This document shows, piece by piece, positions 1-64,000 of a stretch of 64,000 nt of DNA; the first letter of the stretch is position 1, and each line of letters opens with the position of its first letter. The stretch spans positions 5,056,501 to 5,120,500 of the forward strand of contig NZ_OY764327.1 in NCBI RefSeq assembly GCF_963668385.1. Direction: 5' to 3'. The notes below the pieces were generated by a model, which saw only the letters and a program-made list of their open reading frames with translations, was not told the DNA's origin and searched no databases. A program made the translations under genes and the position numbers. Source of the DNA: an uncultured Carboxylicivirga sp. Its GTDB lineage: Bacteria; Bacteroidota; Bacteroidia; Bacteroidales; Marinilabiliaceae.

Positions 1-805
1 AATTAGCATGCCCCAACAACTCCTTTATCGCATTTAAATCAGCACCATTATTAAGCAAAGCTGTTGCAAATGAATGCCTAATAACATGCGGACTCTTTTT
101 TGTGACCGTAGACACTTGACTAAGATAGCGATTTACTACTCGATATACCAACTTTTGATACACCGGATTTCCTTTATCTGTAAGAAAAACGACTTTATTT
201 TTCACTTCTGGAAAACTTTGATTTCGCTTACTAATATAACTAACAAGCGACATCTTTAGTTCTCTGGTAATTGGAACAATTCTCTCTTTATTTCTCTTAC
301 CCAAAACCTTTATTACACCATTGGAAAAATCGAGTTGCGACATTTTTAATTCAACCAATTCAGATAAACGCATTCCTGTGCAATAAAATAACTCAATTAT
401 AGTTTTATTCCTCACACCTGAATAGTCTGAACCAAAATCAACATGATCTAACAACAAATCCATTTCGGTTTCTTTAACAAAAACCGGTAATCGTTTTGGT
501 ATTTTTGGAGTAGTAACTTTATCGGTCGGGTTACTTTCCAACACTTCTTCTCGAATAAGAAATCGAAATAAGACTTTTAGTGTTGAAATTTTTCGAGTAA
601 CCGTTCTGGCCGTGACGCCCTCATTGAGCATATCAATCATCCACTGGCGAATGATTTTTGAAGTAACTTTTTGCCAATTGTCGATTTCTTGCATTGCAAG
701 ATAATCACAAAACTGACTTACATCATTTCTGTACGCAGTTAGAGTATGTATCGAACTACGCTTTTCAAATTCCAGATATTTATAAAATGAATTAATATTT
801 TGCAT
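1..805 (-). CDS. xerC: Tyrosine recombinase XerC/XerD family, 3' end off the window
   Basis: Site-specific recombinase of the integrase/Xer family, which resolves chromosome dimers in the cytoplasm. The reading frame opens at ATG 803-805 and stays open to base 1, giving 268 codons. An N-terminal SAM-like core-binding domain (about residues 1-95) precedes the catalytic domain. Visible catalytic residues are Arg146 in CTGMRLSEL, Lys170 in LGKRNKER, His240-x-x-Arg243 in HVIRHSFAT and His266 in LLGHAN. The tyrosine nucleophile, expected about ten residues later, lies outside the window. Length fits the roughly 300-residue Xer family. It sits just downstream of rpsU on the same strand, a pairing common in Bacteroidota, so a housekeeping Xer is more likely than a phage integrase. 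XerC versus XerD cannot be settled here. Confidence 0.9.
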   Translation of the reverse strand, partial: MQNINSFYKYLEFEKRSSIHTLTAYRNDVSQFCDYLAMQEIDNWQKVTSKIIRQWMIDMLNEGVTARTVTRKISTLKVLFRFLIREEVLESNPTDKVTTPKIPKRLPVFVKETEMDLLLDHVDFGSDYSGVRNKTIIELFYCTGMRLSELVELKMSQLDFSNGVIKVLGKRNKERIVPITRELKMSLVSYISKRNQSFPEVKNKVVFLTDKGNPVYQKLVYRVVNRYLSQVSTVTKKSPHVIRHSFATALLNNGADLNAIKELLGHAN

Positions 806-885
806 CAACAGAGGGAGCCTTTTTACGCTCTAACGAATATACGAAAAAATCAGCAATAAACCGACACCCTCTTCCGCAAAAATAT

Positions 886-1077
886 TTATTCAGCCTCGCG
901 CTGCAATTGCTCAATATATGCAGCTTTCTTAACCTCTTCTCTTCTAATAACAGAAGGCTTAGTAAATGCTTGACGAGATCTTAACTCACGCATTGTACCT
1001 GTTTTTTCAAATTTTCTTTTGAACTTCTTTAAGGCTCTTTCAATGTTTTCGCCTTCTTTGATTGGAATAACTATCAT
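886..1077 (-). CDS. rpsU: 30S ribosomal protein S21
   Basis: Small basic protein of the 30S subunit. The 63-residue product starts MIVIPIKEGENIERALKKFK and continues with the lysine/arginine-rich helix and the typical RELRSRQAFTKPS segment; length is normal for the family. It is preceded by a very good promoter (1109-1139) and followed 80 bp downstream by the Xer recombinase on the same strand, so the two are probably co-transcribed. Confidence 0.95.
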   Translation of the reverse strand: MIVIPIKEGENIERALKKFKRKFEKTGTMRELRSRQAFTKPSVIRREEVKKAAYIEQLQREAE

Positions 1078-1108
1078 AACGCTTTCTTTAATTTTTTATT
1101 TTAGGCTG

Positions 1109-1139
1109 CAAAAGTACCTATTAAATTGCAAAAAATCAA
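1109..1139 (-). promoter_or_regulatory. Bacteroidota-type promoter of rpsU
   Basis: On the minus strand, TTGA (1136-1139) and TACTTTTG (1109-1116) are separated by 19 bases. This matches the Bacteroidota sigma-ABfr pattern TTTG-N19-TAnnTTTG, with a perfect -7 element. It lies about 30 bp before the rpsU start codon. The same two elements with the same spacing occur before gapA. Confidence 0.7.
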
Positions 1140-1251
1140 TCTTCTCGGAAGCATTTACTATACACCTTGAAATTTTGCAGGTGCAAAGAAAAGGAAGTTT
1201 AATGATTACAACAAATTTTACAACCCTTTTTTAGCAGTTTTTAATACACTT

Positions 1252-2307
1252 TTATTCTTTATCGATAAAATACCTTCTAATCCTGTTCATATCAGCATCA
1301 CGGAATGATTCAAATTCAATAATTTCACTTAAACTAACTTCCGACTTCTTCCTGTTTTCATAAATATCTTTAGCCTGATAAAAATTCATATAGGGATGAT
1401 TTTTCATTCGCCTTAAACTAGACCTATTAATATTAATTTTTTGCACCAACAGTGTATCTATAATAATATACGACTTATTATCAGCAAGAACAATAGGCGA
1501 AATACCTTCTACTTCGTTAAGCTGATTAAGATCATAAAATCCACCTAATCGATTTCGATAATACACAATTCGCCTTGACAACACCTTCCCCACTCCTTTC
1601 AACAAAGCCAACTCAGCCGTATCGGCGGAATTCAATTCAATCTGAAATTCATCCGCCACTACCCGATTCGTTTGCTTTTTAAACAACAATGTATCTTTTA
1701 TCCCATTCCATCGCTCCCAATCGCAACCTCGCAACAAATCAACATCTACCCTTTGATTAAAATAGTACGATCTTTTCAAATCTATAATATCTTCAACTAC
1801 TGCTTGATTTATTTTTAACTTCATCAACTGAGCAGAATCCTTCATATTAAGATCAATCCTATACTTAAATCCAGTATTTGTTTCTACTGGTTGATATCTC
1901 TTTTGATTATTTGAAGGATAAACTATATATGGTTTGATCTTTTGAAGATGATTGGAATCCATACCATAAACCTGAGAGAGTTTTTCAAAGCTTCGAATTA
2001 CTCCTCCAGCATTTCGATACTTTAATAAGTTACCCGCAGCATATTTCGAAAATCCCAAACTCAATAGTTCATCTTCCGAAACTGAATTAGGATTGAAAGT
2101 GAAGAATTCTATATCGGAATTCTTCTTGGAGTTAATACTCGTGTTTTGCACTATACTATCAACCCAAGCTTGTAAATCAGCATTTGCTTCGTGCTTAACA
2201 AAAGTAGGTTTTATAAACAAAAACACTATCAATAATAACAAAAGAAGGAACAGACTAAACATGCTAGTCTGTTCCTTTTTGCTTAATGTAAGAAAATCTC
2301 GCCACAT
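1252..2307 (-). CDS. Membrane-anchored helix-hairpin-helix (ComEA-like) protein
   Basis: Probable DNA-binding protein of 351 residues. One transmembrane helix (about residues 17-35, a leucine-rich run) is followed by a long soluble part carrying at least three helix-hairpin-helix units. They lie near residues 65-125 (SLGFSKYAAGNLLKYRNAGG), 225-285 (LKGVGKVLSRRIVYYRNRLGG) and 290-350. The second fits the ComEA-type HhH consensus best. ComEA-like proteins bind DNA during uptake, but Bacteroidota commonly carry such multi-HhH proteins with no proven competence role, so the function is inferred. It begins about 50 bp past the stop of the symporter gene and may share its transcript. Confidence 0.75.
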   Translation of the reverse strand: MWRDFLTLSKKEQTSMFSLFLLLLLLIVFLFIKPTFVKHEANADLQAWVDSIVQNTSINSKKNSDIEFFTFNPNSVSEDELLSLGFSKYAAGNLLKYRNAGGVIRSFEKLSQVYGMDSNHLQKIKPYIVYPSNNQKRYQPVETNTGFKYRIDLNMKDSAQLMKLKINQAVVEDIIDLKRSYYFNQRVDVDLLRGCDWERWNGIKDTLLFKKQTNRVVADEFQIELNSADTAELALLKGVGKVLSRRIVYYRNRLGGFYDLNQLNEVEGISPIVLADNKSYIIIDTLLVQKININRSSLRRMKNHPYMNFYQAKDIYENRKKSEVSLSEIIEFESFRDADMNRIRRYFIDKE

Positions 2308-2357
2308 AGAACAGTTATTAAAGCCTCACTTTCACCGTTCATCCCTACATGGCTTAT

Positions 2358-3674
2358 TTATATAATACCTACGCCATTTAAAAATACTAATCCAATAGCA
2401 ATAGGTGCAACAAATTTCAAAATCACAATTAATAAGCCAGTCATACGAACTTTACCTCCATGAGCCGACAATTCATCCTTAACAGTTAGTTTACCTAATA
2501 CCCAACCTACGAAAATAGAAATTAAAATTCCACCTAATGGCAATAAAATATTAGATGAAGTTTTATCAAAGAAGTTAAACATATCTGAACTATACACTGC
2601 CAATAGGCCAAACACAGTAATGGAAATAGTCGCAACAATGGTTGCTACACTGCGTTTCATACCTAATTCTTCGGCAAAATAAGCAACCACAACTTCAAGC
2701 AAAGAAACAGAAGATGTTAATGCAGCAATAACTAATAATATAAAGAAGGCTACCGAAAAGAAATAACCGCCTGCCATATTTGCAAACACTCTTGGCAAAG
2801 TTTCAAAAACTAAACCTGGTCCAGCTGTTGGATCAATACCAAAAGCAAAAACAGCAGGAAAAATAGCTACCCCAGCCAATACAGCAATTAACGTATCAGC
2901 CATAGAAACAGAAACTGAAGTTTCAAATAAGTTCTCTTTTTTCTGAATATATGAGCCATAGGTAGCAATAACTCCCATTCCTATACTTAATGAGAAAAAA
3001 GCCTGACCAAGTGCTTCTAAAATTACTTTACCTGTTACTTTTGAAAAATCAGGCTTAAACAAAAAGGCAAAACCTTCGCTGGCACCATCTAAAGATGCTG
3101 ATTTAACACATAATACAACTATTATAACAAATAAAATAGGCATTAAAATTTTAGTATATCGTTCAATACCCTTTTTTACTCCACCTATTACAATTGCTCC
3201 GGTTAAAAACATAAAAATAACCATCCAAATAACAGGACCTGTACTCGACTCAGAAAACTCTTTAAAGAAAGAAGATAATTTTTCGGGAGACATACTCAAT
3301 AAATTATTACCCACAGCTAGATAGGTATACTCCAATGTCCATCCAGCCACTACCGAGTAAAAAGCAAGGATCATAAAGGCTGCCGCCACTCCCATTATTC
3401 CAACAATTATAAAAAATGGTTGTTTAGGTGCTAAGGCTTTAAAAGCACCAAAAACATTTTTTTGAGCTCTTCGTCCAATAAGTAGTTCTGATAGCATCAC
3501 CGGTATTCCAATAGCCAGGATGAATAATATATAAACTAACAAAAAGGCTCCTCCTCCATTTTCACCTACTACGTATGGAAACCTCCAAATATTACCCAAT
3601 CCAACAGCCGAACCTGCCGCTGCAGCGATCACACCAAACTTCCCAGTAAAGCTATCTCTTGTATCGATACTCAT
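2358..3674 (-). CDS. Neurotransmitter:sodium symporter (NSS/SLC6) family transporter
   Basis: Inner-membrane secondary transporter that couples sodium entry to uptake of amino acids or related amines. The N-terminus carries the family signature GSAVGLGNIWRFPY (residues 21-34), the unwound TM1 that holds sodium and substrate. I count about eleven hydrophobic helices over 438 residues; the eleven-helix form is the usual bacterial variant (as in Tyt1 and MhsT). TM6 contains the small-residue stretch SLSIGMGVIATYGSY. Substrate cannot be read from sequence, though hydrophobic or aromatic amino acids are typical. The gene starts just below the fbaA terminator and seems to have its own promoter. Confidence 0.9.
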   Translation of the reverse strand: MSIDTRDSFTGKFGVIAAAAGSAVGLGNIWRFPYVVGENGGGAFLLVYILFILAIGIPVMLSELLIGRRAQKNVFGAFKALAPKQPFFIIVGIMGVAAAFMILAFYSVVAGWTLEYTYLAVGNNLLSMSPEKLSSFFKEFSESSTGPVIWMVIFMFLTGAIVIGGVKKGIERYTKILMPILFVIIVVLCVKSASLDGASEGFAFLFKPDFSKVTGKVILEALGQAFFSLSIGMGVIATYGSYIQKKENLFETSVSVSMADTLIAVLAGVAIFPAVFAFGIDPTAGPGLVFETLPRVFANMAGGYFFSVAFFILLVIAALTSSVSLLEVVVAYFAEELGMKRSVATIVATISITVFGLLAVYSSDMFNFFDKTSSNILLPLGGILISIFVGWVLGKLTVKDELSAHGGKVRMTGLLIVILKFVAPIAIGLVFLNGVGII

Positions 3675-3708
3675 CTTATTATAATGTTAGAATTTAAAAA
3701 ACGACAAT

Positions 3709-3745
3709 AAAAAAGAGGCACAAGATACAAAACCCGTGCCTCTTT
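3709..3745 (-). terminator. Rho-independent terminator after the class IIA aldolase
   Basis: Inverted arms AAAGAGGCAC (3712-3721) and GTGCCTCTTT (3736-3745) are followed on the minus strand by a U-rich run. It sits 23 bp past the aldolase stop codon and before the symporter start. Confidence 0.8.
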
Positions 3746-3767
3746 CATGTATAAGTTTCTTAAAATA

Positions 3768-4844
3768 TTATAAACGATCTATACAGTTAAGATCTTCAAA
3801 AGCAACTTTTAAACGATCAACTAAAGTAACCTGTCCTGCACGTAACCAAACGCGAGGGTCATAATATTTTTTATTTGGTTTATCCTCTCCATCAGGATTA
3901 CCAATTTGTCCTTGAAGGTAATCGTGGTTTTCAGCTTCGAATTTACGAACACCTTCCCAAGTTGCCCATTGAGTATCGGTATCGATGTTCATTTTAATTA
4001 CACCGTAGCTAATTGCTTCACGAATTTCTTCTAATGTAGAACCTGATCCACCGTGGAATACAAAGTTAACTGGCTTTTCAGCTGTTTTGTATTTGTCTTG
4101 GATGAATTTTTGAGAAGCATCTAAGATAGATGGCTTCAATACTACGTTACCTGGTTTGTAAACACCGTGTACGTTACCAAATGAAGCAGCAATAGTGAAG
4201 TTTGGAGAAATTTTCAACAACTCTTCGTATGCAAAAGCAACTTCTTCTGGTTGAGTGTAAAGTAATGCATTGTCAACATCTGAGTTATCTACACCATCTT
4301 CTTCACCACCAGTGATACCTAATTCAATCTCTAAAGTCATACCCATTTTACTCATACGAGTTAAGTACTTTTTACAGATTTCGATATTTTCTTCCAATGG
4401 TTCTTCAGAAAGATCTAACATGTGAGAGCTGAATAAAGGCTTACCTGTTTCAGCAAAATGTTTTTCACTTGCATCTAACAATCCGTCAATCCAAGGTAAT
4501 AATTTTTTAGCAGCGTGGTCGGTGTGCAAAATAACAGGTACACCGTAAGCTTCTGCTAAAGTATGAACGTGTTTTGCGGCTGAAATAGCACCTAAAACCT
4601 GAGCTTCTTGCCCATCAAGTTTTAATCCTTTACCAGCAAAGAAAGCAGCACCACCATTAGATAACTGAATCATCACTGGTGAATTGACCACTTTTGCAGC
4701 TTCTAATATACCATTAACAGAATCAGTTCCTACAACATTAACTGCAGGCATTGCAAATCCTTCAGCTTTTGCTACTGCAAACAATTTACTTACGTCGTCG
4801 CCAGTTACTACACCTGGTTTTACCACGTCTAAAACTTTTCCCAT
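3768..4844 (-). CDS. fbaA: Class II fructose-bisphosphate aldolase (class IIA, FbaA type)
   Basis: Zinc-dependent aldolase that cleaves fructose 1,6-bisphosphate into glyceraldehyde 3-phosphate and dihydroxyacetone phosphate in the cytoplasm, or runs the reverse in gluconeogenesis. At 358 residues it matches the Escherichia coli FbaA length. The key residues fall at the same positions: Asp109-His110 in LHTDHAAKKLLPWID, His226 in GNVHGVYKPG and His264 in FHGGSGST. It is transcribed away from a second, distantly related class II aldolase (5202-6197), which suggests division of labour or use under different conditions. A -7 element (4881-4888) lies about 37 bp upstream. Confidence 0.93.
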   Translation of the reverse strand: MGKVLDVVKPGVVTGDDVSKLFAVAKAEGFAMPAVNVVGTDSVNGILEAAKVVNSPVMIQLSNGGAAFFAGKGLKLDGQEAQVLGAISAAKHVHTLAEAYGVPVILHTDHAAKKLLPWIDGLLDASEKHFAETGKPLFSSHMLDLSEEPLEENIEICKKYLTRMSKMGMTLEIELGITGGEEDGVDNSDVDNALLYTQPEEVAFAYEELLKISPNFTIAASFGNVHGVYKPGNVVLKPSILDASQKFIQDKYKTAEKPVNFVFHGGSGSTLEEIREAISYGVIKMNIDTDTQWATWEGVRKFEAENHDYLQGQIGNPDGEDKPNKKYYDPRVWLRAGQVTLVDRLKVAFEDLNCIDRL

Positions 4845-4880
4845 AATTCAAATATTGAAATTAGAATAAATAATTAATCA

Positions 4881-4888
4881 CAAATTTA
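4881..4888 (-). promoter_or_regulatory. Candidate -7 element for fbaA
   Basis: TAAATTTG on the minus strand fits TAnnTTTG exactly. No good TTTG is seen 19 bases upstream, so only the -7 half is supported. It would give a leader of about 30 bases. Confidence 0.35.
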
Positions 4889-5058
4889 AAGTTTATCTTT
4901 CATCATTTCATTAAAAATGACTCAAGATTTCCTTAAGAATATTGAACCGGTAAAGTTACTAAATGTTTATCGCTAATCAGAATTTCTTACCTCTTTATTT
5001 AGAATGAAGAAAAATATCTTTAAATAATATAAAATACAACAAACTGAGCTTTCAAGAA

Positions 5059-5089
5059 TTGGATAACATAATAGGAATGTTTACTTTTG
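5059..5089 (+). promoter_or_regulatory. Bacteroidota-type promoter of the second aldolase
   Basis: TTGG (5059-5062) and TACTTTTG (5082-5089) are separated by 19 bases. The predicted start lies near 5096, leaving a leader of about 105 bases before the ATG at 5202. The rest of the 357-bp gap between the two aldolases holds the fbaA upstream region and the leader hairpin described separately. Confidence 0.65.
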
Positions 5090-5124
5090 CCGCCTCAAAC
5101 TTACACTCAAACAACAAATGTAGT

Positions 5125-5166
5125 CACCTTGATTACAATTCAAAACTAAACAAGGTGTTTTTATTT
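5125..5166 (+). promoter_or_regulatory. Terminator-like hairpin in the aldolase leader
   Basis: CACCTTG (5125-5131) pairs with CAAGGTG (5151-5157) and is followed at once by TTTTTATTTT. This looks like a weak intrinsic terminator inside the 5' untranslated region, between promoter and start codon. It could act as an attenuator, or release a short leader RNA of about 70 bases. No known riboswitch fold was recognised. Confidence 0.45.
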
Positions 5167-5201
5167 TAAATTTATTAATCACAATTTATAAATTCAGACA
5201 A

Positions 5202-6197
5202 ATGGCAATTAATTACAAAGAACTAGGGCTTTCAAGTACGCCTGAATTGTTCAAAAAAGCAGTTGCTGGCGGATATGCTATTCCTGCCTACAATTTCAAC
5301 AACCTTGAGCAAATGCAAGCAATCATCCAGGCTTGTGTTGAAACAAAATCACCAGTTATCTTACAAGTTTCTGCAGGAGCAAGAAAATATGCTAATGCAA
5401 CCTTGTTAAGAAACATGGCTAAAGGTGCTGTTGAGTATGCTAAAGAATTGGGTTACGAAATTCCTGTTGTTCTTCACCTTGATCATGGTGATACTTTCGA
5501 ACTTTGTAAAGATTGTATCGACAATGGTTTCTCTTCTGTAATGATTGATGGATCGCACCACTCATACGAGGAAAATGTTACTTTAACGAAAAAGGTGGTT
5601 GAATACGCACACGCTCATGGCGTTGCTGTTGAAGGCGAATTAGGTGTATTAGCAGGTGTTGAAGATGATGTTGTTGCTGAAGAATCAACTTACACAAGAC
5701 CTGAAGAGGTAGAAGATTTTGTTAAGAGAACTGGTGTTGATTCATTAGCTATCTCTATTGGTACGTCTCACGGAGCTCACAAATTTACTCCTGAGCAATG
5801 TACTAAAAATGAAGACGGAGTTTTAGTTCCTCCTCCATTGAAATTCGATATCTTAGAAGAAATCGAAAAAAGAATTCCTGGATTCCCTATCGTTCTTCAT
5901 GGTTCTTCATCAGTACCACAAGAGCACGTTGCTACTATCAACGAGTTTGGTGGAGCATTAAAAGCTGCTATTGGTATTCCTGAAGAGCAATTACGTAAAG
6001 CTGCAAAATCAGCTGTATGTAAAATTAACATCGACTCAGATGGTCGTTTAGCAATGACAGCTGCTATTCGTAAAGTATTAGCAGAAAATCCAGCTGAATT
6101 CGACCCTCGTAAATACATCGGTCCTGCTCGTGATTTATTAAAAGATCTTTACATGCAGAAAAACATCAACGTATTAGGTTCGGCTGACAAAGCTTAA
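5202..6197 (+). CDS. fba: Class II fructose-bisphosphate aldolase (second subtype)
   Basis: A second metal-dependent aldolase of 331 residues. It keeps the fold signatures of class II enzymes: Asp94-His95 in VVLHLDHGDTFE, the loop MIDGSHHSYEEN (115-126) and metal ligands His190 (GTSHGAHKF) and His233 (VLHGSSSVP). It shares little local sequence with the neighbouring FbaA and resembles the class IIB-like aldolases common in Bacteroidales. Fructose 1,6-bisphosphate is the likely substrate; tagatose bisphosphate is the main alternative. Strong promoter, long leader and a strong terminator suggest high, single-gene expression, in keeping with a main glycolytic enzyme. Confidence 0.9.
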   Translation: MAINYKELGLSSTPELFKKAVAGGYAIPAYNFNNLEQMQAIIQACVETKSPVILQVSAGARKYANATLLRNMAKGAVEYAKELGYEIPVVLHLDHGDTFELCKDCIDNGFSSVMIDGSHHSYEENVTLTKKVVEYAHAHGVAVEGELGVLAGVEDDVVAEESTYTRPEEVEDFVKRTGVDSLAISIGTSHGAHKFTPEQCTKNEDGVLVPPPLKFDILEEIEKRIPGFPIVLHGSSSVPQEHVATINEFGGALKAAIGIPEEQLRKAAKSAVCKINIDSDGRLAMTAAIRKVLAENPAEFDPRKYIGPARDLLKDLYMQKNINVLGSADKA

Positions 6198-6216
6198 TCA
6201 AGTTGAAAAAAATTAA

Positions 6217-6246
6217 AAGGAGGCTCTGTAAAGGCCTCCTTTTTTT
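6217..6246 (+). terminator. Rho-independent terminator after fba
   Basis: AAGGAGGC (6217-6224) pairs with GCCTCCTT (6234-6241) and a T run follows. An A run before the stem could let it also serve the convergent tamL gene. Confidence 0.85.
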
Positions 6247-6256
6247 ATCTTCAATT

Positions 6257-8599
6257 TTAGAACGGATATCCAATAGCAAAATTAAATGCTGTATCATCCC
6301 AGGTAAGAGCTCTTCTACCTATAATCCATCTTTGGCCCGATGGTAGCGAAGGATCTCTTCCTTTAACACCCATATCTAAACGAAATACGAAGTAGTTAAA
6401 ATCCAAACGTACTCCTGTGCCCACTCCTACAGCCAGTTGCTTATAAAACTGGTTAAAATGAAACAAACCATTTGCATCCCTTGCTTCATCTCCTGTACTG
6501 GTAATGTCCCAAATATTACCTACATCCATAAATAAAGCTCCTTCGAGCAACCAAAACAATTTAAATCGATACTCAGCATTGAATTCCAGCTTTATATCGG
6601 CTGTCATATTGTAATAATTAATCACTTCTTCTTTATGCGAACCGGGCCCCAAGCCTCTAACAGGCCATGCTCTGATACTATTAGCACCTCCTGCAAAATA
6701 CTGTTTAACAAATGGCATTGTTTGCGAGTTTCCATAAGGACAAGCAACGCCTGCAAAAAACCGATAAGCAAAAGAGTTTATCCTATTCACGTTAAAATGG
6801 TAACGCAAATCAACATCTGTTTTAACATATTGAGCATATCTGATTCCCAATAATTCTTTATACTCTTTATCACTTTCGAAATTAAAGAGATTGGTTAATC
6901 CGTTAAGCACATTACCTGCGACTTCAACATTGGTTTGAAAATACCAGTTATGTCTTTCTCCCGGCACAATCTGATCGTTATAGATATAAGAATACGAAGT
7001 ACTACTTATCAACTGATCCTGATAACTATACAATAAATAAGTATCTTTTATTCGATCGTAAAATGTTGAATTGATAAAAGGTACATTAATTAAACTTAGC
7101 TCAAATGGAGATAAAAAATGAGTAACCATCGGGTTTGATCTCCAATTATATCCTAATCGACCATTTATAATAATACGCGTATAATCAGGGCGACGCTGAT
7201 AGTTATAAGCTGCAGAAATACTTGTACGTGGGTTGTATCTCTTTCTGAAACTCTCAATTTTAAACGGCACCACAAATTTTGGAATAGATAACGAAACATC
7301 AGTACCTATTTCAAAGGTATTAAAGCGTCCGCCTTCAACCTGCGTTTGTGTTTCGGTGGCTGTTCTGATTCCAAAATCGAGCACTTCGCCACCACGGGCA
7401 ATGTTCTTATGTTTATATTTAAAACTTCCTGCAGCCCCTAGATTACCCGATGAGTTGGTTCCTTCAATTTCGAAGGTATAACTCTGTATTTTCGATGCCG
7501 ATAACTGAATAAGACAATCGAGCAATTGATTTCCATCTTCATCCATTTCTTCTTCGGCTACTCTAAAACGAATATTTATAAAACGAAATAGCTGAATATC
7601 GGACAAAAGATTCTGAGTTTTACTTACCAATTCTTCGTTATAAAACTGGCCCGGAAATATATAATTCGAGTTTATTAAAACATCGGCTCTAAAATGCAAA
7701 TCCTTATTAAATAAAATATGGCAACCTTCGTACGTTAAGGTATCGAACTGCTGAAAATAGGTTTCCTTCTCCTCCAAAGCCGCCTGTGCATCGTACCCCA
7801 CAATAAAAAACACATCTTTTATCTTTGATTTTCGATGATTAAAAGTGGTATCTCTATCATTATCGATGGCATATCGGTTGTTGGTAATAATCAATGAATC
7901 GTTAACACTGTAATTATTTAAAGTACTATCAGCCCAATAATAAATGTAATCTTTTCTAAAATCGTAATATCCTTCTTTACGAATCTTTCGGGTAATTCGC
8001 TCACGCTCTTTATCGTGCATGGTAGCATCAAATGGTTTACCTTTTTTTAGCAAACTTTTGGTAGTATCAGCATAAACCAACTCTCGTAAGTTGGGATCAT
8101 CAATACGATACGAAACATTGTTTAAGCTATATCTTTGGCCCGGATCGATGCTATACCGCACCCTCACTTTTTTATCAGATGTTTGAATAACCGTGTCTGT
8201 AACCTGCGCATTAAAATATCCCTTGTTCCTGAGATAAAGACCTAACTGTTCGTTCGATTTTAATTTTAAAACCTCATCGTACAAAACAGGCTCTTCTCCA
8301 ATACGACGCAACCACTTATTGAATCCTTTGTTTCCATCGCGTCCCGAAAGATTATACAATCCCAGGTGAAATCGCCAAAATCCCAGTATTTTAATATTTC
8401 CCTTCTGACGTAAATATCCTTTTAATTCTTCTTGCGATAAATCTTTAGCTGAATTATCTATTTCAACTTTATTTAGCAGGTAAGAACCTTCGGGAACATA
8501 TTTAGTTGTGCTACACCCCCAGATAAAAATCAGGAAGATAAAAACACCGAGCTTATATATTTTATATCCGGCTTTTGCTGCCGGCGTTAAATATTTCAT
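6257..8599 (-). CDS. tamL: TamL-like lipoprotein of the BamA/TamA outer-membrane family
   Basis: Omp85-superfamily outer-membrane assembly protein of 780 residues. The N-terminus has a basic stretch, a hydrophobic segment and a lipobox ending at Cys29 (FIWGCSTTKYVPEG), the lipoprotein form found in Bacteroidota. POTRA-like regions cover about residues 35-400. The C-terminal half is a 16-strand-type beta barrel with the surface antigen segment YFAGGANSIRAWPVRGLGPG and a phenylalanine-terminated last strand (FNFAIGYPF). An earlier TTG at 8614 would add five residues. I prefer the ATG at 8599, which is preceded by a purine-rich GAGAAGAG. No tamB partner is adjacent. Confidence 0.85.
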   Translation of the reverse strand: MKYLTPAAKAGYKIYKLGVFIFLIFIWGCSTTKYVPEGSYLLNKVEIDNSAKDLSQEELKGYLRQKGNIKILGFWRFHLGLYNLSGRDGNKGFNKWLRRIGEEPVLYDEVLKLKSNEQLGLYLRNKGYFNAQVTDTVIQTSDKKVRVRYSIDPGQRYSLNNVSYRIDDPNLRELVYADTTKSLLKKGKPFDATMHDKERERITRKIRKEGYYDFRKDYIYYWADSTLNNYSVNDSLIITNNRYAIDNDRDTTFNHRKSKIKDVFFIVGYDAQAALEEKETYFQQFDTLTYEGCHILFNKDLHFRADVLINSNYIFPGQFYNEELVSKTQNLLSDIQLFRFINIRFRVAEEEMDEDGNQLLDCLIQLSASKIQSYTFEIEGTNSSGNLGAAGSFKYKHKNIARGGEVLDFGIRTATETQTQVEGGRFNTFEIGTDVSLSIPKFVVPFKIESFRKRYNPRTSISAAYNYQRRPDYTRIIINGRLGYNWRSNPMVTHFLSPFELSLINVPFINSTFYDRIKDTYLLYSYQDQLISSTSYSYIYNDQIVPGERHNWYFQTNVEVAGNVLNGLTNLFNFESDKEYKELLGIRYAQYVKTDVDLRYHFNVNRINSFAYRFFAGVACPYGNSQTMPFVKQYFAGGANSIRAWPVRGLGPGSHKEEVINYYNMTADIKLEFNAEYRFKLFWLLEGALFMDVGNIWDITSTGDEARDANGLFHFNQFYKQLAVGVGTGVRLDFNYFVFRLDMGVKGRDPSLPSGQRWIIGRRALTWDDTAFNFAIGYPF

Positions 8600-8733
8600 T
8601 AACACTCTTCTCAATTCTATTATAATAGGTGATATCCCACTAAAAAGTGGATGATTGAAACAAACTTTGGATAAAGATATTTAATTCGGTTGATAAGCTC
8701 TAACTTTACGGCCAACATTCATCAATTTTAGTT

Positions 8734-9495
8734 ATGCTGAGTAAGAATAAGCAAAAATTAATAAGCTCGCTAAGTCGAAAAAAAACACGTGACCAGGAAA
8801 AGTTATTTATTGCCGAAGGACATAAACTGGTATCTGATTTATTAAACACTCCTCTTCATTGTCGTTTTTTGGTGGCTACCGATGAATGGATTAGTCAAAA
8901 CAGCTCATTAATAAAAGTAACCGAGGTTATCTCAGCAACCGAAAACGAACTTAAAAAAGTATCATCATTAAAAAGCACACCACCTGTACTGGCTCTATTT
9001 GAACAAAGCCAAACAGAGGTAAATTATACACAACTATCATCACAGCTAGTTTTGTTTTTAGATGATGTGCAAGATCCCGGCAATTTAGGAACCATAGTTA
9101 GAATGGCCGATTGGTTTGGTATCGAAAATGTTTTTTGCACTCGTGGAAGCGCTGACATTTACAATTCCAAAACGGTGCAGTCTACCATGGGTGCCATTGC
9201 GCGGGTTAAGATTCATTATGTTGATGTGGATGAGTTTTTTGACTCGATAGGTTCGATGGAAGTTTACGGTACTTTTTTGGAAGGAAGTAATTTATACGAA
9301 ACCAACTTACAAACCAACGGCATTATTATAATGGGTAACGAAGGCCAGGGCATTAGCTCCAACGTAGAAAAGTACGTAACTTGCAAGGTGAATATTCCCA
9401 ACTACCCCCCTCAATCAGTAACCAGCGAATCGTTAAATGTTGCAGTTGCAACCGCCATTACTTGTGCTGAGTTCAGAAGACGGAGCACTTACTAA
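8734..9495 (+). CDS. TrmH/SpoU family RNA 2'-O-ribose methyltransferase
   Basis: S-adenosylmethionine-dependent RNA methyltransferase of the SPOUT class, 253 residues. The N-terminal part (1-95) is the substrate-binding extension that begins with a conserved KxRxxxxLFIAEGHKL pattern. The catalytic domain shows motif 1 (DDVQDPGNLGTIVRMADWFG), motif 2 (IIMGNEGQGIS) and motif 3 (SVTSESLNVAVATAI), which form the trefoil knot that binds SAM. This organisation fits 23S rRNA methyltransferases of the RlmB/TsnR type; the exact nucleotide is unknown. The gene stands alone, convergent with the FAD oxidoreductase gene. Confidence 0.88.
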   Translation: MLSKNKQKLISSLSRKKTRDQEKLFIAEGHKLVSDLLNTPLHCRFLVATDEWISQNSSLIKVTEVISATENELKKVSSLKSTPPVLALFEQSQTEVNYTQLSSQLVLFLDDVQDPGNLGTIVRMADWFGIENVFCTRGSADIYNSKTVQSTMGAIARVKIHYVDVDEFFDSIGSMEVYGTFLEGSNLYETNLQTNGIIIMGNEGQGISSNVEKYVTCKVNIPNYPPQSVTSESLNVAVATAITCAEFRRRSTY

Positions 9496-9532
9496 ACTAG
9501 CCCCATACTATTATTTATATATATTTTAAAAT

Positions 9533-9574
9533 GATGCGCATCTGAGGAGTTTTAGATACGCATCTAATTTTTGT
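9533..9574 (+). terminator. Probable terminator after the RNA methyltransferase
   Basis: GATGCGCATCT (9533-9543) pairs with AGATACGCATC (9554-9564) with one mismatch, followed by TAATTTTTGTTT. It lies about 40 bp past the stop codon. Confidence 0.65.
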
Positions 9575-9593
9575 TTGATAAAATATTACCTAA

Positions 9594-9672
9594 AAATCAC
9601 CATTTATACCATACAAAACGCATAGACTAAGCTTTCATCAAAGCATTCTACAAATGGTATAAAGATGATTTG
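9594..9672. repeat. Imperfect inverted repeat, possible MITE-like remnant
   Basis: A perfect 10-bp inverted pair (TTTATACCAT at 9603-9612, ATGGTATAAA at 9654-9663) extends outward with near-matches to ends of about 19 bp. The whole is about 79 bp and sits between two convergent genes. There is no T run, so it is not a classic terminator. It is either an RNA hairpin or a small non-coding element with terminal inverted repeats. Confidence 0.35.
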
Positions 9673-9700
9673 ACAAACCGTATTTGGTCGCGCTTACAAG

Positions 9701-11278
9701 CTATTCGCCCAATGTTTTACCTGTTATAAACTCAAATGCTTTTTCGGCACAGCGCTCACCATCTATGGCCGAAGATGCAATACCTCCAGCATATCCGGCT
9801 CCTTCGCCACATGGATACAAGCCACTAATTTGTACATGTTGAAAAGTAGTACGATCTCGTGGAATACGCACCGGTGATGAAGTCCGACTTTCTACACCTA
9901 AAATCATTGCTTCGTTGGTTACAAAACCTTTGGCTCTTTTCCCAAAATAAGCGAATCCATCCTGCAGACGTTTACCAATATGCTCGGGCAACCAAAAATG
10001 CATTGGCGAAGCTACCGTACCCGGAACATATGAACACTCAGGTAAATCAAACGAAAGTTTACCGGCCACAAAATCGGCTAGCCCCTGAGCTGGTGCAACA
10101 ACTCCGTTTCCTCCATTTACATATGCCAAACGTTCCAATTCTTGTTGAAACTCTAATCCACCCAGTACTCCCTTGTTTTTATACTCGCCAATATCTTCGG
10201 GACGAATTTCTACCACAATACCACTATTGGCAAAAGGTGAATCGCGGCGCGAAGGCGACATACCATTCACCACCATTTCATTATCGTCGGTCATTGCAGG
10301 TACAATAAATCCTCCCGGACACATACAGAAAGAATAGACCCCTCTTTCCTGAATTTGACACGATAAACTGTACGAAGCAGCCGGCAGGTAATTTCCTCTT
10401 CCTGTTGGGGAATGGTATTGTATTTCATCGATCAACTCCTGAGGATGCTCAACCCTAACGCCCATTGCCCATGTTTTGGCTTCGAGCTGAATTGCTCTGT
10501 CGTGCAGAAAATAGTAAACATCTCGTGCAGAATGACCTGTTGCCAAAATAACTGCCCTTGCCATTATTTTATCACCAGCTTCGGTTTCTACACCGGTAAC
10601 CCGGGTATCTTCTACCAATAAATCGGTTACTTTAGTATTAAATAAAACCTGCCCACCAGCTTTAATAATCGACTCTCGCATCCCCTTAATGACACGGGGT
10701 AATTTATCGGTTCCAATATGTGGATGCGCTTCTATTAAAATTTCGTCGCTTGCTCCATGATAGGCAAACACTTCGAGTATTTTATTAAAATCGCCCCTTT
10801 TAGTACTGCGGGTATAAAGCTTTCCATCCGAAAAAGTACCAGCTCCCCCCTCACCAAATGCGTAGTTCGAGTCAGTATCAACCTGAACATTCCGGTTAAG
10901 TAAAGCCAAATCCTTTTTACGTTCGCTAACTCCCTTGCCTCGCTCAAGTACAATAGGTTTTAAACCCAACTCTATCAACCTCAAAGCTGCAAAGTAACCA
11001 CCCGGACCTGCCCCTACTACAATAACCTCATCGGCCTTGCTAACATCAGGGTATTCAAAAGAAATTTCCTTAGGCATTGGAGGCTTGGAATTGGCATATG
11101 CCTCAATATGTAGCTGCACTACAACCGGCCTCTTACGAGCATCGATCGATCGCTTCACTACTTTTATAAAGGTAAGTTTATCAGGGGCTACTTTTAATTT
11201 TTTAGCCACATGCGGTCGATAATATTTTTCATCAGATGCCTCCTTGGGAGACAGACGTAGTACAATTTCGCGTTTCAT
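9701..11278 (-). CDS. FAD-dependent oxidoreductase (COG2509-like)
   Basis: Predicted flavoprotein of 525 residues. An N-terminal alpha/beta domain (about 1-80) precedes a dinucleotide-binding Rossmann motif VIVVGAGPGGYFAALRL near residues 86-102. A central region carries the conserved FGEGGAGTFSDGKLYTR. The C-terminus has the second FAD contact YPCGEGAGYAGGIASSAIDG. This order is typical of the widespread but poorly studied 'FAD-dependent dehydrogenase' family related to geranylgeranyl reductase-like oxidoreductases. The substrate is unknown. A TTG nine bases upstream could be used; the ATG at 11278 is preferred. Confidence 0.85.
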   Translation of the reverse strand: MKREIVLRLSPKEASDEKYYRPHVAKKLKVAPDKLTFIKVVKRSIDARKRPVVVQLHIEAYANSKPPMPKEISFEYPDVSKADEVIVVGAGPGGYFAALRLIELGLKPIVLERGKGVSERKKDLALLNRNVQVDTDSNYAFGEGGAGTFSDGKLYTRSTKRGDFNKILEVFAYHGASDEILIEAHPHIGTDKLPRVIKGMRESIIKAGGQVLFNTKVTDLLVEDTRVTGVETEAGDKIMARAVILATGHSARDVYYFLHDRAIQLEAKTWAMGVRVEHPQELIDEIQYHSPTGRGNYLPAASYSLSCQIQERGVYSFCMCPGGFIVPAMTDDNEMVVNGMSPSRRDSPFANSGIVVEIRPEDIGEYKNKGVLGGLEFQQELERLAYVNGGNGVVAPAQGLADFVAGKLSFDLPECSYVPGTVASPMHFWLPEHIGKRLQDGFAYFGKRAKGFVTNEAMILGVESRTSSPVRIPRDRTTFQHVQISGLYPCGEGAGYAGGIASSAIDGERCAEKAFEFITGKTLGE

Positions 11279-11350
11279 CTGCAACAAATAATTCTTCAGA
11301 GCCCTTTTAATTTAATCGGGCAATTTATTCATTGCACAAAAATAGTTGAA

Positions 11351-12073
11351 TTATTCGAAATAAAAGGTAAGATGAAAAATACGCGATTTTAATCCACTCA
11401 ATGCATCGGTGTATTTTTGATCGTTGACATTCCCCGTTCCGGCAGGGTTTAGAATATTGGCAAATCCAATGGATGTTTTAAGCTCAACCGATAAACGGAA
11501 AAATGTCATATAAAAATCAAAACCGGCACCCGCTTCTAAATATCCATCCATCGAAGTTAACAACAAGCCATCCTGTACATTTTTAGCCAAATCATAACGA
11601 GCATTAACTCCACCTATTAAATAAGGCTTTGCATTGTGCATTCGAAGTGCACTGTATTTTACCAATAAAGGAAACTCAAGAAATGTTGACTTAATTTGTA
11701 AAGGTCGCGATTCAATCTTTTCCTTTTCATCATCGGGATAATTCTCAGCAAAATATACCAAATCGCGCTGCCCGAAACTAATACCTGGCAGAAATCGCAG
11801 ATGCAAGTTGGGGCGTAAACGATAACTCGAAACAATACCAATATTAATTCCTGGCTTTAGGTTAACAACATCGGCACGCAAGGTTTCTCCATTAGCGCCT
11901 AATGCTTCTCCGGTATTATAGACACGAAAATCCATGGTATTAAAACCAATTAAAAACCCGAAGTGAAGAGGATCTTCATCAAATCCTCTGAGATTAGGAA
12001 TTTTCTTATTGGTTTGTCCCGATATGGACATACATAGAAATAAAGCAACTAAGAGTAATCCAGAAATTTTCAA
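11351..12073 (-). CDS. porT: PorT/SprT-like T9SS outer-membrane protein
   Basis: Predicted outer-membrane beta barrel of about 240 residues. If translation starts at the TTG at 12073, the product begins MKISGLLLVALFLCMSISGQ, a textbook signal peptide; the frame runs on upstream to a TTG at 12118, two bases after the menG stop codon, and contains no upstream ATG. Alternating strand patterns follow (DEDPLHFGFLIGFNTMDF, FLEFPLLVKYSALR, YLEAGAGFDFYMTFFRL) and the last residue pair is Phe-Glu. Size, strand pattern and the position directly after menG/ubiE all fit PorT (SprT), a core T9SS component found beside ubiE in several Bacteroidota. A generic PorT-family porin remains possible. Confidence 0.7.
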   Translation of the reverse strand: MKISGLLLVALFLCMSISGQTNKKIPNLRGFDEDPLHFGFLIGFNTMDFRVYNTGEALGANGETLRADVVNLKPGINIGIVSSYRLRPNLHLRFLPGISFGQRDLVYFAENYPDDEKEKIESRPLQIKSTFLEFPLLVKYSALRMHNAKPYLIGGVNARYDLAKNVQDGLLLTSMDGYLEAGAGFDFYMTFFRLSVELKTSIGFANILNPAGTGNVNDQKYTDALSGLKSRIFHLTFYFE

Positions 12074-12120
12074 TGCCAAGTTGTTTTGATATATTCTTTC
12101 TAAACTTAATAATTGCAAAT

Positions 12121-12849
12121 TTATTGTTGCTTCTCTGACAAATAAATGGTAGCAATACCCAATGTTTGCTTATAACGCTTTATTGGCGTCATTCCGGCTA
12201 GTCTTAACTCATTATCAAAATTCTCACCATCCGGAAAACTTAAAACCGATTCGGGCAAATAAGTATAGGCTGCTTTGTCTTTAGAGATAACTCCCCCCAA
12301 CCAAGGCAATATATATTTAAAATAAAACAAGTAAAGTTGTTTAAACGGAAAATAAACTGGTTTTGAAAACTCAAGAACAACCATTTTACCACCAGGTTTT
12401 AGTACCCGGCACATTTCCGCCAATCCTTTATCCAGGTTTTCGAAATTACGCACTCCAAAAGCAACCATCACTGCATCATAAGTATTGGTTTCGAAAGGTA
12501 AGTTCTCCGAATCACCTTCTTGCACTGATATCCGATCGGTTAATCCTCTCTTCTCTAATTTTTCTTGCGCCACCTTTAACATTTCAACCGAAATATCAAC
12601 TCCGGTTACTTTACAATCCAACCTTTTATTGGCTTCAATTGCTAAGTCTCCGGTTCCGGTAGCCACATCCAAAATAAGAGGATCCGGAATAGATTTTAGA
12701 AGGTTAATAGCTTTCTTTCGCCAAATTTTATCAATACCCATTGATAGAAAGTGGTTCAGAAAATCATATTTCGATGCAATATTATTGAACATGCCGGCAA
12801 CCTGGCTTTTTTTCGAGCCAGTTTCCGATTTATATGGCTTTACAGTCAT
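12121..12849 (-). CDS. menG: Demethylmenaquinone methyltransferase (UbiE/MenG)
   Basis: Methylates demethylmenaquinone to menaquinone with S-adenosylmethionine, the last step of menaquinone synthesis. The 242-residue class I methyltransferase has the SAM-binding motif LILDVATGTGDLAIEA (58-73), the post-motif VTGVDISVEMLKVAQEKL and the UbiE signature YDAVMVAFGVRNFENLDKGL. The C-terminal helix-turn segment LPWLGGVISKDKAAYTYLPESV is also family-specific. Bacteroidota use menaquinone, so the MenG role is favoured over ubiquinone synthesis. A -7-like TATTTTTG lies at 12869-12876 on the minus strand. The porT-like gene follows at once. Confidence 0.93.
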   Translation of the reverse strand: MTVKPYKSETGSKKSQVAGMFNNIASKYDFLNHFLSMGIDKIWRKKAINLLKSIPDPLILDVATGTGDLAIEANKRLDCKVTGVDISVEMLKVAQEKLEKRGLTDRISVQEGDSENLPFETNTYDAVMVAFGVRNFENLDKGLAEMCRVLKPGGKMVVLEFSKPVYFPFKQLYLFYFKYILPWLGGVISKDKAAYTYLPESVLSFPDGENFDNELRLAGMTPIKRYKQTLGIATIYLSEKQQ

Positions 12850-12929
12850 TGATTACATTTATTTTTGGCAAAAATACAATTGTTAATGAAATATGTAACA
12901 GTAATCGCATTTCAATGTTCGGATATTAA

Positions 12930-12967
12930 AAAACAAAAAGGGAGTAAAACTCTTTGGCCTTACTCCC
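12930..12967 (-). terminator. Rho-independent terminator after the TlpA-like gene
   Basis: GGGAGTAA (12940-12947) pairs with TTACTCCC (12960-12967), with a minus-strand run TTTTTGTTTTTT. It separates the purL-tlpA unit from menG. Confidence 0.85.
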
Positions 12968-12988
12968 TTCTGCTTGATATCTACTCAT

Positions 12989-13507
12989 TTATTTTAATTG
13001 CTCTTTAAGAACAGCTTTTAACTTATTAAATTCTTTTTCGTTATACCCCACCGAACTGTAGATTATATTTCCTTTCTTATCGATCACATAATTTCGAGGA
13101 ATACTTTGTTTAGCAAATTTAGCAAATACGGCTCTTTCAGGATCTGGATAAAAAGGTAGATTCAATTCTTTACTACTAGCAAACTTATCTAAATCTGCCT
13201 GAGAATGCTCTCTACCAACAACTAACAATACAAAATCTTTATTGTCTTTGTATTTATTCCAAATATCATTTTGTAAGTGGGGTAACTCTTTTACACAAGG
13301 AGGACACCATGTTGCGAAAAAATTGATTAAAACGACCTTTCCTTCTAAATTCGCAGTTGATATATCTGAGCTAACAGATTGCAATTCAAATGTAGGAACC
13401 TTATCTCCTACTTTTACAAAATCATCACCATCGGTGTACCAACTAATAGATACATATCCTGCTAAAACAATGGCAAAAGCCACAAGCCCTTTTAATACAA
13501 TTTTCAT
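12989..13507 (-). CDS. TlpA-like thioredoxin-fold protein
   Basis: Membrane-anchored or secreted thiol-disulfide oxidoreductase of 172 residues. An N-terminal hydrophobic segment (about 7-23) serves as signal or anchor. The AhpC/TSA-redoxin fold follows with the active site NFFATWCPPCVKELP (Cys68, Cys71), the cis-Pro region SIPRNYVIDKKGNIIY and a C-terminal helix. It probably reduces disulfides in the periplasm, for example in cytochrome c maturation or on a peroxide-type substrate. It starts 22 bp after purL on the same strand, a probable co-transcript that may not reflect shared function. Confidence 0.88.
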   Translation of the reverse strand: MKIVLKGLVAFAIVLAGYVSISWYTDGDDFVKVGDKVPTFELQSVSSDISTANLEGKVVLINFFATWCPPCVKELPHLQNDIWNKYKDNKDFVLLVVGREHSQADLDKFASSKELNLPFYPDPERAVFAKFAKQSIPRNYVIDKKGNIIYSSVGYNEKEFNKLKAVLKEQLK

Positions 13508-13529
13508 CTTTTATATAACTCTATATTAT

Positions 13530-15752
13530 TTACTCTTCAACCCAGATACCTAATCTTTTTTCAAAGGTTTCTTTTAATTCTTCAATAAAACCAAATGATT
13601 CATCATCAATTCTAACCTCACCTTTTGTAACGTGGCCCAAAATAGAAAAAGGAACGCCTGCTTCAATCATGAAATCAACAAAATCATCTTGTTTTTCCTG
13701 CGAAACAGAAACAACTACTCTACTTTGCGCCTCTCCAAACAAGAATGCCTCTTTACGAATTTCTGCATCAGAGGTAATATCAAAACCAAATTCCAACGGT
13801 ATTCCACATTCTAATAAAGTAAAAAACAACCCTCCGTTTGAAACATCATGAACCGACCGAACTAATCCTTTTCTAATCATTCCCGAAACAGCAGTTTGTA
13901 ACTCTTTTTCTTCTTCCACATCATAAAATGGCGGAACCGATTGCTTGATATTAAGTATAGAAGTCGCAAATTCAGATGAATTAACATCATTCTTCGATTT
14001 TCCTACTAAAAATATCATATCACCTTTGTGACGGAACGATAAAGTAGTATGATTATGCTTACTTTCAAGCAAACCAACCATGCCTACTACGGGTGTTGGC
14101 GTAATAGGTTTCAATTGCCCTTCTTCTGATCGCTGATTAAAAAAGCTCACATTACCACTAAGTACTGGAACATCAAAATCTTTACATGCTTTTGATATAC
14201 CTTTAATACTATTAATAAATGTTCCATAAATATTTTTATCATTAGGATTTCCGAAGTTTAAACAATCTGAGACCCCAAGCGGAATACCTCCGCCACAAAC
14301 AATATTGCGGCAAGCTTCAGCAACAGCAATCTGAGCCCCTATAAATGGATCACTTGTCATATAACCAGAGTTACAATCGATACTTATCGTTAACGCCTGA
14401 TCTTTCCCTTCTAAATCGACATACATGGCATCTGAAGGGTATTTAAAATAATCACCATCCGAACTAAGCGATTGATCAAACTTATCGGTCATCCATCTTT
14501 TTGAAACCACATTTAAATTTTGCATCATTACTTTTACCACATCAGGATAATGATCCGGCTCGTCAAACTGATCTAATTTAATGTCAGTCGCCTCCAGACT
14601 ATCAGATACATATTCAGGATCATAAACGGGAGCACCTCCTGCTAACCCAACAAAATTATATGGTATCGACGCTTTTAATTCATCTTTAAAATAACATTCT
14701 ACATCGTCACTTTCAATCACTTCTCCAATAACCCCAACCGCTAAGGAATAAGCATTTGCTATTTCTTTAATTCGTTCTATATCATTTTGCTTAGCACAAA
14801 CCAGCATTCTCGACCACGTTTGGGCCATCATTGCATCTCGCACAGTTAATTCATCATCTCGATTGGGTACTTGATCAAGATGTAGTTTAATTCCAGATTT
14901 ACCACGAGCTGCCATTTCGCAAGTAGCTCCTATGATACCCTGAGCGGCTATATTCTCTGCACCTACCAATAAACCTTCATCATTAAGCTGATAAATAGCT
15001 TTTTGCAATTGTTTTTCGTAAGAAACATCCATTAACAATTTAATTGAAACAGGCTTGGTGTCAACTTTTACCATAGGATCGGGGGTGAAAATATCTTCAT
15101 CAACTCCATCTTTTCCAGTAGGTGCACCCAACACCAAAATAACATTACCCCTTCCTTTTGCTAAACCTTTAAGAATTTTACCACTATCAACTACTCCAAC
15201 TGCAAAATTGTTAACTACCGGACTTGAGTTATATCCCTTAGAAAAATAAGTTTCTCCTCCGATAATAGGCACTTTATACCCCTGCTCAAATTCACACATA
15301 CCTTTGGATATTTCGCTAAAAAGCCAACGGGCTGTATCTCTTTTACCATCTCCTAATCGCAAGGAATTTAAAATAGCTACAGGTTTGGCTCCCATCGATG
15401 CCACATCACGTGTTACTATACGTAGGCCTGTATGAGCACCTAAACGTGGTTGAATAGCACACGGATGGTTATGCGATTCCATTTTTACAACACAAGCTAA
15501 ACCATTACCTATGTCAATAGCACCGGAACTTTCTTTACCGGCTTCAACTATAACCTTAGATCCTTCTGTTGGTAATGTTTGCAACCAATGCAGGGAGTTT
15601 TTATAACTAGCATGCTCCGACCAAAGCAATGAAAACACTTCGAGTTCCAATGCATTAGGCGTTCGCTTTAATATTTCTTTTATTCGATCAAATTCTTTGG
15701 ATGTGAGATTTAATTTTTCAGCTTCAGCTAATGTAGGGATAGATGTTTCCAT
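13530..15752 (-). CDS. purL: Phosphoribosylformylglycinamidine synthase, small PurL subunit
   Basis: Fourth step of purine synthesis: ATP-dependent amidation of FGAR to FGAM. The 740-residue product is the small PurL type with two AIRS-like halves. Landmarks are SLLWSEHASYKN (catalytic His47), KMESHNHPCAIQP, the first ATP-binding GGETYFSKGYNS region, and in the second half LNFGNPNDKNIYG, VLSGNVSFFN and VHDVSNGGLFF. There is no PurS-like N-terminal or glutaminase C-terminal domain, so separate PurS and PurQ subunits would be needed and are not in this window. Many Bacteroidota carry the fused 1200-residue form instead, which makes the small type notable. Confidence 0.93.
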   Translation of the reverse strand: METSIPTLAEAEKLNLTSKEFDRIKEILKRTPNALELEVFSLLWSEHASYKNSLHWLQTLPTEGSKVIVEAGKESSGAIDIGNGLACVVKMESHNHPCAIQPRLGAHTGLRIVTRDVASMGAKPVAILNSLRLGDGKRDTARWLFSEISKGMCEFEQGYKVPIIGGETYFSKGYNSSPVVNNFAVGVVDSGKILKGLAKGRGNVILVLGAPTGKDGVDEDIFTPDPMVKVDTKPVSIKLLMDVSYEKQLQKAIYQLNDEGLLVGAENIAAQGIIGATCEMAARGKSGIKLHLDQVPNRDDELTVRDAMMAQTWSRMLVCAKQNDIERIKEIANAYSLAVGVIGEVIESDDVECYFKDELKASIPYNFVGLAGGAPVYDPEYVSDSLEATDIKLDQFDEPDHYPDVVKVMMQNLNVVSKRWMTDKFDQSLSSDGDYFKYPSDAMYVDLEGKDQALTISIDCNSGYMTSDPFIGAQIAVAEACRNIVCGGGIPLGVSDCLNFGNPNDKNIYGTFINSIKGISKACKDFDVPVLSGNVSFFNQRSEEGQLKPITPTPVVGMVGLLESKHNHTTLSFRHKGDMIFLVGKSKNDVNSSEFATSILNIKQSVPPFYDVEEEKELQTAVSGMIRKGLVRSVHDVSNGGLFFTLLECGIPLEFGFDITSDAEIRKEAFLFGEAQSRVVVSVSQEKQDDFVDFMIEAGVPFSILGHVTKGEVRIDDESFGFIEELKETFEKRLGIWVEE

Positions 15753-15986
15753 AATTGTTAATTTTGAATTCTTTCAATCAAAGTAATACTTAATCTTTGG
15801 TGTATCAAACTGGGGCTTTGGTTATCATGAAAGTAACTAAAATAACACACATTGCCAACAAAACACTTAATTTTAGACCTCGAATTCAGTTATTATTACA
15901 AAACAGTAACCACTCATTTTTTTTAACGATTGAATTCGTTTGTTTGAAAAGAATAAAATCATTTTGTATCTATAATACTTTAAAGG

Positions 15987-16742
15987 ATGAAAACAGCATT
16001 AATAACAGGAGCTACCTCTGGAATAGGTGAATCGACTTCCAAAAAACTTGCCAAATTGGCTTATAACATCATAATTACAGGAAGAAGATTAGAAAAGCTT
16101 GAAAAATTAAAAGATACTATTGAGAGCAATTATTCAGTAAAAGTTCACATTTTATGCTTTGATATTAGAGAGAAGCAAGCAACTGACAAAGCTATTCAAT
16201 CTTTACCTAACGAATGGAAAGATATAGATGTATTAATTAACAATGCAGGCCTGGCTGCAGGAGCCGATCCAATAAATGAAGGCGATTGGAATGATTGGGA
16301 ACAAATGATTGACACCAATATCAAAGGTCTCTTGAATATGTCGAGATTAATTATACCTGGTATGATTGAGAAAAGAAGTGGACATATCATTAACGTTACA
16401 TCCATCGCTGGTAAAGAAGTTTATGCTAATGGCAATGTGTACTGCTCAACTAAACATGCTGTTGATGCTTTAACCAAAGGTATGCGCATCGATTTATTAC
16501 CCTATAACATAAAAGTTGGATCCGTTGCTCCAGGAATGGTTGAAACAGAATTTTCAATAGTTCGTTACCATGGCGACCAAAAGAAAGCTGATGATGTATA
16601 CAAGGGATTAACTCCATTACTTGCTGATGACATTGCCGATACCATTGAATTTATGGTAACGCGTCCTTCTCATGTAAACATCAACGATGTATTAATAATG
16701 CCAACCGCTCAGGCAAGTGCTGTTTATAATCATCGTAAATAA
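15987..16742 (+). CDS. SDR family oxidoreductase, YdfG-like
   Basis: Classical short-chain dehydrogenase of 251 residues. It shows the TGATSGIGEST cofactor loop (7-17), the NNAGLA motif (85-90) and the catalytic set Ser139, Tyr152 and Lys156 (VYCSTKHAVDAL). The Arg34-containing TGRRLEKL segment suggests NADP(H). The C-terminus, with HVNINDVLIMPTAQASA, closely follows the YdfG pattern (NADP-dependent 3-hydroxy acid/serine/malonic semialdehyde reductases). It is a single gene transcribed away from purL. Confidence 0.88.
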   Translation: MKTALITGATSGIGESTSKKLAKLAYNIIITGRRLEKLEKLKDTIESNYSVKVHILCFDIREKQATDKAIQSLPNEWKDIDVLINNAGLAAGADPINEGDWNDWEQMIDTNIKGLLNMSRLIIPGMIEKRSGHIINVTSIAGKEVYANGNVYCSTKHAVDALTKGMRIDLLPYNIKVGSVAPGMVETEFSIVRYHGDQKKADDVYKGLTPLLADDIADTIEFMVTRPSHVNINDVLIMPTAQASAVYNHRK

Positions 16743-16786
16743 AAAAATAAAAGCGCGAATACAATTTCTGCATTCGCGCCTTATTT
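16741..16786. terminator. Bidirectional terminator between the SDR gene and the lipoprotein gene
   Basis: GCGCGAAT (16753-16760) pairs with ATTCGCGC (16772-16779). T-rich runs lie on both sides, the longer one serving the minus strand. Confidence 0.8.
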
Positions 16787-16808
16787 TGTACGATCCTTCT
16801 ATAATAGT

Positions 16809-17366
16809 TTACATTCCAATTTCTGTTTTATAAATAACAGTTGCATTCACAACTACTTTTAGCTCCACGTCAACTACACCTCCCTGAGGACTCACTTCAC
16901 CGCTAACTTTGAATGACACATCTCTTTGTCCCAAACCTTTTGCAATTGCATTAATTTGATCTTTCAACTCGGCAACTCCATTCTCCTTTAACTTATCTAA
17001 GAACAGCACCTTACCTTTTTTTATATCAAATGTAAGATCATCCAAAACAGGAATATACTCATCTGAATCCCATGATTTTATATCAAAATCAAGAGTTATT
17101 GATTTATCAGATGTATCTTCTTTTGGTGTTAGCTCAAACCACAAACCTTCAATAACAACTCTTTCTATAGATTCATTATCTTCTACTGCATCATTAACAG
17201 CCTCCGAAATAACAGACGCATCAATAGTCGCCGCATATTCAAAACTTTCAGTTTTAATATTAAAAACAGCACTCTCTTGAAAACTAGGATACAGTGAAAC
17301 CTCTTTTTCTTCACAGGCATTTAGCCCCAAAATAATTACCCCCAGTAATATCACTCTTTTAATCAT
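16809..17366 (-). CDS. Predicted lipoprotein, unknown function
   Basis: A 185-residue product with an N-terminal lipoprotein signal (MIKRVILLGVIILGLNACEE, lipid-modified Cys18). The mature part is acidic and beta-rich, with repeated patterns such as VVIEGLWFELTP and VELKVVVNATVIYKTEIGM. I recognise no family. The ATG at 17366 is preferred to an upstream TTG at 17402, which would overlap the previous gene. The start is 16 bp after the barrel gene on the same strand, so the two products probably work together at the cell envelope. Confidence 0.7.
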   Translation of the reverse strand: MIKRVILLGVIILGLNACEEKEVSLYPSFQESAVFNIKTESFEYAATIDASVISEAVNDAVEDNESIERVVIEGLWFELTPKEDTSDKSITLDFDIKSWDSDEYIPVLDDLTFDIKKGKVLFLDKLKENGVAELKDQINAIAKGLGQRDVSFKVSGEVSPQGGVVDVELKVVVNATVIYKTEIGM

Positions 17367-17382
17367 GATTTGAATTTTTAGT

Positions 17383-18297
17383 TTACTTTTCGTTAATACC
17401 AATACCTAATCCAACTGCAAATGTATTTTGCTTAGCAAGATTATAATCTCCATGTAACTTCACTGGTCCTAAATTAAAAGTTAATCCAACCGTGAAGCGC
17501 ATGGTATTAGCCCCTTCCATATTAAATTCTACTTTATCGCCAGATTCAAGAAGTTCATTTACATCAGAGCCTTCATAAGTATATTGAACATCAACATTAC
17601 TATTTTCGTAACCTAATCCACCATAAAAAGTAATTACTGGAACAGAATAGCTAGCCTGAAGATTAATAACATTGGTTTTAGCATCCATATAATCTCCCAC
17701 CTTAAAGGTTTGATGATAGTACCCCAATGCTAAATCGAGAGGTATTACAGATAAATATTGATCTATACTATGTCTCAAGCCCCAACCAAAAACTTTTACT
17801 TTACCTGCATCTTCAATATCGACCGAAGCAAAACGAGCTGTAATATCAGTTCCATAAACCGAACCTAAGGTTATTTGTGGCATGGCTAAAGGCACATAAT
17901 CAATATCAAAACCTGCTGGAAAGGTATATTCCAATAAACCACCACTAGCGTCAATGGGCACTACTTTTCCTTCGGTGGAGCCAAAAACAGTAGGAACTTC
18001 GTATGGTCCTTGTGGATCAAATAAATCACTCTCGGTATAAGCCATAAAAGATTTTGCACTAGATGGAATGACAGCCACCTGGCTAACAATACCAATGTAT
18101 AGTTGAAATCCCATTTTATGAATTCTGGCATTATGAAATAAACCACTGTTAAAATCAGCAGAAAAAGCATCGGCAAACGGTTGAAGATACATTTTACCGT
18201 TTTCTTGTGTATACTTTGATAAATAATCCTCTAACGATTGTGCATTAACACTACCTACAATTATAAACACGAAAAGTACTGCTGTAATTTTTCTCAT
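17383..18297 (-). CDS. Predicted outer-membrane barrel protein, DUF6588-like
   Basis: A 304-residue secreted protein: signal peptide MRKITAVLFVFIIVGSVNAQ, then the conserved opening SLEDYLSKYTQENGKMYLQP, then many amphipathic strands ending with VKLHGDYNLAKQNTFAVGLG. The strand pattern and the closing GIGINEK suggest an outer-membrane barrel. I believe it belongs to the DUF6588 family, from recall of the N-terminal pattern only; function is unknown. It forms a two-gene unit with the downstream lipoprotein. Confidence 0.7.
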   Translation of the reverse strand: MRKITAVLFVFIIVGSVNAQSLEDYLSKYTQENGKMYLQPFADAFSADFNSGLFHNARIHKMGFQLYIGIVSQVAVIPSSAKSFMAYTESDLFDPQGPYEVPTVFGSTEGKVVPIDASGGLLEYTFPAGFDIDYVPLAMPQITLGSVYGTDITARFASVDIEDAGKVKVFGWGLRHSIDQYLSVIPLDLALGYYHQTFKVGDYMDAKTNVINLQASYSVPVITFYGGLGYENSNVDVQYTYEGSDVNELLESGDKVEFNMEGANTMRFTVGLTFNLGPVKLHGDYNLAKQNTFAVGLGIGINEK

Positions 18298-18390
18298 CTA
18301 GTTATTTTTTTAAAACTCTAATACAGAAACATACAACAGCAAGATAAAACGGAGGTTTACCAAAGGCAACAATTAATTGACCAACGTTAT

Positions 18391-18425
18391 AAAAAGAAAG
18401 GCAAACATTGAGAAATGCCTGCCTT
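18391..18425 (-). terminator. Terminator after the nitroreductase gene
   Basis: AAGGCA (18398-18403) pairs with TGCCTT (18420-18425), followed on the minus strand by TCTTTTT. A moderately strong hairpin 24 bp past the stop codon. Confidence 0.6.
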
Positions 18426-18448
18426 ATCTATAATTTTAATTAAATTCT

Positions 18449-19198
18449 TTATTGGATGAATCCCTGCTTTTTTAAAACATCCATTAATACAGAACTAAAA
18501 TGTTCATTATCTGCTTTCTTATATCTCACATCAGTAAAAACCTGAGCTAAGGTTTGTTTATTGTTTTCATTAACAAATGCAATATTTTCAGCTAATTCTT
18601 CTTTAGTTTTGTATAAGCTCCTTATAGAATCTTCAGTATAATCTTTATAAGTCTCGCTATGAACTACTGCTTCTAAAGGCAGACGATCAACCTGAGCCGG
18701 CTTTTCATCGGGATAACCCAACGTTACAGTAGTTAGAGGCACTACTCCTGATGGCAGGTTCAACACATCTATAATTTTATCAGCGGTATAAGTAGTTGTT
18801 CCCAGATAACAAATACCTAAACCTTTTGCTTCTGCTGCAATACAAACAGTTTGCGCAACTAACAATGCATCAATGGCAGCAGTTGTAAACGAAAGAAAAT
18901 TATCATATCCTGGCTCAGCATTGCTTAATTTACACCACTTATTGAATCGATTAAAATCGGCACAAAAAGTAAGTGTAACAGGTGCATTTTTTATCATTGG
19001 TTGATTGAAATGACAGGGTGATAGTTCTTCTTTCTTTTTTGAATCGCGCGTTACAATAATACTATACACCTGCATATTTCCGGTTGTGGATGCACGTGTA
19101 CCCGCTTCCAGTATTTCGTTTAAAAGATTTGGATCAATGTCCTGATCTGTATATTTTCTGATTGAACGACGTTGAGTTAAAGTATCCAGTAAATTCAT
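18449..19198 (-). CDS. Nitroreductase family (NfsA-like) flavoprotein
   Basis: FMN-dependent NAD(P)H oxidoreductase of 249 residues. The N-terminal RRSIRKYTDQDID (residues 10-22) is the family's FMN phosphate-binding signature, followed by ILEAGTRASTTGNMQ. The central AEAKGLGICYLGTTTYTADK and VVPLTTVTLGYPDEKP complete the fold. A C-terminal extension of about 60 residues fits the NfsA/FRP subgroup. Physiological substrate is unknown; quinones or nitro-compounds are usual in vitro. Single gene, divergent from the hydrolase. Confidence 0.88.
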   Translation of the reverse strand: MNLLDTLTQRRSIRKYTDQDIDPNLLNEILEAGTRASTTGNMQVYSIIVTRDSKKKEELSPCHFNQPMIKNAPVTLTFCADFNRFNKWCKLSNAEPGYDNFLSFTTAAIDALLVAQTVCIAAEAKGLGICYLGTTTYTADKIIDVLNLPSGVVPLTTVTLGYPDEKPAQVDRLPLEAVVHSETYKDYTEDSIRSLYKTKEELAENIAFVNENNKQTLAQVFTDVRYKKADNEHFSSVLMDVLKKQGFIQ

Positions 19199-19281
19199 TT
19201 TGATGAGATTTGTATTTTAACAAACATCAAAATTAAAAAAATGATATATTCAAAGAATAAATTTTAAATGAATTAATTTCA

Positions 19282-20310
19282 ATGAAGAGTCTCAAATTAA
19301 TAAGTAAAACTATTGGAGTTCTAATTTTGATTGTATTTATGATATTATTAACAACCTTCTTTTTTGTCACCCCAAAATTTTCAGTGGCAAAAACAGTCGC
19401 TCAAGATAATACAATACCTCATATTACAATTGACTCAACCATTTTCCATTCCGAATCGTTTGGCCCTGATACAGCCCAAGTAGTGATTGCTATTCATGGA
19501 GGCCCGGGCCAGGATTACCGTTCTTTACTTCCGCTTAAGGCCCTAGGCGACTCTTTCAAAATTGTTTTTTACGATCAACGAGGAACCGGCTTGTCGCCCC
19601 GTGTTGCCACTAATGAATTAACACTTGAATCGTCCATTAGCGATTTAGATGCCATTATTGATTATTACAGTCCTAACCGATCGGTATATCTTATAGGCCA
19701 TAGCTGGGGAGCAATGCTGGCTTCGGGATATATTGCTCAACATCCGGATAAAGTAAATAAGGCAGTACTAGCAGAGCCAGGTTTTCTCACCTCTGAAACT
19801 GCAAAAACGTTTATGGAACGTAGCAAAGGAATGATGCCACCTATGACAATTTCTACCGTTTGGCGAATGATCAAAGCCTTTATGGAATCACTTAAAGTTG
19901 ACGGACCAGATGAAGAGGCTGGTATGGATTATCTAATGGCCCGAATTATTGGGATGACAGACATTAAAGACCATCCTATGGCTAGGTATTACTGTAATCA
20001 ACAAGCACAGCCAAACGATAAAATGTTTTGGCGTTTAAGTATGCAAGCATCTCAGGCAATCCGGAAAACAGGGATGAATAGTAATGGTAATTTCGAAATT
20101 GATTTAGTGAGTGGATTGCAGAAATTCAACCACGAAGTTCTATTTCTCACCAGCGAATGCAACCAACTAATTGGCAAAGATATTCAAGAGATTCATATGT
20201 CGTACTTTCCTATTGCTTCCATGAAGATCGTTCCTAATTCGGGGCATGATATGATTTACGAACAACCCAATGAGAGCCTTCGGATAATCAGACAATATTT
20301 CGCTAAATAG
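19282..20310 (+). CDS. Alpha/beta hydrolase, prolyl aminopeptidase-like
   Basis: Membrane-anchored hydrolase of 342 residues. One N-terminal transmembrane segment (about 10-30) places the catalytic domain outside the cytoplasm or makes it a secreted protein. The fold shows the oxyanion loop IHGGPGQDYR (71-80), FYDQRGTGLS (97-105), the nucleophile Ser141 in LIGHSWGAM and the catalytic His in PNSGHDMIYEQ. The HGGPG and DQRGTGLS motifs are typical of proline iminopeptidase-like S33 peptidases, but ester hydrolases share them. Single gene. Confidence 0.82.
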   Translation: MKSLKLISKTIGVLILIVFMILLTTFFFVTPKFSVAKTVAQDNTIPHITIDSTIFHSESFGPDTAQVVIAIHGGPGQDYRSLLPLKALGDSFKIVFYDQRGTGLSPRVATNELTLESSISDLDAIIDYYSPNRSVYLIGHSWGAMLASGYIAQHPDKVNKAVLAEPGFLTSETAKTFMERSKGMMPPMTISTVWRMIKAFMESLKVDGPDEEAGMDYLMARIIGMTDIKDHPMARYYCNQQAQPNDKMFWRLSMQASQAIRKTGMNSNGNFEIDLVSGLQKFNHEVLFLTSECNQLIGKDIQEIHMSYFPIASMKIVPNSGHDMIYEQPNESLRIIRQYFAK

Positions 20311-20322
20311 AAATTACCAAAC

Positions 20323-20350
20323 AAAAAAAGGACTCCTTACGAAGCCCTCA
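20323..20350 (-). terminator. Terminator after dapA
   Basis: On the minus strand AGGGCT pairs with AGTCCT (one G-U pair), closing a short loop, and is followed by seven T residues. It lies about 30 bp past the dapA stop, between two convergent genes. Confidence 0.65.
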
Positions 20351-20376
20351 TATTACAACACTAAAAAATAATTACA

Positions 20377-21267
20377 TTATATGATTTCGAGTCTTTTCAT
20401 CTCATCTAATAACAATTGCTTGTTAGCTTCTTCCATGCTGCACATTGGCAAACGGAACTCTTCGTCCAATAGGCTCATAGCAGCTAATGCCGTTTTAACC
20501 GGAATTGGATTTGATTCGATAAATAACAAATCCATTAATGCGCGATACTTATAAAACAACTCATTGCTTAGTTTCACATCACCGCTCATTGATGCCTTCA
20601 TTAATTGAGCAAAATCTTTAGGGATAATATTAGCAGCAACCGAAATACAACCATCTGCACCCAACAAGTTAGCCGAAGCTGATAAAAAATCATCACCACT
20701 ATATATCTTAAACCCTGCAGGACGTTTAGCAACTAATTCTGCAATCAAAGACAGATCACCTGAAGCTTCTTTTATACCAACAATATTATCAAAATCGTTA
20801 GCCAGCTTAATTGCATTATCTACTGAAATTTTTGAGCCTGTACGCGATGGAACATTATACAAAATAATAGGTATATCAATTGAATCGGCTACGGCTGCAA
20901 AATGCTGATACATCCCTTTTTCTGTAGGTTTATTATAATAGGGTCCTACAACCAAAACAGCATCAACTCCAATTGCCTCAGCTTTACGGCTATATTTAAT
21001 ACACTCATGAGTTGAGTTACTTCCTGACCCGGCTATAACCGGAATTTTCCCTCCCACTTTTTTAACAGTACGCTCAATCAAAAACGCATCCTCATCTCCT
21101 GTTAATGCAGGAGTTTCACCTGTTGTACCGCAAACAACAATACCATCCGTTCCCTTTTCAAGGTGATAATCGATAAGTTTATCAAACGAATCAACATCAA
21201 TTTCACCATTAGGCATAAACGGAGTGGCTATGGCCACAATTGAACCTGTTAAATTAAAGTTTTGCAT
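20377..21267 (-). CDS. dapA: 4-hydroxy-tetrahydrodipicolinate synthase
   Basis: Condenses pyruvate and aspartate semialdehyde, the first committed step to lysine and diaminopimelate. The 296-residue TIM-barrel has the Schiff-base Lys166 in VGIKEASGD, catalytic Tyr137 in ILYNVPSRTG, Thr48-Thr49 in CGTTGETPAL, Arg142 and the YYNKPTEKGMYQHF loop. Length and motifs are standard. The related aldolase N-acetylneuraminate lyase is less likely given the GTTGETP and NVPSRTG pair. A perfect -7 element lies close upstream. Confidence 0.95.
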   Translation of the reverse strand: MQNFNLTGSIVAIATPFMPNGEIDVDSFDKLIDYHLEKGTDGIVVCGTTGETPALTGDEDAFLIERTVKKVGGKIPVIAGSGSNSTHECIKYSRKAEAIGVDAVLVVGPYYNKPTEKGMYQHFAAVADSIDIPIILYNVPSRTGSKISVDNAIKLANDFDNIVGIKEASGDLSLIAELVAKRPAGFKIYSGDDFLSASANLLGADGCISVAANIIPKDFAQLMKASMSGDVKLSNELFYKYRALMDLLFIESNPIPVKTALAAMSLLDEEFRLPMCSMEEANKQLLLDEMKRLEII

Positions 21268-21289
21268 AATTTCTAATAATATTTCACAT

Positions 21290-21297
21290 CAAAATTA
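21290..21297 (-). promoter_or_regulatory. Candidate -7 element for dapA
   Basis: TAATTTTG on the minus strand fits TAnnTTTG. Exactly 19 bases upstream is TTTA, one base off the -33 consensus. Confidence 0.45.
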
Positions 21298-21433
21298 GGA
21301 AAAGAAAAATCGATCCTAAAATTTTTACACAAAAAAAACTTCTTTATAACACTATGTTAATAATTTAACTTTACTATATTTGCCGTATACAATGGTAAAA
21401 CAGGTGTAATAAGCCCGAATAATTTTATACATT

Positions 21434-22105
21434 ATGAAAACAGTTAGTCAAGCAGTTGAATCGGTTATAAAAGTAAAACCTTTTGTTATTGAAGCCCTGT
21501 GCGAAGGCCTTATTAATATTTCGTCTTTGGCTCGTCAGATTCAGCCCATGGTTGAAAAACTAACTGAAAAACCTGTTAAACAAGGAGCTGTAGTGATGGC
21601 TTTAAACCGCCTAACTCCCCAGTTAGATTATTCATTAAATAAAAATCTTCAGAAACTACTTGAATCGCTTGGCGATATTATTGTTCGATCAAATCTAACT
21701 GATTTTACCTTTAGAAACAGTAATACCATATTTAACAGTCATACCAAGGTAATGCAGGAAATTGGCCCGCATCAAGATGTTTTTTATACTTTGGTACGTG
21801 GAGTTTTTGAATCTAACTTAGTGGTTAGTTCAGCCTATGAAGATTTAGTTGAAAAGTACTTCGTTAATGAAGAATGTCTGCTTCGCCAAGGAGAATTATC
21901 TGCAATTACATTAAAGCTTCCTGCATCGAATGTTGCTGTTACTGGTTTTTATTATCACATTTTAAAAGCCATTGCATGGGAAGGCGTAAATATTAAGGAA
22001 GTGATTTCGACCACTAACGAGTTTACCATTATTGTAAACGACGAAGACGTTGATAGAGGTTTTACCATTTTGAAGAACCTAAAAACAGCATATAAACAAA
22101 AATAA
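21434..22105 (+). CDS. ACT-domain-like protein, unknown function
   Basis: A soluble protein of 223 residues. The C-terminal third (about 155-220, SAITLKLPASNVAVTGFYYH then IKEVISTTNEFTIIVNDEDV) has the pattern of an ACT regulatory domain like those at the end of aspartate kinases. The N-terminal 80 residues are helical and include a KQGAVVMALNRL segment that could be a winged-helix-like element. It is divergent from dapA, the pathway that aspartate kinase feeds, but shared function is only a guess. A -7 element TATATTTG (21375-21382) lies upstream. Such proteins are sometimes annotated as aspartate kinase in Bacteroidota without a catalytic domain. Confidence 0.65.
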   Translation: MKTVSQAVESVIKVKPFVIEALCEGLINISSLARQIQPMVEKLTEKPVKQGAVVMALNRLTPQLDYSLNKNLQKLLESLGDIIVRSNLTDFTFRNSNTIFNSHTKVMQEIGPHQDVFYTLVRGVFESNLVVSSAYEDLVEKYFVNEECLLRQGELSAITLKLPASNVAVTGFYYHILKAIAWEGVNIKEVISTTNEFTIIVNDEDVDRGFTILKNLKTAYKQK

Positions 22106-22718
22106 GATATACTGCTGAATTAATTGACGGATTAACAATATATACAAACGCTAAATTGTATTGCTATCTAAATGTTCAATCTCTGCATTGACAATACAAC
22201 ACACAAAGCTTTTTAATAACCTTCTATGTTGTAAACCAAATTTACATAGAAGGTTATACTTCTGACAAGCTACTATCTTTCCTATACTGTCAAAAGATTC
22301 TTTACGTCTGTTTCTTTGGATTGTTTAGGTATCAGAATGTAATTAACATCGAAACGACTTCATTCCAAATACAGTTATAAATCATAGTTAATTCTTATTT
22401 TAGTCATAATAAAGTCGATTAAAATCGAATTTAATATGAATTTACTTCGAGTTTAATATGTGTTTATTATGACTTTACTTCTATGCAAACACGATTGCTT
22501 ACCGATGTTGAGCAAAATTATGTACGGAAGTATTACAAATAACAGTTCCATAAGTACTATATAAAAAGTAGAACTATGAAAGTAAAATATAAAGAATGCA
22601 CAAATATCGAAAAGTAAAAATCGAAACATACAACGAAAAAAAATTCCCCAAAGATACCCTTGGGGAACATTAAGAATGTTATTATTTTAATCGTATAACC
22701 TAAAAGAATTATTCGGAT
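22106..22718. other. 613-bp intergenic region with repeats between two convergent 3' ends
   Basis: No gene is supported here. It holds a perfect 14-bp inverted repeat (22216-22229 and 22244-22257) without a T run. A second inverted pair of 12 bp follows (AGTCATAATAAA at 22402-22413, TTTATTATGACT at 22463-22474). Inside it lie two direct copies of a 20-bp sequence (22425-22444 and 22447-22466, 17 of 20 identical). At the right end is the terminator of the M56 gene. Both flanking genes end here, so no promoter for them is expected. Confidence 0.6.
22636..22667 (-). terminator. Rho-independent terminator of the blaI-blaR1-like operon
   Basis: TTCCCCAA (22644-22651) pairs with TTGGGGAA (22660-22667), followed on the minus strand by eight T residues. 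A strong intrinsic terminator about 50 bp past the stop codon. Confidence 0.9.
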
Positions 22719-24362
22719 CTAATCAAATTCTACTGGAACTACCATTGTACATGCAATAGGCTTACCCCTTTGTTTACCTGGAATCCAATTATTTAAACCG
22801 GCAACAATCTTTTCTGCTACTTCAGCTTCATTTCCCTTCTTCCCGATTGCGTTTACGTCAACTACATCGCCTTTTGCATTTATCACAAACTTAACTTTTA
22901 CAACTCCTTTTAATTCTTGTTTTTCTTTGGCCTGAGTTATACTACTATACAAATTTGCAGCATATATTTCTATACCACCGTTATATTTTGGTAAATCCTC
23001 AACAATAAAAAATACAGGCTCATCATCTTCTGTTGGAGGAGGTGGTGGTGGAGCTAGTTCCTTTTTCTTACTTTTAGGAGCTGGTGGTGGCGGTGGTGGC
23101 AATAATTTGCCTTTATACTTCTCTCTAAAAGGACTTGGATCAATAGCATAAGAAGCCGGTTGTAATGCTACAGTAATTTCTTTTCCTTCTTCCACCTTTC
23201 TTTCCTCAGTTTTAAATCCAACAAAAGAAAAAACAAGCACATCTCCCTTGCTAACTTCCAGTTTAAACTCTCCATTACTATCGGCAATTGCTCCCTTGGT
23301 AGTCCCTTTAATTACAACACTAGTTCCGTGTAATGGAGAAGCTGCTTCTACAATTCGTTCAACAAACTGCATGGTGTTCGGATCTCGCACCATCATAGTA
23401 TCTGATACTCCAACATAACCATTAATTACAAATGATTTACTATCATTTTGCACATTCGTTTTTCCATATTGACTTTGAGTTCCATTTATTTTATAAACAG
23501 GTTCACTAAAAGCCCATAAAAAGCCTCCTATCAGAGGTAATGTCAACAGCAGTTTGAGCTGTCTCCATTTGGATTTTCTAACATTTTTCATCATTTTTAG
23601 TCGTCGTTTATTTTGGGAGAACCGGAAGTGATTGGCTAGCACTGACGCTTCCGCTCCCATTGTTACACAAATTATTGATTGTATGTATTTTTCGATTGAA
23701 TAACCTTGACGTAAAACTCCGCGATCCGCTAAAAATTCAAGATTTTGCTTAACTAAGCGTCCATAATACCAAGATAAAGGATTGAACCACTGAACAATGA
23801 TTAAAATCTCACTCAACATAACATCAATCCAATGATTTTGCTTTAGATGAATATTTTCGTGTGCTAAAATTTCAGAGTTGATCTCATCAAAATAAGACTC
23901 ATCATCTAAGAATATAAAATGTCCAAAAGTGAATGGTTCGTTTATTTGCTTACTTACATAATGACTTACACCTTTAATTACTATTCTATCACTAATTCTT
24001 ATCAAGCGTAAAATTCTAATTACACCCCAAATCATTCGCCCTCCCATAACTCCAACTCCAATCAGGTAAACAACAGAAAGTAAAGCCATCCAGTTAAAAG
24101 AGGATTGATGTTCTACCATTGCTGATGAAACTGTAATAACTGGCTCTGCAACTTCTTTATAAACATGATCATTACCCATAGATTGAATTACAACAGTATA
24201 ACTTATCTCAATCAAAGGAAGAAAAAGAGTAGAAACCAATCCTGCAAAGAGGAATATCCGGTATAGGGTAAAATGTCCGTCTTTACGAAAAGCTAACAAA
24301 TACAATAAAACAAAAGCCAGCAGGATACTGATTGAGCGGGTAAAATAGCTTAGTAAATCCAT
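22719..24362 (-). CDS. BlaR1-like M56 membrane metallopeptidase with C-terminal TonB domain
   Basis: A 547-residue membrane protein. Residues 1-285 are a BlaR1/MecR1-type M56 protease with four transmembrane helices (about 8-24, 33-55, 90-110, 268-285), the zinc motif His168-Glu-Asn-Ile-His172 and a third ligand in LEFLAD (Glu209). Residues about 335-400 form a carboxypeptidase-regulatory-like beta sandwich (ADSNGEFKLEVSKGD, FSFVGFKTEERKVE). A linker with two runs of six prolines follows, then a TonB C-terminal domain (about 455-547). There is no penicillin-binding sensor domain. It lies four bases below the BlaI-like repressor gene and presumably inactivates it on an envelope signal. The TonB part suggests contact with outer-membrane receptors. 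Confidence 0.85.
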   Translation of the reverse strand: MDLLSYFTRSISILLAFVLLYLLAFRKDGHFTLYRIFLFAGLVSTLFLPLIEISYTVVIQSMGNDHVYKEVAEPVITVSSAMVEHQSSFNWMALLSVVYLIGVGVMGGRMIWGVIRILRLIRISDRIVIKGVSHYVSKQINEPFTFGHFIFLDDESYFDEINSEILAHENIHLKQNHWIDVMLSEILIIVQWFNPLSWYYGRLVKQNLEFLADRGVLRQGYSIEKYIQSIICVTMGAEASVLANHFRFSQNKRRLKMMKNVRKSKWRQLKLLLTLPLIGGFLWAFSEPVYKINGTQSQYGKTNVQNDSKSFVINGYVGVSDTMMVRDPNTMQFVERIVEAASPLHGTSVVIKGTTKGAIADSNGEFKLEVSKGDVLVFSFVGFKTEERKVEEGKEITVALQPASYAIDPSPFREKYKGKLLPPPPPPAPKSKKKELAPPPPPPTEDDEPVFFIVEDLPKYNGGIEIYAANLYSSITQAKEKQELKGVVKVKFVINAKGDVVDVNAIGKKGNEAEVAEKIVAGLNNWIPGKQRGKPIACTMVVPVEFD

Positions 24363-24365
24363 CGT

Positions 24366-24743
24366 TTACACTTTAGGTTTATTATCTGATTTACTCTCTT
24401 TTAAAAGATACTCCAACTCATCCAAATCGATATTATTATCCTTTGCAAAAAAAGTAGCGAATCGCTTAAAACTTCCTCCAAAATAATTATTTAAAAGATG
24501 CTTCATCTGGTACGACGAATAATCTTCTTTACTTACCAAGGGTACATATATATAAGTATTACCCACAGCTTTATTATCAACTACTTCTTTCTTCTTAAGT
24601 ACTTTTAAAACAGTAGCTACTGTAGTATAGGCTGGTTGTTTCTCAATAAATCCTTCCAAAATATCCTTAACAGTACCTTCTCCTATTTTCCAAAGTATTT
24701 GCATTACTTCTTCTTCGGCCTTTGTTAATTGTTTTATCTCCAT
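24366..24743 (-). CDS. BlaI/MecI/CopY family transcriptional repressor
   Basis: A 125-residue winged-helix repressor. The N-terminus KQLTKAEEEVMQILWKIGEG is the family signature. The recognition helix lies in YTTVATVLKVLKKKEVV, and a C-terminal dimerisation helix follows with the protease-sensitive region LLNNYFGGSFKRFATFF. It is the first gene of an operon with the M56 sensor protease and is separated from it by three bases. Tandem operator-like dyads lie directly before its start codon, so autorepression relieved by proteolysis is likely. Confidence 0.92.
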   Translation of the reverse strand: MEIKQLTKAEEEVMQILWKIGEGTVKDILEGFIEKQPAYTTVATVLKVLKKKEVVDNKAVGNTYIYVPLVSKEDYSSYQMKHLLNNYFGGSFKRFATFFAKDNNIDLDELEYLLKESKSDNKPKV

Positions 24744-24765
24744 ATAATCTAACTCATTAATTAAC

Positions 24766-24815
24766 TACTACAAATATAGTACTATTTTTATAGTATAAAA
24801 CCTATTTATGTAGTA
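24766..24815. promoter_or_regulatory. Tandem BlaI-type operator dyads
   Basis: Two overlapping 16-bp dyads, TACTACAAATATAGTA (24766-24781) and TACTATTTTTATAGTA (24780-24795), share the form TACTAY-N4-RTAGTA. A further half site GTAGTA lies at 24810-24815, 20 bases on. They sit 23-72 bp before the repressor start codon. BlaI/MecI operators are TACA/TGTA dyads, which these resemble. The rest of the 342-bp gap up to the next gene at 25086 is AT-rich and shows nothing else I can support. Confidence 0.6.
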
Positions 24816-25085
24816 TTTCAATACAAATTGCCCATTAAGCTTAGTTACAAACTATAAACAAGTTCAAAAAATCTCTTTTATCAACCTTAATACAAATAAT
24901 TACAAGTCTATAACATATTGCAATAATGATTTTAAGAATAACACAATAAAGAATTAAAAAACTATTATTTAACATTTTAATTCCTCATCATAAATAAAGT
25001 GTGATTTTTTTTGTTTTACATTAGATATTATTCTTCTGGTTTTCTATATTTACCGTGTAAATCATTAATACTTTTTAAATTAAAA

Positions 25086-25574
25086 ATGACAACAAAAGCC
25101 ATCTTGCCGTTCATAGGATTCGGCAGCATTAAATTTGGAATGGAAGAACACGAAGTTTCCAGCAACATTGGTGATCCTGATGAAACAGAAGTTCAAAACT
25201 ATGGCGAAGGAGGAAAAGCAACCGTATTATATTACGACGAGCTTGGTCTTTCTATGTCTTTTGACAGTGAAGAAGATTACCGATTGGTAGAAATTTCGTT
25301 TGAAAACGAAAATTTTATCCTGCATAAAGTAATTAAGCCGGGTATGTCAAAAGAAGATTTTTTAGCCGCTTTAGAAAACCTTGACATGGGTGAATATGAA
25401 GTTGAGGATATTGATGAAGAAGGACTTGAAGATATGCAGCAATATATCTTTGAGAAAGAAAATATAAACATCTGGTTCGAAGAGGGTACATTGACAACCA
25501 TTCAGATTGGACCTGAATTTGTGGATGATGATACCATCAAATGGCCCCAACGAGCCAGCTCAGATGATGAATAA
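25086..25574 (+). CDS. Acidic protein of unknown function
   Basis: A 162-residue, strongly acidic soluble protein with no signal peptide. It begins MTTKAILPFIGFGSIKFGME and has an alternating strand pattern with pairs of aspartate/glutamate (SMSFDSEEDYRLVEISFENE, EVEDIDEEGLEDMQQYIFEK). The FGSIKFGMEEHEVSSNIGDPDE segment resembles the start of small SMI1/KNR4-unlike 'BamE-fold' proteins in which FGM-x-x-x-EV-x-x-x-x-G-x-P recurs, so a BamE/SmpA-like fold is possible but not shown. The ATG at 25086 is preferred to an upstream TTG at 25011. A strong terminator follows, so it is monocistronic. Confidence 0.6.
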   Translation: MTTKAILPFIGFGSIKFGMEEHEVSSNIGDPDETEVQNYGEGGKATVLYYDELGLSMSFDSEEDYRLVEISFENENFILHKVIKPGMSKEDFLAALENLDMGEYEVEDIDEEGLEDMQQYIFEKENINIWFEEGTLTTIQIGPEFVDDDTIKWPQRASSDDE

Positions 25575-25578
25575 TATT

Positions 25579-25601
25579 AAGCCCGTTTAACGGGCTTTTT
25601 T
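25579..25601 (+). terminator. Rho-independent terminator
   Basis: AAGCCCG (25579-25585) pairs with CGGGCTT (25591-25597), then a T run. It begins four bases after the stop codon of the acidic-protein gene. Confidence 0.9.
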
Positions 25602-25730
25602 ATTGCATTGTATTTTCGTTCATCGAACAATTAAAGCCTTTCGCACCCCAAAATCTTACATTACCCAAGTTGTTTAAAAAAAATGAAACTTAACGCGAAT
25701 ACTTGCGTTTTACACAAATAGATTAAAGAT

Positions 25731-25761
25731 TTTGGAGTTCATTAATATTCTCCTATTTTTA
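25731..25761 (+). promoter_or_regulatory. Promoter of the small lipoprotein gene
   Basis: TTTG (25731-25734) and TATTTTTA (25754-25761) are separated by 19 bases. The -33 element is perfect and the -7 element has seven of eight consensus positions. It predicts a leader of under 20 bases. Confidence 0.55.
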
Positions 25762-25784
25762 CAGACAAGTAAAAGATATAAAAG

Positions 25785-25913
25785 ATGAAAAAGATTTTGT
25801 TATTTGCCGCTGTTATATTTGTTGCAACCATTGGAATGAGTTCTTGCAGAAGTACACAAGATTGCCCAGCATACAGCCAAGCACCTACTGAACAACCTGC
25901 CGAAAGAGCTTAA
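25785..25913 (+). CDS. 42-residue predicted lipoprotein
   Basis: A very small gene with ATG at 25785 and TAA at 25911-25913. The product starts MKKILLFAAVIFVATIGMSS and has a lipobox cysteine at position 21, leaving a mature part of only 22 residues (CRSTQDCPAYSQAPTEQPAE and two more). A second cysteine lies at mature position 7. It has its own promoter and is followed by a long hairpin terminator, so it is very probably a real gene. Function is unknown; Bacteroidota often carry such tiny lipoproteins beside housekeeping genes. Confidence 0.75.
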   Translation: MKKILLFAAVIFVATIGMSSCRSTQDCPAYSQAPTEQPAERA

Positions 25914-25942
25914 TCTTTTCATACAGGTAAAAACATTATAAG

Positions 25943-25986
25943 AGCAATATAATAAAGTGCATTCAACTTTATTATGTTGCTTTTTT
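25943..25986 (+). terminator. Long hairpin terminator after the small lipoprotein gene
   Basis: AGCAATATAATAAAGT and ACTTTATTATGTTGCT form a 16-bp stem with one G-U pair and a 7-base loop, followed by six T residues. Confidence 0.85.
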
Positions 25987-26078
25987 GTGTTTAAAATTCA
26001 GACATCAAGCCTCATCACACTTTTATTCACTCTTTAAGCTTTCTTAAAACATATTTAAAAAATTCATTTTCATATTTC

Positions 26079-26109
26079 TTGAAGAATTGATAATGAATTC
26101 TTACTTTTG
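26079..26109 (+). promoter_or_regulatory. Bacteroidota-type promoter of gapA
   Basis: TTGA (26079-26082) and TACTTTTG (26102-26109) are separated by 19 bases, identical in both elements and spacing to the rpsU promoter. The expected leader is about 45 bases. Confidence 0.7.
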
Positions 26110-26147
26110 CATTGCATTTTTGAAGACCTTATTAAAACAATTCTTAA

Positions 26148-27167
<1,020 letters not shown>

Positions 27168-27186
27168 TTGAAATTCCATATATATT

Positions 27187-27217
27187 AAAAAGCCTCCCAA
27201 ACGGGAGGCTTTTTTTT
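27187..27217 (+). terminator. Rho-independent terminator of gapA
   Basis: AAAAAGCCTCCC and GGGAGGCTTTTT enclose a four-base loop, then more T residues. A strong terminator 20 bp after the stop codon. Confidence 0.93.
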
Positions 27218-27264
27218 GCAATTAAAATAAGCTGTAAATACAATTGCATAAATCATACACCCAC

Positions 27265-27473
27265 TAAAATAATGGCCATTCACAGTTAAATAATAGGCGC
27301 AACAATCAAATAACAATGCATCAAAGCCAAATAACAGGTTGATACATATAAATAATGTCAGGTTACATTCAAATAATAAATGGTTACAATGCCATAATGG
27401 CAGATTACATTCAAATAATGAACATTAGAGGGCAAATAATCAAGAGTTACAGTAAAATATATGGATTGGAAAA
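27265..27473. repeat. Ten degenerate 21-bp tandem repeats
   Basis: Units start at 27265, 27286, 27306, 27327, 27348, 27369, 27390, 27411, 27432 and 27453, so the spacing is 21 bp in eight of nine steps and 20 bp in one. The consensus is about TCAAATAATnnnnGnTTACA. The first nine bases (TCAAATAAT) are best conserved; units 1, 7 and 10 are the most decayed. The array lies between the gapA terminator and the 3' end of a minus-strand operon, where no gene is seen. A period of 21 bp is two helix turns and also seven codons. The minus strand is partly open but lacks a start codon, so I treat it as non-coding. Confidence 0.7.
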
Positions 27474-27515
27474 GGAAATTAAGCACTCAGGCAATGGGAA
27501 ACGTTTTATTGAATG

Positions 27516-28490
27516 CTAAAAATACCTGATAGAGCGCATGGCACCTCCATCCTCATCCAGCTTCTTTCTCTTCTTCCGAAACATTCTGTCCCGATTTCTT
27601 CTCAGCATTTTATTTGAATCAAAACTTAATGTAATCTCATGGCTTCCTTTGGAAATACCCTCAGGAGCGGTTGATAAATCGTATGAATAATGCATACTTA
27701 CATAATCACTTATACGAAAGCCCCCAACAAATGCAACAGCAGTATTAATTCTATAGGATACTCCAACGGAGAAAAGCTCTTTATACAACAATTGTACATT
27801 GGCATCAATACTATACATGCCATTTTCGATAAAACGTGCCAAGGTCGATGGTTTTAAATAGAACTCTTTATTAATGGAAAAACCATATCCGGTTGAGATA
27901 TAATAATGACGTTTAACTTCTGAAATGATTTGATCAGAATCTTTACTTTTAAAATACGAATCGATTACCTGAGGTACCGAAAATCCGAAATAAAAATTAG
28001 GAGTATATAAAAACGCTCCAGCTCCCACATTTGGCTTAAAACTATTTTGCGAAGCCCCCACGAAATTAGGATCTTCAGGATCAATCACCTTCCAATCATC
28101 CCCTTTAAAACCATAATGATTGGCGATGGCAGTAACCCCCATCGACAAAAACATATTATAGCGTAGACGCACCAAATAGGAATAATAAAAATTAAACCTA
28201 TTATTTTGAACAGGCCCCACCTGATAAGAATTTAATGCACCACCTAACGAAACCATTGATTTATTTAATGGAGAGTGAATGGATACATTATAATTTACCG
28301 GTGCCCCGTCTAAGCCCATCCACTGATGCCGCGCCATTAAATTAACCGAAAATGCATTTCGAACCCCGGCATAACCCGGATTAATCATTAATTGCGAATG
28401 CATATATTGGGTAGACAAAGGCTCGAGTTGAGCCATCACTTTCGCCGAAAGAATACAAAGCAGAAATAGTATGTATGTTTTTTTACTCAT
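27516..28490 (-). CDS. PorP/SprF family T9SS membrane protein (third pair)
   Basis: Predicted outer-membrane protein of 324 residues. Signal peptide MSKKTYILFLLCILSAKVMA, then the family opening LEPLSTQYMHSQLMINPGYAG, ARHQWMGLDGAPVNYNVSIH and repeated barrel strands (FNFYYSYLVRLRYNMFLSMG, YYISTGYGFSINKEFYLKPS). A basic tail rich in Arg and Lys ends the protein. PorP/SprF proteins work with the T9SS to bring type B CTD proteins such as SprB to the surface. It starts directly at the end of the type B surface-protein gene (28491-29447), which it probably serves. It is clearly more distant from the two other PorP proteins here than they are from each other. Confidence 0.9.
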   Translation of the reverse strand: MSKKTYILFLLCILSAKVMAQLEPLSTQYMHSQLMINPGYAGVRNAFSVNLMARHQWMGLDGAPVNYNVSIHSPLNKSMVSLGGALNSYQVGPVQNNRFNFYYSYLVRLRYNMFLSMGVTAIANHYGFKGDDWKVIDPEDPNFVGASQNSFKPNVGAGAFLYTPNFYFGFSVPQVIDSYFKSKDSDQIISEVKRHYYISTGYGFSINKEFYLKPSTLARFIENGMYSIDANVQLLYKELFSVGVSYRINTAVAFVGGFRISDYVSMHYSYDLSTAPEGISKGSHEITLSFDSNKMLRRNRDRMFRKKRKKLDEDGGAMRSIRYF

Positions 28491-29447
28491 TTATCTGCTT
28501 AAATAGATGTATCCGGTTAATGGCTTACTAATGCCTGAAATAGTAAATACATAATAATAGGTGCCACTTGGAACAGGCTTTCCTTTTAATGAACCCGTAT
28601 TAGCTGCTCCATCCCAATTATTTTGATAATTACTGTTACTATATACTGTTTGTCCCCACTCGTTAAAAACAGTTAATTGCATATTGGTAAACATACGAAA
28701 GTCGGGAACATAAAACGTATCGTTGAAACCATCTCCATTAGGCGAAAAGCCATTGGGTATATAAAAATCAGATTCTCCATCATACTGGACATCGATAAAC
28801 ACCCAGGCTTCATCGCAATCATTATCAGCATCACAAAGAGAATATTGTAAAGAATCTATTCCTCCAAAATTACGAGGAAAAACAGGCACTAATTCATTAT
28901 TTTCGTTTAAATAGGATTCACCTTCGGTAAAATCCTGCATAATAGATACAGTAAATGGAAAGTCGCCAATAATAGTATCATTTTCGAGAATATTATAAAC
29001 AGGATCTGTACCGTGTTTATATACCACTGTATCGTTAACGGCAACTGGAACATAATCTACATCTTCAATACGCACGTCAACACGAGCTACATCACACGAC
29101 CCATTTGTATTACAAACTTGATAAATAAATTGATCGGTACCATGGTATCCTGGCTCCGGAGTATACTGGATAGTATTATCTTCATTGACGCTAACTATAC
29201 CATGTTGCGGTTCTGTATCGATAGCTAATGAACCAACGCCATTGTTTAATCCCAGATCATTATTCAGAACGTTAACACTTACTGTCTGACTTTCATTTAC
29301 AATGGCAAAATCGTTGTAGGCAACAACAGTATAGTCTGCTAATGTGCTTACATTCAGATTTTCTTCATCATTATTTTGTGCAGACAATGATAGCCCAAAA
29401 ATAAAAAAGACAATTAATAAGAGATGTATTTTAATGTGCCCCTTCAC
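28491..29447 (-). CDS. Surface protein with cadherin-like repeats and T9SS type B sorting domain
   Basis: A 318-residue exported protein starting at GTG. After the signal peptide (to about residue 23) come two Ig/cadherin-like repeats of the 'VNVLNNDLG' and 'YNILENDTI' type with GYHGTDQFIYQVCN and FGGIDSLQYSLCD strands. From about residue 230 it has the gliding-motility-associated C-terminal domain: IPNGFSPNGDGFNDTFYVPD, then FNEWGQTVYSN, then GTYYYVFTISG. The protein is thus a small secreted type B T9SS substrate. Its PorP partner follows with no gap. A perfect promoter lies 26-56 bp upstream. Confidence 0.9.
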   Translation of the reverse strand: MKGHIKIHLLLIVFFIFGLSLSAQNNDEENLNVSTLADYTVVAYNDFAIVNESQTVSVNVLNNDLGLNNGVGSLAIDTEPQHGIVSVNEDNTIQYTPEPGYHGTDQFIYQVCNTNGSCDVARVDVRIEDVDYVPVAVNDTVVYKHGTDPVYNILENDTIIGDFPFTVSIMQDFTEGESYLNENNELVPVFPRNFGGIDSLQYSLCDADNDCDEAWVFIDVQYDGESDFYIPNGFSPNGDGFNDTFYVPDFRMFTNMQLTVFNEWGQTVYSNSNYQNNWDGAANTGSLKGKPVPSGTYYYVFTISGISKPLTGYIYLSR

Positions 29448-29472
29448 AAGATAGTTTAAGTGTTTTGTACAA

Positions 29473-29503
29473 CAAACATAATATTTCAGCCTATCTTCAC
29501 AAA
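29473..29503 (-). promoter_or_regulatory. Promoter of the third surface-protein/PorP pair
   Basis: On the minus strand TTTG (29500-29503) and TATGTTTG (29473-29480) are 19 bases apart. Both elements match the Bacteroidota consensus exactly. Confidence 0.7.
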
Positions 29504-29561
29504 ATATTTGTTGAATAAGCTGAAGCTTTATCTTTTTATGAATTGGGCAAGTGTCAGTTCT

Positions 29562-30572
29562 CTAATAACCTATAAACTGATAATTTGATTTTTTATTGTG
29601 TCGGATTTTAGAACAAGGGATAGCCCCTTTACTTTTATCACGACAAATACGATAACTGAGTATTAATTGATAATTACTACCATAATCGAGCTGTGCAGTA
29701 GTTAACCCAAGCTGATACTCTAAACCAAGACTAAACTGCTGATAAACGACTCCACCTGTAACAGCTGCTCCTAAACTCTTACCAAACTGACTGTCGACCG
29801 TATGCCTGTATGCCACTAATCCCCAAATAGCCCAATCGGGATTGGGTGTTGGCAGGTATGCTTTTAAGTTTAAGTCTAATCTACTATCATTTAATATGTT
29901 TTTACGAAGCATAAAAGTTGGTTCCAAGTACATATCTCTGTCTGCCACTTTAAAACTTCCACCTGCATGCAAGTTATAATCCAAAACCCTTTTGGGTTCG
30001 TATATTGAATTATACATTGGATTATTTTCCGGCAATAGATTAGTCATTGCAAAACCAATGTGCATTTCATTGTATTTTAAGACTACTCCCGTACTGGCAT
30101 TTACACCAAAACCATTTTCGCCTGCTCCGGTTATAATAGGATCAAAAACACCTCCATCTACCAGATTTGACATATCAAGTGAAGTTTGTTCCAATAGAAA
30201 TGATAATCCGAAAGAAAGCGTCATCACCTTTTTTCGCTTTTTTAGTAATAATATCTCATATGAGAAAGCCTGATTTAGTCCCATCTCTTTATAATTACCA
30301 TTCCTGTCATTATAAACATAGGTTCCTGAGCCCATTTGACCTGTTACAGGCATTTGAAAACTCAATATTTGAGTAGTAGGAGCTAATTCTGTTCCAAACC
30401 ACTGTTTCTGATAGAAACCATTTATAGTAATGCAATTCTTCTGAAAAGCAGCTGCTGATGGATTCACCTGAAACAGATCATATATATACTGATTTGTCAG
30501 ATAGTATTTTTGTGCATTAACCACAGTTAGGGTAATGGTAAGGCCTAATACTATTGAGAGTAGTTTCTTCAT
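29562..30572 (-). CDS. PorP/SprF family T9SS membrane protein (second pair)
   Basis: A 336-residue outer-membrane barrel with signal peptide MKKLLSIVLGLTITLTVVNA. Family marks are YDLFQVNPSAAAFQKNCITI near the N-terminus, INGFYQKQWFG, GSGTYVYNDRNG and the C-terminal YQLGLTTAQLDYGSNYQLIL. A basic tail with CRDKSKGAIPCSKIRHNKK carries a cysteine pair also kept in the paralogue at 35455-36465. The two paralogues agree over almost their full length, while their DNA differs at many third positions, so the duplication is not recent. The start codon overlaps the end of the 1536-residue surface-protein gene by four bases, which suggests translational coupling and a dedicated partner. Confidence 0.92.
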   Translation of the reverse strand: MKKLLSIVLGLTITLTVVNAQKYYLTNQYIYDLFQVNPSAAAFQKNCITINGFYQKQWFGTELAPTTQILSFQMPVTGQMGSGTYVYNDRNGNYKEMGLNQAFSYEILLLKKRKKVMTLSFGLSFLLEQTSLDMSNLVDGGVFDPIITGAGENGFGVNASTGVVLKYNEMHIGFAMTNLLPENNPMYNSIYEPKRVLDYNLHAGGSFKVADRDMYLEPTFMLRKNILNDSRLDLNLKAYLPTPNPDWAIWGLVAYRHTVDSQFGKSLGAAVTGGVVYQQFSLGLEYQLGLTTAQLDYGSNYQLILSYRICRDKSKGAIPCSKIRHNKKSNYQFIGY

Positions 30573-33500
30573 CGTTTTAAGGTTAAATTACCTTTAATAT
30601 ATTTCCCCGTTGGGTGTAATTCAATCACATACCAATAGTCATCTGATTTCATTGGTTTACCTAGATATTTACCATCCCAACCCGGATCAGAGGCTTTGTA
30701 TTTTATTAGTAATTTTCCATATCTATCATAAATTCGGATTTCGCTATCCGGAAGTCGATCTAAACCTTCAATAACCCAAGTATCATTATATCCATCATCA
30801 TTAGGAGTAAAAAACTTAGGAATATCAATATCGAGATAGTTATAAATATTAACGGTATCCAACGACATACATCCATTAGCATCTTCAACACATAAAATAT
30901 GTTCACCATTAGCGAGATTGCTAAACACATTGGATTCACCCAAAGAACCATTGTTTATTGCATACAGATAAGGTTGAGTACCGCCGTTGGCATACAATAC
31001 TACTTGGGCATAAATACTGGTATCTAAGCTAGCAACAACAGGTGTTGGATACACTTCGAGCTGCATGGTGTCTTTAATAATATGGCAACCATCAGAAACA
31101 CTAACCCAATACTCTCCGGCATTTTTCAACCATATTTCAGCTTCATGCTGTCCTGTGCTCCATTCAAGAACATATAAATCATGGTCAACTCCTATTAGTA
31201 AAGAATCGAAGTTACAAACCATGCTATCGTTTAGTAACTCCAGCTTAGGTTCGGCAAATTGTTTAACTAACTTGGTATCATATCCTGTACATCCAAATTC
31301 ATCTGTTACCACTACCCAATTAACTGTATCTACCAGATTTGCTTCGATGGATGGAGTTGTTTGTTGATTATGCCATAAATAACTTTGAAAAGGACCTCCC
31401 TCTGCAGTTATTATCGGCATTCCATCCAGAGGGCATATAAACTCATCAACACCCAAAGAAACATTTGGAGACCTTCGCCAACGAACTGACGCCTGAACAG
31501 TTGTATCACATCCATTGCCTGACGATACTGTTGCAGAATAAATTCCCTCTCTATCAGCACTAATGAAGTTGTTTGTTTCGCCTGTTGACCACAGATATGA
31601 ATAAGTGCCCCCATTTAAATTATCAACTTGCAGATCCACGATTTCAAAAGGACAAACCCATTCATCCTGGATACTAACCTTAGGTCGATGATTCACTATT
31701 ATATTAATCTCATCCTGAGCAGAACAACCAAAAGAATTAGTTACCTGAAGTTTATAGTTTCCACTTGCATCGAGGTATAACTTATTAGTATTTAATAATG
31801 GATTGTCATTCCACCTATAAATTGCATAATCAGAACTGGTTGCAACTTCGATGTATTCTCCAATGCATATTTGCTGATCGGGCCCTAAATCAAGAGTTGG
31901 TTCCGGATGAACCGTTACTACAACATTACCGGTAGCATCACAACCGTTTTTATCCGTTATATTTAATTTATAGGTACCTGATTTTAATGCTAAATAATCA
32001 GCATCGGTGGATTTAACCTCTTCCCCATCAGCACTTAAATAATTCCAGGTATACCCCTGTGCTGTCGAAACCGGATTCTGCAATAGAACACCCGTACTTT
32101 TACATTCTTCATATGGACCGCCTAAATTAATTTCTGTTGGTTGATAATAGGTAATGGTAACATCATCTTTTGCAACACATCCTAATGCATCAACAGCTGT
32201 GACACTATAGATTCCCGCTGAACTAACTATGAACTGAGCTGTTGTCCAATCACTATAACGCTGATTATTTGCATCATTCCAATATAAATAATCAAACACA
32301 TTTTCAGGGACTGATTGGAGGTAGTTTTGAATAGTCAGAACTTCTTGTCCTTCTTCGCACATAGAGTTCAGATCGGATAACTTTATTTGAGGAGCTAAAT
32401 ATTCATCTACTGTAATCTCATTAAACTTAACGCAACCTTTATATTCAGCCTCTACAATATATAATCCGCCATCACTTACCTGAATTATATTCTGATCGGA
32501 TGGCAACTGACTTAATGAAGTACCATCATGAGACCAACTATAACTATCATAACCCGAGGATGCAATAATTTCAATTTCTTGTCCTTCACATAGATTCTGA
32601 GTGGTGTATAATACAGGAGGATCCGTATCATAGAAATCAATCTTTACTTCGTCTTCAACCTCACAACCATTCATATCTATTACTTGCAAATGGTACACTC
32701 CACTATTCGACACCTTTCCTTCTTCAATTTTTAATTCATATTCAGGCGTTGGATTTAAATTGTGTACTGTTGAGCCATCATCCCAAGTCCACTCATAATT
32801 AGAATAATCAGAACTATTACTAATGCTTAAGGTAATACCAGCACACTCTGCCCTATCCGGACCTAAATCGATTGGAACCGGCATAACAAATTGCAAAGAG
32901 GCATCATCAGAAGCTATACAACCATTGTCATCGGTAACTTGTAAGCTATAAATTCCATCATTTGTTACAGACAAACTACTACCGTTTGAACCATTATTCC
33001 ACAAGTAGGAATAACCATTGCCTGTTGGACCTTCAAAAGTATAATCGTTGCCTGAACAAACAACCGCATCTTCTAATTCAAAAACCGGTAAATCATTTAC
33101 GGTAATTTGGAATGTTTCAGAAACTGAACACCCATCAAGAGTCCAGGCGGTTAACGTGTAACTACCAGAAGCTTCCGGAATAATATAGTTCTGCGATGGA
33201 TCGGTATTTAACACTCCTCCATTAAGAACCCATTCATAACGATCGAAATCGCTTGTATTAACCACAGAAGCTCCTATACATACAGTAGTTGTATTAAGAG
33301 TAATCTCAGGAACTACAAAAGACTCCACTATTGCTTCATCATTAGCTAAACAGCCAATATTATCGCTTACTTCTACTGAAATTGCAATGGTAGAACCTTC
33401 TGAGGCTGTTACCTGAGTAGACGATCCAGTTGCACCATTACTCCACGCATACGAAGAAAAACCAGAACCAGCATCAAAGGTTACCGTTTCGCCCGGGCAA

Positions 33501-35179
33501 ACGATTGTATCATTACCTAAATCAATTTCAGGTGCATTAAAATCAACTACAATACTATCTGTTTGAGTACAACCAGCATATTTTACTTCTGCTTCTACCC
33601 AATAAGTACCTGACTCACTAACATAAAAAGTTGGATCTTCTGAAAGGATATCACTGCCGGTAGCCAGCGAATACCATTTATAATTTTCCATATCAGTTCT
33701 TGCACTTAAGGCAACCTTTTCACCATAACATGCTTGAGAAGGACCATCAACCCAGAAATTATTAAAAGATGAAAAATAACCATAGCTTACACTTCCTGCC
33801 CCTGTGCTTGGATCGTTCTCATCAAGAATACTTAAATGAAACAAACCATCAACATTATCGGGTAATTCAATCGTATACACTTCAGATGTATTCAACATAT
33901 CGAAATTAGCAGCGATGGTTTTCCATTTCTCATTAATCCCTTGCATATTAACCACATTCCACATATTATTAGCAACAAGAGGTGTAGTTGATGTAATATC
34001 ATTCCCATCTTTATCTCTAACTATTAAAGCTTTAGCCACATCTTCTTCGGCCACAATATTAATCCAAAAATCACGAGTATAATTTCTGGTAAACGAAACA
34101 CTTCGGGATCCGGTACAATCAATAGAAGGTAAAATAGCACTACCAAACTCATTTCCTTTATTATTAGCATCGGCATTAACCAATCCTGCTACCTGATATA
34201 CATAAATGGGTTTAGGAGAAGTTATATAAGCATTCTGACTTGATAAATCGAAACTATATAATTCTCCTGCATCAATGGTTGTTGCCACTTGAACGGTGTT
34301 ATTGACAAATACATGTGTATTGTCTTCCACGGCCATGATGAAAATTTTATTAATATTGTTTTGATGATTATTTGAATTTGGAGCTTTACTGGTATTTACC
34401 ACCACATAAGAATATCCAATCACACTAATAGGTATCAACTGGTCTCCAATTAAATCTCGCGGATGATCATATTTTTCTAGTTCATATATGGAATCATCAG
34501 AAATTGTAACCGCAATTCTTTTATTCGCATTAATTTTTGTGCCTGCCAGAGAACCTCCAGGTGAAATATCACGACATTCGATACAATATGTTTGAGCTCG
34601 GTTTAATGTTATTGTATATTCTTCGCCGGCTTTATGTCCGGTAATATCTACTGAAGGAATAATAGAAATCTCGGTATTATCTTCAGTTGCAACTATATCT
34701 GCTTTTTCATTTGCATCATTATTAGCATATGGCCAGTTAGCGAATAAATTTTGTGATGGCACCATAAAATCTAACCCCAAAGCGTTATAGCCCTTAAGGG
34801 TAAATTTATCAGGGTTACCATCATCAGCCACCTCATAGTAAACCGAAATATCTTCTGTTGAAGTAATTAATATACCTTTATTATTAATTGCATCGGCTGG
34901 ATAATTTTCAACGTCATGTTTATTAAGTACATAATTATCGTGGGTATACTTACCGTAATTCAATACCACATCTGAGAAACCTGAATTTGAGGGCATTGAA
35001 ATAGTTATGGTTGCAGGATTTGCAAAAGTAGTAAAACGTAATACCACAGGTTCGTCGCCATGCTGATCAGTTACTTCCGGAGCTACAAACCAAAACTCCT
35101 TACCAACTTGTGCATTTACGATTAAGCTCATGCTAAATAACAAAGAGCTCAAATAACTAATGAGTAGAAGTCTTTTCAT
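30569..35179 (-). CDS. Large multi-domain T9SS type B surface protein (1536 aa)
   Basis: Predicted adhesin-like surface protein. A signal peptide (to about residue 23) is followed by an IgGFc-binding-like N-terminal region (about 24-465; VGKEFWFVAPEVTDQHGDEP, then DISVYYEVADDGNPDKFTLK). About twelve Ig/PKD-like domains of 70-86 residues follow, each with a DLG..D..C.G opening and a final GC (YSLQVTDDNGC). Then comes one SprB-like repeat and the type B sorting domain (FFTPNDDGYNDTWVIEGLDR, IRIYDRYGKLLIKY). Residues 701-1096 form a five-domain module that occurs once here and three times in the paralogue at 36462-43403. Secreted through the T9SS; ligand unknown. IgG binding is not implied by the domain name. 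Confidence 0.9.
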   Translation of the reverse strand: MKRLLLISYLSSLLFSMSLIVNAQVGKEFWFVAPEVTDQHGDEPVVLRFTTFANPATITISMPSNSGFSDVVLNYGKYTHDNYVLNKHDVENYPADAINNKGILITSTEDISVYYEVADDGNPDKFTLKGYNALGLDFMVPSQNLFANWPYANNDANEKADIVATEDNTEISIIPSVDITGHKAGEEYTITLNRAQTYCIECRDISPGGSLAGTKINANKRIAVTISDDSIYELEKYDHPRDLIGDQLIPISVIGYSYVVVNTSKAPNSNNHQNNINKIFIMAVEDNTHVFVNNTVQVATTIDAGELYSFDLSSQNAYITSPKPIYVYQVAGLVNADANNKGNEFGSAILPSIDCTGSRSVSFTRNYTRDFWINIVAEEDVAKALIVRDKDGNDITSTTPLVANNMWNVVNMQGINEKWKTIAANFDMLNTSEVYTIELPDNVDGLFHLSILDENDPSTGAGSVSYGYFSSFNNFWVDGPSQACYGEKVALSARTDMENYKWYSLATGSDILSEDPTFYVSESGTYWVEAEVKYAGCTQTDSIVVDFNAPEIDLGNDTIVCPGETVTFDAGSGFSSYAWSNGATGSSTQVTASEGSTIAISVEVSDNIGCLANDEAIVESFVVPEITLNTTTVCIGASVVNTSDFDRYEWVLNGGVLNTDPSQNYIIPEASGSYTLTAWTLDGCSVSETFQITVNDLPVFELEDAVVCSGNDYTFEGPTGNGYSYLWNNGSNGSSLSVTNDGIYSLQVTDDNGCIASDDASLQFVMPVPIDLGPDRAECAGITLSISNSSDYSNYEWTWDDGSTVHNLNPTPEYELKIEEGKVSNSGVYHLQVIDMNGCEVEDEVKIDFYDTDPPVLYTTQNLCEGQEIEIIASSGYDSYSWSHDGTSLSQLPSDQNIIQVSDGGLYIVEAEYKGCVKFNEITVDEYLAPQIKLSDLNSMCEEGQEVLTIQNYLQSVPENVFDYLYWNDANNQRYSDWTTAQFIVSSAGIYSVTAVDALGCVAKDDVTITYYQPTEINLGGPYEECKSTGVLLQNPVSTAQGYTWNYLSADGEEVKSTDADYLALKSGTYKLNITDKNGCDATGNVVVTVHPEPTLDLGPDQQICIGEYIEVATSSDYAIYRWNDNPLLNTNKLYLDASGNYKLQVTNSFGCSAQDEINIIVNHRPKVSIQDEWVCPFEIVDLQVDNLNGGTYSYLWSTGETNNFISADREGIYSATVSSGNGCDTTVQASVRWRRSPNVSLGVDEFICPLDGMPIITAEGGPFQSYLWHNQQTTPSIEANLVDTVNWVVVTDEFGCTGYDTKLVKQFAEPKLELLNDSMVCNFDSLLIGVDHDLYVLEWSTGQHEAEIWLKNAGEYWVSVSDGCHIIKDTMQLEVYPTPVVASLDTSIYAQVVLYANGGTQPYLYAINNGSLGESNVFSNLANGEHILCVEDANGCMSLDTVNIYNYLDIDIPKFFTPNDDGYNDTWVIEGLDRLPDSEIRIYDRYGKLLIKYKASDPGWDGKYLGKPMKSDDYWYVIELHPTGKYIKGNLTLKR

Positions 35180-35454
35180 AAGCTAAAATATAAACATACT
35201 ACATTACAGCACTGCCTATAAAGACAATGTCAAATTCAGTTAATATTTACTTGCAAATATGTTTACCTTCCCACTCTCAAACTTAAACTAACATATCGGC
35301 AGTTGGATGTGTTATAGTTTAATACGGGGCCTGGATAGAAAAGTTTTTGCTTTAGTTACATTTTTTAAAAACTTTTTACGATAAATAGGCTTATCCCATG
35401 ATTAAAAAGAAGATATCATGAATATTTTTTCAAGCTTAGATAAGTGCGTGAATA

Positions 35455-36465
35455 CTAGTAGCCCAGGAATTTGTAGTTATACTTTTTACTATTGCGAATT
35501 TTTGAACAAGGTATTGCTTTAGCCTTTTTATTACGGCAAATTCTATAACTACATACTAATTGATAATTGCTTCCATAATCGAGTTGTGCCTGTGTTAAAC
35601 CCAATTGATATTCTAAACCAATACTAAACTGCTGATAAACGACTCCTCCTGTAACAGCCATACCTAAACTTTTTCCCAATTCGCTATCGGCAGTGTGTCT
35701 GTATGCCAATAATCCCCAAACAGACCAATCGGGATTAGGAGTTGGCATATATATTTTAACATTCATATCCATTCTGCTATCCGTCAATGTGTTTTTCCGA
35801 AACATAAAGAGAGGTTCAAGATATAAGTCTCGATCTGCAACCTTAAAACTACCCCCTGCATGAAACTGCATATCTGCAACTCTGGAAGGCTCATAAACAG
35901 ATTGATACAAAGGATTATTTTCAGGAAGAATATCTGTTATAGCAAATCCAACATGAATATCGTTATATTTTAACAATACTCCAGTACTGGCATTAAATCC
36001 AAATCCATTCTCACCAGCACCAGGAATAGCCGGATCATAGATACCATCACCAACAAAATCTCGTTGATCAACCGATGACTGCTCTAAAACAAATGCTAAA
36101 CCAAAAGAAAGAGTCATCACCTTTTTTCTTTTTTTGAGTAATAATATTTCGTAAGAAAATGCCTGATTTAGACCAAACTCGCGATGATATCCATTCTGGT
36201 CATTATAAACATATGTACCAGAACCCAATTGACCTGTTACAGGTGCTTGAAAACTTACAATTTGAGTTGATGGAGACATATCGGTTCCAAACCATTGTTT
36301 CTGATAAAAACCATTTATGGTTATACAATTTTTTTGAAAAGCAGCAGCAGATGGATTCATCTGAAACAAATCATATACATACTGATTAGTCAGATAATAT
36401 TTTTGCGCTGATGCTCCCCAAAAAGTCAACATCAGTATTACTAATAATGACACCCAATACTTCAT
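35455..36465 (-). CDS. PorP/SprF family T9SS membrane protein (first pair)
   Basis: Paralogue of the 29562-30572 product and equal in length (336 residues). It has a signal peptide ending at GASA, then QKYYLTNQYVYDLFQMNPSA, INGFYQKQWFGTDMSPSTQI, and the basic C-terminal tail with ICRNKKAKAIPCSKIRNSKK. Long stretches such as AFSYEILLLKKRKKVMTLSF are the same in both. Four bases overlap the end of the giant surface-protein gene, so the pair is translationally coupled. Role: probably outer-membrane partner for surface display of that protein. The 275-bp stretch between its stop codon and the next gene (35180-35454) shows a -7-like TAAGTTTG (35278-35285, minus) but no clear terminator. Confidence 0.92.
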   Translation of the reverse strand: MKYWVSLLVILMLTFWGASAQKYYLTNQYVYDLFQMNPSAAAFQKNCITINGFYQKQWFGTDMSPSTQIVSFQAPVTGQLGSGTYVYNDQNGYHREFGLNQAFSYEILLLKKRKKVMTLSFGLAFVLEQSSVDQRDFVGDGIYDPAIPGAGENGFGFNASTGVLLKYNDIHVGFAITDILPENNPLYQSVYEPSRVADMQFHAGGSFKVADRDLYLEPLFMFRKNTLTDSRMDMNVKIYMPTPNPDWSVWGLLAYRHTADSELGKSLGMAVTGGVVYQQFSIGLEYQLGLTQAQLDYGSNYQLVCSYRICRNKKAKAIPCSKIRNSKKYNYKFLGY

Positions 36466-39400
36466 CGAACTATACTTACATTTCCTTTCAATAATTTATT
36501 TACGGGTATCAATTCTATTACATACCAATAATCATCTGATCGGACCGGTTTGCCCAAATATTTACCATCCCATCCCGGGTCGCTCGCAAGGTATTTGATT
36601 AGCAATTTTCCGTAACGATCATATATTCGTATCTCACTATCGGGTAACCTATCCAAACCTTCAATCTCCCAGGTATCGTTATATCCATCTCCATTAGGAG
36701 TAAAAAACTTAGGAATATTAATATCCAGGTAATTATTGATATTCACCGTATCGGTTGCCATGCAACCATTAACATCAATTACATTTAGTATATGCTCTCC
36801 GTCTGCAAGATCTGAAAATACATTCTTCTCTTGGTAACTCTCATCATTGATTGAATATTCATAAGGTTCTGTGCCACCTTCGACATACAATACAACCTGC
36901 GCATAAATACTGGTGTCTAAACTTGCAACCATTGGAGTTGGCACCACCACCATTTGCATAGTATCAGCCATTATAAAACAACCATCATCGGCATTTACCC
37001 AATATTCACCTGCTTCTTTTATCCATATTTCGGGGTAGTGTTCTCCGGTACTCCAAACTATATTATTTAAATCCCAGTCTACTTCCAACATCAAAGAATC
37101 AGAACTACATATAGATGTGTCGTTTAATAACTCCAAGTCTTCACTTTCCAGATATCTGACCACTTTGGTATCAAATCCTCTACATCCATTTTCATCAATT
37201 ACCGATACTACATTAACAGTATCAGCCATTTCAGCCATTATAGAACGCGTTTGCAAACCATTTTGCCATTGATATGTACTAAATTCGCCAGCATCTAATT
37301 CTATTGAACCTTCAACAGGACAGATATATTCGTCTTCTCCTAAGTCAACCACCGGAGAAGCATAATAATTAACATTAATAGTATCGATACTACTACAACC
37401 ATTAGCATCTGTTACTTTTAGATTATGTGAGCCTCCTGCAAGCAAAACAGTTTGATCAACTGATCCATTTGACCATAGATAAGATTCAAATCCAGCAGGT
37501 GCAACTACGGTATGCATTACTCCAGGACATTCTGAAACATCAGGACCTAAATCAAGGTGTGGCAATTCCAATACAGTAATATTTGTAGAGTCAGCATCCA
37601 CACAACCATATACATTAGCTACCTCCACTTTGTACTTACCAGCAGATGTCACTTTTAATTGATTGGTATTTAAAGATGCATCATCATTCCATTTATAACT
37701 CACATAATTATCTCCTGGTGTGATGAATAAATAATCCTGATCACACATCATTCTATCATCACCCAAATCAACATCTGGTGATGGATTAAGGATTACAACA
37801 GTAGTAGCATCTTTGACACATCCGTGCTCATCGGTAAGTGTTAATCGATAACTACCTGCCTCTTCTACCAAATAATCTTCATCTGTCGCTAATTGAGTAT
37901 CATCTTGATAAGTAAGTTTACTCCAAGTGTAAGTTCTGTAATTTACTTCTTCAACCGAAAGTAACTGGCCTGCATTATCACAATTTGTAAAAGTCTCTGG
38001 CAAGGTAAGTGGAGTAACTTCATGCTCGGTAATTGAAATATCATCTGTTGCCACACACCCTAAGGTATCAACCACTGTAACGGAATAATCACCAATACCG
38101 GGAACCTGACATCGGGCAGTTTGCCACGATCCATAGCGCTGATTACTTTCATTATTCCAGTATAGATAATCAAATACATTCTCCTCACTCCCTTTAGTAT
38201 AGCTATCTATTCCGAAAGAAGATGGTGAACCAGGGCATATAGCAAAATCATCAGGTAATTTTACACTTGGTAAAGCATACTTTTCAATATCAAGTGTATT
38301 TGATTTACTACAACCATACAATTCAACTTCAACCGTGTATGCACCTCCTTCGGTAACTGAAATGGTTGACATATTATCAAACTGTCCCATTGATACTCCG
38401 TCTTTGCTCCAACTAAACTGGTCAAAACCAAGCGAAGCATTAAGGTCAACAGATTCTCCGGAACATAAATATTTAGATGCACTCAATTCAGGTACTGGAA
38501 TATCATGAACTAATACATCAACCTCATCTTCCACTGGACAACCATTAAGATCATTAGCAATAGCTTTATAAGTACCAATGTTGCCAAGTTGCACATTCGA
38601 TACTGTAAATATACTTTCTACCGAAGGTGTAGATTCTGTTTGATTATTAAAATACCACGAATAATTAGTATGAGCATTACTAGCTTGTAGAACTAATTCA
38701 TCTCCGGCGCATAACTCTTTATCATCACCTAAATCAAATGCTACAGGACTATAATTTGTTAAGGTAAATTCCGTCATTCCAACACACCCGTTATTATCGG
38801 TAACTGTAAGTGAATACTGACCAGGAACACTCGTTGTAAAAGTAGATGCATTAGATCCTTCACTCCATAAATATTGATATGGCTGATCTGTAGGTCCATT
38901 AAACAACCCTGAATTACCAGGACAAACAGTATTATCTGCCACTGTAATTTCGGGAGCCATATTGATATTTACATCAGTAGAACCTTGGCTATCACAACCA
39001 TTTTTATCTTCCACATAAATCTTGTACTTACCTTGAATAGTTGCAAGATAATCTTCATCATTGCCAACATTTACTTCATCAGTGCCATCAGACCAATACC
39101 AAGAATATGACAAGGCATCAATAATTGGATTTTGTAATGTTATTCCAATATTATTACAGGCAGTAAACGGTCCTTTTAAATCTGGTGTTTCTACGGTATG
39201 TTCTGTAATCTCAATGTCATCCGTTGCTTTACATCCAACCTGATCAACAACTGTTACACTATAGATACCAGGTGCTGTTGCTTGATAAGTTGCTGTTGCC
39301 CAATCGGCCGATCGAATATTCTCATCATTGTTCCAATATAAATAATCAAAGCCATTACCATCAGCTGATTGTGAATACGATACTCCTGATATAGTGGTTT

Positions 39401-42400
39401 CTGCCCCCGGACAGATTGCATAATCTGATGGCAGAGTAACCGATGGCAGACCATGTTTATCAACATCTGTATGAGTTATTTTTATACAACCTCCAAATTG
39501 TGCTTTTACAGAATATCGTCCTTCAGCATCAACATCTTTCAAAATTCGATCCGTTGCTCCACTAATTTCAACACCGTTAAATGACCATTGGTAGCTAGAA
39601 TAGGTATTAGATGCAATTAAATCAATTGTCTCGCCCTTACATAGATTCTCAGTCATCGTAACATCCAAAGGATTGGTATTAAGAAAGGTAACCTCCACCT
39701 GACCACTACTTGGACAACCATTTACATCAATAGCTTCAGCTAAATATGTTCCGGAGTCACTTACCTTTGAATCAGAAATTATATAAATATTTTCAATTGC
39801 TGGTGTAGTAAGACCAATTTCACCGCTTCCATCATCAAATTTCCAACTATAGGAAGTAAATTTACTATCTCCTTCAATACTAAAATCAATACCTGCACAC
39901 TGCTCTCCACCTTGTCCTAAATCAATTGGTTGCACAGTGTAATTAATTAATCTAGCTGATTTCGTTTCAGTACATCCTTTGTCATCAGTAACAACTAAGG
40001 TATGTTGACCTGTAATGGATGTGGTAAGAGAAGCACTTGCTGATCCATCGCTCCATTGATAATTAGTGATATTACCTACCACATTTTGAGGCGCAAAAGT
40101 ATGATCATCACCCGGACAAACTACCCCATCATTTAGATCAAACGAAGGGTTCTGATTGATGGTAATATTAACATCATTGGTGTTTTGACAACCATTTACA
40201 TCAACAATTTCAAGTTTATAAGTTCCGGTTTGAGTGGCTAAGAAATCTTTATTACTAGCAATTTCAAACTCAGTACCTCCCACTATTCTATACCATTTAT
40301 AACTATTTACCGGACTTACAGGATTCTGCAATAGGAAACCATCTGCACTACAAGCTTCATCATCAACCAAAGGAATTTGTGTTGGAGTATACTCTGCCAC
40401 ATCCATTTGATCTGTAGCAATACATCCATATTCATCAACTACTGTAACCGTATAAGTGCCGGCAGTATTTACATTTAGAGAAGCAGTTGTCCAATCATTC
40501 TGTTTATTACCAGAATCTGTTCCCCAATACATATAATCAAAATCCCCACCATCAACAGATGGTGTATATGAAGCAACTGTTAATACAGCCTCGTCTCCCG
40601 GACAAAATGCCATATCAGATGGCAATGCAACAGAAGGAGTACCATATTGATGTATGGTTACACTGTTACTGGTAACACATTTATCGTAATTAACCTCAAC
40701 AGTATATGTACCTGGTTGGCTAATTTCAATTGATCGCTGCCCATTAAATTGACTTTGTATGGATCCATTGTAATACCATCTGTAATTACTATAACCAACA
40801 GAGGCTGTAATAATAGTAGTCGCTCCCGCACATAAACTATCCTGAACAGTTAGTTGAGGAGGATCGAAAAATAGGAAACTAACATTTACCGAATCTTTTG
40901 TAGCACAACCATTAATATCTAATCCTTCGACCTTATACAAGCCTTCGTTAGAACCATCTGTTTTAGCTACCAAATATTGATATTCGTTTGGAGTACCTGT
41001 TATACCGGTTTCGGTTCCTCCTTTAATAAAAGTCCATTTGTAATCACTAAAATCTGCATAATTGGCAACTGTAAGTAAAGCATCATCACAATCTTCTCTA
41101 TCGGCACCTAAATCCATTGGAATAGGCAAATTATAATTTAAATAAGCAGAATCTTTTGCAGAGCAGCCTTCGGCATCGGTAACAATTAACCAATATTTTC
41201 CTTCATCTTTTAAATCAATGTATGATTGAGTACTACCATCATTCCACTGGTACGTATAACCATTGCCTGTAGGTCCATAGATTCTTTTGCTTTCACCAAT
41301 ACAAGTTACCTCATCTTGTAAATCGATGGTAATTGGATTAATTATGTCAATTTGAAATGTTTTAGTTGCTTCACATCCATCTTCTGTCCAACCTGTAATT
41401 GTATACTGTCCGGATACAGTTGGCTTCAAATAATTTTGTAATGGATCTGTATTTAAAACCTCTCCATTCAAGCTCCATTCGTAACGAGCAAAAGTATTGG
41501 TAACATTTACTGCTTGTCCCAGGCAAACCTGAGTTTTATCTAAATTAATTTCAGGAACACTAAAGGCCTGAATATTTACAGTGTCTTTATTAGAACACCC
41601 TTCAGCATCAGTAACCAATACTGATAAATCCTGATTATAATTAGCCGTAACATTAACACTTGTTTGCGATCCGGTAGTTCCATCACTCCATAAATAAGTA
41701 TAAGAAGTATCATAACCCGAAAAGTCTATTGTTGAAGGTGCACACACGATAGTATCCGGCCCTAGCTCAATCTCAGGGCGATTAAAAACAACATCAATAC
41801 TATCCTGAAGTTCACATTCTCCTAACTCCAAAGTTGCCCTAACCCAGTATTTTCCACCTTCGGTAACATACAAATCTCTTTCAGTAGATAAAATGGTATC
41901 ACCTTTACTTAGCGAATACCATTTATATGTATCCATGGGTACATCGGTTGTTAAACGAAGTGTATTTCCATAACACACATCAGTAAGCCCACTGATTTTA
42001 AGATTACTATATGAAGAAAAATACCCATAACTAGCACTTGTATTATTCTGCTCCAACACACTTAGGTGAAACATACCAACAGAATTGGAAATTGTTACTG
42101 GAGAACCCGTACCCATATCTGTACTTAGGTTTACATTGGTAGTATACCAGGCTTCATCACCTGTGCCTGTGCCAGGTACAATAACCCAATCGGCACTTGC
42201 AAGGAAATTACCAATTGCATTACCTGAAGAATTCTTACCTTCCACGCTAAAGCTATTACGTGCATTACCTTTTACCAGTACCTGCATATATAATTTGTAG
42301 GTAAAAATTCGGGTAAAACTTACTGATGTTGAACCAGTACATTCCACATGGGGTAATAAAGCACTACCTAACTCATCTCCATTGGCAAAATTTAAGCTTG

Positions 42401-43403
42401 ATAGTTGATACACATAAACAGGATTGCTCGCTTGAATAAACATATTATCGCCTGTAATATCTATACACTTTTGCTCTCCTTTATTTAAAACAGCTTCTAA
42501 GCTCGAATTTCCATTAATTCTTATTTGCGTATTATCTTGTGTAGCTAATACAAATACTTTATTGATAGGATAAATGACGTTACCACTCCAGTCTTTTTTC
42601 AGCTCATTTTCGTCAGGCTGTGTATTAACTGCAACATATTCGTATCCAATAACATTGGTAGGAATTAATTGATCACCAATTAAATCCCAGGCTCCATTCC
42701 CACTCCATGTTGGATTTACCGAATCATCTGATATAGTTATAGCAACTTGTTTATTGGATGACAAATAAGTACCGGCCATTGATGACTCTTTAGTTTCATC
42801 AGAATTTACAATAGAGTATGTTTCCCCCCGATTCAATGTAATTTCAACTTCTTGTCCTTTACTCCACGACCCTACTGCAATAGAAGGAATAACTTTCACA
42901 ACCGTCCCATCTTCAGTAGCAACAATATCAATTTTTTCTGTCGCAGGAGTACTGTAATGGTTATTCATATAGATATTTTGAGAAGGAACCCAAAATTCAG
43001 TGCCTAAGGCATTATTCCCTTTTAAGGTAAATTTATCAGGATTATTTGCATGAACCACTTCATAATAAACACTAATATCCTTATCCGAAGTAATTAATAT
43101 ACCTTTATTATTGATTTGAAATTCAGGTCGATTTTCTAAATCATTTGGCGAATAACCACTAACAGTGTAAAGAGTATTAGGTGCAATATATACGTTTGTT
43201 GTACTAAAACTACCATTTGCCGGGCTTGAAATGGTAACATTAGCACCTTCATCAAAAGTAGTAATCCTAAAAACCACAGGACTATCTCCGTGATTATTGG
43301 TCACTTCCGGAGCAACAAACCAGAATTCTTTTCCAACTTGGGCTTTTAATTCAACGAAGACACTTAGCAAAATAATGCTAATAGTTAAGGTTAAGTATTT
43401 CAT
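36462..43403 (-). CDS. Giant repetitive T9SS type B surface protein (2313 aa)
   Basis: The largest gene here. Layout matches the 1536-residue paralogue: signal peptide (to about residue 21), IgGFc-binding-like N-terminal region, three Ig/PKD-like domains, then a five-domain module in three tandem copies (residues 694-1088, 1089-1486 and 1487-1878), then about four more Ig/PKD-like domains, one SprB-like repeat and a type B sorting domain (FFTPNGDGYNDTWEIEGLDR). Each module ends with a long domain containing DYLYWN and one containing LQNP or a close variant. Flanking regions before (693 against 700 residues) and after (435 against 440) are nearly equal in the two paralogues, so the length difference is two modules. 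Predicted surface adhesin or filament; ligand unknown. Confidence 0.9.
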   Translation of the reverse strand: MKYLTLTISIILLSVFVELKAQVGKEFWFVAPEVTNNHGDSPVVFRITTFDEGANVTISSPANGSFSTTNVYIAPNTLYTVSGYSPNDLENRPEFQINNKGILITSDKDISVYYEVVHANNPDKFTLKGNNALGTEFWVPSQNIYMNNHYSTPATEKIDIVATEDGTVVKVIPSIAVGSWSKGQEVEITLNRGETYSIVNSDETKESSMAGTYLSSNKQVAITISDDSVNPTWSGNGAWDLIGDQLIPTNVIGYEYVAVNTQPDENELKKDWSGNVIYPINKVFVLATQDNTQIRINGNSSLEAVLNKGEQKCIDITGDNMFIQASNPVYVYQLSSLNFANGDELGSALLPHVECTGSTSVSFTRIFTYKLYMQVLVKGNARNSFSVEGKNSSGNAIGNFLASADWVIVPGTGTGDEAWYTTNVNLSTDMGTGSPVTISNSVGMFHLSVLEQNNTSASYGYFSSYSNLKISGLTDVCYGNTLRLTTDVPMDTYKWYSLSKGDTILSTERDLYVTEGGKYWVRATLELGECELQDSIDVVFNRPEIELGPDTIVCAPSTIDFSGYDTSYTYLWSDGTTGSQTSVNVTANYNQDLSVLVTDAEGCSNKDTVNIQAFSVPEINLDKTQVCLGQAVNVTNTFARYEWSLNGEVLNTDPLQNYLKPTVSGQYTITGWTEDGCEATKTFQIDIINPITIDLQDEVTCIGESKRIYGPTGNGYTYQWNDGSTQSYIDLKDEGKYWLIVTDAEGCSAKDSAYLNYNLPIPMDLGADREDCDDALLTVANYADFSDYKWTFIKGGTETGITGTPNEYQYLVAKTDGSNEGLYKVEGLDINGCATKDSVNVSFLFFDPPQLTVQDSLCAGATTIITASVGYSNYRWYYNGSIQSQFNGQRSIEISQPGTYTVEVNYDKCVTSNSVTIHQYGTPSVALPSDMAFCPGDEAVLTVASYTPSVDGGDFDYMYWGTDSGNKQNDWTTASLNVNTAGTYTVTVVDEYGCIATDQMDVAEYTPTQIPLVDDEACSADGFLLQNPVSPVNSYKWYRIVGGTEFEIASNKDFLATQTGTYKLEIVDVNGCQNTNDVNITINQNPSFDLNDGVVCPGDDHTFAPQNVVGNITNYQWSDGSASASLTTSITGQHTLVVTDDKGCTETKSARLINYTVQPIDLGQGGEQCAGIDFSIEGDSKFTSYSWKFDDGSGEIGLTTPAIENIYIISDSKVSDSGTYLAEAIDVNGCPSSGQVEVTFLNTNPLDVTMTENLCKGETIDLIASNTYSSYQWSFNGVEISGATDRILKDVDAEGRYSVKAQFGGCIKITHTDVDKHGLPSVTLPSDYAICPGAETTISGVSYSQSADGNGFDYLYWNNDENIRSADWATATYQATAPGIYSVTVVDQVGCKATDDIEITEHTVETPDLKGPFTACNNIGITLQNPIIDALSYSWYWSDGTDEVNVGNDEDYLATIQGKYKIYVEDKNGCDSQGSTDVNINMAPEITVADNTVCPGNSGLFNGPTDQPYQYLWSEGSNASTFTTSVPGQYSLTVTDNNGCVGMTEFTLTNYSPVAFDLGDDKELCAGDELVLQASNAHTNYSWYFNNQTESTPSVESIFTVSNVQLGNIGTYKAIANDLNGCPVEDEVDVLVHDIPVPELSASKYLCSGESVDLNASLGFDQFSWSKDGVSMGQFDNMSTISVTEGGAYTVEVELYGCSKSNTLDIEKYALPSVKLPDDFAICPGSPSSFGIDSYTKGSEENVFDYLYWNNESNQRYGSWQTARCQVPGIGDYSVTVVDTLGCVATDDISITEHEVTPLTLPETFTNCDNAGQLLSVEEVNYRTYTWSKLTYQDDTQLATDEDYLVEEAGSYRLTLTDEHGCVKDATTVVILNPSPDVDLGDDRMMCDQDYLFITPGDNYVSYKWNDDASLNTNQLKVTSAGKYKVEVANVYGCVDADSTNITVLELPHLDLGPDVSECPGVMHTVVAPAGFESYLWSNGSVDQTVLLAGGSHNLKVTDANGCSSIDTINVNYYASPVVDLGEDEYICPVEGSIELDAGEFSTYQWQNGLQTRSIMAEMADTVNVVSVIDENGCRGFDTKVVRYLESEDLELLNDTSICSSDSLMLEVDWDLNNIVWSTGEHYPEIWIKEAGEYWVNADDGCFIMADTMQMVVVPTPMVASLDTSIYAQVVLYVEGGTEPYEYSINDESYQEKNVFSDLADGEHILNVIDVNGCMATDTVNINNYLDINIPKFFTPNGDGYNDTWEIEGLDRLPDSEIRIYDRYGKLLIKYLASDPGWDGKYLGKPVRSDDYWYVIELIPVNKLLKGNVSIVR
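37770..41324 (-). repeat. Three tandem copies of a 1.18-1.19 kb coding module
   Basis: Inside the 2313-residue gene, module starts fall at 41324, 40139 and 38945, and the third ends at 37770. Copies are 395, 398 and 392 codons. Each encodes five Ig/PKD-like domains in the same order. The copies are well diverged in sequence, so the expansion is old. The homologous single copy in the 1536-residue gene covers 33079 to 31892 (396 codons). Confidence 0.8.
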
Positions 43404-43464
43404 CTTTCCGTCATTAAAACAAATTGCCTAATAATCTTTAGGTCACACTTGTAATTTTTAACTA

Positions 43465-43511
43465 TAAAAAAAATTGTGTCTCCGCCTTTACTTCAATTAA
43501 AGAGACACAAT
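43465..43511 (-). terminator. Rho-independent terminator of the deacetylase operon
   Basis: ATTGTGTCTC (43473-43482) pairs with GAGACACAAT (43502-43511), followed on the minus strand by eight T residues. It separates the permease-glucosaminidase-deacetylase operon from the giant surface-protein gene. Confidence 0.85.
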
Positions 43512-43630
43512 ACAAGTTGTTTTGTCTTAGATACGGATCTACTGAACAAAAGGTTATAACATTTTGTCAAAAAATTTAAGATTTATTCATAATCTTTCGT
43601 TAAAAAAACAATTCGAATTTCAATAATTCC

Positions 43631-44698
43631 TTATTCTTTCAAATCTGAGGCTACAATTAAATAACTTGTCCAACACCAGTCATTATCCTTATTTTTAGTT
43701 GTAAAGGTAATTAAATTTCGTCTTCGTTTTAATGGTGCTTTAACATTAATATGAATGCTATCATCTTTGAATTGTACATTATTAAAACTACTTCCATTAA
43801 CAAAACAATTAAATCTAGTTATATAAATATGTTTATTAAAAGAAAGGTCTAAAATTGCTTGCTGCTTACTATTTATAACAAGAGGAATATTTTGCTTAAC
43901 TACCATCCTAAGAGGTTTCATTAACATTTTTGAAGTAAAGGAATCAATATCTATACTGCCAGACATAGGAAAACGAGGAATGGCAAAAAAGTCAGATGTT
44001 TCATTCCACACTCCAGAGTTTTGGGCAAATGCCAACTTATAACCTTTATGCTTGATCAGAGCTTTCATTTCCTGATCAAATTCACCATAAGGATAAGCGT
44101 ATGTTCTAGGCTTTGCCCCCAAATACTTTTTAAAAAGCTTTTCCGACAAACCAAGATCTGATTCAAAATATATTAATCTTTCTTCTTTGTTCTTATTTAA
44201 AAAATAATCGTGCGAATGCGAATGACTTCCAATTTCAATTCCTTCTTTTTGTAACTCCTTTAAATCATCCCATGTTAGATAATCTCCCCAACCAACACTT
44301 TGTGTATTTACAAAAACAGTTGCCTTCATTCCATATTTTTTCAACAAGGGCATTCCATTTTCTTTAAACGATTTATATCCATCATCAACGGTAATACACA
44401 CATATTTCTTTTCGTCTTTATCTGTCAGCATAGCAACTTCTGATGCCATAACGCTTATATAATCATTCTGTTTCAACCATCTTAACTGTTCTTCAAAGCT
44501 AGATTTAGTTGTATTGGTTGAAGGATATCTTGCATCACCGAAACGATGATACACTAGGGTTGTAACCTGCCACTGATTACTTTGAGTAACTTTAGCAATT
44601 GCAAGCTGCCATGCCTGCAAAGAGCCAATAAAAAACAAGCTGGTAAAAAAGATAACGCCTGCCCACTTAAAGATTTTTCCAGAAAGGATTGTTTTCAT
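43631..44698 (-). CDS. Polysaccharide deacetylase (NodB domain) protein
   Basis: Predicted metal-dependent deacetylase of 355 residues, active on N-acetylated polysaccharide or peptidoglycan. One N-terminal transmembrane segment (about 13-32) anchors or exports it. NodB motifs are CITVDDGYKSF (catalytic base and metal Asp), EIGSHSHSHDYF (two metal His) and YAYPYGEFDQEM. A C-terminal beta-rich domain of about 100 residues (HIYITRFNCFVNGSSFN) may bind carbohydrate. The preferred ATG at 44698 overlaps the end of the glucosaminidase gene by 32 bp, so translation is probably coupled and the two enzymes act together on the envelope. Confidence 0.88.
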   Translation of the reverse strand: MKTILSGKIFKWAGVIFFTSLFFIGSLQAWQLAIAKVTQSNQWQVTTLVYHRFGDARYPSTNTTKSSFEEQLRWLKQNDYISVMASEVAMLTDKDEKKYVCITVDDGYKSFKENGMPLLKKYGMKATVFVNTQSVGWGDYLTWDDLKELQKEGIEIGSHSHSHDYFLNKNKEERLIYFESDLGLSEKLFKKYLGAKPRTYAYPYGEFDQEMKALIKHKGYKLAFAQNSGVWNETSDFFAIPRFPMSGSIDIDSFTSKMLMKPLRMVVKQNIPLVINSKQQAILDLSFNKHIYITRFNCFVNGSSFNNVQFKDDSIHINVKAPLKRRRNLITFTTKNKDNDWCWTSYLIVASDLKE

Positions 44699-45521
44699 CA
44701 AAATGAATAAGTTTATAATGATCGTATTGTGTAAAGTTGTTATGATTGATTACCGAGCGTAAAATATTGACATATTCCTCTCTGAGTTCCGAATAATTGA
44801 CCAAATACGGAATTAATTTATGCGGATCTTTGGTTTCTAAACGTGCTTTTCGGAATTGCTTATAAGCGGGAGCACGCGCTACAGTAATCAGATAATCATA
44901 AACTGATCCGTACAAATTGTCATATCTTCGAAGGTATACAGTATTAGTCTCCCGAGATTGCGAAGCAGCTATCCGATCTTCAAATGCATTGTACGACCAT
45001 ATTCCAAAAACATTATTAGCTTCCAGAAAAAAACGCGAAGTTCCCCAACCACTCTCTATAGCAGCTTGTGCTAAAATGATACTTACGGGCTGCACTTCCA
45101 GAGCTTCAACCACCTGAAGAAGATTCTTACATTTAAAATAAGTAACTAGAGAATCAACCAACATACTATCCTGTGGTAATAAATTACCTTGTTCACTCTG
45201 CCGATGCAGATTCTGATATTTATTTCTCTCGTGTTCCACTTTTTTTCGGGCAATCATAATGGAAGGTAGCATAAGATTAATGAATAATTCTTTCCGTTCA
45301 TTACCTTTTACAAGCCGTAGATTAGGATTACCATGATATACAATAGGTTCGATCAATGAATCCTTTTGAATAATAATTGAATCCAGATTGTCGACATACA
45401 CTTCTTTTACAGGATAATACTCAGGTACAGATTCTACCCTAAACCAAAGAAACAAGGCTATTAATAAAGCCAATACAACTCCTAATCCTAGAACTAATTT
45501 AGTACTTCTTAATTTTGCCAT
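44667..45521 (-). CDS. Glucosaminidase domain (Bax-like) protein
   Basis: Predicted peptidoglycan N-acetylglucosaminidase of 284 residues. A transmembrane segment (about 8-28) is followed by a periplasmic stretch and the GH73-like catalytic domain. Landmarks are ILAQAAIESGWGTSRFFLEA (Glu of AAIESGWG is the likely acid), NNVFGIWSY, and YDNLYGSVYDYLITV. This is the arrangement of the Bax family. The gene lies 30 bp after the ABC permease gene and overlaps the deacetylase gene, so the three form one operon. Confidence 0.88.
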   Translation of the reverse strand: MAKLRSTKLVLGLGVVLALLIALFLWFRVESVPEYYPVKEVYVDNLDSIIIQKDSLIEPIVYHGNPNLRLVKGNERKELFINLMLPSIMIARKKVEHERNKYQNLHRQSEQGNLLPQDSMLVDSLVTYFKCKNLLQVVEALEVQPVSIILAQAAIESGWGTSRFFLEANNVFGIWSYNAFEDRIAASQSRETNTVYLRRYDNLYGSVYDYLITVARAPAYKQFRKARLETKDPHKLIPYLVNYSELREEYVNILRSVINHNNFTQYDHYKLIHFDENNPFWKNL

Positions 45522-45551
45522 ATAAAGCTCGAATTACATTCTGTAAAGATA

Positions 45552-46796
45552 CTATTCATAACGTAACGATTCTATCGGATCTAAACGCGATGCTTTCAAC
45601 GCTGGCATTAAGCCCGAGATTAAGCCAACTAATAAACAAATAAAAACACCCAAAGTTATCCAGTTCCAGGGCACAACAAATGGAGCTTCTAAAGCCATTG
45701 ACACGCCATTACCAATAATAATTCCTAAAACAATTCCCAAAGCTCCACCAACCTGACCAATAATAATAGATTCGAAGAGAAACTGATTTCGAATATCTTT
45801 TGTATTAGCACCGATGGCTTTGCGAATCCCGATTTCTCGGGTACGTTCAGCAACCGCAACCAACATTATATTCATTAACCCAATAGCTGCCCCCAATAAA
45901 GTTATCAAGCCTATAATAGCAGCTATAAAAGTTACAGTTCCTGTACTTTCTATTAACATACGCGCCAGATTATCACTTTTATTGATATTAAAATTATTTT
46001 CATCATGAACGGTTAACCGACGAATAATCCTGAACAAACCAGTAGCTTCACTAATCGCACTTTCTATTTGCTGACTATCCATAGCCTGCACGGCAATGTT
46101 ATACGACATTTGGGGCATACTAAATTTCTGACGAACATTAGTAACCGGTAACAACAACACATTATCGGATTGACTTCCAAAACCCGATCCTTTTTCCTTC
46201 AATACTCCAATTACTAAATATTTTGCTCCACCAACACTAATTATCTGATTAATGGGATTTTGTTTATTCGGAAAGATTTTACTCGCCAAAGCACTTCCAA
46301 TAACTGCCACATACCTATTATCCTGCACTTCTTGTTCTCCAAAAAAACGTCCATCCTTCAATGTGTAACCTTCTACCAGCATAAAATTCTCATCAACTCC
46401 ATAAACCGTAACATTTGGATTCGATTTATTTTCGCCAGCCTTTACTGTTGCACCCGAAGTTGCAACATGAGATATTGAAACAGTAGCCGGATAATCAAAC
46501 TGTTCTTTAAAGCTTATAGCCTCTTTATACGAGATGTAACCATAGTTTTTTTGTCGCATCGAACTGTTATTCACATGTACATTGGTTCCCTTGTTCTCAA
46601 TAGTAAATGAGTTGGCTCCCATTCCCGTGAATTTTGAGCTAATAGCCCCTTTAATAGATGAAATGGCTGTTAGAATACCAATTAAAGCAGTAATACCAAT
46701 ACTAATTATTAAAACAGTTAGAATGGTTCTTAATAGATTAGACCTAATAGATCCCAAGGCAATCCGAAGGTTTTCATAAATCAGTATCAACTTCAT
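45552..46796 (-). CDS. ABC transporter permease, MacB/FtsX type
   Basis: Inner-membrane permease of 414 residues with four transmembrane helices: one near residues 17-40 and three at about 285-310, 335-365 and 375-402. Between the first and second is a large periplasmic MacB_PCD domain. The C-terminal FtsX region has ERTREIGIRKAIGANTKDIR and ends with the common LDPIESLRYE. Such proteins use a separate ATPase to drive export or mechanotransmission; no ATPase gene is adjacent, so it must come from elsewhere. Linkage to a glucosaminidase recalls FtsEX-type control of peptidoglycan hydrolases, but that is only an inference. Confidence 0.88.
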   Translation of the reverse strand: MKLILIYENLRIALGSIRSNLLRTILTVLIISIGITALIGILTAISSIKGAISSKFTGMGANSFTIENKGTNVHVNNSSMRQKNYGYISYKEAISFKEQFDYPATVSISHVATSGATVKAGENKSNPNVTVYGVDENFMLVEGYTLKDGRFFGEQEVQDNRYVAVIGSALASKIFPNKQNPINQIISVGGAKYLVIGVLKEKGSGFGSQSDNVLLLPVTNVRQKFSMPQMSYNIAVQAMDSQQIESAISEATGLFRIIRRLTVHDENNFNINKSDNLARMLIESTGTVTFIAAIIGLITLLGAAIGLMNIMLVAVAERTREIGIRKAIGANTKDIRNQFLFESIIIGQVGGALGIVLGIIIGNGVSMALEAPFVVPWNWITLGVFICLLVGLISGLMPALKASRLDPIESLRYE

Positions 46797-46934
46797 ATTG
46801 TAGTAATTACGCCTTATAAAAATGGATTATACATTAATAAATACAGCCTCAATTTAATAAAAGAATCTTAAAGGAGATTTTATTGATCAACAAAAAGCTA
46901 TTGATGTTGTTATAATCCGAGAGACTTTTTTTAG

Positions 46935-46942
46935 TAGATTTG
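46935..46942 (+). promoter_or_regulatory. Candidate -7 element for aconitase
   Basis: TAGATTTG fits TAnnTTTG and lies 46 bp before the ATG. A TTGT at 46907-46910 is 24 bases upstream, longer than the usual 19, so only the -7 part is supported. Confidence 0.4.
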
Positions 46943-46987
46943 CTATTTAAGTAACCGCAATATTCATTATCTAAACAATTCAGAAAA

Positions 46988-49252
46988 ATGGCTTTTGATA
47001 TTGAAATGATTAAAAAGGTGTACGCCGAGTTGCCTTCTAAAATTGAGAAGACGAGACAACTTTTAGGCAAACCTTTAACGTTGACAGAGAAAATTTTATA
47101 TGCCCACCTTGCTGATAATCTCCCCGCTTCAGCATACGATAGAGGTAGTTCGTATGTAAATTTCAACCCTGATCGTGTTGCCATGCAGGATGCCACTGCT
47201 CAAATGGCCTTATTGCAATTTATGCAAGCAGGCAAAGATAAAGCAGCTGTTCCATCAACAGTGCATGCCGATCACTTAATTCAGGCAAAAGTTGGTGCAT
47301 CAACCGACCTAAAAACAGCGGAAGTTAGTAATAAAGAGGTATATGACTTCTTAAGCTCAGTATCAAACCGTTATGGCATTGGTTTCTGGAAACCAGGTGC
47401 CGGAATTATTCACCAGGTGGTATTAGAAAATTATGCTTTCCCTGGCGGTATGATGATTGGAACTGATTCGCACACGGTTAATGCTGGTGGATTAGGTATG
47501 ATTGCAATTGGTGTTGGTGGTGCCGATGCCGTTGATGTGATGGCAGGTATGCCTTGGGAACTTAAATTCCCAAAATTAATCGGAGTAAAACTTACCGGTA
47601 AATTAAGCGGATGGACAGCTCCCAAAGATATCATTCTAAAAGTTGCAGGAATCTTAACCGTAAAGGGTGGAACAGGTTGCGTAGTTGAGTATTTTGGAGA
47701 AGGTGCTCAATCGTTAAGTTGTACAGGTAAAGGTACCATCTGTAACATGGGTGCTGAAATTGGAGCTACCACTTCAACATTTGGTTATGATGAATCGATG
47801 GAACGTTACCTTCGTGCAACCAATCGTGCTGATGTAGCTGATGCTGCCAACAGTGTAAAAGACCATTTAACTGCCGATGCAGAGGTATATGCTAATCCTG
47901 ACAAATATTTCGATCAGGTAATTGAAATTAATCTAGATGAATTAGAGCCACACTTGAACGGACCTTTTACTCCAGACCGTGCTACTCCTATCTCACAAAT
48001 GAGAGAAGAGGCTGAAAAGAACGGATGGCCATTAAAAGTTGAAGTTGGTTTAATTGGGTCTTGTACTAACTCGTCGTACGAAGATATTTCAAGAGCTGCA
48101 TCCATTGCTAAACAAGCTGCTGAGAAAAACCTAAAAGCCAAAGGAGAATTTAAGATAACTCCTGGATCGGAGCAAGTACGTTACACCATTGAGCGAGATG
48201 GCTTAATTGACACTTTCAATCAAATGGGAGGTGAAGTATTTGCCAATGCCTGTGGGCCATGTATTGGTATGTGGGCCAGAACAGGTGCTGAGAAACAAGA
48301 GAAAAATACCATTGTTCATTCATTCAATCGTAACTTTGCTAAACGTGCCGATGGAAATCCAAATACATACGCTTTTGTTGGATCTCCTGAATTGGTAACA
48401 GCCATTGCCATTGCCGGAGATTTAGGCTTCAACCCTATTACCGACACATTAGTTAATGCAGATGGCCAAACTGTTAAACTGGATGAACCTACCGGTTACG
48501 AATTACCACCTCAGGGATTTGGTGTTGAAGATCCGGGTTATCAGGCTCCGGCTGAAGATGGATCGGGCGTTGAAGTAGTTGTAAGTAACGATAGTGATCG
48601 TCTTCAATTATTAACACCTTTTACTCCATGGGATGGTAAAAACATCACAGGTGCCAAACTACTAATTAAAGCCAAAGGTAAATGTACCACCGATCATATT
48701 TCTATGGCAGGGCCATGGTTGAAGTACCGTGGACACTTAGACAACATATCAAATAACATGCTAATTGGTGGTGTTAATTTCTTTAACGATGAAACCAATA
48801 CCGTTAAAAATCAATTAACGGGTGAATATGGTGAAGTACCTGCTACCCAAAGAGCATATAAAGCAGCTGGAATACCAACGGTTGTTGTGGGAGACCATAA
48901 CTATGGTGAAGGATCGTCGCGCGAGCATGCTGCAATGGAGCCTCGCCATTTGGGAGTAAGAGCCGTACTGGTTAAAAGTTTTGCACGTATTCACGAAACC
49001 AACCTTAAAAAGCAAGGTATGTTAGGTTTAACTTTTGCGAACGAAGCTGATTATGATTTGGTTCAGGAAGATGACACTTTCAATTTCCTTGATTTGGATC
49101 AGTTTGCTCCAGAAAAAACCTTAAGTATTGAATTGGTTCATAGTGATGGCAGTAAAAATGTAATTACAGCTAATCACTCATATAATGAACAACAGATTGA
49201 ATGGTTTAAAGCCGGATCGGCATTAAACTTAATAAAGCAACAAAATGCTTAG
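46988..49252 (+). CDS. acnA: Aconitate hydratase
   Basis: TCA-cycle iron-sulfur enzyme that interconverts citrate and isocitrate. The 754-residue product resembles the mitochondrial-type aconitase in length and layout. The three cluster ligands are Cys359 ([12 protein letters not shown]), Cys422 and Cys425 ([11 protein letters not shown]). Their spacing of 63 and 3 equals that of mitochondrial aconitase. Substrate motifs include [14 protein letters not shown] and the C-terminal swivel [20 protein letters not shown]. It is monocistronic with its own terminator. Confidence 0.95.
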
Positions 49253-49271
49253 CCTATATAGTTAGAATATA

Positions 49272-49304
49272 AAATAGAGCTGCCTAGGTAGCTCTATTTT
49301 TTTT
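49272..49304. terminator. Bidirectional terminator of aconitase, overlapping the exporter gene end
   Basis: AAATAGAGCT (49272-49281) pairs with AGCTCTATTT (49290-49299), then a T run. The loop contains the stop codon of the convergent exporter gene (TAG at 49284-49286 on the minus strand), so the hairpin overlaps a coding end. Confidence 0.85.
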
Positions 49305-50177
49305 ACTATTGTGATTGATCAGATACACACCCATCAAAACAATCACCATAAACAGGAGTTGCATCACAGTGATAGTCTCTCCATCTAAAACTCCCCAAAG
49401 AATGGCAAATATTGGTATAATATAAGTAACCGACGACGCAAAAACCGCCGAAGAATACCGGATAAGAGTATTCATCACCAACATTGCAATGGCTGTTCCC
49501 ATTACACCCAATAAGGCCAAAGCACCCAGATGAAAATACCACCCCTCATGCTGTGTTGCACTTCCAATATCGGTTGTTAAGAAATAAGTAATGGCCACCG
49601 GGCCAATAAAAAAGAACGACAACGATGTAATCTGAATTCCATTCAAATGCGTTAACCGGGCCTTTACTTCATTAATGTTTACACCATAACAAGTGGTTGC
49701 CAACACAATTAATAAGGCATAACTATTAACGCTTCCTAACTGCAAAGCACTACCATAAGTAATTAAACCAATCGCCCCAAGTATGCCTAGTAAAATACCC
49801 ATCAATTGTGCATTCTTGAATTTACTTTTATAGATCAACAATCCGATTAAAAAAGTAAAAACCGGAGTAAGTGAGTTAAGCATTCCCGCTAAGGCACTAT
49901 CAATGCGGGTTTGTGCTTTAGTAAACAAAAAAGCAGGTATTAAACTTCCTAAAAAACCTGCTATCAGTAAACTCTTCACATCCGTTTTGCGAAGATGCTT
50001 TAGGTTTCTTATTGAATAAGGTAATAATACCAAAAAAGCAGATCCTATTCGTATAGATGCTGCTTGCACACTGGTAAAACTTTTTAATCCAATCTTCATT
50101 AAAATAAAGGAACTTCCCCAAATAAAAGCCAATACTAACAAAACTGTAAACTGAAACCACTTTTTACTCCAAGGCAT
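49284..50177 (-). CDS. DMT superfamily (EamA) transporter
   Basis: Inner-membrane transporter of 297 residues with about ten transmembrane helices in two EamA repeats. The first repeat has LVLAFIWGSSFILMKIGLKS near its start and LAGMLNSLTPVFTFLIGLLI at its end. The second has SSAVFASSVTYIIPIFAILW. Family members export amino acids, metabolites or drugs; the substrate cannot be read from the sequence. Its stop codon lies within the aconitase terminator loop. Confidence 0.88.
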   Translation of the reverse strand: MPWSKKWFQFTVLLVLAFIWGSSFILMKIGLKSFTSVQAASIRIGSAFLVLLPYSIRNLKHLRKTDVKSLLIAGFLGSLIPAFLFTKAQTRIDSALAGMLNSLTPVFTFLIGLLIYKSKFKNAQLMGILLGILGAIGLITYGSALQLGSVNSYALLIVLATTCYGVNINEVKARLTHLNGIQITSLSFFFIGPVAITYFLTTDIGSATQHEGWYFHLGALALLGVMGTAIAMLVMNTLIRYSSAVFASSVTYIIPIFAILWGVLDGETITVMQLLFMVIVLMGVYLINHNSKKNRAT

Positions 50178-50432
50178 ACGATTAATTCTTTGCTAGGTTA
50201 ATCATCGATATCGAAGGCTAATCTAGTCTTTTTTACGCTAATTCAACCTACTGACTGTAGGTATAATCATTACCCAAAAGAATATACAATAATAGATTAC
50301 TCCCTTTACGGTCGGAATTAAACTACTATTTATGCACGATTCGTCACACAAGCAAATACCCTATCTAAAGAGCCTATATTTTTTAGTAATTTCGGCAAAA
50401 TTGAAAAAAGGGGAATTTTTTTCAAAAAAAAA

Positions 50433-50461
50433 TGTAACGATTCACTTATTGGGCTATCTAA
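50433..50461 (+). promoter_or_regulatory. Candidate ECF-type promoter before the sigma factor gene
   Basis: TGTAAC (50433-50438) and CTATCTAA (50454-50461) are 15 bases apart, about 20 bp before the ATG at 50483. TGTAAC-type -35 elements are known from ECF-controlled Bacteroidota promoters, so autoregulation is possible. The rest of the 305-bp gap (50178-50482) shows nothing else I can support. Confidence 0.35.
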
Positions 50462-50482
50462 ATAGCAAAACCTAATGAAAGA

Positions 50483-51001
50483 ATGAAAAACAAGGAACAA
50501 CAGTTTAATGCGTTAATTGCCGATCATGGTGATAAAATAATGCGCATTTGTAGCTATTACAATTCCGATGCGGATGAGCAAAAAGACATGTATCAGGAAA
50601 TACTCATCAATATTTGGAACAGTTTAGATTCTTTTAGGGGTGATGCAGCTATTGGTACCTGGATATACCGTATTGCCGTTAATACATCGCTGAGTTTTAC
50701 AGGTAAGAGTTTTCGTAAAATGAAGCTGATAATTAACACGGACACCTCTAACCTACACAACTTGCTGGACGAGGACGAAACGGAAATAAAAATCACTCTT
50801 GAAGAAAAACTAAATCGACTCAGAGCTGAATTAAATCAGCTTTCGGTAATCGACAAATCACTTATCTCTCTTTTGCTCGAAGGATTATCTATGCGCGAGA
50901 TAGCTGATATAATCGGTATTACCGAACCCAATGTAAAAGTGAAAATACATCGCATTAAAGATCAATTAAAAAACAAATTAAATCCCCTTAGCCATGAATA
51001 A
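50483..51001 (+). CDS. ECF-type RNA polymerase sigma factor
   Basis: A 172-residue sigma-70-like factor with only regions 2 and 4. Region 2 (about 18-75) has DADEQKDMYQEILINIWNSL and GTWIYRIAVNTSLSF. Region 4 (about 115-168) has the helix-turn-helix GLSMREIADIIGITEPNVKV followed by KIHRIKDQLKNKL. Extracytoplasmic-function factors switch on envelope or stress genes. Its stop overlaps the start of the next gene by eight bases, so that membrane protein is a likely regulatory partner. Confidence 0.92.
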   Translation: MKNKEQQFNALIADHGDKIMRICSYYNSDADEQKDMYQEILINIWNSLDSFRGDAAIGTWIYRIAVNTSLSFTGKSFRKMKLIINTDTSNLHNLLDEDETEIKITLEEKLNRLRAELNQLSVIDKSLISLLLEGLSMREIADIIGITEPNVKVKIHRIKDQLKNKLNPLSHE

Positions 51002-51551
51002 TGACAACTCTAACATAAACATTAGTGATCTTACTTTTAAGTTAAAAAATGAAGATCAACGAAACAATAAAATTGCTCAACGATTCAAAATAATATACTT
51101 CACTTTTGGAATATTATATGCTCTTGTATTTATCTTCCATTATATCTTTGATGATGAAAATACCTGGATGGATTCATTAAGTGGTCTCAGTTATGTAATG
51201 GCATGGCTTTCTTTCGCCCTTCTATTTCGAAAAGCAAATAAGGATTACAGTCATATTGACTATTCATTACCCACCATTACTATGTTACAAAAAGCAGCTA
51301 AACGTTATAAACTTTTTCAGCCTCGACAGATTCCGGCTATCGGAGCTGCGCTACTTGTGGATATAGCTTCGTGCCTAAATAAACTTGTAATACCATTAAC
51401 ACAAGAATCGATAAATGACATTCTGATTTTTCAACTTATATTTTTTCCTGCCTTAATAATTGGTTTTACTGCAGGTGTGGTTATTTGGTACAAACGTCAT
51501 AAACCCATTCGCGATAACGCTCTGGCCCTTATTAAAGAATTGGAAAGTTAA
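50994..51551 (+). CDS. Four-helix membrane protein coupled to the sigma factor
   Basis: A 185-residue protein with a soluble N-terminus of about 35 residues (NNDNSNINISDLTFKLKNED) and three to four transmembrane helices (about 30-50, 60-80, 110-130, 150-172). It has no recognised anti-sigma motif. By position (overlap of eight bases with the ECF gene, common terminator) it could hold the sigma factor at the membrane, but sequence alone does not show that. Confidence 0.6.
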   Translation: MNNDNSNINISDLTFKLKNEDQRNNKIAQRFKIIYFTFGILYALVFIFHYIFDDENTWMDSLSGLSYVMAWLSFALLFRKANKDYSHIDYSLPTITMLQKAAKRYKLFQPRQIPAIGAALLVDIASCLNKLVIPLTQESINDILIFQLIFFPALIIGFTAGVVIWYKRHKPIRDNALALIKELES

Positions 51552-51554
51552 AAA

Positions 51555-51589
51555 TATGCTGCCCCCGATGAGATCGGGGGCATACTTTT
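51555..51589 (+). terminator. Terminator of the sigma factor operon
   Basis: TGCCCCCGAT (51560-51569) pairs with ATCGGGGGCA (51573-51582), a very GC-rich stem for this genome, followed by TACTTTTA. Confidence 0.8.
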
Positions 51590-51609
51590 AAACCATATTT
51601 CCAATCGTA

Positions 51610-52935
51610 TTATTTCGATATACTCATCTTTAGCTTCTTGCCTTTAATTTTTTCGTCCCTCAGATTCTGCAAAAGCTTTTTTACCTTACTGCTTTTAACA
51701 GCTACAAAAACAGAATGATCGAGCACATCAATTCTTCCCAACTCATCTTTTTGCAAACGCCCCTTTTTCATAAACAAACCAACCACATCTATTTTATTGA
51801 CCTTGTCTTTTTTGCCACTTCCAATATAAATAGTTGTCCAATCGGGTAATTCGGGCTTTTTCGCAGTTGGTAGTAATTCAACAAAAGACAGTTCGGTTTG
51901 GATATAATCCGGCAATTGCTCCTCCTCGGCCAACAACAAATAAACTGTTCCTTTAGCATTCATACGGGCCGTTCTACCATTACGGTGTATATAAGCATCT
52001 TCTTTACTTGGCAGATGATAGTGAATTACATATTTAATTTCAGGTATATCTAAGCCACGCGAAGCCAAATCGGTGGTTATTAAAAGATGATGACTTCCAT
52101 TACGAAACTTTATTAAAGCACGCTCACGATCTTCCTGCTTCATACCACCATGAAACACATCGTGCATCAGCCCCATATCGTGCAGATGATTACTGATACG
52201 GTCTGCAGCATCGCGATGATTTACAAACGCCAGCATAGGTTCATTACCCAATTGACATACCAAACGATAAAAAGCCTCCAGCTTATCTTTCCCTTCGCTC
52301 CTAACACCTTTTAATGTTAAAGCAACAGGTGCATCTTCCTGTTTGATAAAATTAAGCGTCTGATGTTTTTTCACCCCCACAAAAGCTGGAATATCGGAAA
52401 GATTGGTTGCCGATGTAAGAACGCGTTGTTTCAAAGCGTGCAGTTCTAAAATAATTTCCTTCATCTCGGCCTGAAAACCTAATTCCAGAGATTTATCAAA
52501 CTCATCGAGCACCAAATAACGAAGATGATCAAACGAAAAACGCTCGCGACGCACATGATCTGCTATTCGGCCCGGAGTACCAATTAATACTGTTGGGGGG
52601 TGTAAAAAACTATTGCGTTCGGTTTGAATAGAATGGCCTCCATAACTACACAACACTTTGAAGCCTGTTTTTAGATCGCGAAACACCTGCTCAATCTGTA
52701 TGGCCAATTCGCGCGATGGAGCTAAAATCATCAGTTGTACTCCTTCTATTTGCTTATCCAATTTTAAAATAAGCGGCAATAGAAAGGCCAGTGTCTTTCC
52801 CGATCCGGTTGGCGATAACAATACAACATCATTGTTTTTTAAAACCGATTGCTGCATCGATTGCTGCATGGTATTTAAAGCCTCAATACCATAAGACTTT
52901 ATTAACGTTTGAATGTGCTTCTCTTGTGCGTTCAT
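51610..52935 (-). CDS. DEAD-box RNA helicase, DbpA-like
   Basis: ATP-dependent RNA helicase of 441 residues from the ATG at 52935 (a GTG at 52950 would add five). Motifs in order are the Q motif (NTMQQSMQQS), SPTGSGKTLAF, PSRELAIQ, GTPGR, DEFD in VLDEFDKSLELG, TSAT, and HRNGRTARM. Motif II reads DEFD, not DEAD. The last 75 residues form a DbpA/CsdA-type RNA-binding domain (GLFMKKGRLQKDELGRIDVL). DbpA helps assemble the large ribosomal subunit; the same job is a reasonable guess here. Confidence 0.88.
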   Translation of the reverse strand: MNAQEKHIQTLIKSYGIEALNTMQQSMQQSVLKNNDVVLLSPTGSGKTLAFLLPLILKLDKQIEGVQLMILAPSRELAIQIEQVFRDLKTGFKVLCSYGGHSIQTERNSFLHPPTVLIGTPGRIADHVRRERFSFDHLRYLVLDEFDKSLELGFQAEMKEIILELHALKQRVLTSATNLSDIPAFVGVKKHQTLNFIKQEDAPVALTLKGVRSEGKDKLEAFYRLVCQLGNEPMLAFVNHRDAADRISNHLHDMGLMHDVFHGGMKQEDRERALIKFRNGSHHLLITTDLASRGLDIPEIKYVIHYHLPSKEDAYIHRNGRTARMNAKGTVYLLLAEEEQLPDYIQTELSFVELLPTAKKPELPDWTTIYIGSGKKDKVNKIDVVGLFMKKGRLQKDELGRIDVLDHSVFVAVKSSKVKKLLQNLRDEKIKGKKLKMSISK

Positions 52936-52956
52936 GCCGCAAAGATACACAAAGGT

Positions 52957-53655
52957 TTAATTATTTTTTGATGTTGCATATCGCTGAGTATACGGGCAAG
53001 CCATCATACACTGAATACAGGTTGTGCACTTGCTGATGTCAACTATAGTATCGCGATCTACATCAACTGACCAGTTGACGGCATGTAAGGCAGATGGAGT
53101 ACAAACATCAACACAACTGCGGCAACTTCCACATTTCGATTGCAGAGGTTCATTATTGTGTGTTTCTACTAATACATTGGTAAGTACCGAACACATTGAA
53201 AATGCACTTCCATATTGTGGTGTTACAAGTAAATTATGCTTACCAATCCATCCTAACCCAGCACGCAGAGCAATGGATTTGTGAGGTAAAGGAGTTCGAT
53301 GCTCCGTTAGATTATATCGGTGAGTTGTCTCCAGATTTTTCTCGGATTGTGAATAAGCTTCACCTCCAAGCTCAATAATCCACTCAGCTAACTCATCTGC
53401 TAGTCTATCGGTTTTTAATTCAGTTAAATGAAATTCATCCTGATCAACTTCTTTGTCTCGAATCATATCCTTCACATAATTAGGATTTGACTGCACTTTT
53501 TGAATGTAGTCAGGTGTTAAGGCTATTGTAAATAATATAGCATTAGAAAAACCCAAGGTTTGTGAATTATCAAAACATGACAAATCAACAAAATAAACCT
53601 TTTGTCCACCCTTCGAAATCAGAAACTCAACTATATCTTCTTGCAAAACCATCAT
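52957..53655 (-). CDS. Two-cluster [4Fe-4S] protein, epoxyqueuosine reductase-like
   Basis: A 232-residue cytoplasmic iron-sulfur protein. The middle contains the conserved IALRAGLGWIGKHNLLVTPQ of QueG-type proteins. The C-terminal third carries two [4Fe-4S] motifs, CGSCRSCVDVC and CTTCIQCMMACP. At 232 residues it is much shorter than true QueG (310-380), so it may be a related reductase of unknown substrate rather than the tRNA-modifying enzyme. It lies four bases after the L,D-transpeptidase gene and is probably co-transcribed. Confidence 0.7.
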   Translation of the reverse strand: MMVLQEDIVEFLISKGGQKVYFVDLSCFDNSQTLGFSNAILFTIALTPDYIQKVQSNPNYVKDMIRDKEVDQDEFHLTELKTDRLADELAEWIIELGGEAYSQSEKNLETTHRYNLTEHRTPLPHKSIALRAGLGWIGKHNLLVTPQYGSAFSMCSVLTNVLVETHNNEPLQSKCGSCRSCVDVCTPSALHAVNWSVDVDRDTIVDISKCTTCIQCMMACPYTQRYATSKNN

Positions 53656-53659
53656 TGCA

Positions 53660-54394
53660 CTAATTTATTTGATGGGTTCCATCCGCATTAAAATAAACCG
53701 AAAATAATTGCTTTGATTGATTAAATAAGTCAAACCCTTTCTTCAGATCTCTCCAAAGATTCAACCGATCATTATCATTTTTGTATTGCGCTGTTAATCG
53801 TTGATAATTAGCCTCATTTAATCGTGCCGGAAATAATGTTACGGGAATTTTGTGCTGTCCATTGTTTCGGGCTTCAACACAAACAATATATAATTCTTTT
53901 ATCTGATTATCGGTAATGGGCAAACATCCAATGGTAACACAATCTCCATGAATATAAATATCACTCCCCGGGTATTTCAGGTCGCTTAACACCTCATCGG
54001 ATGGATTTGGATAATTCAGTCTCATCGACAAATAAAATTTACTGGCCGGATTAAATGTATTTATATGATAAAATCCCTCGGGTATTTGCATATCACCTTG
54101 TTTACGCTTGGGCCCCAACGTACCACATGTGGCACATATTGGATACGTCTTTACTAATTGAAAGGAATCATCCATTTTATTTTTAGCCCAAAGTTCCAAG
54201 TCTTTTTCTTCTTTAAAACCTCTTACATACACTTGAAGCTGATCAAGTTCAATTCCATATTTCTTTAATAAGGCCTTAAGTCCTTCTTCCTTCTCAGCAT
54301 AAGCCGTTCGAACCCGATTAAACTTTTTCTGCTCTGTTTTAAAGCCTTCTACTGATACTAGCATAAAGAGAGTAATATAAAATAATTGAATCAT
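53660..54394 (-). CDS. L,D-transpeptidase family (YkuD/YafK-like) protein
   Basis: Predicted exported enzyme of 244 residues acting on peptidoglycan or its protein links. The signal peptide is short (MIQLFYITLFMLVSVEG). The catalytic YkuD domain shows IPEGFYHINTFNPASKFYLS, SDIYIHGDCVTIGCLPI with the conserved His and Cys (HGxxxxxGC), and a following NQIKELYIVC. The YafK subgroup has this spacing. Catalysis by the Cys in GCLPI is family knowledge. It starts its operon with the iron-sulfur protein downstream. Confidence 0.82.
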   Translation of the reverse strand: MIQLFYITLFMLVSVEGFKTEQKKFNRVRTAYAEKEEGLKALLKKYGIELDQLQVYVRGFKEEKDLELWAKNKMDDSFQLVKTYPICATCGTLGPKRKQGDMQIPEGFYHINTFNPASKFYLSMRLNYPNPSDEVLSDLKYPGSDIYIHGDCVTIGCLPITDNQIKELYIVCVEARNNGQHKIPVTLFPARLNEANYQRLTAQYKNDNDRLNLWRDLKKGFDLFNQSKQLFSVYFNADGTHQIN

Positions 54395-54540
54395 AAGGGT
54401 AAAGGTTGCTAAATTATAACCACAATGTAAAAAAAATAATAGATAGACTTACATGCACTCATAAAAAGAAGTAAGGCCTCACAACCCAATGTCGCAAAGC
54501 CCTACAACTCCCCCTATAAAAAAGTTACCCGATACAAGTT

Positions 54541-55659
54541 CTATTCGATTTTGAAAAAAGAAATAGCATCTTTTAACCCCCTTGCCTGTCCAGATAGTTC
54601 TTCCGAACTACTTGCTATTTCTTCGGCCATTGATGCCGTTTGTTGGGTAACATTATTCAACTCCTGAATGGCATTATTTACCTGATCCACTCCATTGTTT
54701 TGCTCCATGCTGGCAGCTGTTATCTCCTGGATTAACTGAGATGTCTTTTCAATATTTGGTTTAATCTTAGTTAATTTGGTATGCGATGTTTCGGTCTCTT
54801 GCAAACTATGCCCCGACAGTTGAGCAATATCTTCAGCTGCTCGTTTGCTATTTTCTGCCAATTTTCTCACTTCTGATGCCACTACGGCAAAACCTCTTCC
54901 ATATTCACCAGCTCTGGCTGATTCGACTGCGGCATTTAAAGCCAGAATATTGGTTTGATTAGCTATTTCGTTAATGATTAAAATCTTATCAGCTATTTCA
55001 TTTACCGATTTATAACTTCCATCAGCAGCATCGGCCACTTCCTGCATGCTATTGCTCGATTCGTTGGCTATACCAGATGTAATACGTGCATTATCAGTAT
55101 TACTAGCAATGTTTCCTGCAATTTCTTCCATTGTTGATGAGATTTCTTCTAATGAGGAAGCCTGTTCATTAGAACCTTGTGAGAGTTGCTCGGAACTTGA
55201 ACTTAAATGCATACTTGCATTCAATACATTTTCGGCATTTGATTGAACCTCACCAACTATTATCCTAAGCTGCTTAATCAGCTTATTTAACGAGTTTAGT
55301 ATAATTCCAACTTCATCTTTTCGGGCAAATAATTTCTCATCAATCTTTACATTTAAATCACCTTCTGATAATCTCAAAATATGATTACTTGTGTCGGTTA
55401 GTATCTTCTTGTAGTTTTTAGCAAGGTATATCATACCTAATATACACACACTAATACCGATTGGAAAAGCCCATAAAAAATCAAATAAGGTACCTAGTTT
55501 TCCAATTCCATAAGCCTCAACTAAAAGAATGGATTGGGTACTAAACCAAATAACACCAAACGTGAATAATAATGAATTTTTAAATACCTTTTTCAAGATA
55601 ATAAACAACAATGCTAATGTCGGTATCATTAAAATCACAAAAATCAAAAACTCTTTCAT
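54541..55659 (-). CDS. Methyl-accepting chemotaxis protein
   Basis: A 372-residue chemoreceptor. Two transmembrane helices near the N-terminus (about 3-25 and 58-80) have almost no periplasmic domain between them. A HAMP domain follows (about 85-140; [20 protein letters not shown]) and then a coiled-coil signalling domain (about 145-372). The hairpin tip reads [20 protein letters not shown], then [20 protein letters not shown], close to the CheA-binding consensus. No other chemotaxis genes are in view. It lies 11 bp after the degenerate receiver gene, so the signal it passes on is probably linked to that cluster. Confidence 0.9.
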
Positions 55660-55670
55660 CTCCCCTGTTT

Positions 55671-56072
55671 TTAGTTTTTATTTGGAAAAGCATCCAACCC
55701 ATTCAGTACTGAACTAACCATTCCTATCAACTCCTCAGTCACCTTATTCTTACTTACTACGCCAGAAAATCCCATTTTCAGAAAATCCTTTAAATAAACT
55801 TTATCATCAAACATACTGATGGCTATAAATTTACAACCGGGATTTATTTGTTTAACCTTGATAATTATTTCGTTACTTCTTTCATCAAGGGTAATTGTAT
55901 CAACCAAAACCAAGTCAACCTCGTTAAGGTGTGGCAGATCCAGTAGCTCCTTAAATTCCGAAAGACTAACTATAACTTCATAATCTGAAGCACTTTGCAT
56001 GAAATCTATTAATGCATCTTTCAGGCTTATTGAGCTATTAACAATTACAATATTGGGATTTTGAGTACTCAC
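55671..56072 (-). CDS. Degenerate response-regulator receiver domain protein
   Basis: A 133-residue stand-alone receiver starting at GTG. The phospho-acceptor (Asp58 in DLVLVDTI), the Ser86 equivalent and Lys108 (GVVSKNKV) are kept. The acidic pair that normally binds magnesium is missing: residues 8-13 read IVIVNS where most receivers have a DD or ED pair. It may therefore not be phosphorylated normally. It lies between the LuxR-type regulator and the chemoreceptor, a good place for an adaptor between the two. Confidence 0.75.
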
Positions 56073-56177
56073 AATTTCTATTCATCTATGTTCTTAATTA
56101 TAGAATGCAAGTTACAATGGAAGGATATTTTGTGAAGCAGTGTATTCTTGGTTTTCGCCAAGGGTTAACCCTAGATT

Positions 56178-56822
56178 TTAAAGCTGGACAACCCTATTTT
56201 TAATAGCCCATAGTATTAAGGCTGCATTATTACGCGAGTCTGTTTTACGCATTAACCTTGCTTTATTACTTTCAATGGTTTTAACACTAACAAACATTTT
56301 ATCGGCTAACTCCTGATTGGTTAAGCCTTCGCAAATATATTGGAGTAATTCCTTTTCTTTTTCGGTAAGGGGTTCATTTATACCATCAGCTTTTGCTTCA
56401 TCGCGGTATTTCATATTCTTAATCACGTTTTGCAATAGTTCTTGCGAAAAATAGCTTCCACCATTATGAACTTCTCTGATGGCTTCTTCGAGTTCATGTA
56501 TACTGGCTTGTTTTAACACAAAACCTTTTGCTCCGGCAGCCAGCAAATCGTGATAATATTGTGATTCGTTATAAAGTGATAAGGCAATTACTTTTAAGTT
56601 GATATTAAAGTTTAAGATTTTTTGAGTAGCTGTTATTCCGTCCATTATCGGCATATCAATATCTGTAACAATAACATCCACATCCAGTTTTGAGATATTA
56701 TCAACCAACTCCTTTCCATTTGAGTATTCGGCTATTATTTCAAAATCATCAATTTGAGAAACCAATACTCTTATACCTTCTCTGATTAAATCTAAATCTT
56801 CAACTAAAACAATACGTATCAT
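56178..56822 (-). CDS. NarL/FixJ family response regulator
   Basis: A 214-residue two-component regulator. The receiver (1-120) has the acid pair Glu8-Asp9, phospho-acceptor Asp54 (IVTDIDMPIMDG) and Lys in KGFVLKQAS. The LuxR-type DNA-binding domain (about 148-210) reads PLTEKEKELLQYICEGLTNQ, then VSVKTIESNKARLM. It lies three bases after the sensor kinase gene and is certainly its partner. Target genes are unknown. Confidence 0.93.
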   Translation of the reverse strand: MIRIVLVEDLDLIREGIRVLVSQIDDFEIIAEYSNGKELVDNISKLDVDVIVTDIDMPIMDGITATQKILNFNINLKVIALSLYNESQYYHDLLAAGAKGFVLKQASIHELEEAIREVHNGGSYFSQELLQNVIKNMKYRDEAKADGINEPLTEKEKELLQYICEGLTNQELADKMFVSVKTIESNKARLMRKTDSRNNAALILWAIKNRVVQL

Positions 56823-56825
56823 AGA

Positions 56826-58406
56826 TTATAATGGCAAGTTAATTTTTATATTTACTCCTTTACCTGGTTCTGTATGATAATCGAAATTACCACCAATATT
56901 ATTAATGCGCGTAACCAGATTATTTAATCCAAAACCTTTATGTTTCTGTTTCTCCAGATCAAATCCAACTCCATTATCATTAAAAACAACCATGAGTTTT
57001 GAATTTTCTTCAAAAATTCGGATAACAATTGCTTTGGCATTAGCATATTTAATAGAGTTATTTATCAATTCAACAAGTGAACGGTAAATAGTGGATTGTA
57101 TAACTTCGTTCAACTTTGATTGAATATTAATATCAATGGTAAAATCTATGGCAGAAACAGGCCTTAGTTTTTCAACAAAATTAAGTACAGCATCTTTTAA
57201 ACCATAATTGCGCAACACATGAGGGCTCAGATTATTTGAGATCCCTTTTATTTCGTTTATAGATTCATCTAGGATTTGTTGCAATCGATCGTTATAATTA
57301 GCAGCAGTTTGTCCATCTTTTACTTTAGTTAAACTGTGAGCGTAGATTTTGGCAGTTGAAATCAAAGGGCCTAATCCATCATGCAATTCTTTAGCTATCC
57401 TTCCTCTTTCCTTCTCTTCGGTTTGAACTATTGCATTTACAATTTCTTTCATCCGTTCCTTTTTATCTGTTTGATCAACAAACATTAAAAGTATTTTATC
57501 ATTTGAAAGACTATAATGGATTTCAGAAACTCTCTTTGTTCCATCTTTACATTGATACGCATACTCTTTTATGGGGGGATTTACTTTTGTTTTAAAAGCC
57601 AAATCAATACCTACCTTCCACTCAGTAATAATATTTTTAAACTCTTCTTCATCCGGTATCGCCATTTTAAGTATTGAGGAAACATCTTCGCCATCGCTAT
57701 AAGTATAGCCCATGGTTTCAATTAAGGTATTATTTAAGAAAAGAATTTCATAATTCTTATTAATAATACCAACAGGCAATGGTAAATCGTTTAAACTGTT
57801 ATACAACATATCTTCACTCGCCTGTAGTTTTAATACTTCATTTTTATATGCACCCACCATATCGTATACCACAATACTAATTGATATAGCAAGAATAAAA
57901 AGAACCAAACCGTCGGTAACCCATGTTGTTGTTAAACTAGCTATTGCATTCGTATCAATACTATAAGGAATGATATTAAATACATATAATACACCAAAAG
58001 TCATATAAACTAATGAGGCAATCAAACCAAAGAGTATAGTGCGTTTATATGATAAATATAAAATAGAAAATACCGGAACCCATACCAAGGCATATTTACT
58101 TAAAGCAAAAAAACCGTAATGATACATTCCAAAGCCGGCTAATAGTATCAGAACAATCAAAAACATGTGAATACGCAGCTGTATATCCCATTTCGAATAA
58201 AACAAAAAGGACAGACTAATAACAAATAATAAGCCTGTTAAGCCCACTGTGCTTAATTCCTGCGATATTAAATATGAACGAATAACAGCAATAATAATAA
58301 CTGGTACAACTAAGATAGTCAGAACTAAAAATACCTTTTTAATTATTTTATCATTTAGTTCATTCTGATCCAATGAAGAGTCCTGTATTCTATTATCTAA
58401 TTTCAA
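56826..58406 (-). CDS. Sensor histidine kinase with PAS domain (HisKA_3 type)
   Basis: A 526-residue membrane kinase. About six transmembrane helices occupy residues 23-190, a PAS domain about 200-315, a HisKA_3 dimerisation domain with phospho-His342 (RIAKELHDGLGPLIS) follows, and an HATPase ends the protein (VELINNSIKYANAKAI, FNDNGVGFDLEKQ, GFGLNNLVTRI). This class pairs with NarL-type regulators. Translation appears to start at TTG 58406, since no ATG lies near. The integral-membrane sensor lacks a large periplasmic domain, so it probably detects a signal within the membrane or the cytoplasm. Confidence 0.92.
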   Translation of the reverse strand: MKLDNRIQDSSLDQNELNDKIIKKVFLVLTILVVPVIIIAVIRSYLISQELSTVGLTGLLFVISLSFLFYSKWDIQLRIHMFLIVLILLAGFGMYHYGFFALSKYALVWVPVFSILYLSYKRTILFGLIASLVYMTFGVLYVFNIIPYSIDTNAIASLTTTWVTDGLVLFILAISISIVVYDMVGAYKNEVLKLQASEDMLYNSLNDLPLPVGIINKNYEILFLNNTLIETMGYTYSDGEDVSSILKMAIPDEEEFKNIITEWKVGIDLAFKTKVNPPIKEYAYQCKDGTKRVSEIHYSLSNDKILLMFVDQTDKKERMKEIVNAIVQTEEKERGRIAKELHDGLGPLISTAKIYAHSLTKVKDGQTAANYNDRLQQILDESINEIKGISNNLSPHVLRNYGLKDAVLNFVEKLRPVSAIDFTIDINIQSKLNEVIQSTIYRSLVELINNSIKYANAKAIVIRIFEENSKLMVVFNDNGVGFDLEKQKHKGFGLNNLVTRINNIGGNFDYHTEPGKGVNIKINLPL

Positions 58407-58521
58407 TAGTATCTGTTTATTTTACTTAAATTTAAAAATAAATAAGCATAATATAACACTATAAATATCAAATAATTCTTGTTTTATACTCACAAAGTCA
58501 AGGTTGCAACAAAAAACACTA

Positions 58522-59007
58522 CTATAATTGATGTTTATCTTTCAAATAATCAATACATCGAGCAATTCTATTGGCTTTTGTTTCTTCTTTTTTAGCTTCG
58601 GTAATCCATTCAATAAACTCTTTTCGACGTCCCTCGGGCTCCTTTTCAAATAGAGCTTTTAGACGCGAATCTTCGAAGTCGAAACATTCGGCTAATTCTT
58701 GTGGAATCTCTAATACCGAATTATCATAAAAAAGTTTGATATGAACACTATCACCAGCTTCTTTCTTAATAGCTTTCCGAATAGAAGTTTTAACAGGTAG
58801 AAAAAGTTTACCATTACCCTTGGGCATTAAACGAGCATGTTCTAACTCATAATCATCGATAAAACCACATACTTTAATCCAGTTAAACCAAGCATGCTTA
58901 TCAGGTTTAACTTCTGGTATTTCAGCATACGTCCAGCCTCCTTTACCTTCGATCTTTTGCAACTGATATGTTTTATCAACCAGAGGTTTGTTTTCTTCAG
59001 CGTTCAT
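58522..59007 (-). CDS. DUF1905/YdeI-like small protein
   Basis: A 161-residue soluble protein. Residues 1-95 have the DUF1905-type beta barrel (WTYAEIPEVKPDKHAWFNWI, GNGKLFLPVKTSIRKAIKKE, HIKLFYDNS). The C-terminal 60 residues are a helical YdeI/OmdA tail (EGRRKEFIEWITEAKKEETK, NRIARCIDYLKDK). The two often occur together and have been linked to protection from bacteriocins or envelope stress, but the mechanism is unknown. It begins 23 bp before the DUF294 gene ends and is probably a separate unit. Confidence 0.75.
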   Translation of the reverse strand: MNAEENKPLVDKTYQLQKIEGKGGWTYAEIPEVKPDKHAWFNWIKVCGFIDDYELEHARLMPKGNGKLFLPVKTSIRKAIKKEAGDSVHIKLFYDNSVLEIPQELAECFDFEDSRLKALFEKEPEGRRKEFIEWITEAKKEETKANRIARCIDYLKDKHQL

Positions 59008-59030
59008 GATTAAAAAGTTTACATAAACAC

Positions 59031-60929
59031 TTAACGATTAATGTTAAAACGTGCCTTAATTACCCATTGCATATCTTTCATAAACTTAAATATTTCGCGC
59101 AACGTTGCTTGTTCAACTGCTGTTAATCGTTTTAATTCTAAAAAGTTAGTAGCTTCAGTAAAATCGCGCAAGATTTGAGTTGCCTGATTTTTTAAACGCA
59201 ATCCCATTAAATAATAATATGCATTTAAAAGCTCTTTATACTGTGCCTCATCGAAATGCCCTGCTTTGTGCAATAATTTAAGCCTTACACCTGTATTATT
59301 ATCCTGAATTTTATATTGCAAAGCATACAGTCGAGCCATGTCAACAATAATACTCATTGCGTGCTTAATATTAAACACCTTCTTATCATCTTTTACAAAG
59401 GTTTTGATCCCTTTAAAAATAGTGAGAGGAATTTCGTATTGTAGCGTATTACTTACCAAGTTAAACGAAAACTTGGGAGGTGCTTTATCAATACAATTCA
59501 ACATATGATCGTGAAGCTCGTCGAATAAAGATTGATCGCCATAAACATACCTACAATCGAAGAAAGTAGAAAACTTAACAACCTGATCAGGAGCAGGCTC
59601 AGCTATCCAGCTATCATAATTTCGTTTCCAGTGCGAAAGCGAATGACACCATTTAGGATTCTTAGCCATGAATCCACCTGTACAAAACTTAAATCCAATA
59701 TCATCAAGCCGAGTAGAAATTCGATCTGCAAATTCAAGAAAATAAGTTCTTACTCTTTCGCGCTGAAGGTTTGCTTTATCTTCATAAATAATAGCATTAT
59801 CCTGATCGGTAGCAAGGGTTTGCTCATTTCTACCTTCGCTTCCCAACACCATAAAACAGAATTTAGCCGGTGCCGGTGGCATTTCTTTAATCACTCCATT
59901 GATTACTCGCATCAATATCTCGTCGGCAATTGTACTGATAATACGATTGACAATTTCTGCATTGACGCCACGTCCAAGCATCGATTCGATAAACTCAGGC
60001 ACTTTTGCCCATTTTTCTTTTAATTCGAAAAGAGTATTGGACAGCTTAACCGACTGTATAAACACCAATGGCGATTGTGCATGCTCGGTTAATAAACGAT
60101 AGCGACTTAAATACCCAAGGTTTTTATCACCATCTTTAACCAGCAAATATTCTTTTTGCGAAGGATATAAGGCTAATAAAGCTTCGTAAACCAAAGCCTC
60201 TTTACTAATGGTGACCACCTCTTTTTCGGCCACTTCCATTACTTCGGTATAAATGCTTTTTTCGTTAGCTACCGCATCTTTTATAATGGTATCTTTAGAT
60301 ACATAAGCAACCAATTTACCATCCTGCTCGATATAAACGCAATTTACCACATTATCACGCATCAGGGCAGCAACTGTATGCAAAGGAGTTTTTGGCTCGC
60401 ATGTTACCAAAAGTCGAGGTGTGATGCTATCAATTTTACGAGTAAAGATTAAATCTGCATCAATAAAATTCTCTTCAAACATTGTATTTTGCTTCACAAA
60501 ATGCGCATAGGCATCGTTAAGCATTTTATTACCAAACTGGTTTGAAAAAAAATCGAAGAATTCGTGATAACTTCTACAAAGCGCTTTAAATTCTTCTTTA
60601 TCTAAGGTTAAAACCTCAGTATCTTCCAATGCTATTACTGTACGAATGGAGTGTTGCTTATTTAGAAGTACAGAGCTTCCTCCATATATATCTTTACTAT
60701 TGTACAATTCTTCGAGGCGCAATACTTTCTCACTATCATAGAAATGAGCCTTATATGCACCTTTTACAATAATATCAACTGTACTTACCGGACTTTTATC
60801 CTGAATATAAATGGTTTCGTCCTTTTTAAAAGTCTTTACCTTCATCATTTCAGAAACTTCCGAAAGAATTGATTCAGGCAAAATGTGAAAAGGAGAAATA
60901 TGCTGTAAAAATTCTATTTTATCTTTCAT
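59031..60929 (-). CDS. Cyclic nucleotide-binding, CBS and DUF294 nucleotidyltransferase-like protein
   Basis: A 632-residue cytoplasmic protein from the ATG at 60929; an earlier ATG at 60965 would add 12 residues. A cNMP-binding domain (about 5-130) is followed by two CBS domains (about 165-285; SIYTEVMEVAEKEVV), a DUF294 nucleotidyltransferase-like core with GSEGRNEQTLATDQDNAIIY (GS-x-R and D-x-D), and a DUF294_C helical domain. The organisation is standard for the family, which is thought to be regulatory through nucleotide binding. It lies directly after the exonuclease gene, a pairing seen in other bacteria. Confidence 0.85.
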   Translation of the reverse strand: MKDKIEFLQHISPFHILPESILSEVSEMMKVKTFKKDETIYIQDKSPVSTVDIIVKGAYKAHFYDSEKVLRLEELYNSKDIYGGSSVLLNKQHSIRTVIALEDTEVLTLDKEEFKALCRSYHEFFDFFSNQFGNKMLNDAYAHFVKQNTMFEENFIDADLIFTRKIDSITPRLLVTCEPKTPLHTVAALMRDNVVNCVYIEQDGKLVAYVSKDTIIKDAVANEKSIYTEVMEVAEKEVVTISKEALVYEALLALYPSQKEYLLVKDGDKNLGYLSRYRLLTEHAQSPLVFIQSVKLSNTLFELKEKWAKVPEFIESMLGRGVNAEIVNRIISTIADEILMRVINGVIKEMPPAPAKFCFMVLGSEGRNEQTLATDQDNAIIYEDKANLQRERVRTYFLEFADRISTRLDDIGFKFCTGGFMAKNPKWCHSLSHWKRNYDSWIAEPAPDQVVKFSTFFDCRYVYGDQSLFDELHDHMLNCIDKAPPKFSFNLVSNTLQYEIPLTIFKGIKTFVKDDKKVFNIKHAMSIIVDMARLYALQYKIQDNNTGVRLKLLHKAGHFDEAQYKELLNAYYYLMGLRLKNQATQILRDFTEATNFLELKRLTAVEQATLREIFKFMKDMQWVIKARFNINR

Positions 60930-60994
60930 AACCAAGCGCCTATTAAAAAAACAATAAGCATCCATTAAGAATATACATTTTTAATACAATACTT

Positions 60995-61648
60995 TTAAGG
61001 CAATAACTGCAGTAACAAACCTTTTAATTTACTACTTCGTTTAAAATGCCTTTGCTGTCGCTGTATTATTTTATCGTTGATCTGACCTAATTTAACTAAC
61101 TCGAAAAAGCACTTTTGAGTTGCCAAAGCATCTATCTTGGCATTATGTGCATCTTTTAATTCTTTATTAAATAAAGAAGAATAAAGTTGATTTAACCTCA
61201 ATAGTGGCGTATCGATGTGAGAATATGGTTTGCGGGTATTAAGCATTGTACAAAACTTAGGTAACGAATCAATATCAATGCTTGAGCCAATCCGATTTAA
61301 TGCAACCTCAATCATTTTCAAATCAAACTTCAAAAAATGCCCAACCAACATAGGTTGATACACTTTAATGTCAGATGCTAAATGCTGAAGGGCTTCGCCA
61401 CGAGGAATACCTTTTTCAGAAAGCATTTCGAGATTTAATCCATGAATCTGATAGGCAGTATTGCTAATTTCTATATCTCCCGGGTTAATATAAAAATCGC
61501 GGGTAACTACAATTTCACCACTTTTTTTACATACTGTCCATGATACCTGCAAAACATAGGGCCATTTATTGACCTCGTTTGTAGGCGAATTCCAATGCCC
61601 GGGTTTATCTGAAGTTTCTGTATCGATAAACAGAATGTATTCTTTCAT
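60995..61648 (-). CDS. DnaQ-like 3'-5' exonuclease
   Basis: A 217-residue DEDDh exonuclease. Motif I is LFIDTETSDKP, motif II is HFLKFDLKMIEVAL and motif III is AHNAKIDALATQ (His and Asp). It lacks any polymerase or helicase domain. The 3'-5' exonuclease acts on DNA or RNA ends. It is the first gene of a unit with the DUF294 protein, and the pair recurs in other genomes. A palindrome just upstream may regulate it. Confidence 0.85.
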   Translation of the reverse strand: MKEYILFIDTETSDKPGHWNSPTNEVNKWPYVLQVSWTVCKKSGEIVVTRDFYINPGDIEISNTAYQIHGLNLEMLSEKGIPRGEALQHLASDIKVYQPMLVGHFLKFDLKMIEVALNRIGSSIDIDSLPKFCTMLNTRKPYSHIDTPLLRLNQLYSSLFNKELKDAHNAKIDALATQKCFFELVKLGQINDKIIQRQQRHFKRSSKLKGLLLQLLP

Positions 61649-61656
61649 ATTTTGAA

Positions 61657-61671
61657 TTTAGCCGGGCTAAA
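61657..61671. promoter_or_regulatory. Perfect palindrome before the exonuclease start
   Basis: TTTAGCCGGGCTAAA is a 15-bp perfect dyad centred 16 bp before the start codon. It overlaps a -7-like element (TACCTTTA, 61668-61675) that has TTTA 19 bases upstream. It could be an operator at the transcription start or an RNA hairpin at the ribosome entry site. Confidence 0.4.
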
Positions 61672-61736
61672 GGTAGTAATGATCAGTTAAAACATAAAAT
61701 TTAACTTCTAAAATCATAGGTACCTTATCGCTAATA

Positions 61737-61772
61737 TATAAAAACAGGATTCAATAAAACTACTGAACCCTG
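61737..61772 (-). terminator. Rho-independent terminator after the type A T9SS protein gene
   Basis: CAGGATTCA (61745-61753) pairs with TGAACCCTG (61764-61772) through one G-U pair, followed on the minus strand by TTTTTATAT. It is about 40 bp past the stop codon. Confidence 0.75.
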
Positions 61773-61812
61773 ATATTATATACTTTCGCACTTCCCAGTC
61801 TTATGCCTGCCA

Positions 61813-63135
61813 TTAATTAATGATAATTTTCCCAGATTGTTGTTGATGATTATTAATGATAACTGAATAAAAGTAGATTCCTGGCCTTAAGAAACTCACA
61901 TCTAAAGTTTCAATAGTAGTATTAATTTGTTTTTCAAACACTTTACTTCCAATAACATTGTATAATTCAACACAAAACTGTTGTTTTATTTCTAGGCATT
62001 CAACTGTAATATAACCAGTTGCAGGATTAGGATAAACTTTAATAGTATTAAACTGCTCCTTAATAATCCCTGTTGATTTACCTATGGTAGAATAAAAATA
62101 GTCCTCACGCCGATATTGTACCATATCAGTACTTTCTTCTTCTTTTTTATACAGATTATTGTGTATTATTTTATGATGATAAAATAACGCTTCTGGATTT
62201 CTGAAATAATAAGGGAAAAGAACTTCATCAGAAGACATTTCATAATCATATTCAAATTGCGATTGCATAACGTCAAAATTTGGTTGCTCTTCGGAATAAT
62301 CCCATACTACTGTTTTATTACCATTTATCTCACCTCTATCTCCCCTGGAATATGCTTCCATTTCATGGCGCTTCCATTCTTCGTCATACTTATGAAAAAC
62401 TGTTTTTGAAATCAATTGCGCATAACTATAGGTATATAAATACCATGTATATTCGTCCTCTTCCCAAACAGATAATTCCTGATTATAAACTGAATGATAA
62501 ATGTAATGCTGCTTACCTGTTGGAATATAAGTATAATCATTCTTCGATGATTTTATCCAATCTTCTGTTTGAAGGCTCCATTGTAACAAACTATCCTTTA
62601 AAAGTTTACCCTCATTATCGTAACTATATTTAACTTGCTCTGTTTCTACCCATTGATTAGAGCTATACTTCCACGAAAAACAATTGGTTTGTTTCAATTT
62701 ATTCTTTGTATCGTATCGGTAATCTTCTTTGATAAATTCCTTCCATTGTTTATCAATCCCCTTTACATAGGTCACAAAACCAGCCAAATTACCTTCCTGA
62801 TCATACTTCATTTCATCCTTCATTAACTGATTCCAATCAGTAACTGACGAATCCCAGGATGAATAGATCCATAAAACTTCTTCTAACTTATCATTATAAG
62901 TAAACTTCTGCTTACAAAAAGGCTGATCCCATTTCTGAGTGGATTCATTAAAATTAAATTCAATAATACTATCCAGCTTTTGATCATAACTCTTGGACAA
63001 AATTATATTACGCTTATTTTCGAACAAGCTTTGATGCTTTAATGCTATATCCTTTAGATCAATATCAGCAATCTGTGCTTCACTTTTGGTAATAAGTAAA
63101 GCCATCCATATTATTCCTAAGGTGTATCTTAACAT
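61813..63135 (-). CDS. T9SS type A secreted protein with YD-like repeats
   Basis: A 440-residue exported protein from ATG 63135 (an upstream GTG at 63171 would add 12 residues and spoil the signal peptide). Signal peptide MLRYTLGIIWMALLITKSEA is followed by a central region of about 250 residues with repeated aromatic motifs 30-40 residues apart, such as YNDKLEEVLWIY, YDQEGNLAGF, YDTKNKLKQTNCFSW, YDNEGKLLKDS and KYDEEWKRHEM. They recall YD/RHS-type repeats. The last 75 residues are a type A sorting domain (IKVYPNPATGYITVE, LYNVIGSKVFEK, LRPGIYFYSVIINN), which targets the protein to the T9SS. Function is unknown. Confidence 0.85.
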   Translation of the reverse strand: MLRYTLGIIWMALLITKSEAQIADIDLKDIALKHQSLFENKRNIILSKSYDQKLDSIIEFNFNESTQKWDQPFCKQKFTYNDKLEEVLWIYSSWDSSVTDWNQLMKDEMKYDQEGNLAGFVTYVKGIDKQWKEFIKEDYRYDTKNKLKQTNCFSWKYSSNQWVETEQVKYSYDNEGKLLKDSLLQWSLQTEDWIKSSKNDYTYIPTGKQHYIYHSVYNQELSVWEEDEYTWYLYTYSYAQLISKTVFHKYDEEWKRHEMEAYSRGDRGEINGNKTVVWDYSEEQPNFDVMQSQFEYDYEMSSDEVLFPYYFRNPEALFYHHKIIHNNLYKKEEESTDMVQYRREDYFYSTIGKSTGIIKEQFNTIKVYPNPATGYITVECLEIKQQFCVELYNVIGSKVFEKQINTTIETLDVSFLRPGIYFYSVIINNHQQQSGKIIIN

Positions 63136-63194
63136 GTTTGTCTTAATTTGAAAATTATTCAAAACAAACACATTCTTTATTTATAAAAGTTATC

Positions 63195-63806
63195 TCAGAA
63201 TAACTTCTTTGCAGCTAAACGTTTTTCTTTACTATATTGCTGTGGTGTCATATTTAAATAGCTGGCGATGTATTTATCCGGAGTATCTTCTATAATCCAT
63301 TGAGCACGCTCAACAATCTCATAAAACAGTTGATACCTTTTGGATGGATTGCGATATTGCAACATTAGGGTTCTATTTTCGCGATCAGCCAGAATAGTTT
63401 CATAAACTTTATACAACAAAAAGCTCAACTCCTGACTCGTTTCTGCCATCTCTTCCAAATCAGCTTTTTCGATATAAAACAACTCTACATCGGTAATAGC
63501 TTCGTGAATTTCAATGGAGGGCGATCCCTCCACATAACTTTTAATGCAATTAAACGCCAAACCTTTAGGGGTAATATTAATGGTTACAGGCTCATCATCT
63601 TCATAAATGTATTGATGAACAACTCCTTTTAATACTAGTTTTGACCGGGTTTCAATCTCACCTTCCTTTAGGATCGATTCTCCTTTTGTATATACTTTCT
63701 TTTTGAAAGCCTTACTCAATAATTGAAATAATTCTTCGGACACTGGCGAAGAAACTGTGAGAAAAGTATATAATTGCTGATAATCAGTTTGGGTAATGGT
63801 ATTCAT
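63195..63806 (-). CDS. Crp/Fnr family transcriptional regulator
   Basis: A 203-residue regulator. The N-terminal cyclic-nucleotide-binding-like domain (about 15-130) has KVYTKGESILKEGEIETRSK and the beta-roll ELFYIEKADLEEMAE. A linker helix leads to a C-terminal winged helix (about 150-200; DTPDKYIASYLNMTPQQYSK). No Fnr-type cysteine motif is present, so oxygen sensing is unlikely. Effector unknown. It precedes the T9SS type A protein and could be its regulator, though they may be separate units. Confidence 0.88.
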   Translation of the reverse strand: MNTITQTDYQQLYTFLTVSSPVSEELFQLLSKAFKKKVYTKGESILKEGEIETRSKLVLKGVVHQYIYEDDEPVTINITPKGLAFNCIKSYVEGSPSIEIHEAITDVELFYIEKADLEEMAETSQELSFLLYKVYETILADRENRTLMLQYRNPSKRYQLFYEIVERAQWIIEDTPDKYIASYLNMTPQQYSKEKRLAAKKLF

Positions 63807-63824
63807 TGATAAAACAGAACTAGC

Positions 63825-64000
63825 TTAGATTTTGATTTGATAAACACAAGTTGAATCACCTCTGCGCACCGAAGATTTTACCTCGGCATAAACAGGTTTG
63901 TTTGCCACAAAAGAAAACATTTTTTCAGCAAATCCTTCAGAACAATAACAAATAACCGAAGTCTTGTTGCTCATCAATGGTAATACCGGACATACACAGT
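63825..64000 (-). CDS. Partial gene, C-terminal 58 residues of a cysteine-rich small protein
   Basis: An open frame enters from the right edge and stops at TAA 63825-63827. The 58 visible residues include CVCPVLPLMSNKTSVICYCS, FAEKMFSFVANKPVYAEV and RRGDSTCVYQIKI. The pattern (CYCSEGF, then a final GDSTCVYQI) fits the C-terminal end of the V4R/DUF6144-like or L-2-amino-thiazoline-4-carboxylic acid hydrolase-like families. Identity is uncertain because the start is not visible. Confidence 0.55.
   Translation of the reverse strand, partial: CVCPVLPLMSNKTSVICYCSEGFAEKMFSFVANKPVYAEVKSSVRRGDSTCVYQIKI

Follow-up and report, generated by a model that had tools for sequence, protein, structure and literature searches.

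A five-domain block present three times and once in the stalks of two tandem Bacteroidota surface proteins

How did two surface-protein genes standing in tandem in a Bacteroidota genome come to encode stalks of which one has two more copies of a five-domain block than the other? The genes lie in the window, a stretch of 64,000 nucleotides from an uncultured Carboxylicivirga sp. (contig NZ_OY764327.1), as open reading frames of 2313 and 1536 amino acids at 36462-43403 and 30569-35179, both on the minus strand (Table 1). The block consists of five Ig-like domains, A-B-C-D-E, of about 395 residues in all. A first-pass annotation had counted three such modules in the long protein and one in the short protein, and our own boundaries, 2 to 3 residues off the earlier ones, bear out this count. 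The flanks proved nearly equal, as claimed there, with 690 and 698 residues before the modules and 437 and 442 after them, and, counted in residues, the two extra modules explain why the proteins are unequal in length. From tip to domain R the long protein has 22 Ig-like domains and the short protein 12.

Table 1. Positions in the window of the parts of the two surface proteins and their carriers.
Feature	Position	Strand	Evidence
Long protein tip: signal-like start (by eye) and IgGFc-binding-type N-terminal region, residues 1-471	41991..43403	-	PF17517 match; model
Long protein Ig-like domains N1-N3, residues 472-690	41334..41990	-	own profiles; Pfam Ig_7 at 474-534
Long protein module 1 (A-B-C-D-E), residues 691-1086	40146..41333	-	self-comparison, own profiles, register test, model
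Long protein module 2 (A-B-C-D-E), residues 1087-1484	38952..40145	-	self-comparison, own profiles, register test
Long protein module 3 (A-B-C-D-E), residues 1485-1876	37776..38951	-	self-comparison, own profiles, register test
Long protein Ig-like domains F1-F4, residues 1877-2157	36933..37775	-	own profiles
Long protein domain R ahead of the sorting signal, residues 2158-2227	36723..36932	-	own profiles; Pfam PF06832 at 2147-2221
Long protein T9SS type B C-terminal sorting domain and stop	36462..36722	-	TIGR04131; PF13585
PorP/SprF-family carrier of the long protein, paired C-tail cysteines	35455..36465	-	PF11751, TIGR03519, tail inspection
Short protein tip: signal-like start (by eye) and IgGFc-binding-type region, residues 1-478	33746..35179	-	PF17517
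Short protein Ig-like domains N1-N3, residues 479-698	33086..33745	-	own profiles
Short protein single module A-B-C-D-E, residues 699-1094, probably fused ends of a three-module array	31898..33085	-	own profiles, block and domain trees
Short protein Ig-like domains F1-F4, residues 1095-1380	31040..31897	-	own profiles
Short protein domain R and T9SS type B sorting domain	30569..31039	-	TIGR04131
PorP/SprF-family carrier of the short protein, paired C-tail cysteines	29562..30572	-	Pfam profile search, tail inspection

Both tips belong to the PF17517 family, with 112.9 bits for the long and 138.3 for the short protein against the curated Pfam cut-off of 25.6; this membership does not imply IgG binding. 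The model of the long protein tip has a pLDDT of 88.7 and a pTM of 0.90. The C-terminal domains score 99.6 (long) and 107 bits (short) with TIGR04131, above its cut-off of 35. Judged by these profile matches, both proteins are T9SS type B substrates with an IgGFc-binding-type N-terminus. The stop of the long protein overlaps its PorP/SprF carrier gene by 4 bases, as does the end of the short gene with its own carrier, and neighbour genes around the locus are conserved in relatives. With the TIGR04131 domain, the adjoining carrier gene and a large repetitive surface protein, the arrangement resembles SprB-SprF, from which it differs in the IgGFc-binding-type tip and the Ig stalk. A third carrier gene lies in the window at 27516-28490.

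The pairing with a carrier is common in the family. Among 48 genes that have a readable end and eight or more recognised domains (L039, which runs off its contig, was left out), 47 have a PorP/SprF carrier downstream, its open frame starting within 60 bases in 46, and 46 of the 47 partner carriers have at least two cysteines in the tail. A C-X7-11-C motif was found in 47 of 48 carriers of the window type versus none of 39 of the neighbouring type, 14 of which have some cysteine within the last 60 residues. The C-X-C of SprF occurs in none of the 48 carriers of the window type, whose tail cysteines are instead about nine residues apart. Eight loci that are further removed but share the tip (L059, L060, L065-L070) gave no match to the window's carriers at 1e-10. 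The GldK and GldJ genes of this genome score above cut-off, and the paired tail cysteines suggest, by analogy with SprF, that the assembly may be tied to the moving GldK track.

Is the five-domain block a real unit? With Pfam alone, some domains pass the cut-offs and others do not, and the division into five comes from our own profiles together with the structural model. Self-comparison of the long protein gave main offsets of 392, 397 and 789, and comparison of the long with the short protein gave 7, -777, -782 and -390. For the 20 module domains, same-letter domains fill the three best-scoring partner places in 59 of 60 cases. The best-offset score was 42985 (offset 394). None of 200 shuffles of domain order reached it (mean 12904, maximum 27479), and the highest score among 100 residue shuffles was 1292. 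Modelled with AlphaFold, residues 691-1158, which cover one module and the A domain that follows it, reach a mean pLDDT of 92.8 and a pTM of 0.58; the model consists of strands nearly throughout and finds proteins made of Ig-like domains as its top structural matches. The periodicity of about 395 residues is therefore present, and equal similarity out of register, named beforehand as the refuting outcome, was not seen; the in-register similarity upholds the earlier view that the unit is five domains rather than one. That the copies are old rather than fresh products of slippage has likewise held. The modules are 34-40% identical at the protein level, at least 60% of residues differing, Tandem Repeats Finder detected no tandem array in the DNA, and the longest exact DNA word common to the modules of the long gene is 18 bases, or 20 with the module of the short gene.

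Stalk repeat number varies among species of one genus: 17 of the 20 complete genus genes have one block, three have three and none has two. The exact one-block order was found in 22 of the 66 proteins scanned. Blocks of 2, 3, 4 or 6 domains have been multiplied as well in the wider family, across which five is not a fixed unit. This pattern suggests that such stalks may grow and shrink by whole blocks, with the tip exchanged separately.

The separate history of the tip emerges from trees of tips and anchors (18 proteins). For the tip plus N1-N3, a single clade of the four proteins from the window's genome (G000), G006 and G001 was rejected (p 1.5e-4), and in the flank tree, covering the 42 of 66 proteins with complete recognised ends, the G001 protein adjoins the short protein, apart from the long one. 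From F2 to the end, by contrast, the same four proteins group together (94/95) and a grouping by tip type 2 was rejected (p 9.7e-4). The N3, F1F2 and R-T trees (16 proteins), each alone, gave no resolution. By these trees, the ancestry of the tip differs from that of the stalk and anchor, with two tip types on one kind of stalk and anchor, so the two proteins would differ in more than stalk length. A possible alternative, which we consider weaker, is that the tips mark the true lineages and that gene conversion between the tandem paralogues, rather than import of a tip, made stalk and anchor alike. The genes are indeed tandem neighbours here, and the last 183 residues of the two proteins are 76.5% identical versus 39-48% elsewhere. 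However, the locus contains a single gene in G001 and likewise in G006, and the type-1 tips agree with the species clade whereas those of type 2 go with other genus members, a pattern that tip import fits at least as well.

We then turn to the tripled array, using a block tree of 24 of the 37 blocks and, for the short-block placement and the single domains, trees of 19. Block copies sort by position across three genomes, so the block was most likely tripled once. The species tree, here a single gene (aconitase, midpoint root), unites G000, G006 and G001 in one clade (100/99) beside G002 and G004, matching the spread of the tripled form. The block of the short protein groups within or next to the tripled blocks (98/97), and grouping the blocks of G001 with it was not rejected (p 0.138). 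With p values uncorrected and many placements tried, its D-E part joins the third block of G001, each of the eight alternative placements being rejected (p 0.044 or less), and for its domain A the best placement is with G001's first block, six of the eight alternatives being rejected (p 0.0385 or less). The signal is not uniform: A-B and A-B-C together have no clear preference for the first block, and domain B prefers the L044 group. A free tree built from D only puts the third block of G001 with the L044 group (80) and not with the short protein, and the domain B tree unites first and third blocks from different proteins (100), in conflict with the other domain trees. The single block of the short protein nevertheless resembles a first block fused to a third, and this chimeric appearance implies that the short protein probably shrank from a longer array.

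Simple lengthening, in which the ancestral single block persists in the short protein and the long one alone gained two after tandem gene duplication, seems unlikely to us. One block is the commonest state, the short block, when placed as a unit, finds its best position basal to the tripled ones (m1, m3, the third block of G001 and the L044 group were not rejected), and a clade of the nine tripled blocks without it was not rejected (p 0.42). Yet the G001 protein, whose tip is sister to that of the short protein, has three blocks, each grouping with the long protein's block at the corresponding position, and the D-E part rejects the basal placement (p 0.013, uncorrected). The earlier proposal of lengthening by whole five-domain units thus stands for the unit, but the short neighbour seems not to be an unexpanded ancestral form.

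The nearest solved relative of the stalk is the grappling-hook protein GhpA of Aureispira (PDB 9flp and seven more entries), matched at E 1.4e-104 over seven Ig stretches and the C-terminal domain, in keeping with homologous Ig-like stalk domains. GhpA has 5898 residues compared with 2313 in the long protein, and the window protein's tip has no match in it. The block size could be set by quaternary register, if only whole blocks kept the strands of multi-stranded, GhpA-like filaments aligned. We regard this as improbable: block sizes of 2, 3, 4, 5 and 6 domains occur within one family, and another protein of the same genome, L148, is far closer to GhpA (1019 bits versus 354 and 394.5 for the window proteins).

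Other comparisons concern the repeats themselves. As described in PMC8201768, Periscope Proteins share with the window proteins a tandem-domain stalk whose copy number differs between relatives and a projected N-terminal domain (presumed for ours). They are defined there by long, highly similar DNA repeats, and with a five-domain unit at 34-40% protein identity, no detected array and shared words of 18-20 bases, the window proteins fall outside that definition. Multi-domain duplication as treated in PMC1553488 has the same internal similarity pattern, with duplication in mid-array; Ig domains are described there as expanding mostly singly, with weak peaks at two, in contrast to blocks of 2 to 6 here.

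Two independent triplings of the same block, in the long-protein lineage and in the G001 protein, appear improbable. The flank tree places the G001 protein away from the long one, and other lineages multiplied other blocks independently. However, the second blocks of all three tripled proteins form one clade (98/97), and clades of the three G001 blocks (p 0.045), of the six blocks of the long protein and G006 (p 0.024) and of the long protein's own three blocks (p 2.8e-5) were rejected. Chance, generic Ig similarity or an assembly artefact has negligible weight as an explanation of the repeats: out-of-register domains are weakly alike (mean scores 35 to 50), but the register test and shuffles oppose chance, the blocks differ at 60% or more of residues, two other genomes have this array as well, and the window genome is one contig.

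Taken as a whole, the reading we favour as probable is that of type B surface proteins with their own carriers, a rod built block-wise, one tripling, a later collapse and a separate tip. The C-terminus would stay bound to the carrier in the outer membrane, as PMC9143113 suggests for SprB and PG1035, which carriers would retain on the surface after secretion, and the N-terminal region would therefore lie at the far end of the rod. It is reasonable to suppose that module number sets the reach of the tip. The rod would evolve as complete multi-domain blocks are multiplied or lost: the five-domain block would have become three copies, most likely once, in an ancestor shared by this genome, G001 and G006, and in the short protein recombination between first and third copies would later have collapsed the array to one block, the tip evolving apart from the stalk. 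By analogy with SprF, the carrier tail cysteines would link the assembly to the moving GldK track, and the assembly itself may move. A fuller version is doubtful in our judgment: a cassette-built gliding adhesin of exchangeable tip, stalk and anchor, with a block-wise stalk and a carrier covalently tied through its cysteines to the GldK track, so that short and long versions with different tips would ride on one belt per cell.

Within the family there is a natural series, largely from a single locus, of stalks set apart from one another by complete blocks of 3, 4, 5 or 6 Ig-like domains, with a tip that varies on its own. Such a series lets one ask how much reach a surface protein needs, and whether block size reflects selection or chance. 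The carrier tail cysteines make the recent model of a carrier disulfide-bound to the gliding track testable outside Flavobacterium.

According to Pfam and NCBIfam, both large proteins have an IgGFc-binding-type N-terminal region (the tip), several Ig-like domains and a sorting domain for type IX secretion (type B). Our own domain profiles, seeded with the two window proteins and widened with relatives, gave one domain order for both: tip, N1 N2 N3, A-B-C-D-E, F1 F2 F3 F4, R and T, with three A-B-C-D-E blocks in the long protein and one in the short protein, the copy numbers reported by the first-pass annotation. The Pfam match of domain R had an E value of 1.2e-28 over the whole long protein, with residues 2147-2221 as its best stretch.

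Genes and features of the surface-protein locus in the window
Feature	Position	Strand	Product	Remark
Long-protein gene	36462-43403	minus	2313 aa	
Domain R of long protein	36723-36932			PF06832 (penicillin-binding protein C-terminus), an unexpected name here
PorP/SprF-family gene of long protein	35455-36465			4-base overlap with large gene
Short-protein gene	30569-35179	minus	1536 aa	Same row as long-protein gene
PorP/SprF-family gene of short protein	29562-30572			4-base overlap with large gene
Third pair	27516-29447		318-aa Big_9/cadherin-like type B protein and its own PorP carrier	Same row

The long protein had been proposed to have grown in units of five domains, with copies too diverged for recent slippage. 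We examined whether periodicity was missing or domains resembled each other regardless of register, and neither was the case. Compared with itself, the long protein showed similarity peaks at offsets of 392, 397 and 789 residues; domains of the same letter had mean scores of 128 to 212 versus 35 to 50 for different letters, same-letter partners made up 59 of 60 among the three best, and none of 200 domain-order shuffles reached the real score. The multiplication of the five-domain block in this type B surface protein is real and also old: because the blocks are only 34-40% identical, form no DNA tandem array that we could find and share no exact DNA word longer than 20 bases, present-day slippage is unlikely. 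Growth of repeat proteins by several domains at once is known, with Ig domains mostly added singly in the study concerned (PMC1553488, excerpt). The diverged window copies contrast with Periscope Proteins (PMC8201768, excerpt).

We built a tree from 24 blocks. Three proteins are tripled: the long protein and its counterparts in the related genomes G006 and G001. Their second blocks formed one clade (supports 98/97), and their first blocks did so weakly (81/70). Constraining the third blocks to one clade fitted as well as the free tree. Forcing together the three blocks of the long protein was rejected (p 2.8e-5), as were the six blocks of the long protein and G006 (p 0.024) and the three of G001 (p 0.045); G001's three blocks together with that of the short protein were not rejected (p 0.138). 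Because the blocks cluster by position and own-protein groupings are rejected, their sequences most likely reflect a single tripling event. A midpoint-rooted aconitase tree, in which the window genome, G006 and G001 formed one clade (100/99) beside G002 and G004, agrees with a single origin there.

The single block of the short protein clustered with the tripled blocks (98/97), either within or next to them (a clade of the nine tripled blocks without it was not rejected, p 0.42). As a whole, it was best placed basally, with four other placements not rejected. We also placed its domains on a fixed backbone. D-E went with G001's third block, all eight alternatives being rejected (nominal p 0.044 or less), and A with G001's first block, where six of eight alternatives were rejected (all these p values are uncorrected for the many tests) and the first-block clade (p 0.25) and a basal position (p 0.088) were not. 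B preferred the group of locus L044, and no placement was favoured for C. In free single-domain trees, the short protein paired with G001's first block in A (90) and third block in E (93); in D, G001's third block grouped with the L044 group (80). The simplest reading of these placements is a probable collapse, in which a three-block array would have lost two blocks by recombination between first and third, with an additional exchange at B.

The gene parts differ in ancestry, since the tip-side and F2-to-end trees reject each other's groupings. On the tip side (tip and N1-N3), the long protein grouped with G006, G002 and G004 (100/100), and the partners of the short protein were G001, the L044 group and L047 (100/99). 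Here, uniting the four proteins from the window genome, G006 and G001 in one clade was rejected (p 1.5e-4). From F2 to the end, these four proteins came together (94/95), and the tip-side cluster around the short protein (G001, the L044 group and L047) was rejected (p 9.7e-4). Each tip half and N1N2, analysed separately, rejected the four-protein clade, F3F4 alone contained it (89/88), and N3, F1F2 and R-T taken singly favoured neither grouping. By these trees, the tip has a history separate from the rest: it may have been imported, or the stalk and anchor may have been converted. Three tip-bearing frames end without a stalk (L057, 764 aa; L052, 809 aa; L054, 591 aa), the first two also having N1-N3; these tip-only or broken genes are possible donors in tip exchange.

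The N-terminal 475-residue query matched 56 of 119 related genomes (E 1e-20), and the short-protein query 45 of 71 in the window's family (1e-30). We scanned 66 proteins, comprising 64 open frames with a tip-type N terminus from fetched loci and the two window proteins; in one (L072) no domain was recognised. Ignoring weak labels, 22 carried the block just once, with the domain order of the window proteins, and three had three A-E blocks: the long protein, L074 (G006) and L058 (G001). Among 20 complete genes in 14 genomes of the window's genus, 17 had one block, three had three and none had two. Other relatives multiplied other units, as judged visually on domain strings and offsets: A-D three times in L093 and L053, six-domain A-F1 three times in the 2460-aa L047 protein (G053; period 468/930), C-E three times in L088, N2-N3 four times in L054, and A-C and E-F2 twice each in L040, L043 and, with weaker labels, L094. 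In eight loci of more distant relatives from the same taxonomic order (L059, L060, L065-L070), a tip of this kind sits on stalks whose periods span one or two domains, about 80 and 175 residues.

A gene order of permease, glucosaminidase, deacetylase, large protein, PorP, small type B protein, PorP, GAPDH was complete in L058, L075 and L093, and held as far as flanks or matches extend in L074, L076, L087, L091, L092 and L097. In L044, L045, L046, L048 and L049, permease and GAPDH flank the large protein and its PorP, the remaining genes being absent; L095 differs in order. The large pair is double in the window and single in nine genus loci (those five, L058, L074, L075 and L076). Of 63 loci searched, 38 (hand count) had matches to both genes of the third pair close to the large gene, those in L043 on the opposite strand. 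Elsewhere in the window genome (L148:782-13273; G000:C1:4303781-4316272), a 4163-aa protein with a type B CTD and many PKD/Ig-like domains adjoins a PorP-family gene; at 1019 bits against the grappling-hook protein GhpA, it is a candidate for a protein of grappling-hook type.

SprF of Flavobacterium johnsoniae forms a disulfide bond with the track protein GldK through C-X-C cysteines in its tail, and cysteine number and spacing vary in PorG tails (PMC12635249, in part). Unlike SprF, carriers assigned by best match to the type of the two large-protein carriers have C-X7-11-C in the last 60 residues (47 of 48); among 39 carriers of the neighbouring type, none has the pair and 14 have some cysteine there. 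At least two cysteines about nine residues apart occur in the last 52 residues of 46 of 47 partner carriers, L097 having one; all these counts come from mutually related rows and are thus non-independent. Among 12 PorP-family proteins of the window genome, only the two carriers of the large proteins have the pair, two have one cysteine and eight none; the carrier of the 318-aa protein has a cysteine-free tail. The window's carriers had no match at 1e-10 in the eight more distant same-tip loci. GldK and GldJ were found above the cut-off, and by analogy the two large-protein carriers may ride the GldK track.

Type B proteins are thought to remain surface-bound to their own PorP-like carrier (PMC9143113, excerpt). 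With the sorting domain C-terminal, the N-terminal region would be the distal end of the Ig rod. One Ig domain measures about 3.5 to 4 nm, and the reach gained from ten extra domains would come to some 35 to 40 nm. Beyond the repeat itself, the results comprise a short paralogue that has probably collapsed, a tip of separate ancestry, varied block sizes in the family and the carrier cysteine pairs; block number would fix how far the protein reaches.
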